A stretch of 46,355 nucleotides of DNA, from assembly GCA_030747075.1 (NCBI GenBank), contig JASLLL010000022.1, positions 1-46,355 of the forward strand, given 5' to 3'. Numbering within the stretch: the stretch's first letter is position 1; each line of letters opens with the position of its first letter. A program made the translations under genes and the position numbers. This stretch comes from Gemmatimonadota bacterium (GTDB lineage: Bacteria; ARS69). The notes below the pieces were generated by a model. That model ran no database searches, had not been told where the DNA came from, and worked only from the letters and a program-made list of their open reading frames with translations. Shown here piece after piece: positions 1 to 46,355 of the stretch.

Positions 1-2
1 CC

Positions 3-122
3 ACGCTGGATCTCTGGAAGGCGGAGTTCGGCGCGGGCGAAGTGACCCTGCAGGGGAACAAGGCATCCGGCTGGGGCGGCGGTGTGGCCACGAACTATGT
101 TCCATTTGTTCAGTGCCGGTGA
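3..122 (+). CDS. C-terminal end of an unrecognised protein (5' truncated)
   Basis: The frame is open from the window edge to the TGA at 120-122 and gives about 39 residues, rich in Gly and ending in Cys-Arg. It stops 13 bases before the GTG of the PilX-like gene, so the two are probably co-transcribed. Genes before pilX are often minor prepilins (PilV/PilW type), but the visible tail carries no motif that lets me assign one. Coding status rests on the open frame and the tight spacing only. Confidence 0.45.
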   Translation, partial: TLDLWKAEFGAGEVTLQGNKASGWGGGVATNYVPFVQCR

Positions 123-135
123 GAGGAGGAGCGCA

Positions 136-1926
136 GTGATCAGGAAAGTGGAGTGGGGAAGACGGTTGGCACAACGCGATGAGCGGGGTTCGGTTCTTGT
201 TCTGGCGGTACTCATGATCGCGCTCTTTGCGATGGCGGGGGGGACCTTTCTGGCAATCTCCACATCCGAGGGGCGAATCGCAACGAACCGGGAGAAAGCG
301 ACGCAAGCGCTCTATGTCGCAGAGGCGGGTGCGCATGTGGCGTACCGGGAGTTCGCGGCGTCGAACTTCCGGGGGAGAACGCACAACGGGGACGGCACAA
401 TGGCCTCTGCGGGTCTCTTGGCTGTTGCCGCGTTTCAGGGCGGACTCACGCTGGACGACATGGACGACAACGGTCTTGCGGAAGAGCGGAACGACGGGTG
501 GTATGTGTGGGAGTGGAACTTGGGCGACGATCAAGCGGAATCCCTGACGGGTTCCGGCCTGGCGGAGAGTTTTCGGTTTGCGCTCCGCCCCGCCAGCACC
601 GACGCGGATGAGGACGAGTACATCATCGATGTGATCGGCAGTGTTGGGATCTTCAGTCGAAGGCTGGAAGTTCTTGGGTACACCGAACCGGCGTTCGGAT
701 ATGCACTCTACTCGGATGGGGATCTGTCCGAGTTCACCCGCGGAGTGGATCAGGACATCAGCGGGAAGATCCATGCCAACGGGAACCTGTACTTTCGACC
801 CGCCGGAACGGTGTTGTCTGTGGACTCGCCCATGATCACGGCAACCGGGCAGATGATTCGCACGGAAGATGCGTGGGGGCGTCCGGCCCCCGGCGGAGAG
901 ACGGTGTTGATCAAGGACCGGGACGGGAACTGGGTGGAGATGGCGGGAGGAGGGGCGGGGGTCGCCATGGATTCGAACCACCCGGACTGGACAAACGATG
1001 ATCCGGACGACGGCGTGGACGGGGCGTTGGATCTATGGGATGGGATTGTACGAGACGGGACTCTGGGCGCGACGAGCGTCGATCCTCCTCCGGTGGAGAC
1101 GATGGAGGTGGGCGGGTACTTCGATCTGCGGGCCTCGCTCCGGATTCGAGCGGGAGACCTGCAATATGACAATGCCGGAAACGACATCAGCGCGTGGGTC
1201 GGGGATGCGATTCAGGAAGTCACCTTCTGGAATCCGTCCGTTGACCAGTATGTGACCGTGCAGGAGATCGACCTGAACATTCTTGCGTCGGGGGGGAACT
1301 TCCCGGCGAGCGGTCTGATTCACTCCGATGTCCCGCTTCGTGTGGTCAACGCATCCCAACTCGAGAACGATCTGACGATCGTGGCGGACCACTCGATCTA
1401 CACAAAGGGCAGCTTCAACAGCGTGAACAAGAGGGCGGCTGCGCTGGTGTCCTCCGGGCGAATCTGGCATGTCTCCGACGCCTGGCAGGATGACGATGCC
1501 TACACCATGGCGCCCAAGAGTTCTCGTCAGGCGGCCAATGGAACCACGGAGATTCACGCCGCGATGGTGGATGGCCAGCCGGTAGTCGAGGAAGCGAACT
1601 ACGCAGACCTGGACGGGGACGGCTTCCCCGACGACCCGGGCGCCGGCGACACCTGGGCGAACAACGACCACCTGCTGGAGTCATGGGGTGGGTCGCGCAC
1701 TCTCCTCAAGCGCGGGTCCATCGTTCACATGCAGTTCGCCGACATGGCGGACAACCTGAACAATGCGGGCATTCTTCCCGAGGAAGTAGCGTGGTCCAAA
1801 CACGCAGCGTACAGTCCGCCGCATCGCGACTATGGATATGATCCTTCCCTTGCGGGAATGTCGGGGCAGCCTCCGTATGCCCCGCTGGTTTCGAGGCTCT
1901 TTCTCTGGCGGGAAGTCACTCCCTGA
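136..1926 (+). CDS. PilX-like type IV pilus assembly / minor prepilin protein
   Basis: A 596-residue protein. I chose the GTG at 136 because AGGAGG lies a few bases upstream (about 125-130), although the frame extends to 82. The N-terminus is a classic PilX_N region: a basic leader, a Gly-Ser prepilin-peptidase site (RGSVLVLAVL), a roughly 20-residue hydrophobic helix, then the family's 'ATNREKATQALYVAEAGAHVAY' style segment, in which an AExG motif follows the helix. The remaining roughly 500 residues are a large extracellular domain rich in Asp, Gly and Asn, much longer than in proteobacterial PilX (about 170-200 residues). It probably sits in a pilus or pseudopilus tip complex in the envelope. 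The two-component genes downstream could be PilS/PilR-like regulators, but this is contextual inference. Confidence 0.8.
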   Translation: MIRKVEWGRRLAQRDERGSVLVLAVLMIALFAMAGGTFLAISTSEGRIATNREKATQALYVAEAGAHVAYREFAASNFRGRTHNGDGTMASAGLLAVAAFQGGLTLDDMDDNGLAEERNDGWYVWEWNLGDDQAESLTGSGLAESFRFALRPASTDADEDEYIIDVIGSVGIFSRRLEVLGYTEPAFGYALYSDGDLSEFTRGVDQDISGKIHANGNLYFRPAGTVLSVDSPMITATGQMIRTEDAWGRPAPGGETVLIKDRDGNWVEMAGGGAGVAMDSNHPDWTNDDPDDGVDGALDLWDGIVRDGTLGATSVDPPPVETMEVGGYFDLRASLRIRAGDLQYDNAGNDISAWVGDAIQEVTFWNPSVDQYVTVQEIDLNILASGGNFPASGLIHSDVPLRVVNASQLENDLTIVADHSIYTKGSFNSVNKRAAALVSSGRIWHVSDAWQDDDAYTMAPKSSRQAANGTTEIHAAMVDGQPVVEEANYADLDGDGFPDDPGAGDTWANNDHLLESWGGSRTLLKRGSIVHMQFADMADNLNNAGILPEEVAWSKHAAYSPPHRDYGYDPSLAGMSGQPPYAPLVSRLFLWREVTP

Positions 1927-2054
1927 CACGGGAGGGTCGCGGCGGGATGTTCACGCACTGCTCGCCGTGGAACGCGCAGGTGGAAGCAAATCCCGTTGAC
2001 CCGCTTCCGTCTCTCCCGCTAGCCTGACTGGTTCAGACGGGCACCTCCACCTCT

Positions 2055-3299
2055 GTGCATGGGTGTGTGATGGGAACGGGCCGAACCAGGAAGCGCACGA
2101 GCAACGGCAGAGGAGACTCGCGTCTGCAGCGTGCGGTGCAGACGGATGTTCTTCACGCTCTTCTAGAAGCGAATCGGGACGCGATTGTGGTGATCGATTC
2201 CGACAAACGGTTCGCGGAGTTTTCGGCATCCGCCGAATCCACACTGGGGTGGTCTCGCGCGGAAGCCATTGGCGAAAGCTGCCAGAAGATCCTCAAGTGC
2301 CAGGATACGGACGGCGCTCTTCTGTGTGACGCGGGCTGTCCGCTGGATGCGCTCCTGAACGAATCCTCCGTTCGGTCCTGTGCCGCCATGTATATTCTTT
2401 CGAAGAACGGAGATGTTCGGTTTCTTGAGTCGGACTATACCTCCGTGCCGGACCGATCCGGGAAGGCCCGCCATTTCGTCGGCGTTCTCCGAAACGCGGG
2501 AGAAGGGGAGTGGCTGGGAAGTTTTGGCGCGGAGACGCGTCGGCTCCTGTCACTGGGGACGATCTCTGCGGGGATCGCCCATGAGATACGCAACCCGCTG
2601 ACGGGAATCCGCACGACAATCCAGTATGTGCTGAAGCATCAGGATCGCGGAGACCCCTACCGGGAGAGTCTGCACGCGTCTATCAAGGAACTGGATCGCA
2701 TCGAAGCGGTCATTTCCGATTTTCTTGCGTATTCCCGCCCGCCATCTCCACGCCGGCGCTCCCGGGATGTGAACCGCGTTCTCTCCGACTCTCTTGCGCT
2801 GGCGCGGGAGTCGCTGGAATCCGTAGGTGTGGACCTTGTGACGGACATGGAAGAGGAACTGCCACGGCTTTCCATCGATCCGGGTATGATGCGGGAGGTG
2901 TTTCTGAACATCGTCATGAACGCCCGGGACGCCATGCGAAAGAAGGGGGGAACACTCCGCGTGTCCAGCTGGCTCAGCCCCCGATCGAAGCCGTCGTCGC
3001 CGACCGGGATTCGTATCGCCTTCAGCGACACCGGCCCCGGCATTCCCGAGGGAACTTCCGCAGACATTTTTGAACCGTTTATGTCGGGTCGTGCAAAGGG
3101 TCTTGGCCTCGGCCTCTCAATCAGCCAGAGAATCTGCAAGGCGCATGGGGGACTTATCTCCGCGACCAACAATTCAGAAGGCGGAAGCCGGTTTACCGTG
3201 ATTCTCCCCATCCCGCAAAGCGAGACGCGTCCGGTATTGCCCTCGAAAGAACAGAGAGAAGAGAGGGCGAAGCCCGTGTCGGAGGGGAGTCCCGCATGA
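2055..3299 (+). CDS. Soluble PAS-domain sensor histidine kinase (NtrB/PilS type)
   Basis: A 414-residue kinase without transmembrane segments. A PAS domain spans about 30-145. HisKA carries the phosphoacceptor His176 in an AGIAHEIRNPL H-box, and HATPase_c shows the N-box (NARDAM), G1 (DTGPGIP) and G2 (GLGLGL). The PAS domain contains a four-cysteine cluster at about 76, 82, 91 and 95 (ending CDAGCPL), a pattern seen in PAS domains of sigma-54-linked sensors and suggestive of metal or redox sensing. The start is uncertain: GTG 2055, GTG 2067 and ATG 2070 are all possible and none has a convincing Shine-Dalgarno site. Its TGA overlaps the ATG of the response regulator by four bases, so the two form a cognate pair. 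It acts in the cytoplasm by phosphorylating that regulator. Confidence 0.9.
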   Translation: MHGCVMGTGRTRKRTSNGRGDSRLQRAVQTDVLHALLEANRDAIVVIDSDKRFAEFSASAESTLGWSRAEAIGESCQKILKCQDTDGALLCDAGCPLDALLNESSVRSCAAMYILSKNGDVRFLESDYTSVPDRSGKARHFVGVLRNAGEGEWLGSFGAETRRLLSLGTISAGIAHEIRNPLTGIRTTIQYVLKHQDRGDPYRESLHASIKELDRIEAVISDFLAYSRPPSPRRRSRDVNRVLSDSLALARESLESVGVDLVTDMEEELPRLSIDPGMMREVFLNIVMNARDAMRKKGGTLRVSSWLSPRSKPSSPTGIRIAFSDTGPGIPEGTSADIFEPFMSGRAKGLGLGLSISQRICKAHGGLISATNNSEGGSRFTVILPIPQSETRPVLPSKEQREERAKPVSEGSPA

Positions 3300-4684
3300 C
3301 CGACAGCGTTCTTGTGATCGACGATGAGCAAACGGTGCGCTCCACGCTCCGACGCGCGTTGGAGGACGAGGGCTTTTGCGTGGTGACGGCCCCGTCCGGC
3401 CGATCCGGATTGCGTGCTGCCAGAGAGAACGCTCCGGATGTGGCCGTCGTGGATCTGAAGCTGGGCGACATGTCGGGCCTGGAGGTCCTTCGGGAACTCA
3501 AGGCGCTGGACCCTCGACCGGTGGCCTTGATGATCAGCGCCTACGGGGAGGTGCAGGATGTTGTGCAGGCCATGAAACTCGGTGCGGAAGACTATGTACG
3601 CAAACCTTACGACCTCGACGAGATGGTCCGGTGCGTTTCCCAGAACCTGCGTGCATCTCGAATGCGGCGCTCCATTCCCGCCTCTACTGAGATGAGAGAA
3701 GACGGTGGGCTCGGGCGGATTCTCGGGGATTCCGGCGCGATCGAGGAAGTCCGGGAGACCATCCTGAAGGTCGTTCCGAGCGGTGCTCACACGGTGCTGA
3801 TCCAGGGGGAAACCGGGACTGGAAAGGAGCTGGTTGCGCGAGCGCTGCATCTTGAATCGGATCGACGGGATCACCCCTTCGTCAAGCTCAACTGCTCCGC
3901 GATTCCTGAATCGCTCTTTGAAAGTGAGCTTTTCGGACACGAGAAGGGGACATTCACCGATGCACGCGAGACTCGGGAAGGCCTTGCGGAGACGGCGGAC
4001 GGGGGGACGCTCTTTCTCGATGAGATCGGCGACGCCGGGGCTTCCGCGCAGGCAAAACTTCTGACATTTATCGAGGAGCGATCATTTCGCAGGCTTGGCG
4101 GGCGAGAGGATCGAGTGGTGGATGTCCGCATCGTGGCGGCAACGAACAAGGACCTGGACGCAGAGTGTGACGCGGGTGAGTTCCGAAGCGATCTGTTGCA
4201 TCGGCTGAAAGTGATCGGGATCGCTCTTCCACCACTTCGCGAACGCGAAGGAGATGTGGTGTGTCTCGCCAGAGAGTTCCTTTCAGAGTTTGGGGAACTG
4301 GCCGGGAAGCCGGGGATCGCGCTGTCCGAAGATGCGGTGGAGTGTCTGGAGAGTTACGACTGGCCTGGAAATGTGCGCGAACTCCGCAACTCGCTGGAGC
4401 GGATTGTTCTTCTGGAAGACATCGACACGCTTCTCCCTGGCCATCTTTCCCAGAAGATCCGCGAGAGCTCTTCATTGTCGCGTGCCCGAGGACTGATCGC
4501 GAAGCGTTCGGTTCCTCTTTCTGAAGTGGAGCGCGAACACATCCTCCGCATTCTTGAAGAAACGGATGGCAACCGCACTCGCGCGGCCGAGATACTTGGC
4601 ATCACACGGCAGACGCTGATCACCAAGCTGAAGTTGTACTCGTCGACCGGTGACGAATGCGCGCCCCTTGTGTCAAAGAAATAG
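3296..4684 (+). CDS. NtrC-family sigma-54-dependent response regulator
   Basis: 462 residues in three domains. The receiver (1-120) has the acidic pair DD at 9-10, phospho-Asp53 and Lys103 in RKPY. The AAA+ sigma-54 interaction domain (about 140-370) has Walker A GETGTGKE at 171-178 and Walker B GGTLFLDE. A C-terminal Fis-type HTH (about 410-455) reads NRTRAAEILGITRQTL. The loop that normally reads GAFTGA and contacts sigma-54 reads GTFTDA here (218-223); the key Phe and Thr are kept, so activation of sigma-54 polymerase remains plausible. It is translated with the kinase via an ATGA overlap. About 200 bases downstream lies a near-consensus sigma-54 promoter, a natural candidate target. It may be PilR-like given the pilus gene upstream, but this is not proven. 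Confidence 0.93.
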   Translation: MTDSVLVIDDEQTVRSTLRRALEDEGFCVVTAPSGRSGLRAARENAPDVAVVDLKLGDMSGLEVLRELKALDPRPVALMISAYGEVQDVVQAMKLGAEDYVRKPYDLDEMVRCVSQNLRASRMRRSIPASTEMREDGGLGRILGDSGAIEEVRETILKVVPSGAHTVLIQGETGTGKELVARALHLESDRRDHPFVKLNCSAIPESLFESELFGHEKGTFTDARETREGLAETADGGTLFLDEIGDAGASAQAKLLTFIEERSFRRLGGREDRVVDVRIVAATNKDLDAECDAGEFRSDLLHRLKVIGIALPPLREREGDVVCLAREFLSEFGELAGKPGIALSEDAVECLESYDWPGNVRELRNSLERIVLLEDIDTLLPGHLSQKIRESSSLSRARGLIAKRSVPLSEVEREHILRILEETDGNRTRAAEILGITRQTLITKLKLYSSTGDECAPLVSKK

Positions 4685-4882
4685 ACGCGACTGAGCATGC
4701 GTTGTCGAACTTCTTGACGCGTGTTGCGTTCCTGCACCCTTCCTCGGGAGGGGTTGTCGCCTTCCTGTTCTCTCTCGCAGCGTGCTCAGTGCGGCAGAAT
4801 CGGTAGAGAACACAAGGGTTGGAGGTCGTGAAGCGTTCGTCATGGGCGGAATGATTCGATGTGGGGAGTTCATCGACCAAAC

Positions 4883-4898
4883 TGGCATGAGAGATGCA
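4883..4898 (+). promoter_or_regulatory. Sigma-54 (-24/-12) promoter
   Basis: The 16-mer TGGCATGAGAGATGCA matches the sigma-54 consensus TGGCACG-N4-TTGCA at all but two defined positions. GG is at 4884-4885, GC at 4896-4897, with exactly 10 bases between. Transcription would begin near 4909, leaving a leader of about 70 bases before the ATG at 4980. Its position just behind an NtrC-type activator gene strengthens the call. The rest of 4685-4882 holds no gene I can support, only a weak hairpin at 4736-4754 that might end the regulator transcript. Confidence 0.7.
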
Positions 4899-4979
4899 AG
4901 GCTTTCAGCGAACTCGTGCGTTCATGCAGTTCGCCTGTATGTCAATCGAGAGAGCCTGCGGAGCGTGGAGGCGCGTCAG

Positions 4980-5366
4980 ATGCCGGGACGACTGCTGATT
5001 CTCATGGACGACGAGCCGGTCACGACAAGAGCATTGGCACTGGATCTTTCGGAAGCAGGGTACGAGGTGGAGACGGCCGTGGATGAAGTGGATGCCCTGC
5101 GGAGGTTTGACAAGGATCCGTATGATCTCGTGATCGCGGCCGAGGACGCGGGCTCCGGGGGCGGAGGGTTTGTGAAGAACCTGCGTCTCGCCAGTCCCTC
5201 GGCGAAGGTTGTGGTGATGACGACGCGAGGAGGAAGACGGGAGAGGGTCCGGATGGAACCCGGCGGTGCCCGCGTCCGAAAACCCTTCGATCTGGATGAG
5301 TTCCGCTTGCTGGTGGATCGACTGCTGGCATCGGAGACGACAGGAGAGTCGGGGAAGACGATGTGA
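4980..5366 (+). CDS. Degenerate stand-alone response-regulator receiver protein
   Basis: 128 residues from ATG 4980, chosen because GGAG at 4967-4970 is well spaced and the receiver fold begins right after it; upstream in-frame codons lie across the sigma-54 promoter. A CheY-like fold is visible: beta-1 with the acidic pair Asp10-Asp11, the switch Thr in MTTRGG at about 81-82, and Lys101 in RKPF. The phosphorylation site is missing. Where DxxLLD is expected, the sequence reads DLVIAAED, placing Ala at the phospho-Asp position (about 53-54), with the nearest acid two residues away. The loop that follows is unusually Gly-rich (GSGGGG). It is therefore likely a pseudo-receiver acting by binding a partner rather than by phosphotransfer. 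No output domain is present. Confidence 0.82.
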   Translation: MPGRLLILMDDEPVTTRALALDLSEAGYEVETAVDEVDALRRFDKDPYDLVIAAEDAGSGGGGFVKNLRLASPSAKVVVMTTRGGRRERVRMEPGGARVRKPFDLDEFRLLVDRLLASETTGESGKTM

Positions 5367-5444
5367 CCCTCGCCCTTGGGCGGTGGTCATTCGGCGCTTT
5401 CCCGGGATCAGTACTTTCCCGATGCGTCGTTTCCGGAGACGGTG

Positions 5445-5462
5445 CGGCCCGCGTGCGGGCCG
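5445..5462 (+). other. GC-rich hairpin in the leader before the lysine-rich gene
   Basis: CGGCCCGC and GCGGGCCG are perfect inverted repeats around GT, so a 7-8 bp stem with a very short loop can form about 30 bases before the ATG at 5495. There is no T-tract after it. It could end the receiver transcript, or act as a 5' hairpin on the next mRNA. Confidence 0.4.
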
Positions 5463-5494
5463 GGAACGAGTTGCCACTTTGGAGGTGGTTCTGA

Positions 5495-5671
5495 ATGGCG
5501 ATGGCTCGCTCGAAGGCGAAAGCCAAGGCGAAGACCAAGCGTAAGGTGAAGGCGAAGGCCAAGCGCAAGGTGAAGGCCAAGGCCAAGCGCAAGGTGAAGG
5601 CCAAGGCCAAGCGCAAGGTGAAGGCGAAGGCCAAGCGCAAGGTGAAGGCCAAGGCCAAGCGCAAGCGCTAG
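5495..5671 (+). CDS. Histone-H1-like lysine-rich octapeptide-repeat protein
   Basis: A 58-residue protein. The ATG at 5495 is preceded by GGAGG at 5481-5485 (9-base spacing); a second in-frame ATG lies at 5501. After a short N-terminus (MAMARSKAKAKAKTK) come five perfect copies of RKVKAKAK, then RKR and a TAG stop. The composition is almost only Lys, Arg, Ala and Val, with no acidic residue, so the protein must be extremely basic. It resembles bacterial histone-H1-like proteins and the Lys/Ala-rich tails of some HU-type proteins, and I infer a nucleoid or RNA-binding role. A strong terminator follows at 5714-5743, making it a compact single-gene unit. Confidence 0.75.
   Translation: MAMARSKAKAKAKTKRKVKAKAKRKVKAKAKRKVKAKAKRKVKAKAKRKVKAKAKRKR
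5540..5659 (+). repeat. Five in-frame 24-bp tandem repeats encoding RKVKAKAK
   Basis: Five back-to-back 24-bp units encode the same octapeptide without a mismatch at the protein level. They differ only at synonymous sites (CGT/CGC, GCG/GCC). The array is coding, not a spacer array, and should be prone to copy-number change by slippage. Confidence 0.85.
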
Positions 5672-5713
5672 GAAGAGTCGTGCGGGCCTCTGTCCGCAAC
5701 GGCCAAGTGTGGG

Positions 5714-5743
5714 AGCGGGGGGGAGCAATCCTCCCCGCTTTTC
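5714..5743 (+). terminator. Rho-independent terminator after the lysine-rich gene
   Basis: An 11-bp GC-rich stem (AGCGGGGGGGA paired with TCCTCCCCGCT, one mismatch) closes on a GCAA tetraloop and is followed by TTTTC. It lies 43 bases after the TAG at 5669-5671. Confidence 0.75.
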
Positions 5744-5851
5744 ATTGGGAGCGTTCCGTCAGATCATGGGGAACTCCCCGGGGAGGGTGGGGTTCTCATG
5801 GTGCGGCGGACAGGAATCCACAGCGCCAATCAGGCACGCGGCCAGGAGGCT

Positions 5852-6000
5852 GCGCGGGTTCGATTCCGTCGCCTTGAGCGATTCCGGGCGCAATGACTCC
5901 CAAACGACGGCTGGGCTTTGCGAAAGGCTGGTAACCGGTACGCGAAGAGGATAGAGTGACCCGTTAGCGTGGGAGTCGGCTTCCGAGCGAAGTGTCGGAA
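5852..6000 (+). ncRNA. Possible structured RNA in the 5672-6143 gene-free stretch
   Basis: Between the terminator at 5743 and the next gene I see no supportable reading frame, but several complementary segments. These are a hairpin at 5852-5872 with loop GTTCGATT, CGCAA (5889-5893) with TTGCG (5918-5922), an exact 8-base long-range pair GACTCCCA (5895-5902) with TGGGAGTC (5970-5977), and a 6-bp hairpin TTCCGA/TCGGAA (5981-6000). The second and third pairings exclude each other unless a pseudoknot forms. It matches no RNA class I recognise, and pairs of this size occur by chance in GC-rich DNA. The sequence shows pairing potential only. Confidence 0.25.
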
Positions 6001-6026
6001 TGGGTCTCTCTGTGTAGATCCTTTAG

Positions 6027-6073
6027 CGGCAGTTACTTTGCACTTGACATATTTGCGGATACTTGCCTTTATT
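6027..6073 (+). promoter_or_regulatory. Overlapping sigma-54-like and sigma-70-like promoter candidates
   Basis: CGGCAGTTACTTTGCA at 6027-6042 has GG (6028-6029) and GC (6040-6041) ten bases apart plus the TTGCA half-site, a good sigma-54 match. Immediately after, a perfect -35 TTGACA (6044-6049) is followed 18 bases later by TTTATT (6068-6073), a 4-of-6 match to the -10. Either could drive the zinc-ribbon gene at 6144. The locally lower GC content supports a promoter here. Confidence 0.5.
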
Positions 6074-6143
6074 GGAGTCCATTGAGAGGGTCCGTTTGGC
6101 GGACAAACGGGCTGCAAGGATGCCAGGAGCGGAAAGAGGGGAC

Positions 6144-6560
6144 ATGACAACACTGGTCCAGGAGACGGCAGAGCGGGTGACGCGGATCAAGGATTGCCCG
6201 ACCTGCGACGGACGAAAGAAGATGCGGGTACTTCGGGCACTGGACGACACCGGGGTGGAGTGGCTGAACTGCCTGACCTGCAACAGCATTGTTTGCTTTG
6301 AAGGAGATGAAGAGACCGGTTCTTTACGGAATCCGACCGCTGTCGGGCTTCTTGGAGACGCGGCACCAGGTGACTTCCGGACCTATGTTCCTGAGGAGTG
6401 TTACGAAATAGGCGAGTTTTTCTATCATCAAACCTGGCGCGATGTCGGGCGTGTGATTCGCAAACAAGTGCTTCCCGGCAGCCGGAGTGCCATCGAAGTG
6501 GCTTTTCTAAACGGGGGACTGAAGTTCCTGATCGAAGGCTGCACCCCGGTCGAACTCTGA
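6144..6560 (+). CDS. Zinc-ribbon protein with a small C-terminal beta-barrel
   Basis: 138 residues from ATG 6144, preceded by a purine-rich site (GGAAAGAGGGG). The longer frame to 6063 would run into the promoter and is unlikely. Two CxxC pairs (CPTC at 18-21, CLTC at 43-46) form a zinc ribbon. The C-terminal half has the pattern 'YEIGEFFYH...W.DVGRV....G...I.V.F..GG.KFL', resembling the SH3/Tudor-like small barrel of CarD/UvrD-tail type domains found in short deltaproteobacterial proteins. A nucleic-acid or RNA-polymerase contact role is inferred. It appears monocistronic; the 91 bases before the rhomboid gene hold no other feature I can support. Confidence 0.72.
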   Translation: MTTLVQETAERVTRIKDCPTCDGRKKMRVLRALDDTGVEWLNCLTCNSIVCFEGDEETGSLRNPTAVGLLGDAAPGDFRTYVPEECYEIGEFFYHQTWRDVGRVIRKQVLPGSRSAIEVAFLNGGLKFLIEGCTPVEL

Positions 6561-6651
6561 GCCGAGAGATCGGCGGAACTGCGCGCGTTCCTCCGAGGCG
6601 GACTCTTCTGTTCCGCTGGCGAGGCCCCCGGGCGATTCACGGGCAGAGCAG

Positions 6652-7287
6652 ATGTTCCTTCCTCTGAAAGATGTGAATCCTGCCACTCGCCGGCCGTGGG
6701 TGACGCTGGCACTCATGGCCGCGAACACGCTGGCCTACCTGGCACAGGTGCAGGCGGAATCGCGCGGGTACTCCCTTGTGGCGGTCGGAGGGTTTGTCCC
6801 GGTAGATCCCGCACCCGTCGCGCTCCTGACATCGATGTTCCTCCACGGGGGAGTTCTGCATCTGGGGGGGAATCTCCTCTACCTCTGGATCTTCGGGAAC
6901 AACGTCGAGGATGTGCTGGGGCACGGACGGTTTCTCGTGTTCTATCTCCTGGCGGGACTGGGCGGGCATCTCGCACACGGGCTGGTCTATTCAGGCTCTG
7001 CCATTCCCACGATCGGTGCAAGCGGTGCGATCTCAGGCATCCTTGCAGCGTATCTGATTCGGTTCCCGCGTTCTCGCGTAGTGTCCATCCTCTTCCTCGG
7101 GTTCTTCTTCCGCCTGATTCGCACGCCTGCCTCCGTGGTGATTGGCTGGTGGATCGTGATTCAACTTCTGCGTGGCGTCGTGGGTTTCGGAGAGGGAGGG
7201 TCCCCGGGCGTGGCCTGGTTCGAGCATATCGGAGGGTTCGCAGCGGGGTTGGTACTCTTCAAGTTGCTGGAGGCGATGCGAAGATGA
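6652..7287 (+). CDS. Rhomboid-family intramembrane serine protease
   Basis: 211 residues, polytopic, with about six hydrophobic helices. The nucleophile Ser124 lies in the GASGAISG motif and the catalytic His192 in EHIGGFAAG. The oxyanion and L1-loop signature HGGVLHLGGNLLYLW (about 65-79) is intact, so the protease should be active on transmembrane substrates in the inner membrane. The ATG at 6652 follows a purine-rich stretch (GGGCAGAGCAG). Its TGA overlaps the ATG of the next lipoprotein gene by four bases, implying translational coupling. Substrates cannot be read from the sequence. Confidence 0.93.
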   Translation: MFLPLKDVNPATRRPWVTLALMAANTLAYLAQVQAESRGYSLVAVGGFVPVDPAPVALLTSMFLHGGVLHLGGNLLYLWIFGNNVEDVLGHGRFLVFYLLAGLGGHLAHGLVYSGSAIPTIGASGAISGILAAYLIRFPRSRVVSILFLGFFFRLIRTPASVVIGWWIVIQLLRGVVGFGEGGSPGVAWFEHIGGFAAGLVLFKLLEAMRR

Positions 7288-8051
7288 GACTCAGAAGGTG
7301 TCTTGCCGCTCCGGCGATCCTTGCACTCTGGGCGGGGTGCTGTCCCCGGCCTTCGGTCTCTCCAGTCATCGATGGCCCGGATTCGACAGACCTTCGTGCC
7401 CGCCTGGATTCTCGCGCTTCGCTGGCAGGGAGGATCACGGGATCGCTGAAAATGGAGGATCCGGCCGAGGGCGTGGAAGAGTCCTGCCGCGTCGCCATCA
7501 CACTGGCTGGTCCCGATCGGCTGCGCATTCGTGGCACCTCCAGGCTCTTCTTCGACGCATTTGACCTTGCGGTGAGTTCGGACACGGCAGTTCTGCTCCT
7601 CCCGCGCGAGAAAATCGCTGTGGTGGGGCCACCTGACAGCCCGGGATGGCGGGAACTGGCGTGGTCCCCGCAGGACCTGCTCATCGCGCTTCTGGCGCAT
7701 CCCCTGGCGGGTCGCCCGTTGGATTCCGGTGCGGTCCGGGCATCCGCCGACGACTCGGGACTGGCGGGAGGGAACTGGCGGCTTGAAGCGGACCCGCCCA
7801 CGGGGATGCCGTCAGAACTGATCGGAGGGAGCGGCCCGGAACTCCGGATTGTCTGGACCGATTGGCAAGTTCGCGGAGGCGTGGAGTGGCCAATGCTCAT
7901 CACGATCGAACGGGGTGGCCGACGATTGCAGCTGAGGACGGATCTCGTGCAGCTTGACCATGCCCCCTCAGAAGGCACCTTTCTGCTGGCGCCCCCTGAG
8001 GGTTTTGACCTCTACTCACCCGGGAGTGAACTCCTCCGCGCAGGGGAATGA
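7284..8051 (+). CDS. Probable LolA/LolB-like (DUF4292-type) lipoprotein
   Basis: 255 residues from the ATG that overlaps the rhomboid stop (ATGA). A short basic N-terminus and hydrophobic segment end in ALWAGC, a lipobox with Trp at -3 and Cys19 as the lipidation site. The mature part begins with a linker and then alternating beta-strand patterns (RLRIRGTSRLFFDAFDLAV..., later LRIVWTDWQVRGGVEWPMLI). This is the convex half-barrel style of LolA/LolB/DUF4292 envelope lipoproteins. The fold is inferred from pattern only. Co-transcription with the rhomboid gene is likely. Confidence 0.6.
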   Translation: MRLRRCLAAPAILALWAGCCPRPSVSPVIDGPDSTDLRARLDSRASLAGRITGSLKMEDPAEGVEESCRVAITLAGPDRLRIRGTSRLFFDAFDLAVSSDTAVLLLPREKIAVVGPPDSPGWRELAWSPQDLLIALLAHPLAGRPLDSGAVRASADDSGLAGGNWRLEADPPTGMPSELIGGSGPELRIVWTDWQVRGGVEWPMLITIERGGRRLQLRTDLVQLDHAPSEGTFLLAPPEGFDLYSPGSELLRAGE

Positions 8052-8143
8052 CCGCTCCGCCTCGATGCCACCCGACAAATGCACCCAGTAGGCGGTGAAT
8101 CCCAACAAGCAAGGGACCGCGGGGTCGAGACTCTCGATTTCAG

Positions 8144-8173
8144 TTGACACTCAGTCGCAGGAAGCCGAACAAT
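8144..8173 (+). promoter_or_regulatory. Sigma-70-type promoter of the sigma-factor gene
   Basis: A perfect TTGACA at 8144-8149 is followed 18 bases later by AACAAT (8168-8173), four of six matches to TATAAT. A start site near 8180 would leave a leader of about 44 bases before the ATG at 8224. This also argues against the longer frame that begins at 8095. Confidence 0.5.
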
Positions 8174-8223
8174 GGGAGTCATTCGCAGGTGAGAACCCCA
8201 TCCTAGGAAAGGGGGGACGAACC

Positions 8224-9081
8224 ATGGCCACCGCCAGAGCTTCGCAAACGGTGCCCCTGGATGACTCCTTCGGCATGTACCTTCGTGACATCGGGCGCAT
8301 TCCTCTTCTCACCCGAGAAGAAGAGGGCGTTCTGGGCAAGAGAATCCGTGCCGGTGAAGAAGCCGCAGTGCATGAACTGGTCCAGGCCAACCTTCGCTTT
8401 GTGGTCAGCGTCGCCAAGCGATACATGAACCGGGGTGTTGCCCTGAGTGATCTCGTTACGGAAGGCAACCTCGGTCTTTACGAAGCCGCACGGCGTTTTG
8501 ACGAACGCAAAGGGTGCGCGTTTATTTCGTATGCAGTCTGGTGGATTCGCCGAAATCTGAACAAGGCCATGGCGGATCAGGTGCATCTCGTCCACTACCC
8601 GCACAGCCGCCGGGATACCCTTCGCAAGGTATGCAGCGCGGAGGAATCGCTGGAGAAGAGGCTCGAGCGGCAGCCGTCGCTTCGGGAGATCTCGGAGGCC
8701 ATCGGCCGGGCTCCCCAGGAAATCCAGGAGGCCATGGCATCCGTGAGGGCGTATTCCATGGTGACGGACTACGAAGGAGTGAATCGAGAAACGCCGCTGA
8801 ACCGAATCGCGGACTCCACGCTGCTGGGGACTCCGGATCGCGGCCTGGAGGATTGTGAACTCAACCACCATGTTCACAATGCGGTAGAGCGATTGAGCCA
8901 GAGAGAGGAACTCATCATCAACCTCTACTACGGGCTGGCCGGAGAAGAGCCGTACACGCTCGGTGAAATCGGGAAGAGACTCCATCTTTCGAAGGAGCGA
9001 ATCCGCCAACTGAAGGACCGTGCGCTGAGTCGCCTTCGTACGGGTGGCCTGAGCCGGGCGCTGCACGCGCACCTCAACTGA
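8224..9081 (+). CDS. RpoD-like sigma-70-family sigma factor, group 2/alternative
   Basis: 285 residues from ATG 8224, preceded by a strong GGGGGGA site at about 8211-8217. Region 1.2 (MYLRDIGRIPLLTREEE), region 2 (LVQANLRFVVSVAKRYMNRG, then AVWWIRRNL), region 3 and region 4 with a C-terminal HTH (LGEIGKRLHLSKERIRQLK) are all visible. There is no long region 1.1 or non-conserved insert, so this is shorter than a typical housekeeping RpoD (about 500-600 residues) and closer to RpoS/HrdB-like group 2 factors. It would direct core polymerase to a subset of promoters. It is transcribed from its own promoter and followed by the Fur gene 48 bases on. Confidence 0.92.
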   Translation: MATARASQTVPLDDSFGMYLRDIGRIPLLTREEEGVLGKRIRAGEEAAVHELVQANLRFVVSVAKRYMNRGVALSDLVTEGNLGLYEAARRFDERKGCAFISYAVWWIRRNLNKAMADQVHLVHYPHSRRDTLRKVCSAEESLEKRLERQPSLREISEAIGRAPQEIQEAMASVRAYSMVTDYEGVNRETPLNRIADSTLLGTPDRGLEDCELNHHVHNAVERLSQREELIINLYYGLAGEEPYTLGEIGKRLHLSKERIRQLKDRALSRLRTGGLSRALHAHLN

Positions 9082-9129
9082 GCCAGGCGGCGTCGCCGTG
9101 GATCAGGTTGTCACGGGGGGATGATACCG

Positions 9130-9687
9130 ATGACTCGCAGACCTCCGGGAAGACCACGCGCAGCCCCTCAGGGCTCCGCGGCGGACTGGCGTCGTGTCGG
9201 GCTTCGCCGTACTCCGCAAAGAGATGTCATCCTGAACCTTGTGCGGGGTTCCCCCACGCATCCCACCGCGGTACAGATTCACCAGGATGCCGTTGCCTCG
9301 ATTCCCGGCATCAGTCTCGCCACGGTCTATCGGACGCTCCGTGTTCTCAAGGAGCGCGGGCTGATTCACGAGTTCGGCGGGGCGGGGGTTTCATCTCGCT
9401 ACGATGGAGCCATTCCGGACCATGAGCATGTCCGTTGTGTGCGCTGCGGCGATGTTGCGGATATCATGCTCTCCGGAATGGACGAAGTTCGACAGCGAGT
9501 CGCCGAGGCCACAGGGTATCGCGTCAGTCATCACCCGCTGATCTTCATGGGGCTTTGCCCTCACTGTTCGAGCAGCGAGAAGGTCAGGACGCCGGGGGCG
9601 CGGAAGCCGGGTTCTCCGGATGCGGAGGAGTCGAGGGCGGGAGAAGAAACTCAGAAGGATTCCGACTGGTCCCGGTGGTACTGGTGA
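9130..9687 (+). CDS. Fur/PerR-family metal-dependent transcriptional repressor
   Basis: 185 residues from ATG 9130, chosen over ATG 9121 because the GGGGGG at 9115-9120 is only correctly spaced for 9130. A winged helix is visible (RRTPQRDVILNLV... LATVYRTLRVLKERGLI). It is followed by the metal-binding DHEHVRCVRCGDV segment and a second CPHC, giving the two CxxC pairs of the structural zinc site. A charged tail of about 45 residues after the second CxxC is longer than usual. The stop overlaps the GTG of the metallo-beta-lactamase-fold gene (GTGA), so the two share an operon. Whether it senses iron, zinc, manganese or peroxide cannot be decided by eye. Confidence 0.88.
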   Translation: MTRRPPGRPRAAPQGSAADWRRVGLRRTPQRDVILNLVRGSPTHPTAVQIHQDAVASIPGISLATVYRTLRVLKERGLIHEFGGAGVSSRYDGAIPDHEHVRCVRCGDVADIMLSGMDEVRQRVAEATGYRVSHHPLIFMGLCPHCSSSEKVRTPGARKPGSPDAEESRAGEETQKDSDWSRWYW

Positions 9688-10328
9688 GGATCGAAGTCTT
9701 CCCGATGGGGCCGTTCCAGGTGAACTCATACCTGCTCACCTGCAAGAAGACGCACGAGGTCGTCGTCGTGGACCCCGGCGATGAGGCCGAAGTCCTCGTC
9801 CGACTCCTGAGGGAGCGGGACGCAACCCCCACGGCCATTCTCTCTACCCACGGACACCTGGACCATGTCAGCGGCAACCGCGTTGTGCAGGATGCGTTTG
9901 ATTGTCCCATCCTGATGCACAAGGCGGACCTTCCCCTGCTGGAGGCATTTGACAGTCAGGCCGCCGCCTTCGGTCTGGATTTGCCCACTCCCCCGGCTCC
10001 CGGCGGCACCCTCGTGCCGGGACAGCCGTTCTCATTCGGAGAGTGCTCGCTGGAGGTGCTCCATACCCCGGGGCACTCGCCGGGGAGCGTGACCCTCGTG
10101 TCGGGGCAGGACGCGATTTCGGGAGATGTCCTCTTCTCCGGTTCCATCGGTCGGACCGACCTCCCCGGCGGGGACATACGAACGCTCCTGCGCTCCATCG
10201 ACGAGGTCCTCGTTCCGCTTGGAGATGAGATGCGCATCCACCCGGGACACGGCCCCGCGACGGATATCGGGCGGGAGCGACGGTCCAATCCCTTCCTGCA
10301 GCCGGAAATGCGCTCTCAGTTTCTCTAG
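9684..10328 (+). CDS. Metallo-beta-lactamase-fold hydrolase (GloB/YcbL type)
   Basis: 214 residues from GTG 9684, which overlaps the Fur stop and gives the usual family start 'IEVFPMGPFQVNSYLL'. The metal-binding motif THGHLDH is at about residues 54-60. It is followed by HTPGHSPGS, a GD (ISGDVLF) bridging aspartate and IHPGHGP, the full ligand set for a binuclear site. It resembles hydroxyacylglutathione hydrolase-like or sulfur dioxygenase-like cytoplasmic enzymes; short members of this size are usually YcbL-type. Coupling to a Fur-family gene hints at metal or oxidative-stress control. Confidence 0.88.
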   Translation: MRIEVFPMGPFQVNSYLLTCKKTHEVVVVDPGDEAEVLVRLLRERDATPTAILSTHGHLDHVSGNRVVQDAFDCPILMHKADLPLLEAFDSQAAAFGLDLPTPPAPGGTLVPGQPFSFGECSLEVLHTPGHSPGSVTLVSGQDAISGDVLFSGSIGRTDLPGGDIRTLLRSIDEVLVPLGDEMRIHPGHGPATDIGRERRSNPFLQPEMRSQFL

Positions 10329-10336
10329 ACGCGCCG

Positions 10337-10352
10337 GGGGCCGCGCGGCCCC
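10337..10352. terminator. Hairpin between convergent genes, possible bidirectional terminator
   Basis: GGGGCC and GGCCCC pair perfectly around GCGC in the 30-base gap between the hydrolase stop and the end of the minus-strand glycosyltransferase. There is no T-tract on either side, so its efficiency is uncertain. Confidence 0.5.
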
Positions 10353-10358
10353 TCGCGC

Positions 10359-12608
10359 TCAGTGCCGGACGCCGCTCCAGTCGACGGAAGGCAGCGCGTA
10401 TTCGGTCAGGCCGAGTTTTCGGCGCACCACGAGTTCCCCGTAGAGCCAGAGAGCTTCCTCGTGCGTGGGTGCCACGGCGAGGAACGCGCCGGTTTCCGCA
10501 AGCGCCTGTCGCTCATTCCCGAACTTCCGGAGCAGGCGGATGCGTGCGAATCGTTCGGGGAGGGGCAGTGCGTCGGCTGGGCCTCGCAGAAGTTCCTCGG
10601 GTCCCCGGGGAGATCCGGCCGCAGGAGGGGGAAGGAGCCGGCCCAGCGACTCCAGGTCGTCCAGCATCGCGAGTGCCAGTGCGAGACCGGTCCGCGCCAC
10701 AGCCTGATCCGCTTCGGCCAGGAGCTGAAGCGCGAGGTCGCGGGCTTCCCCGGCGTGCCCGCGTCGCGAGAGCGCCACAAAGGCCCCGACCTGATCTTGT
10801 GCCGAGCGCGCATTCCACGCGATCCCTTCGAGTGATGCGTTTCGGTACCGAACCTCTGCCGCGAGGAGCGGGTCCAGCGCAAGGCCCGCGGCTTCACTCG
10901 CAGCATCTCGAAGTTGCCCCATGGCGAGGAGCGCCTCGGCACGCTCGCGGGAAGCCGCCGGGGAGCGGAGCGTTTCTTCGGGAAGCGCGTCCAGCACCGT
11001 CACGGCTTCCTCGGGCGATCTGGTTGCCGTGAGCCACCTCGCAAAGTCCAGTCCGGCTGACGGGTCTTCAGCGGAGACCGCGCGCAGGTCGTCAGCGCAC
11101 ACATCGTAGATGCGCCAGGTATGGCCGATCGACTCCCGGGGGGAGAGCCGCCGGAGCCAGCGCAGGGGACGATCATCAAACGAGAGGATGCTGTGGAGGG
11201 CGTTGATGTTTGCGGCGACGACGCCATCGGTGGGCCGCTCCGGATTGACACGAACACCCCGCTCTTTCGCCCATGCCCGGAAACGCCCCTCATCCTGCCC
11301 CCAGTCCAGGTTGGAGTCGATCAGTGCCCGATCCCCGCGAGCCGGTCCTCCCGCAAGTTCATTGAAGTACGCGAGATGGTCCGGCGTGACTCGCACGGCG
11401 CCAAGGGTCAGCCAGCCGAAGAGCAGCACGAGCGCGCATCGTTGCCCCCGCCCTCCGGAGCCGAGTCGCGCGGCTCCGGCTCCGGCCAGTGCCAGGATTG
11501 CCGGAAGCGCGGGGAGAATGTGCCGGTACCCGATGTCGATCCGGTGCAGCAGCGACATCGCCACGAAGATCCATGCCGCCGGAAGCAGGACGAAGGCCAG
11601 AAACCCCGCCCGGTCCCGGCACGGCCCGAGGAGCGCCGCGAGTCCGGCAGCGGCCAGAATGAGGATGGCCCCCGGTGTCTTGAGCAGGACGGCCACAAGG
11701 AAGTAGTGGGGGAAGCCGTCGGTGGACCGCGCGCCGAACAGGTACGAGAAGTGCCCGGATGCGCCATGCTCCCACTTGCCGAGAATCCCCCGGGCGAATG
11801 CGTCGGGGAGTGCGGCGGTGAGCACGCGGGCCACCGGCTTGGTGGCCATCGGCTCAGGGAGTGCCCCCGCCCCAAAGGAGTGAGGGTGGACGAACCACGC
11901 GACGGCCAGCACCCCTGCGACAGCCGCCCCCCCCAGCACGAGAGTTCGTCGGATGCGCTCCTGGATCGCTCCGGGAACCAGGAGTGCCCCCAGTGAGATC
12001 GCCGGGAGGAGATGGAGCGCCGTGTGCTTGGTGCAGGCCGCCACACCGACGGCCGCGGCGAAAGCCACGAGGCGCCAGGTGGAAGGACGGGCCGCGGCGC
12101 GCCATGCGAGCAGACACGCCAGAAGTGTGGAGGCTGTCGCGGGCAAGTCGAGCGTCGCCAGTCGGGAGTGTGCGATCAGGTTCGGCGAGAGCGCCGCGCA
12201 CGCCATCGCGAGGAGCCCGGCGGAAGTTCCGAAAGCGCGCCGGGCCACCGCGGCCGTGCCCAGGAGTGTGAGGACTCCGAGCAGCAGTACCGGCAGGCGG
12301 GCCGGCAAGAGGTGCCCGGGCGAGTCGTTCAGCGGAGCGTCGGCAGTTCCGGTGAGGACCGGCCCGAGGCCCAGCATTCGTTGCCCGAGGGGCGGGTTGT
12401 TGAGTCCGCTGGAAGCTCCCCCGGTCTTCCAGAGGAGGATCCCCGCCGGGATGTGTGCCCCGAGTTCGTCGCAGGTGCCCGTCTTGACCGCCAGCCCGTG
12501 GAGAGCCTGGGCCAGAAAGAGCGCAGCCAGAACCCAGGGAACAGCCCGGCCAAGCCTCCCCGGCCGGGGAGGATGGCATGTTGGATTGGCGGATGATCCC
12601 ACGATCAC
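10359..12608 (-). CDS. Polytopic GT39/ArnT-like glycosyltransferase with a helical-repeat tail
   Basis: 749 residues from GTG 12608, behind a G-rich site (12611-12617). One N-terminal helix is followed by a periplasmic loop with the acidic motif TCDELGAHIPAGILLWKTG, typical of GT-C (PMT/ArnT-like) enzymes, whose 'DE.AH' holds the catalytic acid. Some ten further hydrophobic helices run to about residue 430. The last roughly 300 residues are soluble, Ala/Leu/Glu-rich and TPR-like. It probably transfers a sugar from a polyprenyl-phosphate donor on the periplasmic side; the acceptor is unknown. Convergent with the hydrolase gene and divergent from the barrel gene at 12756. Confidence 0.8.
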   Translation of the reverse strand: MIVGSSANPTCHPPRPGRLGRAVPWVLAALFLAQALHGLAVKTGTCDELGAHIPAGILLWKTGGASSGLNNPPLGQRMLGLGPVLTGTADAPLNDSPGHLLPARLPVLLLGVLTLLGTAAVARRAFGTSAGLLAMACAALSPNLIAHSRLATLDLPATASTLLACLLAWRAAARPSTWRLVAFAAAVGVAACTKHTALHLLPAISLGALLVPGAIQERIRRTLVLGGAAVAGVLAVAWFVHPHSFGAGALPEPMATKPVARVLTAALPDAFARGILGKWEHGASGHFSYLFGARSTDGFPHYFLVAVLLKTPGAILILAAAGLAALLGPCRDRAGFLAFVLLPAAWIFVAMSLLHRIDIGYRHILPALPAILALAGAGAARLGSGGRGQRCALVLLFGWLTLGAVRVTPDHLAYFNELAGGPARGDRALIDSNLDWGQDEGRFRAWAKERGVRVNPERPTDGVVAANINALHSILSFDDRPLRWLRRLSPRESIGHTWRIYDVCADDLRAVSAEDPSAGLDFARWLTATRSPEEAVTVLDALPEETLRSPAASRERAEALLAMGQLRDAASEAAGLALDPLLAAEVRYRNASLEGIAWNARSAQDQVGAFVALSRRGHAGEARDLALQLLAEADQAVARTGLALALAMLDDLESLGRLLPPPAAGSPRGPEELLRGPADALPLPERFARIRLLRKFGNERQALAETGAFLAVAPTHEEALWLYGELVVRRKLGLTEYALPSVDWSGVRH

Positions 12609-12755
12609 GGCCCCCCCGCGAAAGACCTGACAAACTCTACCAGAGCTACCACAGACCGGGGACCTTCCTTGCAGATCCCGGCGTCGTGGGGTAGAGTGTT
12701 CGCCGGTCGGCCCCGCGAGCGGGGGATTTCCCGGTTCTTCCCGGAGAGAGATGAA

Positions 12756-13664
12756 GTGAAGAGGCTTCTTCTAGTCCCGATTCTGGCCGTATTGCTGCCC
12801 GCGGAGGCTTCCGCGCAGGTGGCTCCCGAACGCGTCCGCTTTGAGTGGCTCACCGGTTTCCTTGTGCAGGGGACCGTCGGCACCGCCTCCTTTTCCGCGG
12901 ATCTCAGCGGTTTCCAGAACGGGCAGCTTGTGGAGCGCGACGAGGGCATCGTGGATGTGGACCCGGCGTTCTGGAACGGCATCGGCGCCACCTACCGGCT
13001 GAACTCCCGGTTCATTGTGGGAGCCTCCTGGATGCACTCGGCAGCACGCTATCGTGTGCAGTTCCCCGCGCAGGCTTCAGACCCCGGCAACTTCGACCTG
13101 GAAGGATACCTTCTGGCTTCCGCGGACTGGACCAGTCTGTTCCAGGGCGGAGATCCACCGGAGCGGGCCATGAGCGACGCCGTGACCGATGCGTTTCTTC
13201 TGTCGGGAACGGTAGAGATTCCCCTCCAGAGCCGCCGAGTCTTCCCCTACGCGAAACTGGGCCTTGGCGTGTTCCGGCAGAGCTCCCAGGGGACGGTGTT
13301 CGACATGGTGTACGGAAGCAATCCCCCGTTGTTTGTGAGACAGCTGGAGGCGGCCGGGCTCACCGTGGAGGAGGATGCATTCGGAGTCCCGCTGTTTCAG
13401 GTCCGGGAGACGAATGCTCTGGTTTCTCTTGGAGCCGGGGTCCGCGTATCCGTTACGGATCGATGGGCGGTCGGCGTGCACCTGGAGGATCTCGTCCGCA
13501 TCAACCCGGACCTCTCGGAGTTTGAGGTCTCTTCAAGGGAACCGGATGTCGAGGCGGGTCGTGTCTTTTCCACGACGCTCAGTCCGGTGAGTGGGAGTGT
13601 TCACAACTTCGGCGTGCGCCTCTCCGCCAGTTACTCCCTCTGGCCACTGGGTGTGCCCCGCTAG
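12756..13664 (+). CDS. Secreted outer-membrane beta-barrel protein
   Basis: 302 residues from GTG 12756, with GGAGAG at 12743-12748 in good spacing. The signal peptide MKRLLLVPILAVLLPAEASA has an ASA-Q cleavage site. The mature part consists of alternating amphipathic strands (for instance GIGATYRLNSRFIVGASW, PYAKLGLGVFRQ, LVSLGAGVRVSVTDRWAVG) ending in an aromatic-containing strand, as in OmpW/OprG-like porins. No catalytic motif is visible. The function is unassigned. It is convergent with the B12 operon, with six bases between stops. Confidence 0.72.
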   Translation: MKRLLLVPILAVLLPAEASAQVAPERVRFEWLTGFLVQGTVGTASFSADLSGFQNGQLVERDEGIVDVDPAFWNGIGATYRLNSRFIVGASWMHSAARYRVQFPAQASDPGNFDLEGYLLASADWTSLFQGGDPPERAMSDAVTDAFLLSGTVEIPLQSRRVFPYAKLGLGVFRQSSQGTVFDMVYGSNPPLFVRQLEAAGLTVEEDAFGVPLFQVRETNALVSLGAGVRVSVTDRWAVGVHLEDLVRINPDLSEFEVSSREPDVEAGRVFSTTLSPVSGSVHNFGVRLSASYSLWPLGVPR

Positions 13665-13670
13665 GAAGCG

Positions 13671-14762
13671 TCAGTTCCCCGGCGGTCGAGTCACCTCTAC
13701 ATCCAGCGGTCCGTCGCCTACCAGCCACTGGCCGGTCACGAGGCCCGTGGCGGCGTGGACCTCGACCAGCACATCCAGATCGAAGTGAACCGCGTAGAGG
13801 TGTCCGGTCGCGGTGTCGGCGGCCACGGAAGAGAACCCGGGCGTTGCCAGAATGGGGTCCGGCGGGGGCGGGAGAAGAGTCAGCGTCACGGCATCGTATC
13901 GGCGGAGGCCGTCCGCAAAGCCCGCGACCCACGCCGTGCCGTCCGCATCGATCGCAATGTCCGCGGGGGAGCCACCGAGGGGGATGACCCCGGCGACGCC
14001 CAGGGTCACCGGGTCCACCACATGGATCTCACCCGCCTGCGGGGGGGTGCCGGTTCCATAGTCGCCGGTGCATACAATGTGCAGCCGACCATCCGGTGCC
14101 ACGACCACTTCCTGCGGGTTGGTCCCCACTCCGATCGAGGCGACCTGTGACCAGGTGGTGAGATCCACAACATCCACCACGCCGGGCCCATAGGAACCGG
14201 TGTCGCCCCGATAGTTCGTGCACGCCACGAAGGCGCGTCCCGCACTCACGGCCATTCCCTCCGGCCCCGGGGCGGACGAATCCAGCGGCGGTTCGCTCTC
14301 CCCGAGATAGATGGAGACGGAGCGAATCGTCCCGGAAAGCCAGTTGCTGACGATGGCCCGCGTTGAGGACACGGGAAGGGCGACCCACGGGTTCCGCCCC
14401 GGCCCGAGCGCGATTCTACGGCGGAGGGCGAGGGTGGAGGTGTCGAATACATCGACCGCGTTGTCTCCCGATGCGGTCACCAGAAGAGACCGGCCGTCAG
14501 GAGTCGCGCGGACGCGGTTCGGCCAGGCGCCGAGCGTCGCTGCGTGAACGACCAGTTCGCCCGTCTCCGGGTCGAGCGACGACAGCGTCTCTCCGAGGCC
14601 GTTCACCACCACCACCCGAGCCGGGGGCGGGTCGTCCGTGCCAGGGGGGGTGCCCCCTCCGTCGTCGGGCGGGGAGGGCTCAAGAGGTGGTCGGTCCGCG
14701 CATCCGGCCCAGGCCATGGCGATGACGAGAAGCGTCACAATCCGGTGTGCCGCGCGCGTCAT
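13671..14762 (-). CDS. YVTN-type beta-propeller lipoprotein (BtuG-like candidate)
   Basis: 363 residues. The ATG at 14762 overlaps the preceding stop (ATGA). The signal peptide ends in the lipobox AWAGC with Cys21. A Pro/Gly-rich linker leads into a YVTN/YncE-like seven-blade beta-propeller, with blades built on patterns such as VRATPDGRSLLVT, DVFDTSTLALRRRIALG and GEIHVVDPVTLG. It is clearly paralogous to the propeller at the front of this operon: both carry a 'CTGD...GEIHVVDPV' block and a 'DGP.D..V' ending. As the last gene of a cobalamin-riboswitch operon containing a BtuB-like receptor, it is a good candidate for a surface corrinoid-binding lipoprotein, like Bacteroidetes BtuG, which is also a lipidated seven-blade propeller. 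Binding is inferred from context and fold. Confidence 0.75.
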   Translation of the reverse strand: MTRAAHRIVTLLVIAMAWAGCADRPPLEPSPPDDGGGTPPGTDDPPPARVVVVNGLGETLSSLDPETGELVVHAATLGAWPNRVRATPDGRSLLVTASGDNAVDVFDTSTLALRRRIALGPGRNPWVALPVSSTRAIVSNWLSGTIRSVSIYLGESEPPLDSSAPGPEGMAVSAGRAFVACTNYRGDTGSYGPGVVDVVDLTTWSQVASIGVGTNPQEVVVAPDGRLHIVCTGDYGTGTPPQAGEIHVVDPVTLGVAGVIPLGGSPADIAIDADGTAWVAGFADGLRRYDAVTLTLLPPPPDPILATPGFSSVAADTATGHLYAVHFDLDVLVEVHAATGLVTGQWLVGDGPLDVEVTRPPGN

Positions 14763-16300
14763 CGGAGCACCGTGATGCGGATCACCGGCCCCTCGCGTGA
14801 GGCGGCCAGGAAGTAGACGCCGCCCGGGACAGGATGCCCCCTTCGGTCGCGAAGATCCCAGAGGGCGCTGTCGGGCCCGGGCGGTGCGAGGCGACGAACC
14901 TCTCGCCCGCGGACATCGACCACGCGCAGCGTTCCAGCTTCGCGGCCTGTTCCGAGGTGAACGCGCACCGGCACTCCGCGACTGGGGTTGGGCCACGCGC
15001 GCGCCTCGGCGAGCCGTCGCGGGTTCTCCGGCGAAGCGAATGTCGCGTCATCCGCCAGGCGGCGGTAATGAATGTCAAAGTCGCCGTCGCGGTCGTCCTT
15101 CCAGAGGACTGACACGGATCCGCCGTGAGCGATCACACTCGGACGAAGCGAACGCCCGGCAGAGTCCGACACGCGGTGGTCGGCGGCACCGGTCGTATCC
15201 CACGGCGCGCCGGGTGCGCGCGACCGGAGGAATACCTCTCGATTGAAGAGGGACACCCGTGCGTCGCTCCAGACGAGATGCATCGCCTGATCCGGCCCCC
15301 GGGCAAGGGACGGCTCGTCCGCGCCGTCCGCCGGGCGCGTGATCCGTTCCTCGGCGGACCAGCTCCCGCCGGGGGAGCGCACGCGGACGAAGAGGGCGCG
15401 ACCGCCATCCCGAGAGTCCGGCCAGACGACATGGGCCGAACCGTCCGTCGCGCAACCGAGAGCGGGGGCCCCGCCGACGGCTCCGGCCGTGTCCACCGTG
15501 TCCGGCGTCGTCCATGCCCCGGTTGCGGGATCGCGGAGTGCGTGAAGGATTCTCGCGCCGCCGTCCACGCTTCGCCAGACGGCGTGCAGGGTCCCGTCGG
15601 GAGCGGCGTCGGCAGCCACCAGTTCCGAAAGCGCGGAATCGGCGGTGATGCGGTCATCCGGAGCATCTCCCGCCGAGAGATCCCAGGCCGCTCCCGCACC
15701 TCGCGACCGGGCCAGGATCTCCGCGAAGTTCCCGTCAAAGCGGAAGTCGTACCACAGCACATGCAGCGCCCCGCTTTCCGCCACCACGGGAACGGGGACA
15801 TACCCGTTGTCTCCGTTGGTCTCGGGGTGGTCGGAAGTCGTGAATCGAATGTCGGCGGCGGGAGAGGCGTCCCAGCCACTACCGGGGGAGCGGGTCTTCG
15901 TGAAGATCTCGACATTCTGGATCCCGGCGACCCGGTAGTCGTGCCAGAAAAGGTGCAGATCCCCGTCGGGTGTCGCGGCCAGCGCCGGGTACTTGGCCCC
16001 GGCGAGCGCGCCGGGATACGCCTCCAGATAGTCCACGACGAGTTCAGCAGGTGTCCACTGACCCGACGAACATTGTCGGGAGTAGATGCGGTAGTTCTGG
16101 TTCGGGCCGTCGCGCTCCGCCCAGACGACATGGAGAGCCCCGTCGTCGGTCACCGCCATTGCGGCATGGTTCAGCCCGGTTTCGGAATCGGTGGCGGTGT
16201 CGGAGAGGTTTCGCTCCGCGGTCCAGTAGCCGCCCGCGTCCGCGGTCCAGACGCCCGCAAAGAGCGCGATGCTTGAGAGCACTCCCAGGAGCCGGGTCAT
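14759..16300 (-). CDS. Secreted BNR/sialidase-like propeller with FlgD-type sorting tail
   Basis: 513 residues with a signal peptide (MTRLLGVLSSIALFAGVWTADA). Repeated units read 'DG.LH.VW.D.R', for example GALHVVWAERD, GDLHLFWHDYR and GALHVLWYDFR. They are typical of BNR/exo-sialidase-like six-blade propellers, but no sialidase catalytic Arg triad or Asp box is obvious. The last roughly 80 residues are a FlgD-like Ig domain, starting AWPNPSRG and ending with a 'GGVYFL' strand and a basic tip, the surface-anchoring tail used in this lineage. Its ATG overlaps the TonB-receptor stop by four bases, and its own stop overlaps the next start, so it is translationally coupled in the B12 operon. Confidence 0.78.
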   Translation of the reverse strand: MTRLLGVLSSIALFAGVWTADAGGYWTAERNLSDTATDSETGLNHAAMAVTDDGALHVVWAERDGPNQNYRIYSRQCSSGQWTPAELVVDYLEAYPGALAGAKYPALAATPDGDLHLFWHDYRVAGIQNVEIFTKTRSPGSGWDASPAADIRFTTSDHPETNGDNGYVPVPVVAESGALHVLWYDFRFDGNFAEILARSRGAGAAWDLSAGDAPDDRITADSALSELVAADAAPDGTLHAVWRSVDGGARILHALRDPATGAWTTPDTVDTAGAVGGAPALGCATDGSAHVVWPDSRDGGRALFVRVRSPGGSWSAEERITRPADGADEPSLARGPDQAMHLVWSDARVSLFNREVFLRSRAPGAPWDTTGAADHRVSDSAGRSLRPSVIAHGGSVSVLWKDDRDGDFDIHYRRLADDATFASPENPRRLAEARAWPNPSRGVPVRVHLGTGREAGTLRVVDVRGREVRRLAPPGPDSALWDLRDRRGHPVPGGVYFLAASREGPVIRITVLR

Positions 16301-18204
16301 GGCGTTCGCCCCCAGGTCAGTCCCGCCGAGAAGGACCGCCCCGGCAGCGGGTACTGGCGAAGGTCGCGGGCGTCGCGATCGGTCAGATTCGTGACGGAGA
16401 GGACTGCGCGAAGATCGGGGCGCACAGGAATGCGAAGGTGCAGGTCACCGAGAAGGCGCCCGCCGAGGGCCTTTGTGTTCGATCGGGTCAGGAAGACGCG
16501 ATTCACCCCACGCCATACCGTCTCGATCTCCCCGAGGCTCGCATGCCGGACGATGACACCGGCGGACCCGCTCCAGGGAGCGCGGTGGGGGAGTTCCATT
16601 CCGTGGGTGTTGGGCTCCCCGGTTCGGTCGCGGGCGTCCAGTCTCGTCACGGTGCCGGAGAGCGTGGCGGACAGCGAATGCCCCAGCGGAAACGCGGCGG
16701 CTGCTTCCGCCTCCCATCCGAAGATCCGTGCGCGGCCGATGTTGTGCGGTCGCCAGATTCCCGCAGCCCCCGGGGTCCACTGGATGAGGTCGTGGATGTC
16801 GCGGAGAAAGGCGTGCGCTTCCAGACGGGCGCCGCCGGGGAGGCGCGAGAGAAGGACTCCGGCGTCGAGGTCGCGACCCGTCTCCGGGCGCAACCCGGGG
16901 TTCCCGGCAGCCGTGGCCCGGGCGGGCCAGAACAGATCGTCGAAGGAAGGCGCGCGACGGGAGAGTCCTGCCGACGCACTGAGTACGGCGCGGCGGGGGA
17001 GAAGCTCCCACGACACACCGGCTCGCGGGGCCACGGTCGGCGCGAATCCTTCGATGGCATCGACGCGGAGGGCGGCGGTCGCAGTGAGGTCGCGGCCGAG
17101 GAGACGGCCCCGGGAACCCGCACGAAGCGATGCATACCCAAGGACGCGCCGCCGATCGCCGTCTGTCGTGCTGAGGAGATGGTCCAGGCTCGCTCCCGTG
17201 GAGGCCACGAGCGCCACCGGTCCGGCTTGCGCCGGGAAGCGTGCGTCACCCGCGAATCTCGCATTTCGGTGGCGGTCGTCCACCGGCCCGAACGCGGCTC
17301 CCGGTTCGCGGTAGGTGCGTTCCGCACGGAACCACGAGAGATCCACGAACGCGTCTCCGTCCGGCGTGTCGCTGGTTTCGATGCGAAGCGCGCCCGAGAT
17401 CCGCGAGTCCCGCAGCCTGGCCGTGGGGGAGGGGAACTCGTCGCTTCCGGGGACGCCGCGCTCCGCGAGGAAGGCGGAGAGGTTCACGCGTGCAGCGTGG
17501 CCGCCCACGGCGAGGTCGGTGCGAAGGTCGGCCTCGGTGCGCGAGATGTCGCCGTTCGTGGAACTGCCGGAAGGCGCGTACGAGTCGGACGCGGCGAACA
17601 AGCTCGCGCCGACGCGTGTGCGCGTGCCCCACGGCGTGCGTTTCGAGAGCCAGCCCGCCACGCGCTGCTCTCCGCGGGACCCTCCGCTCGCGCGGAATCC
17701 GGCGGCCCCGGGGCGCACTTCGCGAGTGCGGACATGGACCACGCCAGCGAGGGCGTCCGTGCCCCAGAGCGCGGACGCGCCTCCGCGGAGAACCTCCACG
17801 CGGGACACGAAATCGAGTGGAAGGGACGAGAGATCCGCGCCGCCACCCTGAGCAGTACTCCACCGTCGCCCGTCCACGAGAACCAGCACCTGTTCGGTCG
17901 ATGAACCGCGAATGGATGCTCCCGTTCCGGTTCCCGGCCCCGCGATGGAAGCGATGCGCACTCCGGCGAGCGAGGCGAGCAGTTCGCCGACATCCCCGCC
18001 CGGGCGCCGGTCGATGGCCGCGTCGCCGACGATGCTTCGCGGGATGGGAACCGCCTCGGCGGGCCATTCGTCGGCGCGAATGACCACCGGAGGCAGGCGC
18101 CATTCCCGCGGGGGAGGCGTCGGCGCGGGCGGGTCGGTCCCGGTCGCCGCAGCTGGAAGGAGCGCCAGCAGCAGTGCGCCCGGGAGGAGGGGGCGAAGGT
18201 TCAT
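16297..18204 (-). CDS. btuB: TonB-dependent outer-membrane receptor, BtuB-like (corrinoid uptake)
   Basis: 635 residues from ATG 18204, close to the usual BtuB length of about 610. A signal peptide is followed by a TonB-box-like PPVVIRAD. The plug (about 55-160) has the usual signatures GASIRGSSTEQVLVLVDG and VEVLRGGASALWGTDALAGVV. A 22-strand barrel with long loops fills the rest, ending 'GRSFSAGLTWGR'. It lies two bases after the stop of the propeller gene and under a cobalamin riboswitch, so corrinoid import across the outer membrane is the best reading. The energiser (TonB/ExbBD) and the inner-membrane ABC transporter BtuCDF are not in the window. Confidence 0.88.
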   Translation of the reverse strand: MNLRPLLPGALLLALLPAAATGTDPPAPTPPPREWRLPPVVIRADEWPAEAVPIPRSIVGDAAIDRRPGGDVGELLASLAGVRIASIAGPGTGTGASIRGSSTEQVLVLVDGRRWSTAQGGGADLSSLPLDFVSRVEVLRGGASALWGTDALAGVVHVRTREVRPGAAGFRASGGSRGEQRVAGWLSKRTPWGTRTRVGASLFAASDSYAPSGSSTNGDISRTEADLRTDLAVGGHAARVNLSAFLAERGVPGSDEFPSPTARLRDSRISGALRIETSDTPDGDAFVDLSWFRAERTYREPGAAFGPVDDRHRNARFAGDARFPAQAGPVALVASTGASLDHLLSTTDGDRRRVLGYASLRAGSRGRLLGRDLTATAALRVDAIEGFAPTVAPRAGVSWELLPRRAVLSASAGLSRRAPSFDDLFWPARATAAGNPGLRPETGRDLDAGVLLSRLPGGARLEAHAFLRDIHDLIQWTPGAAGIWRPHNIGRARIFGWEAEAAAAFPLGHSLSATLSGTVTRLDARDRTGEPNTHGMELPHRAPWSGSAGVIVRHASLGEIETVWRGVNRVFLTRSNTKALGGRLLGDLHLRIPVRPDLRAVLSVTNLTDRDARDLRQYPLPGRSFSAGLTWGRTP

Positions 18205-18206
18205 GG

Positions 18207-19820
18207 CTACCGGACCCGGAGGATGCGTCGGCAGACGGACTCGCCCGCGGCGCGAACCCGGGTGAAGTACACTCCCGGTGCGGCATCTTCGCCGGCGTCG
18301 GTGCGGCCGTCCCAGGTGACGCGGGACCCGCCCGCGGGAAGGCGTCCCGGCCGGAGTTCGGCGACGCTTCGTCCCGAGACATCGAACAGTGTCACGGTGG
18401 CCTCGGCCTCGTTCGGAAGCGAAAGCTCGAGCGTCACCGTTGTGCGAAACGGTTGCGGGAAGGCGCGTCCCACGGCGAGAGTCGGGGCCGCGGGCGCACT
18501 CCGAACAAGGGTCACCGGCGGGAGGAAAGTCAGATCTCCCGCGGAATGGATCCAGCCGACGCGGTAGGTGTACGAGTATCCGTCGCGCGTTGCGGCATCG
18601 GTCCACTCGGACACTTCGGCGAACGGGAGATTCGTGGCGACCGGAGAGAAGATCGTGTTGGCGGGACCCTGCCGATCGATGGCAAAGCCCGCGACCCCTG
18701 CGTACGGACTGGCGGTCCACGAGAGCCGGATTCCGTCCGGGGCGTTCCATGCACTCGGAGGGCGCATCGCCAGGCCCACCGATGCGTCGGTCTCCACCAC
18801 GGCGAGGTCGATCGGGCCGTCGTTGACCGCCCACGCGTGCAGGCTGTCGGGTGCGGAGTGGTCCAGTCGATAGAGCAGATCCGCACCGAAGTCGGGCACG
18901 AGAAGGTGGCCGTCCGGGTCGAGGCGCGGGTTGCCGTAGAATCCGCCACCAGGGATCAGCGGATCGTCCGGGCCGTGAAGAAGCGTGAGCGTGTTCGCGT
19001 TGTAGGACCAGATCTCGGAAGCGAAGGAAGGCGTGGTGATGCTGAGCCAGCCGAGACCGGTCGTGTCGATGGCACCGCCCCCGGGGAAGGCCGGGATGGG
19101 AAGCGTGTCCAGCGGGGCCAGTCCTACCGGGTCCACCACATGGATCTCACCGGTCGTGAGGAAGAAGTCGCCGGTACAGATCACATGGACCGTGCCATCC
19201 GGGGCGGGCAGACAGGCTTGCGGGTTGGTGCCGACCGGGATCGTGGCCACGACAGAGAGGCCTGCGGGGTCGAGGACGGTGACGGTTCCGGGATCGTAGG
19301 CGTAGGTCGTGAAGTCGAAGCCGGTGTTTGCGACAAAGAGCCACCCGCCCGCGCGACACATTCCCTCCGGACTCTTGCCGACCGCAGCCGTATCGGTGAC
19401 GGCACCGGTCCACGGGTGGACCTCGTACACGGCGTTTGCGCCCAGTGCCGAGACGAACGCGGACTCCCCGGGAAACTCAACGGCCCACGGATTGGATCCT
19501 GCGGGGAGCGAAGTGGTGGTGAGCGTGGACTGGGTGAGCAGATCGAACAGCGTGAGGTCTCCTGAAGAGGAGTTGACCACAAGCAGTGCCGATTCATCGT
19601 CGGAGAGTTCGACGCGGTTGGCGCCGGAGCCCACCGAAGCGATGGCGTTCACCACACTTCCCGAATCGAGATCGACGCGGGTGATCGTGGCATCGTTGGA
19701 GCCAATCACATAGGCGGCATTCGCGGGCGGCGCGGCGTCAGCAGACCCGGACGAAACGGGGGCGGCAAGGAGCATGGCAAGCAGCATCGACAAGCGTGAA
19801 TGCGTCAGCGTCTTCCACAT
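18207..19820 (-). CDS. Secreted YVTN beta-propeller + FN3-like + FlgD sorting domain
   Basis: 537 residues from ATG 19820, chosen because GGAG lies about ten bases upstream and a signal peptide (ending SSGSADA) starts there; the frame extends to 19880 without support. A seven-blade YVTN-type propeller covers about 30-330 (NAAYVIGSNDATITRVDLDSG marks the first blade). An FN3-like module follows (about 345-430, IRLSWTASPYAGVAGF), then a FlgD-like Ig/sorting tail ending 'GVYFTRVRAAGESVCRRILRVR'. It is the first gene after the cobalamin riboswitch and a paralogue of the lipoprotein at the operon's end, so it may be a corrinoid-capture protein displayed on the surface by the sorting tail rather than by lipid. 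Confidence 0.8.
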   Translation of the reverse strand: MWKTLTHSRLSMLLAMLLAAPVSSGSADAAPPANAAYVIGSNDATITRVDLDSGSVVNAIASVGSGANRVELSDDESALLVVNSSSGDLTLFDLLTQSTLTTTSLPAGSNPWAVEFPGESAFVSALGANAVYEVHPWTGAVTDTAAVGKSPEGMCRAGGWLFVANTGFDFTTYAYDPGTVTVLDPAGLSVVATIPVGTNPQACLPAPDGTVHVICTGDFFLTTGEIHVVDPVGLAPLDTLPIPAFPGGGAIDTTGLGWLSITTPSFASEIWSYNANTLTLLHGPDDPLIPGGGFYGNPRLDPDGHLLVPDFGADLLYRLDHSAPDSLHAWAVNDGPIDLAVVETDASVGLAMRPPSAWNAPDGIRLSWTASPYAGVAGFAIDRQGPANTIFSPVATNLPFAEVSEWTDAATRDGYSYTYRVGWIHSAGDLTFLPPVTLVRSAPAAPTLAVGRAFPQPFRTTVTLELSLPNEAEATVTLFDVSGRSVAELRPGRLPAGGSRVTWDGRTDAGEDAAPGVYFTRVRAAGESVCRRILRVR

Positions 19821-19977
19821 GATGAGAGTCTCCGGAAGCGGGATGGAAACTCGGCGGCCGATCCGCACTGGGCTTCGCATACGGAGACATCGTCCGCCGG
19901 TTGGCGGAACCCCGAAGCCGAAGTGTTGACAAGGATCGGAATCACCGGCCTCACCCTCGAAGGCGGTCCACGAAAGT

Positions 19978-20113
19978 GTTCGGGTCGGTCTCCTGGCTCG
20001 CGGGTCTTCCTCGCTCCGCGCCTTCCGGTTTCCCGTGGCATGAATGCGGAGGTTGTCGCCGCTTACAGTGGCGGGGCCGCGCCGGCGTTGAACCGGCTTC
20101 CCTTTACCCGAAC
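19978..20113 (-). promoter_or_regulatory. Cobalamin (adenosylcobalamin-type) riboswitch
   Basis: Read on the minus strand, the element has the hallmark pieces in order. These are AAAGGGAAGCCGGT near the 5' end, CGCGGCCCCGCCACTGTAAG (the conserved GCCACTG-type core), ATGCCAC, GGAAGGCGC and AGCCAGGAGACC. The closing helix P1 is an exact 8-bp pair: GTTCGGGT (20113-20106) with ACCCGAAC (19985-19978). The start codon of the first operon gene is 158 bases downstream. That leader includes the hairpin CCGCC-AACC-GGCGG, which could be part of the expression platform. The expected behaviour is repression of the whole 19.8-13.7 kb operon when corrinoid is plentiful. The segment 20114-20285 holds a possible minus-strand -35 (TTGACC, near 20184-20189) and the leader of the divergent cytochrome gene. 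Confidence 0.95.
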
Positions 20114-20285
20114 GCGATGGTCATGACAACCGCCCCTTGCGGAAACGACTGCCACGACCGATAGAATCATGCGGGGGAGGCAGGGTCAAGGTGGCGATTC
20201 CCCGAAGGAGAGCAGAGTGGTAGGATTCCACCATTGGCAAATGACGCACGGCCGTTTGGCGGCCGATGACCCGAAGGAGCGTTCC

Positions 20286-21740
20286 TTGTCCCGACTTGCG
20301 AAGCGCTTGGTGCTGGCGGTACTTGTGTGGATCCCGATCGCGGTGGTTCTGACCGCGCTTCCGGCAAGTGGCGGAGACTCCGAGGAGTCTGCCGGTTCTG
20401 TAGCCCTTCCCGCCACCGCGGCGGGAGTGGACAGCCTTCTCCACGAGATGGAAGAAGACTCCCACGATCTCTTCTTTGGTCCTTTCGGACCCGACCTCCT
20501 CCTCGTCTCCACGACGGATGGGCGCGGAGAAACCGCCCCCTGCGGGTGAGGCAAGAGCCCCCGGGGGGGACTGGCCCGGCGGGCCGGTTATCTTGCAGAG
20601 ATGAGAGCGAAGTACGAGAGTGTTCTCCTTGTGGACGCGGGCGATATCGCCGGGCACCAGAAGCCGACCGCGCTTCCTCGCGCGCTCTTTCTGATCGAGG
20701 CGTTTGCCCGCATGGGATACGACGCCGCCACACTCGGACCGGCGGACCTGGAACTGCCGCGGGAAGTGGTGCTGCCCGTGATTCAGGAAGCGCCCTTTCC
20801 CATTCTGTCCGCCAACCTGCTCGACACCGTGACCGGGGAAGGAATCCTGCCGCATTCGGTCGTGCTGGAAAGAGGGGACTTGCGCATCGGGGTCACCGCG
20901 GTGCTGTCTCCGACGACCGTGGAGCCGAGTGTTCTCGCCGGGTTTGGCGTGGTGGCGGAAGACCCGGAAGAGGTGCTCCGTGAGCTTCTCCCCGAGCTTC
21001 GGGAAAAGTGCGATGTGGTGGTCCTCCTGTGCCGCTCGACCATTGCCCAGGCGCGCGTCCTTGCGGAGTCGCTGGATGGATGGATTGATGTGCTGGTCCT
21101 CGGAAGCGGCTCGCCCGGTTACGGCACCGTGCTCCCCGCGGAGGGAGGTGCGCTCTATCTGGTGTCCGGATCGCGGGGACGCAGCGTGGGCGTGGCGCGC
21201 CTTGAACTTCGCGGAGGCCATGTGTCACGGGCGATGGGCGAGTTCGTCTCGCTGAGCCAGGGTCTTCCGGAAGATGAGGAGATGGCCGGCTTCGTGGAGG
21301 AGTTCCATATTCGCCTGAACGAGATTGTCCGCAGCACTTTTATGGCGGACGCCATGGAACTGCGCAGGCACGGGGACGAGTACTACATGGGCGCGGACTC
21401 CTGCCGCCCGTGTCACCGTCCCGAGTTCCTGAGCTGGAAGCAGACCGGCCATGCCAGCGCGTTCGAGACGCTGGTGGAGGAGCACTCCGACGCCCTCCCC
21501 GAGTGCGTCGCGTGTCATGTAGTCGGGGCGGGAGAGGCAGCCGGATACAACCCGAGGGTGAAGGGGTTGTCGGAACTCGTGAATGTTCAGTGCGAGGTCT
21601 GCCACGGTCCCGGCAGCGAACACTCCCGCGACGGCACCTACGGAGACGGGCTTGGGGAAAAGGGATGCACGATATGCCACGATGCCGACAACAGCCCGGA
21701 CTTCGATCTGGAGACCTACTGGCCGAAGATCGCGCACTGA
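20286..21740 (+). CDS. Candidate selenoprotein: metallophosphoesterase-like domain + tetraheme cytochrome c (TGA = Sec)
   Basis: A conceptual 484-residue protein read through one in-frame TGA at 20547-20549 (residue 88). Start TTG 20286 has AAGGAG seven bases upstream and gives a signal peptide (MSRLAKRLVLAVLVWIPIAVV). GTG 20217, with its own GAAGGAG, is an alternative. The codons before and after the TGA are in one frame and read TAPCG-U-GKSPRGGLARRAGYL. In the UshA-like multiheme family the same place reads PCGC, then GGLxRRA, so the TGA sits on the second cysteine. The N-terminal domain keeps the fold (LLVDAGDI, PILSANLL, GVTAVLSP) but lacks the usual Asn-His metal ligands. Four CxxCH heme sites follow at residues 373, 407, 436 and 461. 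It is exported and probably periplasmic. The alternative is a nonsense mutation of a TGC/TGT codon. Confidence 0.75.
20551..20596 (+). promoter_or_regulatory. Bacterial SECIS-like hairpin immediately after the TGA
   Basis: One base after the TGA, GCAAGA (20551-20556) pairs exactly with TCTTGC (20591-20596). Inside it, ACTGGCCC (20570-20577) pairs with GGGCCGGT (20581-20588, one U-G wobble) around the apical loop GGC (20578-20580). The loop lies 28 bases after the TGA and begins with G. This fits the published bacterial SECIS rules (apical loop about 16-37 nt from UGA, a G among its first two bases). A competing CCCC/GGGG hairpin (20558-20569) is possible. The element lies inside the coding frame, as bacterial SECIS elements do. 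Confidence 0.6.
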
Positions 21741-21754
21741 CCGAGCGGGTCAGT
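21736..21754. terminator. Palindrome spanning both stop codons of convergent genes
   Basis: ACTGACC and GGTCAGT form a perfect 7-bp stem around GAGCG. The TGA of the cytochrome gene (21738-21740) and the reverse-strand TGA of the sulfatase-like gene (21750-21752) both lie within it. It is probably a compact bidirectional terminator, although no T-tract follows on either side. Confidence 0.5.
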
Positions 21755-23690
21755 CGCCGACATAGCCCAGGCTTTCCATGCGCTGACGGAGCTCGTCGTC
21801 GATCGTGCGTGTCCCCGCATCGGTGACTCGGGAATCGCCCAGCCGGACCCACGCATTCAGGATTTCCACAAGGTCCGCCAGCTCACGGGGTCGTTCCCCG
21901 GAGAGATCGTGGAGCTCGCCGGGATCGAGGCGAAGGTCGAACAGTTCCATGCGGGGTTTCTCCGCTCCCGGTGTCCGGACGAGCTTCCACCCGTCACGGA
22001 TGACGAAGCGCTGCTTCGCGCGATTGGCACTGGCCTCCCAGTCCTCTCGCCAGTTCCCGGCCAGATCCGGATCCTGCGCGATCTCCTTCGGGATGTTCGA
22101 GTCGATCCGGTCGTTCAGGTGCGGGAACCGACAGAACCCGGACTCTCCGAAGCGAATCCGCGACGCGTCGGCAAGCGGAACCGCGCCGGAGTTCTCGCGC
22201 GGAAGGTCCACAGCCTCTTCGACAAGCGGGAAGAGATCGGTGAGGCCGGTCGCGGCCGCGGGGGGGACATCTCCGGGCGGGTAGTCAAAGCCTGCGAGAA
22301 TGAGCGGAATGTCGGTAGCCGGGCCGTAGACGAAGTCGCCGTGGTTGAAGTGATACCCGTGTTCGTTCAGGCTCTCCCCATGATCCGAGGTGGCGATGAT
22401 CCGCGTGTTCTGAAGCCACCCCGATTCCTCCATGGTCTTGAGAAGGCGACCGAGCGCGCGGTCCGCCGTGGCCACTTCGGCGTCGTAGAGGCGACGAGCA
22501 TGGGCGCGAGTCCGGGCGGAGAGTGGATTCCGGTAGGTCATTTCCCCCTTCCCGATCCGGTGGTAGTCGAAGGCGTCGCGATACTCCCCCTCGTAACCGG
22601 GATCGAAGCGTCGCGCATAGACTCGCGGGGGATCGTAAGGCATGTGGGGTGCGAGCCAGTGAACCCACAGGAAGAACGGTTGGTCTGCGGGGCGAGCGCG
22701 AAGCCACGCAATCGCGCGATCGGTGATGACTTCGGCGCGTTCGCGGTGGCGCATGGCGGCCAGCGTCAGGAGCCGGAGGAGGCCGCGTTGCGGGGAGAGG
22801 CGTGACCAGTCGTCGCCGCGGTCATCGGCCACCGTGAACCCCCGGTAAATGCCGCTGTCGTGGGAGAGCACCGGGTTGGAGTTGACGGCAGCGGTCGCCC
22901 ATCCGGCTTCACGGAATCGGGACGCCAGCGTGGGACGCGCGTCGCCCAGCGTGTAGTGGAAGTTGTCGCGCACCCCGTGGTCGTGCGGATAGGCGGCGGT
23001 CATGAGCGATGCGATGGCGGGAAGTGTTCGCGGAAGCGGCGTCACCGCCCGGGCGAAACGGACCCCGCCGCGTGCAAGCCGGTCGAGGTGCGGACTCGTG
23101 GGGGAGGGGTGCCCCGCGTATCCGAGACGGTCGGCCCGGAGAGTGTCGATGGTGAGAAGGAGGACGCTGGGTCGGTCGCCGGGGATCACGCCTTGCGGGC
23201 GTATCGGGATGAGGGCGGGCAGAACGAGAAGGAACGCGATCAAGGCGTCCGAGAGGCGCGGCCGCCGAGTCGGGAGGGCGCGGCCGATCAGCACGCCGAG
23301 TCCCTGCCCGAGGATGAGTCCGGTCAGAGCGGAGAGGACCGCGCGTCCGGCGAGGGCGACCGGCGCGACTTCCCCGAGGAGGGTGGAACCGGAGACGGAG
23401 TTCAGCCAGAGTGCCCCGCCCGCCCCGGCTCCCAGTACGGTTCCAAATGGAGAGAGGCGGCCGACTCGGGGGATCTTCGGCAGGCAGGCCACGACGATGC
23501 CTGCCATGGCACCGACGAGCGCCAGTTCGGAGAAGTCGCGCACGGGCCGGGAGAGCGCGGGTCCCGCGCCCAGTCGGACGCAGAGGTCGGGGACGCCGAT
23601 CAGGAGCAGTCCGGCCGCCCCGCGAAGCGCACTGCCCGCGAGGCGGTGGCGAAGCGTGGGATCCCCCCGGCCTTCGGGGGATGCCGTCAC
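21750..23690 (-). CDS. Membrane sulfatase / alkaline-phosphatase-superfamily enzyme
   Basis: 646 residues from GTG 23690, which overlaps the stop of the beta-helix gene (GTGA). About five hydrophobic helices occupy residues 15-175, then a periplasmic hydrolase domain begins with the metal-binding strand LLLTIDTLRADRLGYAG and closes with ATSDHGESLNEHGYHFNHG. Where sulfatases have the formylglycine motif CxPSR, this protein reads TLPAI, so Thr is the likely nucleophile. That favours a phosphodiesterase or phosphotransferase (EptA/LtaS-like chemistry) over a true sulfatase. It likely acts on an envelope polymer or lipid. The genome neighbour is a surface beta-helix protein in the same transcript. 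Confidence 0.82.
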   Translation of the reverse strand: MTASPEGRGDPTLRHRLAGSALRGAAGLLLIGVPDLCVRLGAGPALSRPVRDFSELALVGAMAGIVVACLPKIPRVGRLSPFGTVLGAGAGGALWLNSVSGSTLLGEVAPVALAGRAVLSALTGLILGQGLGVLIGRALPTRRPRLSDALIAFLLVLPALIPIRPQGVIPGDRPSVLLLTIDTLRADRLGYAGHPSPTSPHLDRLARGGVRFARAVTPLPRTLPAIASLMTAAYPHDHGVRDNFHYTLGDARPTLASRFREAGWATAAVNSNPVLSHDSGIYRGFTVADDRGDDWSRLSPQRGLLRLLTLAAMRHRERAEVITDRAIAWLRARPADQPFFLWVHWLAPHMPYDPPRVYARRFDPGYEGEYRDAFDYHRIGKGEMTYRNPLSARTRAHARRLYDAEVATADRALGRLLKTMEESGWLQNTRIIATSDHGESLNEHGYHFNHGDFVYGPATDIPLILAGFDYPPGDVPPAAATGLTDLFPLVEEAVDLPRENSGAVPLADASRIRFGESGFCRFPHLNDRIDSNIPKEIAQDPDLAGNWREDWEASANRAKQRFVIRDGWKLVRTPGAEKPRMELFDLRLDPGELHDLSGERPRELADLVEILNAWVRLGDSRVTDAGTRTIDDELRQRMESLGYVGD

Positions 23691-25216
23691 CGGTAGAGGG
23701 CCTTGACGCGTCCCCAGCTGGCCGGAGCGAGGGAGGTCGTCCCGCAGGCGTCGGCGGCGTCGTGGGCTCCCATGTCCGAACCGTCGAGTCCTGCGCCCAG
23801 ACACGGAGAAGACGCGGCGAGCGCCAGGTCTGCAGGGAGCGCGGAGGCATCGCAATACTCGGGGTCCGCGCGGATGTTCCCGGCAATCCCCGTTCGGTCT
23901 TCGCAGGTGCCCCCGTATCCATCGTCCGGGTTGGCGGGGTCGTTGTAGACATCGTTGTAGTGGAACACGGGATTCGCGGAAGCACCCCCGCAGGAGAATC
24001 CGGCGCCTGCGAGCGTCCCGGCGATGATGTTGTTTCGAATGGTCCCGATGGACTGCCCGGTGACATGGATCCCGCCGCCGGTGCCGACAGTGGTGTTTGC
24101 CGAGAAAGAGTTGTCCTCCACGGAGTAGAAGGCAAAGCTCCCCGTGGACGGCCCCTCCAGGAGGAGCCCGCCTCCGTTGGCTGCCGAGTTTCCGGCGATG
24201 TCCGTTCCGCGGACTTCGTCCGCCATGCTGTAGGCCAGGTGAATCCCGCCGCCGTCGCCCGTGGCGGTATTGTTCAGGATGGACCCGTTCAGGAAGCGAT
24301 TGGATCCATCGGTAGAGGCCAGACCTCCGCCGTTGATGCCCGCCGTGTTCCCATCGAGAATGCAGTGCTGATGAACGCTGGTTCCGCCATCCAGATAGAT
24401 CCCGCCCCCATTCTCGGTGGCCTGATTCGCCGTGATCTCGTTCCACCATCCGGCCAGCCCTGTATCCATCAGCATGATTCCGCCGCCGTGCCGCCCGGAG
24501 AAGTTCCCGTCCACGAGGTTCCGCTCGAAGAGAATGGCGGATCGGGAGAAGAACCCGCCCCCGCCGGATATGGTGGAAGCGGCGGAAGGGTCTGCCGAGT
24601 TGGAGAGGATGGAGCAGTCGGAGACGACCGCGTCCTCTGAGTCGATTGCGACGGAGATGCCTCCTCCGCGAAGGCCGGCGATGTTGTCCTGGATGGTGCA
24701 CTGGGTCACGCGTGCCGCAGAGCCGGAGATCTGGATGCCGCCGCCGTTCTGGCTGGCGTAGTTGTCGCGGACGATGCAGAGCGAAATCTCCAGCGCAGTT
24801 CCCGTGCCGCAAAAGATGCCGCCGCCCAGGACCGTGTCGCCTCCGGTGATGGTGAAACCCTCCAGCCGTGTGGCCGCTCCGGCGGTGCCAGCCTCCACGA
24901 CGCTGCCGGTTGTGCTGTCCGGGAGCTGGATCACGGTCTCATGCGAGGAAGGATCGAAGGAGGTGAAGGTGGCGTCATAGCCCCCCCGAAGCACCACGCC
25001 GTCGACCAGGAATATCTGTTCCTCGTAAGGAGACCCGGCGTCGGAGACATGAACTTCGTCCCCCGGAGTCGCTGCGGCCAAGGCCGTCGAGATGGACGAG
25101 TGATGGTCGGGGACCAGGATGACCGCCGCGGACGACGGCAGCGCGACGGAGAGCAGCAGACAGAGCGCGCCGCAGAGCAAACGGGGGTCTCCAGTGACAC
25201 AGCGACGGAGGGCCAT
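23687..25216 (-). CDS. Secreted right-handed beta-helix (polymorphic repeat) surface protein
   Basis: 509 residues from ATG 25216, which has GGGAGG about ten bases upstream; the frame runs to 25261 without a ribosome site. The signal peptide ends SVALPSSA. The mature part opens with the PSSISTALAAATPGDEVHV-like cap typical of pectin-lyase-fold proteins. Many turns follow of the form 'NxA..GGGI.....' (NGGGIQISG, LRGGGISV, RHGGGIMLM, ENGGGIYLDGG, GINGGGLAS), as in polymorphic outer-membrane/right-handed beta-helix repeats. The last segment (GLDGSDMGAHDAADACG) resembles the common end cap of this family. No catalytic motif is evident; surface binding or adhesion is an inference. Confidence 0.8.
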   Translation of the reverse strand: MALRRCVTGDPRLLCGALCLLLSVALPSSAAVILVPDHHSSISTALAAATPGDEVHVSDAGSPYEEQIFLVDGVVLRGGYDATFTSFDPSSHETVIQLPDSTTGSVVEAGTAGAATRLEGFTITGGDTVLGGGIFCGTGTALEISLCIVRDNYASQNGGGIQISGSAARVTQCTIQDNIAGLRGGGISVAIDSEDAVVSDCSILSNSADPSAASTISGGGGFFSRSAILFERNLVDGNFSGRHGGGIMLMDTGLAGWWNEITANQATENGGGIYLDGGTSVHQHCILDGNTAGINGGGLASTDGSNRFLNGSILNNTATGDGGGIHLAYSMADEVRGTDIAGNSAANGGGLLLEGPSTGSFAFYSVEDNSFSANTTVGTGGGIHVTGQSIGTIRNNIIAGTLAGAGFSCGGASANPVFHYNDVYNDPANPDDGYGGTCEDRTGIAGNIRADPEYCDASALPADLALAASSPCLGAGLDGSDMGAHDAADACGTTSLAPASWGRVKALYR

Positions 25217-25498
25217 CAGTCTCAACCTCCCTGACGAGCGGATCTCGAAAAGAGTGTCCAAGGTGGCTCACCTTGATGGAATCGTAGCAAGCGTCCCCCG
25301 AAGCGACAACGGGCATTCTCCGGAGTTGTCGAGTGACGAAATCTCTCGATCGTAGTGAAGAATCGGCCGATTCCCTTCAGGGGCCGCAGTCTGAGGGTGT
25401 GCCTTCAGTCTGGCGCACCGGAAGACATCCGGGCTACGATTCCCCGCGTACTTCGCTCGTCGGGGGAAGTGCGTGACACACCCACCGGGAGGGCTGCG

Positions 25499-26512
25499 TT
25501 GATCCAGGTCGGCGTTGTGGGATTCGGATACTGGGGGCCGAACTTCGCTCGGGTCTTTCACTCGCTGTCCGGCTGCGATCTGGTCGGAATCTGCGACACC
25601 CGGCCGGAAGCGAGGGCCTCCGCCGAGAAGCTCTATCCCGGCGTTTCGGTCGTTCCGGATCTGGATGATCTGTTGGAGATGGGAATCGATGCCGCAGTCG
25701 TCGCCACGCCCGCGTCGACACACTGCGAAGTGGCGGGCCGCCTCCTCGACGAAGGCGTGGATGTCCTCGTGGAGAAGCCGCTGGCGATGTCTGTGGCGGA
25801 GGGCCGGCTTCTTCGTACGAAAGCGGAGACCCATCGTCGGGTTCTCATGGTCGGGCACCTGCTGGAGTACCATCCGGGCCTCGTGGCCTTTCGGGACACC
25901 GTCCGATCCGGGGAACTCGGAGACCTGTACTACCTCTACTGCACGCGTTTGAATCTCGGGAAGGTCCGCGCCGCGGAGAGCGCGCTGTGGGATCTTGCCC
26001 CGCACGATGTCTCCATCATTCGCTTCCTGACCGACGCCAGGCCGATCTCCGTCTCCGCGCAGGGAGGGTCCTATCTTCGGCCGGGGCTGGAGGATGTCGT
26101 GTTTGCGACCATCCGTTTCGAAGGGGGGATTGTCGCGCACCTGCATGTGAGCTGGCTTGACCCGCACAAGGTCCGGCGCATCACGGTGGTCGGGAGCCGC
26201 CGGATGGCGGTCTTCGATGACATGGAACCCTCCGAGAAGGTGCGCATCATCGACAAGGGGATCGACACTACCGAGTACTACGAGAGCTTCCAGGACGCCA
26301 TCACCGAGCGCGTGGGGGATGTGCGCATTCCGCCGGTTCCGACCGGAGAACCGCTGAAGTTCGAGGCGCTGCACTTTCTCGATTGCGTGCTGGACCGGTC
26401 GAAGCCCCGCACGGACGCTGACAATGGCCTCCGGGTGCTGGAAGTGCTGGAGGGAATCGAGCGGTCGATCGCGAACGACGGGTCGGCGTCGGCGATCGGG
26501 GGGGACGCATGA
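25499..26512 (+). CDS. Gfo/Idh/MocA-family NAD(P)-dependent sugar oxidoreductase
   Basis: 337 residues from TTG 25499, with GGGAGGG at 25487-25493. This start puts the first beta-strand ([16 protein letters not shown], a Rossmann GxGxxG variant) at the N-terminus, as usual for the family; the frame extends to 25355. The hallmark EKPLA motif is at about residue 95 and a catalytic-region DLAPHDVSI motif is in the second domain. The size matches WbpB/WlbA-type UDP-sugar 3-dehydrogenases. Its stop overlaps the next start (ATGA) and the next gene is an acyltransferase of the WbpD/WlbB kind. Together with the DegT aminotransferase nearby, this suggests synthesis of an N-acylated 3-amino sugar for a surface glycan. 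Confidence 0.88.
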
Positions 26513-27126
26513 GCGACGGCTACATTCACCACACGGCGGAAGTGGATCCCAGCGCGATCATCGGTGCGGGAACCTGCGTCTGGAACAATGTGCAGATTCG
26601 CGAGAACGCACGCATCGGCACGGGGTGCGTGGTGAGCAAGAGCGTGTATGTGGATCATACCGTGGAGATCGGCGACAATGTGAAGATCCAGAACGGGGTG
26701 TCCATCTATCACGGGGTCACCATTGAAGACGATGTCTTCCTCGGGCCGCATATGACCTTCACCAACGATCTCTACCCCCGCGCATTCGACGCCGAGTGGC
26801 ATGTGGTGCGAACCCTCGTACGGAAGGGTGCCTCCATCGGGGCGAATGTCGTCGTCGTGTGTGGCGTGACGGTCGGTTCGTACTGCATGGTGGGCGCGGG
26901 CGCTGTCGTCACCAGGGATGTGCCGGACCACGCGCTGGTGCTGGGGAACCCCGGCCGAATCGTGGGATTCGTCTCGGTCATGGGGCGCCGTGTGGCGGAA
27001 GTGTCCCGCGAAGAAGGGATGGTGGTCGCCCGGGCCGCCGAGACCGGCGAAGAGGTTCGCATTCCCGAAGGCCTGTGGGACGGCGCACACCAGCCGATGT
27101 CTTCTTCTCCTCCTCACGGATCCTGA
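26509..27126 (+). CDS. Left-handed beta-helix N-acyltransferase (WbpD/WlbB-like)
   Basis: 205 residues. Hexapeptide repeats of the left-handed beta-helix run through about 8-160 ([70 protein letters not shown]). A loop with FTNDLYPRA follows the coil that carries the catalytic region in WbpD-type UDP-sugar acetyltransferases, and a '[10 protein letters not shown]' end strand is present. The expected reaction is acetyl transfer from acetyl-CoA to the amino group of a nucleotide-linked amino sugar. It is coupled to the oxidoreductase by an ATGA overlap and lies seven bases before the formyltransferase-like gene. Confidence 0.88.
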
Positions 27127-27133
27127 GCGGGCT

Positions 27134-28048
27134 GTGCGGGTTGTCTTCCTCGGGAGTCAGGAGATCGGGGAGGCGTGCCTGCGGGTCATCCTCCGGGGTG
27201 GCGATGAAGTGGTCGGCGTCGGGACTTTCGAACCGGCTGCGCACGAAGCCTGGACCGATGGCGTGGCGGGGCTTGCGCGGGAACACGGGTTGCACCGTAT
27301 CCGCGGCCGACGCTTTCGCACTGCCGCGGCCATTCGCGAACTGCAAGACCTCAAGCCGGACATTCTCTTCGCAATCGGGTGGCGGTGGATTCTGCCGCCG
27401 GAAGTTCTGGCGATTCCGGCAAAGGGATGCCTCGGGATTCACGGCTCGCTTCTGCCGCGGCTTCGGGGATTTGCGCCGGTGAACTGGGCGCTCATACGCG
27501 GCGAAGCAGAGACCGGCCCGACACTCTTCTACTTTGACGAAGGCACCGACACGGGCGATGTGGTGGGGGCGCGCCCGTTTCCCATCACCGATACCGACGA
27601 TGCGGCCACTGTCCGCGCGAGGCTGGCCGAGGAGAGCGTGGCCTTGCTCGCGGAGCATCTGGACGGGCTTCGCGACGGGACGGCTCCGCGAACCGGGCAG
27701 GATCATTCGCGGGCTACCATTGCGCCGCGTCGCCGACCGGAAGACGGTCGCGTGGACTGGTCGGCCTCCCCGCAAACGGTGGTGAACTGGGTGCGCGGAC
27801 TGACTCGGCCCTACCCGGGAGCGTTCACCACGCTCGCCGGGGAAACGCTTCGCATCTGGAAGGTGGCCGAGGCGTTCGAATCGCTGGAACCGGGTGCCTT
27901 CCGGGTCGCGGCGGACGGAGCCGCGTACGCGGGTGTGTCCGGAGGGGCGGTTCGGATCGTGGACGCGACGCTGGGCGATGAAGATACTCGCGCAGAAAAG
28001 GAGCGTGCCTTTGGCGCGTTGTCCCGGGGTGGGCGATTCGAAAGCTAG
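27134..28048 (+). CDS. Methionyl-tRNA / sugar N-formyltransferase-family protein, catalytic Asn changed
   Basis: 304 residues from GTG 27134, giving the standard start 'RVVFLGSQEIGEACL'. The formyltransferase core is clear: IHGSLLPRLRGFAPVNWALIRGEAETG, then EGTDTGDVV, followed by a C-terminal OB-like subdomain (about 205-300). Compared with ArnA (NLHGSLLP...RADAG) the catalytic His and Asp are kept, but the triad Asn is Gly here (GIHG). It sits in a surface amino-sugar cluster, so a sugar N-formyltransferase-like role is more likely than tRNA formylation. The changed residue leaves the actual activity open. It is the last gene of the plus-strand cluster and its stop overlaps the stop of the convergent gene. 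Confidence 0.82.
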   Translation: MRVVFLGSQEIGEACLRVILRGGDEVVGVGTFEPAAHEAWTDGVAGLAREHGLHRIRGRRFRTAAAIRELQDLKPDILFAIGWRWILPPEVLAIPAKGCLGIHGSLLPRLRGFAPVNWALIRGEAETGPTLFYFDEGTDTGDVVGARPFPITDTDDAATVRARLAEESVALLAEHLDGLRDGTAPRTGQDHSRATIAPRRRPEDGRVDWSASPQTVVNWVRGLTRPYPGAFTTLAGETLRIWKVAEAFESLEPGAFRVAADGAAYAGVSGGAVRIVDATLGDEDTRAEKERAFGALSRGGRFES

Positions 28049-28992
28049 ATGCGCCAGGTCTCCCGCAGGAAGGGGAGGGCTCCCTGGCCTTCCTTGAACT
28101 GGCAGAGACCGGCGCTCAGTTCTCCGTCGATCGACGATGTGCCGAGGTCCAGCCAGTCCAGGCCGAGGTCTCGCGTCGCGGAGATCACCGACAGCCCCAG
28201 AAGGTGCATGCAGCCGTCGCTCGCGGGGGTGGCGGAGCGGGCGGGGTAGAAACTGAGCGCGGTCTTTGGTGAAGTGACGATGACCACATTCCCGCCCACC
28301 AGTTCGCCACCCGATTCCGCGACAAAGAGCAGAAAGTCCTCCGGGTGTCGCCCAAAGAGATCGGAGAGCTCTTCCAGCGTATGCGTGGGGCGTGAACTCT
28401 TGGCGCGGCGGTCGGCGTCCAGCAGTGCGTAGAACGCGGGGAGTTCACCCGCGCTCGCGCGCCGTACCGTTGTTCCCGCGCGGGTGGCCTTTCGTGCGGC
28501 ACGCCGGGTGGCTTCGCGAAGTCGTGGCGGATCTCCCGCGGAATTCAGCGGAACGATGTGCGTGACTTCTCGCGCGGTGATCACGGCTCCGCGTGCCCCG
28601 AGGGCGAAGCTGACCCAATCGCCCGCAGTCCTGTAGGGAGCCGGGGGAGCGCTGTACACGAGCGCTTGAAAACCGTGGTGCCGCGTGTACTCCATCAGGA
28701 GGTCCACCAGTTCCAGGTGCTCCCTCCCGGAGAGGGAGGGAGCACCTGCCCACCCTCCGAAACTCCCGCCGTAGGGCGTTCGAAGGAGGCGTCCGCCACC
28801 GTCTTCCGATTCCGCAAGGGAAATCACGGCCTGGATCTTGTCGCCCTGCATCGCCGCGAGGTGGTGCTCCTGAAATCTCTCCGGCGGGTGATAGCCGAGA
28901 AAGGAACGGCGGTGAAAGATCAACCCCCCGACCCGATCGACAAAGCCGTCCCAGGGCGCGGGATCGCGATCATTCCATGACACCAGTTGCAC
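28045..28992 (-). CDS. FemAB/GNAT-fold aminoacyl- or acyltransferase-like protein
   Basis: 315 residues from GTG 28992. A double GNAT-type layout is visible. The N-terminal half reads GGLIFHRRSFLGYHP...LAAMQGDKIQAVISLAES and RLLRTPYGGSFGG. The C-terminal half has a Lys/Arg-rich helix (REATRRAARKATRAG, typical of the FemAB linker) and DFLLFVAESGGELVGGNVVI, then LDLGTSSIDGE...GLCQFKEGQGA. This style is common in polysaccharide clusters, where such proteins transfer amino-acid or acyl groups to glycan or peptidoglycan precursors. The substrate is unknown. It is the last gene of the minus-strand glycan group, 59 bases after the carbamoyltransferase. Confidence 0.72.
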   Translation of the reverse strand: MQLVSWNDRDPAPWDGFVDRVGGLIFHRRSFLGYHPPERFQEHHLAAMQGDKIQAVISLAESEDGGGRLLRTPYGGSFGGWAGAPSLSGREHLELVDLLMEYTRHHGFQALVYSAPPAPYRTAGDWVSFALGARGAVITAREVTHIVPLNSAGDPPRLREATRRAARKATRAGTTVRRASAGELPAFYALLDADRRAKSSRPTHTLEELSDLFGRHPEDFLLFVAESGGELVGGNVVIVTSPKTALSFYPARSATPASDGCMHLLGLSVISATRDLGLDWLDLGTSSIDGELSAGLCQFKEGQGALPFLRETWRI

Positions 28993-29051
28993 GACAGATC
29001 TCCCGTTACGGTGCCGCTTCGCATGGCAGCGAATGGATTCTGAGGCACACG

Positions 29052-30788
29052 CTAACAGCCACCCGCGGAGGTGTCACGCGGCGGAAGTACACGGAGCACG
29101 CCCTGCTCTCCGTGAGTGGCCCCGGGGATCTCGACGAGATAGCTGCCCATGGCCGCGCGGTCGACACCCAGCCTTCGGCTGAATCGGTAGGCATCGCCGG
29201 GAGTGGCCGCCAGAGGTTCGCCGGGGAGTCGAAGTGGAGCGACCGCCAGGCAGGGCACGCCGGTGCGGTGTTCGTACTCCGCGAGGATCCGCATGAGGGC
29301 CGCATTGCTTCTTCCGGACGCGATCTGCGTTCTCACCGCACCGTCCGGTGCGACCAGATTCGGGCAGAGTTCGCGAAACCCCCTGCGGGCACGGAGTGGA
29401 AGCGGATGATGAGTGAGGTCATTTCGATCCAGTCCGTCCGGAGAGTGGAAGAGTGCGTCCAGATCCCCTTCCGGAACGAGTGCGTGGAAGCTCCCGGGGG
29501 GCAGCGGGTCTGGATTTCGCCGGGTTGCACTCCGCGCCTCGCGAAGAATGGCCCGGTTTCCGAGGCTCTCCGCACCGACTTCGGACGGGCCGAGGAAGCG
29601 TGAGACCGTCTTCCCGTGAGCCAGGAGTTTCGCGATCTGCTGTTCCATGTCGTCGGGTCGCTCGAATACGGCGGGCTCCCGTCGGAGTTCTTCGGCAATG
29701 AGGGAGTCATCGAAGAACGGTCCGGTGCAGGCATTCGCGATCCCGGGCGGGGGAGGGCGAAACGGCTGGGGCAGAGTCCCGGGGAGGCACGCGGTGAAGG
29801 CGGTGCCGAGCGCTATGCCCCCTCCTCCCAGCGCGACCGGAAGGTGAACGGTGGCTCCCCGTGCGGTCTCTACAACATGCCTGACCAGTGAAGGGAGTTC
29901 GAACAGGACGCCTCCCAGCACCACATGCCGATGTCCCGTCCGGGCAAGCCAGCGGGACGCATGAGCGGCCAGCGTTTCACCGGCCGCGGCAAGAACGCTG
30001 GCGGCCACATCTTCGGGCGAAGTGCGGCGGGGAACTCCGGCCAGGGGGCCGCCGAAGCGAAAGAGGGCTCGATGAGCGTGGTAGCGATCGTCCTCCAGAC
30101 AGAAGAGCGTGGAAAGCGAGTCCTTGTAGACCGGCGATCCGGCAGAGGCCATCTCCTCCAGAACCCGGCACCGATCCGCATTCGGAAGAAGGCCGAGGCG
30201 CGTGCAGGCACTTTCGAGGAGGGTATACAGCGAGTGAGTGCCACCCTGCCGGGAGAGCACCTCCACCCGGCCCGCCTCCACGGAAGCGACCGCGGACCAC
30301 CATCGGCCCGGCCAGCCGCGATCGAGCAGCAGCACCAGTGCGTCCGGGACTCCCGCCGAGTGGATGGCCCCGGCAGCGAGCGCATGCAGACGCTCGACGA
30401 AACGAATCGGGCAGCCGAATCCAAACTCCGAGCGGAGTGCTTCGTCCAGTCGGCGCCTTCGGGCGCGAGACACAGCGTCGCGAATCGGCCGGGAGAACCG
30501 CCCCGGGGCCGCGCGCTCCAGGGCGGACCATGCCGCCTGCACCGAGCCGTCGCTTCCGTCTGCGGCAAAGTGCGTGCCTGACCGGGGAGCGATGAGGACG
30601 GCGTCCATGTCGCCCCCGGACACGCCCGACGCGGCCAGCACCGACTGAATGGAGGCGCGTGGGAGTCCCGTGACGCCGTGGATTCTCCGGAGGCGGTCCT
30701 CTTCGAACACGGCCGGGGGATGCCCTTCGCGGAAGAGCGCGGCGGCGCCGGAGGGTCCGTCGTAAAGACCGAGCACGAGCCGATTCAC
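29052..30788 (-). CDS. Carbamoyltransferase, NodU/CmcH/TobZ family, divergent
   Basis: 578 residues, the usual family length. The N-terminal Kae1-like half begins 'LVLGLYDGPSGAAALFREG...FEEDRLRR' (the family's GxxDGHDASAAL...EERF...R). The C-terminal YrdC-like half holds FLGPSEVGAESLGNRAILREAR, corresponding to the family's 'GPMEWGPRALGNRSIL'. The metal-ligand HHxxHA segment is degenerate here (ERLHALAAGAIHSAG), and the GPMEW motif is altered to GPSEV. It should carbamoylate a hydroxyl on a glycan or natural product from carbamoyl phosphate, but the altered residues lower certainty about activity. The 156 bases before it (30789-30944) contain no gene and no clear terminator. Confidence 0.75.
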   Translation of the reverse strand: MNRLVLGLYDGPSGAAALFREGHPPAVFEEDRLRRIHGVTGLPRASIQSVLAASGVSGGDMDAVLIAPRSGTHFAADGSDGSVQAAWSALERAAPGRFSRPIRDAVSRARRRRLDEALRSEFGFGCPIRFVERLHALAAGAIHSAGVPDALVLLLDRGWPGRWWSAVASVEAGRVEVLSRQGGTHSLYTLLESACTRLGLLPNADRCRVLEEMASAGSPVYKDSLSTLFCLEDDRYHAHRALFRFGGPLAGVPRRTSPEDVAASVLAAAGETLAAHASRWLARTGHRHVVLGGVLFELPSLVRHVVETARGATVHLPVALGGGGIALGTAFTACLPGTLPQPFRPPPPGIANACTGPFFDDSLIAEELRREPAVFERPDDMEQQIAKLLAHGKTVSRFLGPSEVGAESLGNRAILREARSATRRNPDPLPPGSFHALVPEGDLDALFHSPDGLDRNDLTHHPLPLRARRGFRELCPNLVAPDGAVRTQIASGRSNAALMRILAEYEHRTGVPCLAVAPLRLPGEPLAATPGDAYRFSRRLGVDRAAMGSYLVEIPGATHGEQGVLRVLPPRDTSAGGC

Positions 30789-30944
30789 TCCAACCCCCGG
30801 GCCTGCCCGATCCCGCAGAGAAAGACGGGCTGACAGCTACTATCTGGGTGACACGCGGCCCCGCCCAACAGGGGAGACCCCGTGCCTGAGCGAGACGCGA
30901 AAGACGACCTAACCGACGAGTGTACAGGCTGTTAGCGATCCTGT

Positions 30945-32075
30945 CTACCAGATCGCATGAAGAGCGCGGATCACGCGGTCCTGATCCGGAACGGATAGCC
31001 CGTTGTAAAGAGGCAGCGCGACCGAGGCCTGTGCGGCGTGTTCGGCCTCGGGGAGTGCGGGGATCTGCGGAAAGAGGTCTGCGAAGTAGGGTTCCCGGTG
31101 AACGGCGAAGGTCCCGATCCGCGTGGAGATTCCCTGATCAGCGAGGGTTCCCATGAGCGCAGGAGCGTCCACGGGCGCGGGAGGATCCAGCACGACCACG
31201 AAGCTCTGGAAGCTGTGCCCTGCGTCCCCCGGCAGCGGCGGGAGGCGGAGTCCGGAGAGTCCGGCCAGCCCCTCGGCGTAGCGCTCGGCGAGTTCGCGTC
31301 TTTCCTTCAGGAAAGCGGGAAGACGGCTCAACTGCACGCGCCCGACCGCGGACTGGATGTCCGAGATGCGGTAGTTGTACCCCGGCCGTCCGAAGCGAGG
31401 CGCCGGAGGAGCGGAGCCCTCTTTCTGTCGCTCCTCCGCGGAGCGATCCGCACCGTGGTTCCGGAGGCTTCGGAGGAGATGAGCCGTGCTCTCGTCGTCG
31501 GTCGTGAGCATTCCCCCCTCGCCGGAGGTGAGAACCTTCCGGGCGTGGAAGGAAAAGCAGGCCACGCGACCCACCGATCCGGCCGGGCGGCCTTCGACCA
31601 TGGTGCCCACCGCGCACGCGGCATCTTCGATGAGGAAGAGGTCGTGCTCCCGGCAGAGGCTCTCCAGCGAACTCATGGGGCATGCGCACCCGAAGAGGTG
31701 GACGGCGATCACCGCCTTCGTACGGGGCGTGACGGCCGCTGCGGTCTTCTTTGCGTCGAGGTTCAGCGTAACGGGGTCGATGTCCACCGGAACGGGCGTG
31801 CCCCCGGCGTGAAGGACGGCATTGGCGGTCGCGGGGAATGTGTACGCGGGGAAGAGAACTTCATCGCCCGGGCCGATGCCTGCCGCCTCTACGGCCAGAT
31901 GCAGCGCAGTCGTGCAGGACGAGGTGGCCACCGCGTGCGACACCCCGACATATCCGGCGAACTCCCGCTCGAACGCCACCGTCTCCGGACCCTGCGCCAC
32001 CCACCCGGAACGAAGGACCGCGGCGACGGCGCGCTCTTCTTCCTCGCCGAAGCAGGGGCGTGCAACCGGGATCAC
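30945..32075 (-). CDS. DegT/DnrJ/EryC1/StrS-family sugar aminotransferase (PLP)
   Basis: 376 residues from GTG 32075, which overlaps the epimerase stop (GTGA) and gives the canonical N-terminus IPVARPCFGEEEE. The PLP-binding pattern is complete: TSSCTTALHLA phosphate loop, EDAACAVG Asp site, and the Schiff-base Lys in FSFHARKVLTSGEGG. The C-terminal 'FGRPGYNYRISDIQSAVG' is the family's substrate-loop motif. It transaminates a keto nucleotide sugar, fitting the oxidoreductase and acyltransferase 4-6 kb away in a 3-amino- or 4-amino-sugar pathway (WbpE/PseC/ArnB type). The upstream partner supplies the nucleotide sugar. Confidence 0.92.
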   Translation of the reverse strand: MIPVARPCFGEEEERAVAAVLRSGWVAQGPETVAFEREFAGYVGVSHAVATSSCTTALHLAVEAAGIGPGDEVLFPAYTFPATANAVLHAGGTPVPVDIDPVTLNLDAKKTAAAVTPRTKAVIAVHLFGCACPMSSLESLCREHDLFLIEDAACAVGTMVEGRPAGSVGRVACFSFHARKVLTSGEGGMLTTDDESTAHLLRSLRNHGADRSAEERQKEGSAPPAPRFGRPGYNYRISDIQSAVGRVQLSRLPAFLKERRELAERYAEGLAGLSGLRLPPLPGDAGHSFQSFVVVLDPPAPVDAPALMGTLADQGISTRIGTFAVHREPYFADLFPQIPALPEAEHAAQASVALPLYNGLSVPDQDRVIRALHAIW

Positions 32076-33037
32076 GGGGAACCGCCCGCCGCGGAGGCAT
32101 ACCACTTCCATGTGGATTCGAGGCCCTCTTCCAGCGAGGTCGGCGGACGGAAGCCCGTGACTTCGGCCAGGCGGTTGCCGTCTCCGATGTGATGGTCGAC
32201 ATCTGCGGTGCGGCGGTCTTCGCGGATCCACTCCCCGTCGAAACCCGCCACGCGGCAGAGAGTCTCCAGAAGTTCCAGAACGGATGTCTCGATGCCGGAT
32301 GCGAGATTGAACTCCTGCCCGCGCGCGTCCGGGCAGGCGGCGACAGTCAGGAGTCCGCGTGCCACATCCCGGACGAAGACGAAGTCCCGGCCCTGAGATC
32401 CGTCGCCGTGAAGGATCGGGGCCTTCCCCGCGAGGAGGCGTTCCATCGTCAGCGGGACAATGCCCGCGTATCGTCCGGTGTTCTGACGCGGCCCGTAGTT
32501 GTTGAACGGACGGACGATCCGAATGTCCAGATCGAAGGTGCGCGCGTAAGACTGGAGGATCAGATCCGCTCCCGCCTTTCCGGCGGCGTACGGGGTGGTG
32601 GGGTTTCTCGGGTGGTCCTCGGTCATGGGGCGTTCGCGTGCCGTGCCGAACACTTCGGACGAACTCGTGTGAAAGAGCCGTTCGTAGTGCCCCTTGCGAA
32701 GCAGTTCCCCCAGCGTCAGGGCGATGTCTGTATTGACGCGCGCGGCACCCGCCGGGTTGTCGAACGAGTACTCCAGGGCTTTCGTGGCAAGGTTGAAGAC
32801 ATCCTGAATCTCCTCGCGCTCGATGATTTCACGCATGGCGGGGAGGTCTTCGGCATTCTCATGGATGATGCAGAGCGCCCCGTCGGCGGCCTGCGCGTCC
32901 GCGAGGTTCTCCCGGGTCCCGAGAAAGAAGTTGTCGACCACGACCACTCGCGAGGCCCCGTCCGCAAGGAGAAGGTCCACGAGGTGGCTTCCGATGAAAC
33001 CGGCTCCCCCGGTCACGAGCACGCGTCGGTTGTTCAC
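32072..33037 (-). CDS. NAD-dependent sugar epimerase/dehydratase (extended SDR)
   Basis: 321 residues from GTG 33037 (G-rich site just upstream), giving 'NNRRVLVTGGAGFIGSHLVDLLL' with the GxxGxxG NAD motif. The catalytic YAAGK (YxxxK) follows HTSSSEVFG. The tail contains IRIVRPFNNYGPRQN and VFVRDVARGLL, as in dTDP-glucose 4,6-dehydratase and UDP-sugar epimerase relatives. The Glu in SSEVFG is the position that distinguishes 4,6-dehydratase-like members. It heads the minus-strand glycan group and is coupled to the aminotransferase by a GTGA overlap, consistent with making the keto sugar the aminotransferase uses. Confidence 0.9.
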   Translation of the reverse strand: MNNRRVLVTGGAGFIGSHLVDLLLADGASRVVVVDNFFLGTRENLADAQAADGALCIIHENAEDLPAMREIIEREEIQDVFNLATKALEYSFDNPAGAARVNTDIALTLGELLRKGHYERLFHTSSSEVFGTARERPMTEDHPRNPTTPYAAGKAGADLILQSYARTFDLDIRIVRPFNNYGPRQNTGRYAGIVPLTMERLLAGKAPILHGDGSQGRDFVFVRDVARGLLTVAACPDARGQEFNLASGIETSVLELLETLCRVAGFDGEWIREDRRTADVDHHIGDGNRLAEVTGFRPPTSLEEGLESTWKWYASAAGGSP

Positions 33038-33167
33038 GACTCCCCCCGCCTGGTTGGTGTGGCACTCGCGCCGAGAATAGCCCCAATCGACGCGACCGGG
33101 AAGACTCTCCCGGCTCTTGGCCCTCGGCAACCCCTCTGCTACGATGGCGCGTCCAATCGACTCGTTC

Positions 33168-33202
33168 AGCTTGTTCATCGGCTCATTGACCAAGCTCATT
33201 GA
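33168..33202 (+). repeat. Direct and inverted repeats in a divergent intergenic region
   Basis: GCTCATTGA occurs at 33181-33189 and again at 33194-33202 (13-base period). AGCTTG (33168-33173) and CAAGCT (33191-33196) are inverted. They lie between the divergent epimerase and membrane-fusion genes, in a 205-base gap. An operator is possible; it is also possible that part of this is coding if the plus-strand gene starts earlier. Confidence 0.3.
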
Positions 33203-33242
33203 TGCTTCGCAGCCTCGGATGAGATGCCGCAGGCGGGGAAAG

Positions 33243-35429
33243 GTGGAGACCTTGGCTCGACAGAACCCCTCCGGGGCGGCCCGTCCGCGCGGCGTTGTAT
33301 GGATTCCGCAGGCCACCGTGTTCCTCTCCAGCTTCTGCGTGATGGTGGTGGAGCTGGTGGCGGGACGGATTGTATCGGGGCAGCTGGGAAACTCCATCTA
33401 CACCTGGACCTCGGTGATCGGAATCGTTCTGGCCGGTATCGCCGTCGGGAACACCGTCGGCGGGCGGCTGGCCGATCGCGTCCCCGCTGCCCGCGCGCTT
33501 TCAGTCCTGTTCCTTCTCTCCTCGGCGCTCTGCGTCTCCATCACCGTGGTGGGGAACCTTGTCGCCGGATGGGTCTTCCTGTGGACGCTGGCGTGGCCGG
33601 TTCGCGTTGCCGCGCATGTGGCCGTGGTCTTTCTGCTGCCTTCGGTCATGCTGGGGACCATCAGCCCGGTGGCCGCCAAGATGGCTCTGGACGGAGGCGG
33701 GAAGACGGGCCGGACGCTCGGCAATGTCTACGCCTGGGGAGTCGTGGGAAGCCTGGTGGGGACATTCCTCACCGGCTATATGCTGATTGCTCTTCTGGGA
33801 GTCTCCACGGTCATCTGGGGAGTGGCCGCCATCCTCGCGGCGCTGGGTCTTCTCTTCGGCGCGGGTTCGCGTGCGGCGTGGTCCTGGGCGATCGCACTGG
33901 GAGGGCTGGCGTTGCTCGGGACCGGCCCCTGGAGCTGGGCACGCGATGCCGGTTCCGCGTTGGCGCTTCGTACGGAGCCGGGTTCCCATGTCATCTACGA
34001 GGACGAGAGCCAGTACTCGCATATCATCATTCGCCGCGTGGACGGGCCGCCGATCCGGCACGAGATGTACCTCAACGGGCTTCTTCACAGCGCGATGATC
34101 CCCGGGGTTCCCTTCGACCATCAGTACGGGTACGAGCGGATCTACTCCGCGGCCACGGAAGCTCTGCGCGGAGATCGAAGGCGTCTGCACACGCTCACCA
34201 TCGGCGGGGGGGGGTATGTGTTTCCATATTATCTGGACAGCGTTTATCCGGGGAGCCGGACGGAGGTCGTGGAGATTGACCCGGCGGTGACCCGCGCTGC
34301 CGTGGAGGCTTTCGGCCTGCCCGCAGACCACGGTCTCGACATTGGCCATGTGGACGGCCGGGTCCATGTGCGCCGGTTGGTGGAGGAGGCGTCCGGTGGT
34401 GCACTGAACGATCCGTACGACTTTTTGTACCTCGACGCCGTGGACGACTTCTCCGTGCCCTACCAGTTGACGACGGTGGAGTTCCTGCGGGATGTGGAGA
34501 AGATCCTGGCCCCGGACGGCGCGTTTCTCATGAACCTGATCGATGTGTACGCAAGCGGTCGTTTCGTCGGCGCCATGATGAACACCGTGGCGGAGGTGTT
34601 CCCCTTCGTGACGGTGCTCATCGAGGGAGACGGGCCTTCCGCGTCTGAAAGAGCGCGCACCACATTCATTCTTGTGGGAACCCGGGAAGCGCCCGACTTC
34701 GCGCATGCGGTCCGAACCTACGACCCGCGCCGCCAGTTGCATCCGTTGACCGCGGCGGAGCTGCGGGTTCTTCGCGAACGCTCCGGGGGGATGGTGTTGA
34801 CGGATGACCACGCTCCCGTCGAGAACCTGCTTGCTCCGGTCGTGCGAACTTCCGCGAGGTCGCTGGCCGCTTCCGCGCTGGTGCACCGGGCCGAGGAGTT
34901 TATTCGCGAAGGGCGCACGGACCGCGCGACGGCGCCCTGCCGGAAGGCGGTGGACATGGACCCGGAGCATCCGGATGCGCACCGGATCCTCGCGAATCTC
35001 CTGGCGGCCTCCGGGGAACTGCGCGAAGCCGTCCGGCACTATGGGGAAGCGGTGCGGCTTCATCCAACCCACCCGACTGCCCGGATCGGATACGCCGGGG
35101 CGCTTGCAAGGACGGGCAGGCTGAACGACGCCCGGGAGCAGTTGGAACGGGCGCTGGAGTCCCGTCCCGGAGAAGGCCATGCGCTGGAGATGCTGGGCGT
35201 CGTCCAGCTGGAACTGGGAGCGCCCGCAGAGGCGGCGTCGGCGTTTCGTCTTGCGCTGGAGGTGGACCCCGACCGCCACGAAGTGCGCAACAATCTGGGG
35301 ATTGCGCTCATTCGGGACGGGCGCGTCGGGGAGGCCGTCGAGGAGTTCCGGAGAGTGCTCCGGCGAAACCCCGGCCACGCGAAAGCCCGCGCGAATCTGG
35401 AGAAAGCTCTGGCCACTGCGCCGGAGTGA
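33243..35429 (+). CDS. Multipass membrane / spermidine-synthase-like / TPR fusion protein
   Basis: 728 residues from GTG 33243, preceded by GCGGGGAAA; ATG 33219 or codons further upstream are possible. Residues about 15-235 form seven or eight hydrophobic helices of the fused-MFS/spermidine synthase type (SSFCVMVVELVAGRI is the usual first helix). About 260-500 is a Rossmann methyltransferase-like domain (LTIGGGGYVFP, VVEIDPAV, YDFLYLDAVDD) resembling spermidine synthase. About 545-725 contains five or so TPR units (for example AHRILANLLAASGELREAVRHYGEAVRLHP). Such fusions are common in environmental bacteria, but their substrate is unknown. Its neighbours are glycan genes, and it is convergent with the helicase gene six bases on. 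Confidence 0.85.
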   Translation: METLARQNPSGAARPRGVVWIPQATVFLSSFCVMVVELVAGRIVSGQLGNSIYTWTSVIGIVLAGIAVGNTVGGRLADRVPAARALSVLFLLSSALCVSITVVGNLVAGWVFLWTLAWPVRVAAHVAVVFLLPSVMLGTISPVAAKMALDGGGKTGRTLGNVYAWGVVGSLVGTFLTGYMLIALLGVSTVIWGVAAILAALGLLFGAGSRAAWSWAIALGGLALLGTGPWSWARDAGSALALRTEPGSHVIYEDESQYSHIIIRRVDGPPIRHEMYLNGLLHSAMIPGVPFDHQYGYERIYSAATEALRGDRRRLHTLTIGGGGYVFPYYLDSVYPGSRTEVVEIDPAVTRAAVEAFGLPADHGLDIGHVDGRVHVRRLVEEASGGALNDPYDFLYLDAVDDFSVPYQLTTVEFLRDVEKILAPDGAFLMNLIDVYASGRFVGAMMNTVAEVFPFVTVLIEGDGPSASERARTTFILVGTREAPDFAHAVRTYDPRRQLHPLTAAELRVLRERSGGMVLTDDHAPVENLLAPVVRTSARSLAASALVHRAEEFIREGRTDRATAPCRKAVDMDPEHPDAHRILANLLAASGELREAVRHYGEAVRLHPTHPTARIGYAGALARTGRLNDAREQLERALESRPGEGHALEMLGVVQLELGAPAEAASAFRLALEVDPDRHEVRNNLGIALIRDGRVGEAVEEFRRVLRRNPGHAKARANLEKALATAPE

Positions 35430-35435
35430 TCCCCG

Positions 35436-38400
35436 CTACGCCCCGGGGACGGCCAGCATCCGCCGGGTCTCGTCCAGCGAGTCCGCCTCCACCCCGATGG
35501 CGACCGCCTCCACAGGATCCACCGACAGGAAGAGAAGTGTCGCGTCGCGAACCACTCGATCCGTGATCGTGGCGGCAGCGGTGGCGTAGGCGAGCAGCTG
35601 CTTCCGGTAGTGCTCGGCCCGCGCGGGGATCTCGTCGGCGGTCACGCGGTCGGTCTTGTAGTCGAAGACGGAGAGCGTGCCGTCCGGGTTTGAGCGCAGG
35701 ACATCGATGTCGCCGGAAAGTGTCCCGTGCTCCAGTCCCAGAACGAAGGGAACCTCCGTGTGGCAGTTCCCTTCCGAACGCATGGTCGCCAGCACCGTCG
35801 AGGCCGCTGCCCGGTCGACGAGACTCCGCGCGGTCGCCAGGGACCGGTCGTCGAAGTGGAATGCCTCCTCGCGTTCGCGCTGGATCGATTCCAGCACGAC
35901 CGGCACCGCCTGCTCAAAGGCCTGCGCCGCATCCACTCCCCCGGCCACGAGGAGTTCCAGCGCCTTGTGGACGAGCGTTCCGATCGCACGCCCGTCGCCG
36001 GTCGGTGGGGTCGCGCACGGGGCGGACGGTGGCGCGGGTTCGTCGTGGGCGAGCCCGGACGGCGTGAGTGCCACCGCCGGGCGAGAGGCGGCATGGATCG
36101 CCCCGGCCCAACCGGTCGGGCCGGGGGGGCGCGGGGAAAGCGCGGCGGCGGTCTCTTCCGCATCGTCCACCGAGAGCGTGCGACGGAGGGTGCCCTCTTG
36201 CCGGGGGGGAAGGGTGGCTGCCGGAATCGTGTGCAGCCCGGACTCCTCGGGCGCGGCCTCGCCCGGCGGCGGCCCGAGCTTGCCGCCGAGTGACGAGCCG
36301 GAGAGAGAGCCCGTCGCTCCTTCCGGCCACGAGATGACGAGATGGTCCCGGGCGCGCGTCATCGCAACATAGAGCAGACGGACCTCTTCCGCGCTCTGCC
36401 GGACCTTCTCCGCCGCCGCCGCCTCTTCATAGCCGGGGGTGGCGATTCGTGCCCCCAGCGAGAACTCTGTGCGCCCGGTCTCCCGGTCGAGAACCATCGT
36501 AGCCGTCCTTGAGTTCTCGGAACCAAGATCCGCCAGAATGACGATCGGAAACTCCAGCCCCTTCGCCTTGTGCATCGTGAGGATCTGCACGCCGCCCGCG
36601 CTTCCCGGATCCGGGTCTCCGGGCGCTTCGGCTGAGTCCAGGCCGGTTCGATCGCGAAGCCACGCAACGAAGGCCGGAAGGCTGTCGACTTCGGCCTCCT
36701 CCAGGGAGGACGCGTGGTTGAGGAGCATACGAAGCCCCTCCACGCGGGCGGGGCCGTCGCTTCGAAAGGCGAAGATGGCGAAGAGGGACAGCCTCTCGCA
36801 GACAAGTGTCAGAAGGTCCGCCAGAGGACGAGCGCGCGCCTCCCGTGCAAGGTCTGCGAGGAACGCTTCGGCGTCACGCACTTCGGCACTTCCGGGCGCG
36901 TCGTCCAGTGCCAGGAAGTGTGCGGCGAGGGCCCCGTCGGGGAAAGCCAGAGCGAGCGAGCGAAGTGCGGCGAACCGGAGGAACCGGTCCTCCGGCTGGA
37001 CGAGATGCTCCAGCACTGCGAGCAGCGTGGCGATCTCTTCCCGGCGGAAGAAGCGGCGCCCTCCGGCCACCGTCGCGGGAAGGCCGCTTCGTCGGAGTCC
37101 GTCGAGCATGTCATCCGCGAGCTTCGTGTTGCGCATGAGAATGGCGATGTCATCCGGGCGGGCGTTGCGCAGTTTCCCGGTGGAAGGGTCGTTCACCCGC
37201 CATGGCCCCGCGTCCGACGGAGCGAGCATCTGCCGGATCAGGCGCACGGCGGAGTCCACCTCCATTTCTCGTCGGGCAGGCGCTTTGAGTCCGTGCTTGC
37301 CGCGTGCCTCCGGGATGGAGGCCTCCCCGGCCGGATCGGTGAGGAGGAGATGGATGCGTGGCTCGTCGTCGGCGCCCTCTCCATCCACCTTGCGAAGCGG
37401 GTTGGCGGCCAGCGGTTCATAGCGGGCCTGATGGGTGCCGTCGTCGGCGGACATCCACCCGGCGAAGAGATCGTTCACGAAGTTCAAGATGGCCGGATGC
37501 GACCGGAAGTTCGTGAAGATCGACGCTCCCTCGCCGCACTCGGCGACCCGGGCGCGCGCTTTCTCGTAGAGCTCGATGTCCGCGTGGCGGAATCGATAGA
37601 TGGACTGCTTGGGATCACCGACGAGGAAGAGGCGACCGGGTTGGGGGGTCGCGGTGAAGAGATCGTCCGGGACGGGTTCGCTACAGGTCAGGAGAAAGGC
37701 AATCTCCATCTGCATGGGATCGGTGTCCTGCACTTCGTCCATGAGGATGGCGTCGTACCGCGCTGCGACCCGGCGCCGCACATCCGCTCGCTGGTCGAGA
37801 ACGCTTCGCGTGATCCGTGTGAGGTCTCCGAAATCGAGAAGGCCGCGTTCCCGCTTGAGCGACTGGTAGGCGGTCCGACAGGCGTCGAACCATGTGGCGG
37901 CAATCCCGGTGAGTTCGCAGGCGCGTGCGCGAAGGCTCTCTTCGCGGTCCTCCTGGAATGCGTGGAAGAGTTCCAGGACCTCGGCCTTCGCACCGTCTTC
38001 CCAGTCGCCGGCTCTTCCCTTCCCTCCGGGCCTCGGGTCGGCGGACGTTCGGGACAGTATCCGCGCTCCGGCAGCAGCCCCGAGTGCTTCCGCGGCCTCG
38101 AGCTCGTGCTGAAGTGTCCGAACATAGCCAAGGAGACGATCCTCCGGGTTGGTGCATCGGGGAATCAGGGCGTCGATCGCATCCAGATGGCGGCGATGCA
38201 CGGCGACCAGATCTTCCGAAGAGACGGGTTCCGGGGCCGGAGGCAGGGGGCGTCCCGACATGAAGTCCTTCGCCATCTTCCGCAGAGAAGCGGGGCGGAC
38301 GCCGGCGTCGGCCAGCATCCGCAGGCCCTCCGCATCGGGAAGATGGCCGGGACTCAACGCGATCCGAATGGCCTCCTCCTTCAGCGCCTGCTGCGCGGTG

Positions 38401-38765
38401 TCGTCCGCCACCGCGAAGCCGGGTGGAACTCCGGCCTCCAGCGCAAAGTCGGAGAGGAGGGTCCGGCAGAAGGAATCGGTGGTGCCGATACAGGCCCGGT
38501 CGAACTCATCCAGCGCGGCGGCCGCCCAGTTCTCTTCGCGGCGTGCTCCCAGCTTTTCGCGAACCCGCGCCGACAACTCCGCCGCCGCCTTTCTCGTGAA
38601 GGTGATGACGGCAATGCGGGACAGCAGCATTCCCGATTCCAGGTGGGCGAGGACACGGTCGGTGAGGAGGGTGGTCTTCCCGGTTCCGGCGCCTGCTTCC
38701 ACCGTGAAGGTTGCGCCGGTTTCCCGGATGATGCGTTCGCGGATTCTGCCGTCGGGCAGCGTCAC
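35436..38765 (-). CDS. addA: AddA-type UvrD/Rep helicase-nuclease
   Basis: 1109 residues from GTG 38765, coupled to the upstream gene by a GTGA overlap. Superfamily-1A helicase motifs are complete: Walker A AGAGTGKTT (24-32), motif Ia ITFTRKAAAEL, motif II DEVQDTDPMQ, motif III GDPKQSIYRFR, motif IV TNFRS, motif V TMHKAKGLEFP, motif VI YVAMTRARD. The C-terminal PD-(D/E)XK nuclease carries the metal ligands in GDIDVL and FDYKT. This is the architecture of AddA, the motor and nuclease subunit that processes double-strand DNA ends for RecA-dependent repair. The paired gene upstream is AddB-like. UvrD-like fusions also exist, but the pairing supports AddA. Confidence 0.88.
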   Translation of the reverse strand: MTLPDGRIRERIIRETGATFTVEAGAGTGKTTLLTDRVLAHLESGMLLSRIAVITFTRKAAAELSARVREKLGARREENWAAAALDEFDRACIGTTDSFCRTLLSDFALEAGVPPGFAVADDTAQQALKEEAIRIALSPGHLPDAEGLRMLADAGVRPASLRKMAKDFMSGRPLPPAPEPVSSEDLVAVHRRHLDAIDALIPRCTNPEDRLLGYVRTLQHELEAAEALGAAAGARILSRTSADPRPGGKGRAGDWEDGAKAEVLELFHAFQEDREESLRARACELTGIAATWFDACRTAYQSLKRERGLLDFGDLTRITRSVLDQRADVRRRVAARYDAILMDEVQDTDPMQMEIAFLLTCSEPVPDDLFTATPQPGRLFLVGDPKQSIYRFRHADIELYEKARARVAECGEGASIFTNFRSHPAILNFVNDLFAGWMSADDGTHQARYEPLAANPLRKVDGEGADDEPRIHLLLTDPAGEASIPEARGKHGLKAPARREMEVDSAVRLIRQMLAPSDAGPWRVNDPSTGKLRNARPDDIAILMRNTKLADDMLDGLRRSGLPATVAGGRRFFRREEIATLLAVLEHLVQPEDRFLRFAALRSLALAFPDGALAAHFLALDDAPGSAEVRDAEAFLADLAREARARPLADLLTLVCERLSLFAIFAFRSDGPARVEGLRMLLNHASSLEEAEVDSLPAFVAWLRDRTGLDSAEAPGDPDPGSAGGVQILTMHKAKGLEFPIVILADLGSENSRTATMVLDRETGRTEFSLGARIATPGYEEAAAAEKVRQSAEEVRLLYVAMTRARDHLVISWPEGATGSLSGSSLGGKLGPPPGEAAPEESGLHTIPAATLPPRQEGTLRRTLSVDDAEETAAALSPRPPGPTGWAGAIHAASRPAVALTPSGLAHDEPAPPSAPCATPPTGDGRAIGTLVHKALELLVAGGVDAAQAFEQAVPVVLESIQREREEAFHFDDRSLATARSLVDRAAASTVLATMRSEGNCHTEVPFVLGLEHGTLSGDIDVLRSNPDGTLSVFDYKTDRVTADEIPARAEHYRKQLLAYATAAATITDRVVRDATLLFLSVDPVEAVAIGVEADSLDETRRMLAVPGA

Positions 38766-41755
38766 TTGCTCACCGGTTCCTCTCCGCGAACAACGGCGTG
38801 GTGTTCGGCAAGGGCGGGGTCGGTGGCCTTGCGGCGGGCGCGCGCGCCGGGGGACGGGCCGCACGCGGGGGCGAGGTCTTGCGAGCAACAGGTGTCGCCC
38901 GGTACGGAAGCGAACCAGCCGCGCCGGACGCAGTCGAGCGCGTGCCCCAGACAGCGCGTCAGTTCCGGGCGCAGGCGCTCGACCTCTTCGCCGTCAAGGC
39001 CGCGATCGGCGAACTTCCCGTTGGCCGGACGATGCCGGTACTCGGCGCGCTCAACGCGCGCGCCCAGAAGGTCACCGACGGCATCCATGTAAAGCGGAAG
39101 CTGAAGTCCGACCCGGCTGCGCCCTCTGACTTTCGTTCGAAGCCCCTCGGGCTTTGTGCGGGCCTCCCCCGTCTTGTAATCCACAATGCGAAGGACTCCG
39201 TTCTTCGCCCGGTCGATTCGATCGACACGCCCCTTGAGCCGCAAGTCCTTTGCACCCGTGAGGCGGAGAGTGGCGGCGTCTTCGGTGGACATGGGGTCCG
39301 CGTCGCGTCGGGGGATGTCCGTACCGAACGAGAGTTCGAAGTGGGTCGGCACCGGGGCCGGGCGGTCGCGGGACAGGCACTCGCGGACCACGGATTCGGC
39401 CAGCGTGGCGGCCACTTCGCCTGCCGCAATGTCGTGGAGAAGGTGACGGGATCCGGAGGCTCCCTTCACAAACTCGCGCCGGTGTTCGCGTGCGATTCGG
39501 TCGGCTTCTTGATGTGCCGCGCGCAGTCGCTCCGGCGTGAGAGGGAGCTGTTTCTTTTCGGCGAGAGCACGGTAGAGATCCGCAGCCATGGCGTGGAAGA
39601 GCTGGCCTCGGCTTCGCGCGTCGGGGTCGTCGTCGTCGGGTTCGGGCGGGCGCAGCTTCAGGACATCGCGTACGAGGAATGCGAACGGGCAGTCCAGCAG
39701 TCGCTCCAGCGAGGTGGGGCTCCACCTCGTCCGGGCGCCGAGGAATCGATGGCGGATGGCGTCGAGGACGGGGCCGTCCGCCAGTACGGCGTCGTGGGCG
39801 GTGAGTGTTCCCCCGCGCCAGCGTTCGTTCGCGGCGCGGAGCGCATTGGCGAGATACGGGGCGTTGCCGTCCCGCAGAATCCGCGCCAGTTCCGAAGCGC
39901 CCGGCTGCGTGTCGGGTGTGCGAAAGAGGGTGAGCGCGAGGTCCGTCGGGTCGGTGGGGTACCGCTCGCGGAGTGCGCGGTCTTCTGCCGGAGCGTGGAG
40001 GCTGAAAGCGGGATCTTCGCGTGATATCCCGACTCCCGCTCGCGCGGACACAATATCGAGCAGAATCCCGGAGGGGTTCCGCACTTGGCCGCCTTCGGTG
40101 GCTCGTGCCGACCACGAGAAGACGGCGCGGCCGGAGGCGGCCTCCAGCGCGAATCGCGCCAGAAGAAGATCTTCCACCAGGACATCTTCCCGGCGGGCCA
40201 GTGTCCGCCCCTTGGACTCGAAGACATGGTTGACGCGCTCGCGGGTGGACTCGGGAAGGAGGGGGTCGCCCGGGCGGGGAGGGCGGATGGCTTTCTCCAC
40301 CAGGCCCGTGTAGAACACGAAGGGACGCGTGACGGCGCGCGCCGCGTCAGCGCGCACCAGCAGGACGGCGGCCGTGTCCGGGTCATCCGGAGTGGGGCGG
40401 TAGAGCGTGGAGTGGAGCGTCGCGCGGAGCTCCCGCAGGAAGTCGACGGGAGAGGCCTTCGCATCTCCGTGGACCATCTCGATCGTCAACAGGCAGTTCT
40501 CGACGAACGGCGCAGGGTCGCAGTGGTGCCGCGCACGGTAGAGATTGCGGAAGGCCTCGTTCGCATCGGGCCAGTTTCGGGCGGACGCGAGTGAGCGCAG
40601 TGGCTCCTGGATGCGGGCGACCTCGTCAGGGAAGTCGACGGCCGCTCGCGCCGCTTCGCCCGGTCCGGAGGCCGCCATGCGTGCCAGCGCGATGGCGGCG
40701 CGTCCGGGGGGCGTTGCGGAGGCGGGGATGCCCGCGCGGTCGTGCAACGGGATTCCCGCCCGGGAGAAGAGGGAGTGAAAGAGCGCTGGAGACGGTCCGG
40801 CGGGCGGCACCACGATGAGAAAGTGATCGAAGGAGTGCCCGTGCGTCTCCACCTCCCGGCGAATCCTCCGGGCGACCGCGCGTACCTCGGCGTCCTCCAC
40901 CGGGCAAGTGAGGAGTTCCAGACACTCCGGCCCCGGGTCGGTCACGACCGGGATCTCGAATACGCTTTCGTGGTAGGTGAGTGGGGGCGAAGGCGGGATG
41001 GGGTCGAGATAGACCGGGTCCGCCTTCGCTGTGCCCGCGTCGATCAGTCGCTGGGCGGCGGCGCCTCCGGGAGCCCCCGGCCCGGGAACAAGCAGCGTGA
41101 CGGACCGGGATACGGATGCCGCATCCAGGACGGCGTGCTGGAGCGGCGTCAGGTTGTGGAAGCCGAAGAGAAGCAGGGCCTCGCGGTCGCCGTCCGGGCG
41201 GGCACGCAGGATTCGGGCCGCGGTGGCTTCCCGGCTGTGAGTGTCGTGAAAGCCGTCCCGGTCGAGGCGGGAGAGTACCTCCCGGTAAAGCCCCAGCAAC
41301 CCGCGCCCCACCCGGTCGGTCAGCGTCCCGGCCAGCGCGTCCGGGTCGAGCCGGGCCTCCATCAGATCGCGAAGCGCCGCCGCCGCGAGTCGCGCGAGTC
41401 CCGGCGTGTCGGCGGCGCGCTCCAGCGGGCCGTCCGGGCTTGTTCCGCTCGCCGCGAGATCCGCACAGGCGCGGGCCACCACGCGCTCGAATCCCGCCTC
41501 GTCGAGGCGTCGACCTCCTTCTCCGAGAATCTCCGGCAGTGCGATCGAATCGACCCACGCGGCCCAGGTGGTCACCTCAATCCCAAGGAAGCCGCCCGTA
41601 CGCGCCGTCAGGTCGCGGCGCACTTCGGCGCGAACCAGATCCCCGGGAGTGACGAGGCGGACGCGCGCCAGAGGGTCTTCGCCCCGGAGCCTCTTCAGTA
41701 TGTCAGGGAGAATCGTTCGAAGCGTGCCGAGGTCCGGGGCCGCAAACAGGTTCAA
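38762..41755 (-). CDS. addB: AddB-like PD-(D/E)XK nuclease / inactive helicase subunit
   Basis: 997 residues from TTG 41755, which overlaps the upstream stop as TTGA with GGAG five bases before it. The frame extends far upstream (to 42268), but only over another gene's coding strand. The N-terminal two thirds are a degenerate SF1 helicase without a usable Walker A. The C-terminal nuclease has LKGRVDRIDR...RIVDYKTGEA (Asp and DYK ligands). Cysteines at LLDCPF and in the CVRRGWF...TCCSQDLAPAC tail match the widely spaced Cys set that holds the [4Fe-4S] 'iron staple' in AddB-type nucleases. It would form the AddAB end-resection complex with the next gene. Confidence 0.82.
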   Translation of the reverse strand: MNLFAAPDLGTLRTILPDILKRLRGEDPLARVRLVTPGDLVRAEVRRDLTARTGGFLGIEVTTWAAWVDSIALPEILGEGGRRLDEAGFERVVARACADLAASGTSPDGPLERAADTPGLARLAAAALRDLMEARLDPDALAGTLTDRVGRGLLGLYREVLSRLDRDGFHDTHSREATAARILRARPDGDREALLLFGFHNLTPLQHAVLDAASVSRSVTLLVPGPGAPGGAAAQRLIDAGTAKADPVYLDPIPPSPPLTYHESVFEIPVVTDPGPECLELLTCPVEDAEVRAVARRIRREVETHGHSFDHFLIVVPPAGPSPALFHSLFSRAGIPLHDRAGIPASATPPGRAAIALARMAASGPGEAARAAVDFPDEVARIQEPLRSLASARNWPDANEAFRNLYRARHHCDPAPFVENCLLTIEMVHGDAKASPVDFLRELRATLHSTLYRPTPDDPDTAAVLLVRADAARAVTRPFVFYTGLVEKAIRPPRPGDPLLPESTRERVNHVFESKGRTLARREDVLVEDLLLARFALEAASGRAVFSWSARATEGGQVRNPSGILLDIVSARAGVGISREDPAFSLHAPAEDRALRERYPTDPTDLALTLFRTPDTQPGASELARILRDGNAPYLANALRAANERWRGGTLTAHDAVLADGPVLDAIRHRFLGARTRWSPTSLERLLDCPFAFLVRDVLKLRPPEPDDDDPDARSRGQLFHAMAADLYRALAEKKQLPLTPERLRAAHQEADRIAREHRREFVKGASGSRHLLHDIAAGEVAATLAESVVRECLSRDRPAPVPTHFELSFGTDIPRRDADPMSTEDAATLRLTGAKDLRLKGRVDRIDRAKNGVLRIVDYKTGEARTKPEGLRTKVRGRSRVGLQLPLYMDAVGDLLGARVERAEYRHRPANGKFADRGLDGEEVERLRPELTRCLGHALDCVRRGWFASVPGDTCCSQDLAPACGPSPGARARRKATDPALAEHHAVVRGEEPVSK

Positions 41756-43107
41756 TGCGTCTCCGGCGATCCAGGGGTCTCGTGGCTGCGAAGCGCATCC
41801 AGAAACGCGTTCAGTGCTTCCAGCGTCTTCCGGTCCGGGACACCGGTTTCCTCCAGATGGTGATCCGACTGGAACTCCTGGACGGTGGCGAGAAGGTCCG
41901 CCGACAGCACGGGGGATCCTCCCTGGCTTCCGTACCCGGCATCTTCGAGTTTCTTCCGGAGCTTGAGGAAGGTGCGCGGGCGGAGAATCTTCGCGCGCTG
42001 TCCTTCGATGTCGGAGATCTTTCCCCGTTCCAGTATCCCGGATGCGGTGTGATACGCGTAGTCGCCTTCGCCCAGCCAGCCGTCTCCATCGTCGGTGTCC
42101 AACAGGAGGATCCGGCTGCCGGTGAGAAGGATGTCTCCACGGATGGTCCCGGACTTTGAGGTTCCCCCGCTCCAGGGAATCCCCCGGCCGCCCGCGGTCA
42201 CCATCGGCGAAGAGGAGAGCGCCCGTCGGTGGATGTCGCGTGCGACGGGGCGGAAGAGCCAGTGCCACGCCTCTCCGTCCAGCGGTTCGGACGCGTCAGT
42301 GGGGAGCGGCGTGTGGGCGAGTTCGGAATAGGGAAGGAGGGCAAGATCGACGGGGCGCAGACCGGTCCGTGTGCGTGCATGGGCAGCGGTGAGCGATTCG
42401 TGAACGGGAAGCCGGGCGAGTCCCATGGCGAGACCGATGAGAGACCGGTCCGAATAGCGGGAGACGCGGAAGCCCCGCACCTCCTCCGGGCTTCGCCATG
42501 TGGGCCCCGGCGACCAGCCGGGCGATTCCAGAATGCGGGGGGAAGCGCTTCCTCCGGCGACATTGACGGCGGCGGCAAACCGACCCGTTCCCCACGACGG
42601 AAGGATGCCGGGCGCGGGTCGGCCGGGAAGTTCGTGCAGTTCGAGCGTCCAGCGGTTCTTTCCCCAACGGATACGATCGCGGGTCCATACGGAAGCGGTC
42701 TCGTCCGGAGTGAGTTCCGCCCAGTGGATCTCGGCGGACTCCAGACCGCATTCCGCGGGACTGGCGATGAGTGCGGACGGGAGGCCGCGTCCCTGAACGC
42801 GGACATCGGGAAACTCCGTGCAATAGACGGGAATGCCGTCCTGTTCCGCCTCGACCACCAGATAGAGTTCCACGGGAGAAGCGCCGCTGACATCGAAGCC
42901 GTGGTGGTCTGCGTGGGAACGGGATTCCAGCCCGACGATGTAAGCGCTCAAGAACTCCAGCTTCTCCGGGTTCACGGGAGGGGGTGTTCCCTGCGCGGCC
43001 ATGGCGGGGAGTAGGCCGGGCAGGGTGGTGGCGAGCAGGAGGAGCAGCGGGATGGCACGGCAACCACTCAGCGGTCCGGCCGCGGTGCGCGTCTTGGCAG
43101 AAGTCAT
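41752..43107 (-). CDS. Secreted protein with C-terminal peptidoglycan-binding-like domain
   Basis: 451 residues from ATG 43107, chosen because GGAG lies nine bases upstream; ATG 43122 is possible but has no site. The signal peptide ends LLPAMAAQ. The central part has no domain I recognise; it contains 'PEKLEFLSAYIVGLESRSHADHHGFDVSG' (an opening module) and several beta-rich stretches. Residues about 370-440 resemble a PG_binding_1 fold (RKKLEDAGYGSQGG...ATVQEFQSDHHLEETGVPDRKTLEAL). It is therefore probably periplasmic and cell-wall associated. Oddly, it is translationally coupled (TTGA) to the addB-like gene. Confidence 0.7.
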   Translation of the reverse strand: MTSAKTRTAAGPLSGCRAIPLLLLLATTLPGLLPAMAAQGTPPPVNPEKLEFLSAYIVGLESRSHADHHGFDVSGASPVELYLVVEAEQDGIPVYCTEFPDVRVQGRGLPSALIASPAECGLESAEIHWAELTPDETASVWTRDRIRWGKNRWTLELHELPGRPAPGILPSWGTGRFAAAVNVAGGSASPRILESPGWSPGPTWRSPEEVRGFRVSRYSDRSLIGLAMGLARLPVHESLTAAHARTRTGLRPVDLALLPYSELAHTPLPTDASEPLDGEAWHWLFRPVARDIHRRALSSSPMVTAGGRGIPWSGGTSKSGTIRGDILLTGSRILLLDTDDGDGWLGEGDYAYHTASGILERGKISDIEGQRAKILRPRTFLKLRKKLEDAGYGSQGGSPVLSADLLATVQEFQSDHHLEETGVPDRKTLEALNAFLDALRSHETPGSPETH

Positions 43108-43268
43108 GCGAAGGAACTCCATCGTGTCGGATTCAGGGAGGGGGCGGCCCCTCTTGTGCGAACAGTTCACCGATGGTCTTCGTCGGACGGTCCCGCGTCA
43201 AGCATCCTCCACTGGACGGACCGGCAAACTTCCCGCAGGGTACGCATTTTCCGAGAGGGAGGAGAGTC

Positions 43269-44018
43269 GTGATCCGGACTTGTGCGCTTGCCGTGACGCT
43301 GTGCGGTCTTGTCGTGCTTCCCGTTCGCGCGGAGATCCTCGACACCGTGAGCGGTGGAGCACCGGTGGACTCCGGATACGCTGCGCAAGTGGAAGGTCGA
43401 CTCGGAGCCACCGGAGGGAACAGCGATCTGACGGATCTGTCGCTCTCCGGGACCGTGACCTGGCGCGAAGGACGGGATGCGGTTCGCATGATGGCCGCGG
43501 CGGATTTCGCGGTGTCTGGTGGCGAGACGGTTCGGAACGCGTCCATGGGACATCTTCGCCACAATCGCGATTTTGCGGATCGGTTCGCCTCCGTGCTGTT
43601 CGCACAGATTCAGCGCGACCCCATGCAGAGTCTCACGGTGCGCTTCCTGCTGGGGGCGGGGGTGCGATTCGATGTCCTCCGCGAGGACAGGCGAACGCTT
43701 TCGGTGGGTCTCACACCGATGCTGGAAACGGATCGCATTGAAGACGGCGGGCAGGACACGATCGTGCGCGTGTCTTCATTCTGCCGGGCGGAAGTTCCGC
43801 TGGGCGAGCGTGCCACTCTCGACGGCACCGTCTTTCTCCAGCCGGGCGCTGCAGACCCCGGAGATGCGCGGGGGATGCTGTCCGCGTCCGTTCGATCTCC
43901 CCTGTCGGAGCGGCTTTCGCTGGTGTTGCGTCTGAAGATGGCCTGGGATTCGGAGCCACCGCCGGATGTGGAAAGCACCGACTGGAATCTCCGCGCGGGC
44001 TTCGCCTTCCGTATGTGA
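43269..44018 (+). CDS. DUF481-like outer-membrane barrel protein
   Basis: 249 residues from GTG 43269, with GGGAGGAGAG directly upstream. The signal peptide is IRTCALAVTLCGLVVLPVRA. The mature chain has the DUF481 (YdiY-like) pattern: SGYAAQVEGRLGATGGNSDLTDLSLSGTV at the start (the family's 'N.G.GN...'), a run of two-residue-spaced hydrophobic strands with polar alternation, and a final strand WNLRAGFAFRM ending in an aromatic-hydrophobic tip. A small outer-membrane beta-barrel is likely. Function unknown. It is divergent from the peptidoglycan-binding gene; the 161-base gap (43108-43268) should hold both promoters, but I see no clean boxes. Confidence 0.72.
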   Translation: MIRTCALAVTLCGLVVLPVRAEILDTVSGGAPVDSGYAAQVEGRLGATGGNSDLTDLSLSGTVTWREGRDAVRMMAAADFAVSGGETVRNASMGHLRHNRDFADRFASVLFAQIQRDPMQSLTVRFLLGAGVRFDVLREDRRTLSVGLTPMLETDRIEDGGQDTIVRVSSFCRAEVPLGERATLDGTVFLQPGAADPGDARGMLSASVRSPLSERLSLVLRLKMAWDSEPPPDVESTDWNLRAGFAFRM

Positions 44019-44108
44019 CGCTGGTCTTCCGCGTCGGTGGCGGGTATATGAGAGACTCCCCGGGAGCGAACCCTCCCTCCACCATCCTTCCCGAACGAGA
44101 GCGGCAAT

Positions 44109-45248
44109 GTGGGGCGGCCCAAGTGGTTAGCGATAGCACTTCTAGCGAGTTCGAGCATTCTCACTTCCGTTGTCGCGGAGTCCGGGCCCACCCCGACCGG
44201 CACCGGCACGATGCGCATTCACGCGACTCGGTACGGCGTGGGGTGGCGTCTGGCCGGACGCGCGGGCGGGGGGCGCTTCGAGGTGGGCACCTCCGCGGCA
44301 AGCGGGCGTCGGCTGCACGCGGGGTTCAAACTGGCGACGCGTCGAGGGGCGTGGTCGGTGGGTGCGCTGTCGGTCACGAATCTCACCTCGGGCCGGGGCT
44401 GGGGTTCGCCGCTCAGTCGTCGGGGGGCGGCGCGGGCGGCGCGGATTTCCTCTGCCGGAACGGTGCGCGGTGCGGCGGGGAGCGTCCTCCTGGGGCGCGT
44501 GCAATGCGAGGCCCACGCGGGGCGTGACACGGACGACGAGTCGCGTCTGGCGCTTCGCCTCTCGTTCCGGGGCGCGGAGATGGCCGTATCGAGCCGGGGA
44601 GACTCCGCGCAGGCCATGGGGGCGTGGGCCGCACACGGACGGATGCCGGTGCGGATGGAACTGATCGGCGGTCCCCACCGGGCGCGAGCGCGGCTTGCCG
44701 TGGGCGGCGGACGCTGTGTGTGGGGTGTGACGGCAAAGTGGGATTCGGACGGAGCGGCGCCGGGTCTGGATGCCGCGGCGGGACTTCGTGGCGCCAGCGG
44801 GATGGGAGAGTCCACCTGGAGAGCGGAGGCGGGCTGGAACGCGGACGCGGGAACCCGCGCCCGGTGGGTCGTTCGACGGGAGTTCCGCGACGCCGCCGTG
44901 ACCGCCGTGGCATGGCGGGGGCAAGGGACGGGCGAACCCGGTCGCGCCGGCTGGCGTGCATCCTTCGCGGGAGCATCGGCGGGCGGAGCGCGCGGCGTGT
45001 TGCGCGTCGAGTCCCGATCCGGTGGGCGCAGTGCCGGACTGGGAGCGGTGGCGGGCGTGTCGCGACGCGGACGCCGCGTCGGCATGGGGTTTGAGGGGGG
45101 GCGAAGCACGACGGGAGCGCCGCTTCTCACGGTCTGGTCTTTGTACACGACACGGCCCGGGAGGCGGGTCACAGTGCGCTTCGTGCGTTCCGAAAGAGGG
45201 GACCGGTTCTCTCTTGAACTGGGCGGAAGGGTCCCTTTGGCGAATTGA
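44109..45248 (+). CDS. Secreted Gly/Ala/Arg-rich protein of unknown function, probable barrel
   Basis: 379 residues from GTG 44109 with GAGAG upstream. The signal peptide (MGRPKWLAIALLASSSILTSVVA) ends VVA-E. I recognise no domain. The mature chain is extraordinarily rich in Gly, Ala and Arg and alternates polar and small residues (GVGWRLAGRAGGGRFEVGT, RLALRLSFRGAEMAVSS, WRAEAGWNADAGTRARWVV), and it ends RFSLELGGRVPLAN. That regular alternation over about 350 residues is what a beta-barrel would give. It follows the DUF481-like gene by 90 bases and precedes the hydrolase, perhaps in one transcript. Codon use is more GC-rich than its neighbours. Confidence 0.6.
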   Translation: MGRPKWLAIALLASSSILTSVVAESGPTPTGTGTMRIHATRYGVGWRLAGRAGGGRFEVGTSAASGRRLHAGFKLATRRGAWSVGALSVTNLTSGRGWGSPLSRRGAARAARISSAGTVRGAAGSVLLGRVQCEAHAGRDTDDESRLALRLSFRGAEMAVSSRGDSAQAMGAWAAHGRMPVRMELIGGPHRARARLAVGGGRCVWGVTAKWDSDGAAPGLDAAAGLRGASGMGESTWRAEAGWNADAGTRARWVVRREFRDAAVTAVAWRGQGTGEPGRAGWRASFAGASAGGARGVLRVESRSGGRSAGLGAVAGVSRRGRRVGMGFEGGRSTTGAPLLTVWSLYTTRPGRRVTVRFVRSERGDRFSLELGGRVPLAN

Positions 45249-45299
45249 CGCGTCTCGCCTCAAGGGGCGACAATGAGCGTTTTCCGGGAGGGGGGAACC

Positions 45300-46166
45300 A
45301 TGGCGCGTGAAGTCAGGGTGGGTCTCATCCAGGCGAGTACTCCGGTCAGTACGGGGTCGCTGGAGGGAATCCGCGATGCGATGTTCGAGAAGCACCTGCC
45401 CGTGATCGACGAGGCGGGGAAGCAGGGAGTGCAGATGCTCTGCCTGCAGGAGATCTTCAACGGGCCGTATTTCCCCGCGGAAGAAGACGCGAAATGGTAC
45501 GCCATGGCGGAGCCCGTGCCGGGACCCACCGTCGATCGAATGCGGGAGTATGCGGTGAAGCACAAGATGGTGATCGTGGTTCCCGTCTACGAGGAGGAGA
45601 TGCCGGGCGTCTACTACAACACGGCGGCGGTTCTGGATGCGGACGGCACCTACCTGGGGAAGTACCGCAAGAACCACATTCCGCAGCTTCCGAACTTCCG
45701 GGAGAAGTTCTACTTCAAGCCGGGGAACCTGGGCTATCCGGTGTTCGACACGGCTTACGGTCGTGTGGGCGTTTACATCTGCTACGACCGGCACTTTCCC
45801 GAAGGCGCACGGCTCCTGGGGCTGAACGGCGCGGAGATTGTGTTCAACCCGTCCGCGACCATCGCCGGGCTGTCCAAGTATCTGTGGGAACTGGAACAAC
45901 CGGCCCACGCCGTCGCCAACGGGTACTGGATCTGCGCCATCAATCGCGTCGGAGAGGAAGAACCCTGGAAGACCGGACACTTCTACGGATCCAGCTACAT
46001 CTGCGATCCTCGCGGCCGACTGGTGGCGCAGGCGAGCGAGACGGAGGACGAACTTCTCGTGGCGGATGTGGATCTCGACCTGAACCGGGAGGTTCGGGAT
46101 GTGTGGCAGTTCTACCGGGACCGCCGCCCGGATTCGTACGACGACCTCGTGGAGCAGGGGCCCTGA
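45300..46166 (+). CDS. Carbon-nitrogen hydrolase (nitrilase superfamily amidase)
   Basis: 288 residues from ATG 45300, with a strong GGGAGGGGGG site; ATG 45273 is less likely. The Glu-Lys-Cys catalytic triad is visible: Glu in LCLQEIFNGPYF (about 51), Lys in YRKNHIP (about 121) and Cys in ICYDRHFPE (about 154). The sequence 'QLPNFREKFYFKPGNLGYPVFDT' and 'GRVGVYICYDRHFPEGAR' match the N-carbamoylputrescine amidase/beta-ureidopropionase branch, so N-carbamoyl amide hydrolysis in polyamine or pyrimidine breakdown is the likely reaction. It is cytoplasmic. The sulfatase-like gene starts four bases after its stop, so they are likely in one operon. Confidence 0.93.
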   Translation: MAREVRVGLIQASTPVSTGSLEGIRDAMFEKHLPVIDEAGKQGVQMLCLQEIFNGPYFPAEEDAKWYAMAEPVPGPTVDRMREYAVKHKMVIVVPVYEEEMPGVYYNTAAVLDADGTYLGKYRKNHIPQLPNFREKFYFKPGNLGYPVFDTAYGRVGVYICYDRHFPEGARLLGLNGAEIVFNPSATIAGLSKYLWELEQPAHAVANGYWICAINRVGEEEPWKTGHFYGSSYICDPRGRLVAQASETEDELLVADVDLDLNREVRDVWQFYRDRRPDSYDDLVEQGP

Positions 46167-46170
46167 TCGC

Positions 46171-46355
46171 GTGGACCTTGTGAAGCGGACTGGATGGGTT
46201 CTCGCGTCGCTGATTCTCGCTGTGGCGCTCCCTGTCGGTTGCGGGGGAGACTCGCCGGTGGTGGAATCCGTGGTTCTGATCACGGTGGACACCTGGCGGG
46301 CCGACTGTTTCGGCGCGGGTGGGCATCCGGATGTTCGCACGCCGAGAATCGATCG
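46171..46355 (+). CDS. Sulfatase-family lipoprotein, 3' truncated by window end
   Basis: Only the first 61 codons are visible, from GTG 46171 (GTG 46180 is an alternative). A signal peptide ends in VALPVGC, giving a lipidated Cys at 24. The mature part starts the alkaline-phosphatase-superfamily hydrolase fold: VVLITVDTWRADCFGAGGHPDVRTPRID, with the metal-binding Asp in TVDTWRAD. The nucleophile region lies outside the window, so sulfatase versus phosphohydrolase cannot be told. It starts four bases after the amidase stop. Confidence 0.75.
   Translation, partial: MDLVKRTGWVLASLILAVALPVGCGGDSPVVESVVLITVDTWRADCFGAGGHPDVRTPRID

Follow-up and report, generated by a model that had tools for sequence, protein, structure and literature searches.

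UshA-like proteins of COG0737 with a CxU motif were recognised as a major selenoprotein family in the 2008 Global Ocean Sampling survey, with 76 sequences from 20 samples; cytochromes and multihemes go unmentioned in that report (PMC2398784). UshA-like selenoproteins appear again in catalogues of 2022 and 2026, the later of which cites the family NF041198 with CxU (PMC9312934, PMC13188914). A second UshA-like selenoprotein family, NF049981, carries a CxxU motif (PMC13188914), and the other selenocysteine-containing multiheme cytochromes of the 2026 catalogue include both ExtKL and an octaheme tetrathionate reductase family. The gene described here lies in a window of 46,355 nucleotides, the whole stretch of Gemmatimonadota contig JASLLL010000022.1 that was analysed. 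A preceding sequence-only reading of this window had announced a probable new selenoprotein of a type not yet described, which is wrong: NF041198 is curated, and such proteins were reported in 2008 and reviewed in 2022 and 2026. Because UshA-like Pro-Cys-Gly-Sec selenoproteins have been catalogued since 2008, we regard the window gene as another representative of a kind already known. To the reading that it encodes a selenoprotein of this UshA-like PCGU kind, we assign a probability of roughly 0.93.

The gene and its protein product comprise the following elements, of which the Shine-Dalgarno-like element was read in the sequence, the signal-peptide-like segment from the translation, the PCG-U motif from translation and alignment, and the heme motifs from the alignment.

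20273-20279, strand +: Shine-Dalgarno-like GAAGGAG, 6 bases upstream of TTG 20286
20286-21740, strand +: UshA-like PCGU gene, very probably for a selenoprotein (484 aa, TTG start, one internal TGA)
20286-20375, strand +: signal-peptide-like hydrophobic N-terminal segment (LSRLAKRLVLAVLVWIPIAVVLTALPASGG)
20493-21209, strand +: UshA/5'-nucleotidase-like domain of metallophosphoesterase fold (NF041198 positions 23-267; structure matched to 3ive and to E. coli UshA)
20538-20549, strand +: PCG-U motif, residues 85-88
20547-20549, strand +: in-frame TGA, very probably selenocysteine 88 (TGA shared by all 11 homologous genes; one Cys homologue carries TGC)
21402-21416, strand +: heme motif 1, CRPCH, residues 373-377
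21504-21518, strand +: heme motif 2, CVACH, residues 407-411
21591-21605, strand +: heme motif 3, CEVCH, residues 436-440
21666-21680, strand +: heme motif 4, CTICH, residues 461-465

Between the TTG and the terminal TGA (21738-21740), the TGA at 20547-20549 is the sole stop. The earlier description of two open segments in one frame, split by a single TGA, was accurate, as was the term tetraheme for the four CXXCH motifs. Read through the TGA, the protein has 484 residues and runs ...TAPCG-U-GKSPRGGLARRA..., with U at residue 88, and both flanks fit one family model, NF041198, and align with homologues. A standard gene caller would break or shorten such a gene at the TGA, and the annotation is corrected here.

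To place the protein within known families, we compared it with NCBIfam, where it matched NF041198 (UshA_like_PCGU, 'UshA-like (seleno)protein') with an E-value of 6.8e-75 and 252.6 bits. This 519-position model has a curated equivalog cut-off of 275 bits and a multiheme tail at positions of about 347-519. When the genome was searched, model positions 23-267 aligned with the N-terminal part (20493-21209, residues 70-308, one TGA inside) and positions 347-517 with the heme tail (21222-21707). Pfam assigned the tail to Cytochrome_C554; this search of the window protein recognised the cytochrome part only and not the UshA domain. By motif, architecture and homology, the window protein is almost certainly of the same kind as NF041198. 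Its score lies below 275 bits, so it falls short of strict equivalog status and is therefore filed as a sister subgroup. Where scored against this model, the window gene and its orthologues reached 235-253 bits, and two relatives from the other subgroup, L035 and L038, passed the cut-off with 300.4 and 282.6 bits. A search of the window gene's own genome with the ExtKL family, NF040886, did not match the window gene.

The internal TGA is shared by relatives of the gene. In all 11 of the closest homologous genes fetched, from seven genomes, the column of residue 88 holds TGA; these genes are 30-45% identical, and their frame stays open before and after the TGA. Nine of them belong to other genomes, four of which are from the same family and two of which were reached through the distant homologue L039. 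A more distant homologue, L044, which shares its genome with L039, has ACGC at the motif and the codon TGC in this column. Across 12 aligned sequences, C86, G87, residue 88, G94, G95, R98, R99 and the four CXXCH motifs are invariant. A second PCGU gene with a TGA at the same place occurs in the own genome (L022/L036, contig C29, G000:C29:7392-8687) and belongs to the subgroup in which more of the metal-ligand histidines are retained; three further genomes of the family contain both a relative of this paralogue and a window-type gene. When 189 genomes from the phylum of L039 were searched, one further TGA homologue was found (E 1e-30), and patterns built from the single window protein recovered just one relative among the genome contigs. 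Plasmid records yielded nucleotidase-like matches only, with query cover below 80% and, among the matches listed, identity below 30%.

The decoding machinery for selenocysteine is complete in the own genome, which measures 2.67 Mb and is listed with a completeness of 100. We found a tRNA-Sec bearing the anticodon TCA (73 bits; gathering score, 47), a full-length selB open reading frame, selA (535.5 bits) and selD (363.9 bits), the last with its own TGA. The SelD gene, L018 (G000:C4:62873-63799), is itself a selenoprotein gene, with the in-frame TGA in the context SHCAG-U-ASKIGQ.

These observations bear on two other ways of reading the TGA at 20547-20549. Were it a genuine stop, a sequencing error or the mark of a pseudogene, the locus would yield no more than a short N-terminal fragment, the rest of the gene being unexpressed; in keeping with this, the evidence of readthrough is computational and the window comes from a single assembly. 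Because the same column holds TGA in 11 homologous genes of seven genomes, the codon is not there by chance, and with the frame intact on both sides and the Sec machinery complete in the own genome, a genuine stop is strongly disfavoured and very improbable. Alternatively, TGA might be reassigned in this lineage, or read as another amino acid such as Trp or Cys, with which the continuation of the frame past the TGA would agree. The window gene itself, however, terminates with TGA (21738-21740), internal TGA codons occur at sites of Sec or Cys in known families (PCGU, SelD), and tRNA-Sec, SelA and SelB are present, so that reassignment is scarcely credible. We conclude that TGA 20547-20549 is very probably a real selenocysteine codon and the window protein a selenoprotein. 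Two of the checks that the sequence-only reading had suggested came out in favour of selenocysteine, the alignment showing TGA in 11 of 11 genes and Cys (TGC) in L044, and the search for selA, selB, selC and selD finding tRNA-Sec and all three protein genes. Its assignment of residue 88 as the selenocysteine of a Cys-Gly-Sec motif is well supported by the machinery, the conserved TGA, the Cys homologue and a SECIS-like hairpin.

This hairpin lies shortly after the TGA.

20569-20589, strand +: putative bacterial SECIS hairpin, whose 9-bp stem closes a GGC loop (20578-20580) that starts 28 nt after the TGA

According to the published bSECIS criteria, the loop measures 3-9 nt and the upper stem 4-16 bp, loop positions 1-2 include a G, the distance from the UGA is 16-37 nt and the MFE is -7.5 or lower (PMC13188914). 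The window hairpin lies within all of these limits, the 30-nt stretch that bears it folding at -15.5 kcal/mol. In the window gene together with the eight relatives nearest to it, pairing over eight base pairs is found in 95.8% of cells, and covariation does not exceed that of shuffles. Equally stable folds arise in 5.4% of synonymous recodings of the window gene and in 1-11% of those of the eight relatives; for the distant homologues L039 and L048, 41% and 61% of recodings are as stable. In L039 and L048, a seemingly different SECIS-like hairpin, CUGG...CCAG, with the loop GGUCU about 18 nt from the TGA, occurs within 54 nt after that codon. The window hairpin is thus weakly better than the peptide alone would give. 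It fits selenocysteine and is not independent proof, because encoding the peptide LARRA in a GC-rich genome tends to produce such a hairpin and covariation stays within the shuffles. During translation, SelB and tRNA-Sec would decode TGA 20547 as selenocysteine, aided by the hairpin just downstream.

A structure model computed for the window protein together with 11 homologues has a mean pLDDT of 72. The UshA domain is mostly above 90, residues 87-90 in the PCGU loop are below 50 and the heme tail is poor. Compared with the PDB, the model matches 5'-nucleotidases (3ive, CD73 and E. coli UshA) and SoxB, with a best E-value of 5.4e-20. Active 5'-nucleotidases such as UshA are expected to carry the metal ligand motifs GNHE, H and GHxH, and in the alignment with the nucleotidase 3ivd the UshA metal ligand motifs were not found in the window protein: GNHE is replaced by GPAD, IHEG by LCRS and GHAH by GSGS. 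Because of these replacements, nucleotidase activity of the window copy appears unlikely. In the sister subgroup, comprising the C29 paralogue and its relatives, His is kept at two of the ligand places (LLSHTGIE and VGHYPA).

The mature protein would be exported to the periplasm. It has a domain of 5'-nucleotidase fold, where other residues take the place of most metal ligands known from true nucleotidases, and on the same chain a cytochrome c554-like tetraheme domain follows. The Cys-Gly-Sec pair could form a reversible selenenyl-sulfide and pass electrons to or from the hemes. The anatomy of the protein makes this redox partnership reasonably likely, with the PCGU loop itself poorly modelled. 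If the pair does exchange electrons with the hemes, the protein would be a respiration-linked periplasmic thiol/selenol oxidoreductase, not a nucleotidase. The selenoprotein might instead still act as a metal-dependent phosphohydrolase or thiosulfohydrolase like UshA or SoxB, Sec then serving as ligand or nucleophile while the hemes provide an electron sink apart from it. The fold, the weak sequence similarity to SoxB (1.8e-13) and UshA, and the His retained at two ligand positions in the paralogous subgroup would suit such a hydrolase; the loss of the GNHE, IHEG and GHAH motifs from the window copy speaks against it, and we consider it unlikely. More tentatively than the redox partnership as such, we speculate that the window copy stands with its orthologues in a subgroup of its own, in which the metal site is gone and a selenol-dependent redox module feeds a tetraheme wire. 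If true, this would be a use of the UshA fold without earlier demonstration. With their unequal nucleotidase ligands, the two PCGU paralogues of the own genome offer a useful test of hydrolase-to-redox conversion.

Divergent from the PCGU gene, a cobalamin riboswitch (RF00174, 91.3 bits) lies at 19966-20126 on strand -, and downstream of it on the same strand are a FlgD_ig protein (18207-19880) and a TonB-dependent receptor (16297-18834); together they are probably a B12 uptake locus. On the other side, tail to tail with the PCGU gene, a sulfatase/phosphodiesterase-family protein of about 1000 aa is encoded at 21750-24812 on strand -.

To our knowledge, E. coli UshA and SoxB have neither hemes nor selenocysteine; they have a fold in common with the N-terminal domain of the window protein, in which their metal ligand motifs are largely gone. 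NF049981 is related to it in the N-terminal region (5.1e-16) and is a shorter model, against which the window protein scores 58.9 bits with a cut-off of 140. The likeness to the ExtKL type (NF040886) is that of a multiheme c-type cytochrome with selenocysteine (PMC13188914). The COG0737 CxU proteins of 2008 are UshA-like and, as in the window protein, have Sec as the second residue of the redox motif (PMC2398784). NF041198 and the window protein both combine on one chain a PCGU motif with GGLARRA after it, a UshA-like domain and a multiheme C-terminal tail; compared with NF041198 proper, the subgroup of the window protein has more of its metal-ligand positions replaced.

Follow-up and report, generated by a model that had tools for sequence, protein, structure and literature searches.

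The UshA-like PCGU selenoproteins (NCBIfam NF041198, UshA_like_PCGU) are already catalogued as a family and carry a CxU motif (PMC13188914, PMC2398784). According to the bSECIS model of Zhang and Gladyshev (2005), which PMC13188914 quotes, a bacterial SECIS has a stem of 4–16 bp and a loop of 3–9 nt with a G among the first two loop bases, a spacing of 16–37 nt, and a free energy of −7.5 kcal/mol or lower. Among the closest known elements is the SECIS of E. coli fdhF which, like the element described here, is a short hairpin in the coding region with a GG-bearing loop after the Sec UGA. Here, we analyzed a stretch of 46,355 nt from a Gemmatimonadota bacterium (contig JASLLL010000022.1; hereafter the window), in which the forward strand carries an UshA-like PCGU selenoprotein gene (nt. 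20286–21740). The protein adds a member to this known family, and a hairpin within its gene (nt. 20569–20589) is, judging by comparison with homologous genes, very likely the bacterial SECIS that drives selenocysteine insertion at the UGA (nt. 20547).

The gene comprises 484 codons with a putative TTG start, a likely ribosome binding site (GAAGGAG, nt. 20273–20279) lying 6 nt upstream of it, and one in-frame TGA (nt. 20547–20549) across which the frame stays open. The protein, when read through, has a signal-peptide-like N-terminus, the PCGU motif followed by GGLARRA, an UshA-like domain, and four CXXCH haem c sites, CRPCH (nt. 21402–21416), CVACH (nt. 21504–21518), CEVCH (nt. 21591–21605), and CTICH (nt. 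21666–21680), the first three of which are covered by PF13435. In an alignment of 38 TGA homologues, the Sec column (38/38), the wider P-C-G-U...G-G pattern, and all four haem sites, including the C/C/H of the first, are invariant. With C put for U in the query, the protein matched NF041198 (E = 8e-75) at 252.4 bits, which is under the curated cut-off of 275 bits; this cut-off is exceeded by paralogues in two genomes (G002 and G004). The motif features of the family, PCGU or PCGC, then GG, and a haem-binding C-terminus, are all present as invariant columns. The predicted structure (mean pLDDT 84.9) has the same N-terminal fold as the SoxB thiosulfohydrolase and 5′-nucleotidases (3ive, 1ush, 2wdc; Foldseek probability 1.00, E 4e-19 to 6e-18), but in comparison with these the GNHE metal motif is missing in the 38 family members aligned, and Sec and a tetraheme domain are added. 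Where an active UshA/SoxB metallophosphoesterase has its GNHE metal ligands, the window protein reads LGPADLEL, and NHE was found in none of the 38 aligned members. From a fold shared with 5′-nucleotidases and SoxB that has lost the NH metal motif, the modelled protein would appear to be an exported enzyme of redox function, whose C-x-U pair may exchange electrons with the haems.

The apical hairpin consists, by RNAfold, of a 5′ arm (nt. 20569–20577, GACTGGCCC) and a 3′ arm (nt. 20581–20589, GGGCCGGTT), both conserved and covarying in relatives, around a GGC loop (nt. 20578–20580) that keeps fixed coordinates in 28 sequences with the same arrangement, termed register B below. The stem (GACUGGCCC/GGGCCGGUU) has 9 bp with its terminal G-U and 8 bp without it, the latter being the figure given in a first-pass annotation of this DNA; the TGA, the GGC loop, and an enclosing GCAAGA (nt. 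20551–20556) and TCTTGC (nt. 20591–20596) are likewise all where that annotation had placed them. Its distance from TGA to loop (28 nt, within the 16–37 nt range) and its required early G in the loop (GGC) were also borne out. When 64 nt from the TGA were folded, exactly the annotated structure, outer stem included, was returned by RNAfold as the minimum free energy (MFE) fold (−27.4 kcal/mol), with −14.4 kcal/mol for the apical stem alone. A competing CCCC/GGGG hairpin, the dominance of which had been named as evidence against the element, does not dominate in RNAfold; this small side hairpin (nt. 20558–20568; arms 20558–20561 and 20565–20568) folds beside the apical stem, not instead of it, and is compatible with it, with 64% of its cells paired across the nine phylum sequences introduced below.

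The fold energy of the window by itself is unexceptional (z −1.15, with 32 of 200 dinucleotide shuffles equally good for the 64-nt fold), and the apical stem alone, with the protein and the codon usage of the gene held fixed, gave p ~0.06; single-sequence free-energy tests are uninformative, and the window hairpin alone is weak evidence. The structure had been put forward as an independent argument for recoding, which it is not as a single sequence and became only after codon choice and covariation were tested. It does lie in the coding frame as claimed, but the accompanying statement that it leaves GGLARRA undisturbed is imprecise, as the hairpin sits on the GGLARRA codons and the motif supplies part of the stem. 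A genome-wide pattern search for further such hairpins, in which the spacer was set too long, returned two unrelated places only.

Within the phylum, we compared nine TGA homologues that were not selected by pairing and have a protein identity to the window of ~34–45%, at which synonymous sites should be close to saturated. The contiguous apical stem in these comprises 9, 7, 6, 8, 7, 8, 8, 8, and 8 pairs. The outer stem (GCAAGA/TCTTGC), which the first-pass annotation had counted as part of the element, is complete in the window only. If the full double stem were the functional unit, this would agree with the MFE fold of the window and with an outer-stem pairing probability of 0.97 there, but the same probability is 0.00 in all eight other phylum sequences, only 28% of outer-stem cells are paired across the nine, and three of the six pairs are found in one sequence only, which makes a functional double stem very improbable. 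We have accordingly rejected the outer stem as a SECIS part, and on this comparison it is regarded as a chance coincidence of the window sequence. Its 5′ strand starts 1 nt after the UGA, within the area covered by a ribosome at the UGA.

Beyond the phylum, homologues were sought in two genome sets, one of 377 from a second phylum and one of 193 drawn from across the domain; a search of genome contigs with the window protein, which gave a single locus, had opened the second phylum. The 86 distinct TGA homologues comprise 28 in register B, 57 in a second arrangement (register A), and one left unclassified owing to undetermined bases. Register-B loops are GGC (19), GGA (4), GTC (3), GGT (1), or AGA (1). 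In register A, the loop (GGUCU in 55, GGACU in 2) sits on the second Gly codon and its first G follows the UGA after 18 nt, which is the exact distance of GGUCU in E. coli fdhF (verified against 5,368 E. coli genomes), and some members show a variant shifted by one base. The two registers are exactly three codons (9 nt) apart, A being upstream, and third codon positions pair with third positions in both. The finding of relatives that share the TGA but lack the pairing had been named beforehand as a possible refutation, and most NF041198 relatives outside the lineage do lack the annotated hairpin, but they have another one 9 nt upstream.

The existence of register A raises a rival as improbable as the double stem, in which the true SECIS of the window would be a register-A hairpin with its loop over the second Gly codon (nt. 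20568–20572), ~18 nt after the TGA, and the annotated hairpin a by-product of the codons CTG-GCC-CGG-CGG-GCC. The 57 TGA homologues with GGUCU (55) or GGACU (2) in this place, with the loop and spacing of fdhF, lend it some weight, as do several phylum sequences that can make 3–4 pairs there. The window, however, has GGACT in this place, not as a loop, and forms only 0–1 contiguous register-A pairs with an ensemble probability of 0.00, whereas the register-B stem is kept in 9/9 phylum sequences and covaries. Register A was, therefore, rejected for the window and its phylum and accepted for the 57 other homologues.

We consider it probable that this is one family with two mutually exclusive SECIS registers on the same GGLxRR codons, between which the element jumped while the protein remained unchanged, perhaps via dual-hairpin intermediates, and that different SelB proteins may prefer different registers. 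In trees of the first ~200 residues, the registers are strongly clustered and 4–6 changes are needed, although only about one or two of these are demanded by well-supported branches and the deep branches are weak; the register would, on these trees, have switched at least once or twice, with the number and direction depending on the weak deep branches. At two loci (L113 and L182), the register-A loop GGUCU lies inside a register-B stem, and at a third (L024), the register-B stem has an A-C mismatch and the ensemble prefers another, upstream hairpin (0.15 vs. 0.49). It is a matter of speculation that sequences such as these three are intermediates. No description of SECIS registers in the NF041198 family was found in one open-access literature collection, which is weak evidence of novelty.

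Several further loci show how the element and the motif vary. Two (L178 and L180, reverse strands) have a register-B SECIS on GGLAGRA with a linker one codon shorter and a five-base GGUCG loop; the hairpin thus follows the GG codons instead of staying at a fixed distance from the UGA. L182 (reverse strand, TGA at 203) encodes VPSGU instead of PCGU, with Ser replacing the resolving Cys, and L176, in the same genome, encodes CPTU, so the C-x-U pair is not universal. The genome of the window itself has a second, divergent UshA-like selenoprotein gene (L028, contig C29, TGA at nt. 1561–1563) with a register-B hairpin.

Covariation, with pair positions counted from the U of the UGA (position 1), was analyzed in 27 register-B sequences (25 distinct) from several lineages, a set chosen partly by pairing and hence biased towards structure. 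Among the 25 distinct sequences, 91.5% of register-B cells are paired, compared to 81.7% after shuffling (0/500) and at most 52% when the register is slid, and the covariation score is 0.358; shuffling lowers it to 0.190 and sliding to 0.129 or less. Compensatory changes, which the first-pass annotation had proposed to look for in relatives, are seen at synonymous sites, third codon positions pairing and co-varying with third positions across the 27 sequences. Pair 27-39 is G-C, G-U, U-A, or C-G in every sequence of the set, pair 30-36 is C-G or U-A in all bar one, and pair 24-42 is mostly G-C, sometimes C-G, and A-U in the window. Compensatory change of the kind expected of a bacterial SECIS is thus found in the homologues, the register-A relatives having another hairpin. 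The nine unselected phylum sequences are a cleaner test than the pairing-chosen set, and they show little double change. One locus (L026) prefers a different structure, except when its first 11 nt are masked, which a ribosome sitting on the UGA would do.

These data bear on a further alternative, namely that the hairpin is functionless, a default of a GC-rich genome and a fixed GGLARRA, with Sec insertion using some other element. The window taken alone leaves room for it (p ~0.06 by codon shuffle, and the 32/200 dinucleotide shuffles), but the summed stem length of the nine phylum sequences is 69, against a mean of 23.2 and a maximum of 53 in codon-preserving shuffles, with 0/5000 reaching 69 (a significance overstated by the relatedness of the sequences). 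Moreover, the stem needs CGG twice, and codon bias is an unlikely source of it because CGG is not the favored Arg codon of the gene (CGG 4, CGC 13). The stem is not formed in register-A relatives that share the motif, pair 30-36 being present in 4/57 of them though most encode GGLxRR, and the compensatory third-position changes already disfavor a default structure. Of the Cys homologues, ten are comparable in motif, and in these neither hairpin is formed (4 contiguous pairs at most); the control is limited to ten since most Cys homologues have PCGC...GG[IF]DRL, not GGLARR. Taken with these observations, a functionless hairpin is extremely unlikely, and register B stands as the preferred SECIS of the window.

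The recoding of the TGA to selenocysteine is very probably real; to the extent that sequence data can decide it, the question is settled. The frame is open and conserved through the TGA, and among the phylum genomes, an orthologue with TGA at the identical codon is present in 5/5 and a second TGA paralogue in 4. In the host genome, we found SelA (535 bits), SelB (matched at both its N-terminal and its C-terminal part within a single 678-aa frame, above cut-off), SelD (364 bits, itself with an in-frame TGA), and a tRNA-Sec with the anticodon TCA, i.e., all four components by which a Sec user is recognized. The least probable reading, a true stop arising from pseudogene mutation or assembly error with the downstream part starting anew at the ATG at nt. 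20601 (where a 379-aa frame does start), has a negligible chance of being correct, given the TGA at the identical codon in 86 homologues, the P-C-G-U...G-G invariant across it in 38 aligned proteins, and the complete Sec machinery of the host.

The SelD genes of the phylum hosts, which we compared for the loop preference of the host SelB, have two candidate hairpins each. The TGA-encoded host SelD (L018, contig C4, reverse strand, nt. 1531) has these ~16–18 and 36 nt past the UGA, and the second candidate (GCAG-GUY-CUGC) recurs in 3/4 phylum genomes.

The genes flanking the selenoprotein gene lie on the reverse strand. A cobalamin riboswitch (Rfam RF00174, 91 bits, nt. 19966–20126) reads away from it, with a beta-propeller-like protein with an FlgD-type tail (PF13860, nt. 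18207–19880) downstream of the riboswitch and a TonB-dependent receptor at nt. 16297–18834; together, these three probably form a B12 uptake operon. On the other side, a frame with a sulfatase domain (PF00884, nt. 21750–24812) adjoins the selenoprotein gene and is overlapped, in another frame, by NosD-like repeats (PF05048, nt. 23687–25261).

A ribosome reaching the UGA at nt. 20547 would melt the 5′ strand of the outer stem, which begins 1 nt past the UGA. By analogy with fdhF, the GGC loop 28 nt downstream would be the binding site of SelB loaded with GTP and Sec-tRNA. Selenocysteine would then be delivered at the UGA to make the PCGU motif, after which translation would run on through the UshA-like domain and the c554-like tetraheme tail. 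With the stem built on the GGLARRA codons, selection would act via synonymous third positions that pair with each other.

As regards what was known, the protein family is established, the hairpin is very probably a normal bacterial SECIS, and the locus is a sound, ordinary example of Sec recoding. What is added is that 85 natural SECIS elements, all lying on one protein motif but in two registers, allow the needs of SelB (loop, spacing, and stem) to be told apart from those of the protein. Searches assuming one SECIS position per selenoprotein family will mislead, as will trust in an MFE double stem from a single sequence. Compared to NF041198, the window protein shares the PCGU motif followed by GGLxRR, the degenerate 5′-nucleotidase fold, and the C-terminal CXXCH haem sites, but its SECIS lies three codons downstream of that in most members scoring above the cut-off. 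Compared to the bSECIS consensus in its quoted form, the window hairpin fits with a 3-nt loop and a C-GGC-G core (N1-G-G-N-N2), its 9 bp, 28 nt, and −14.4 kcal/mol showing no deviation within the quoted limits. Finally, fdhF presents GGUCU 18 nt after its UGA, whereas the window presents GGC 28 nt after its own.
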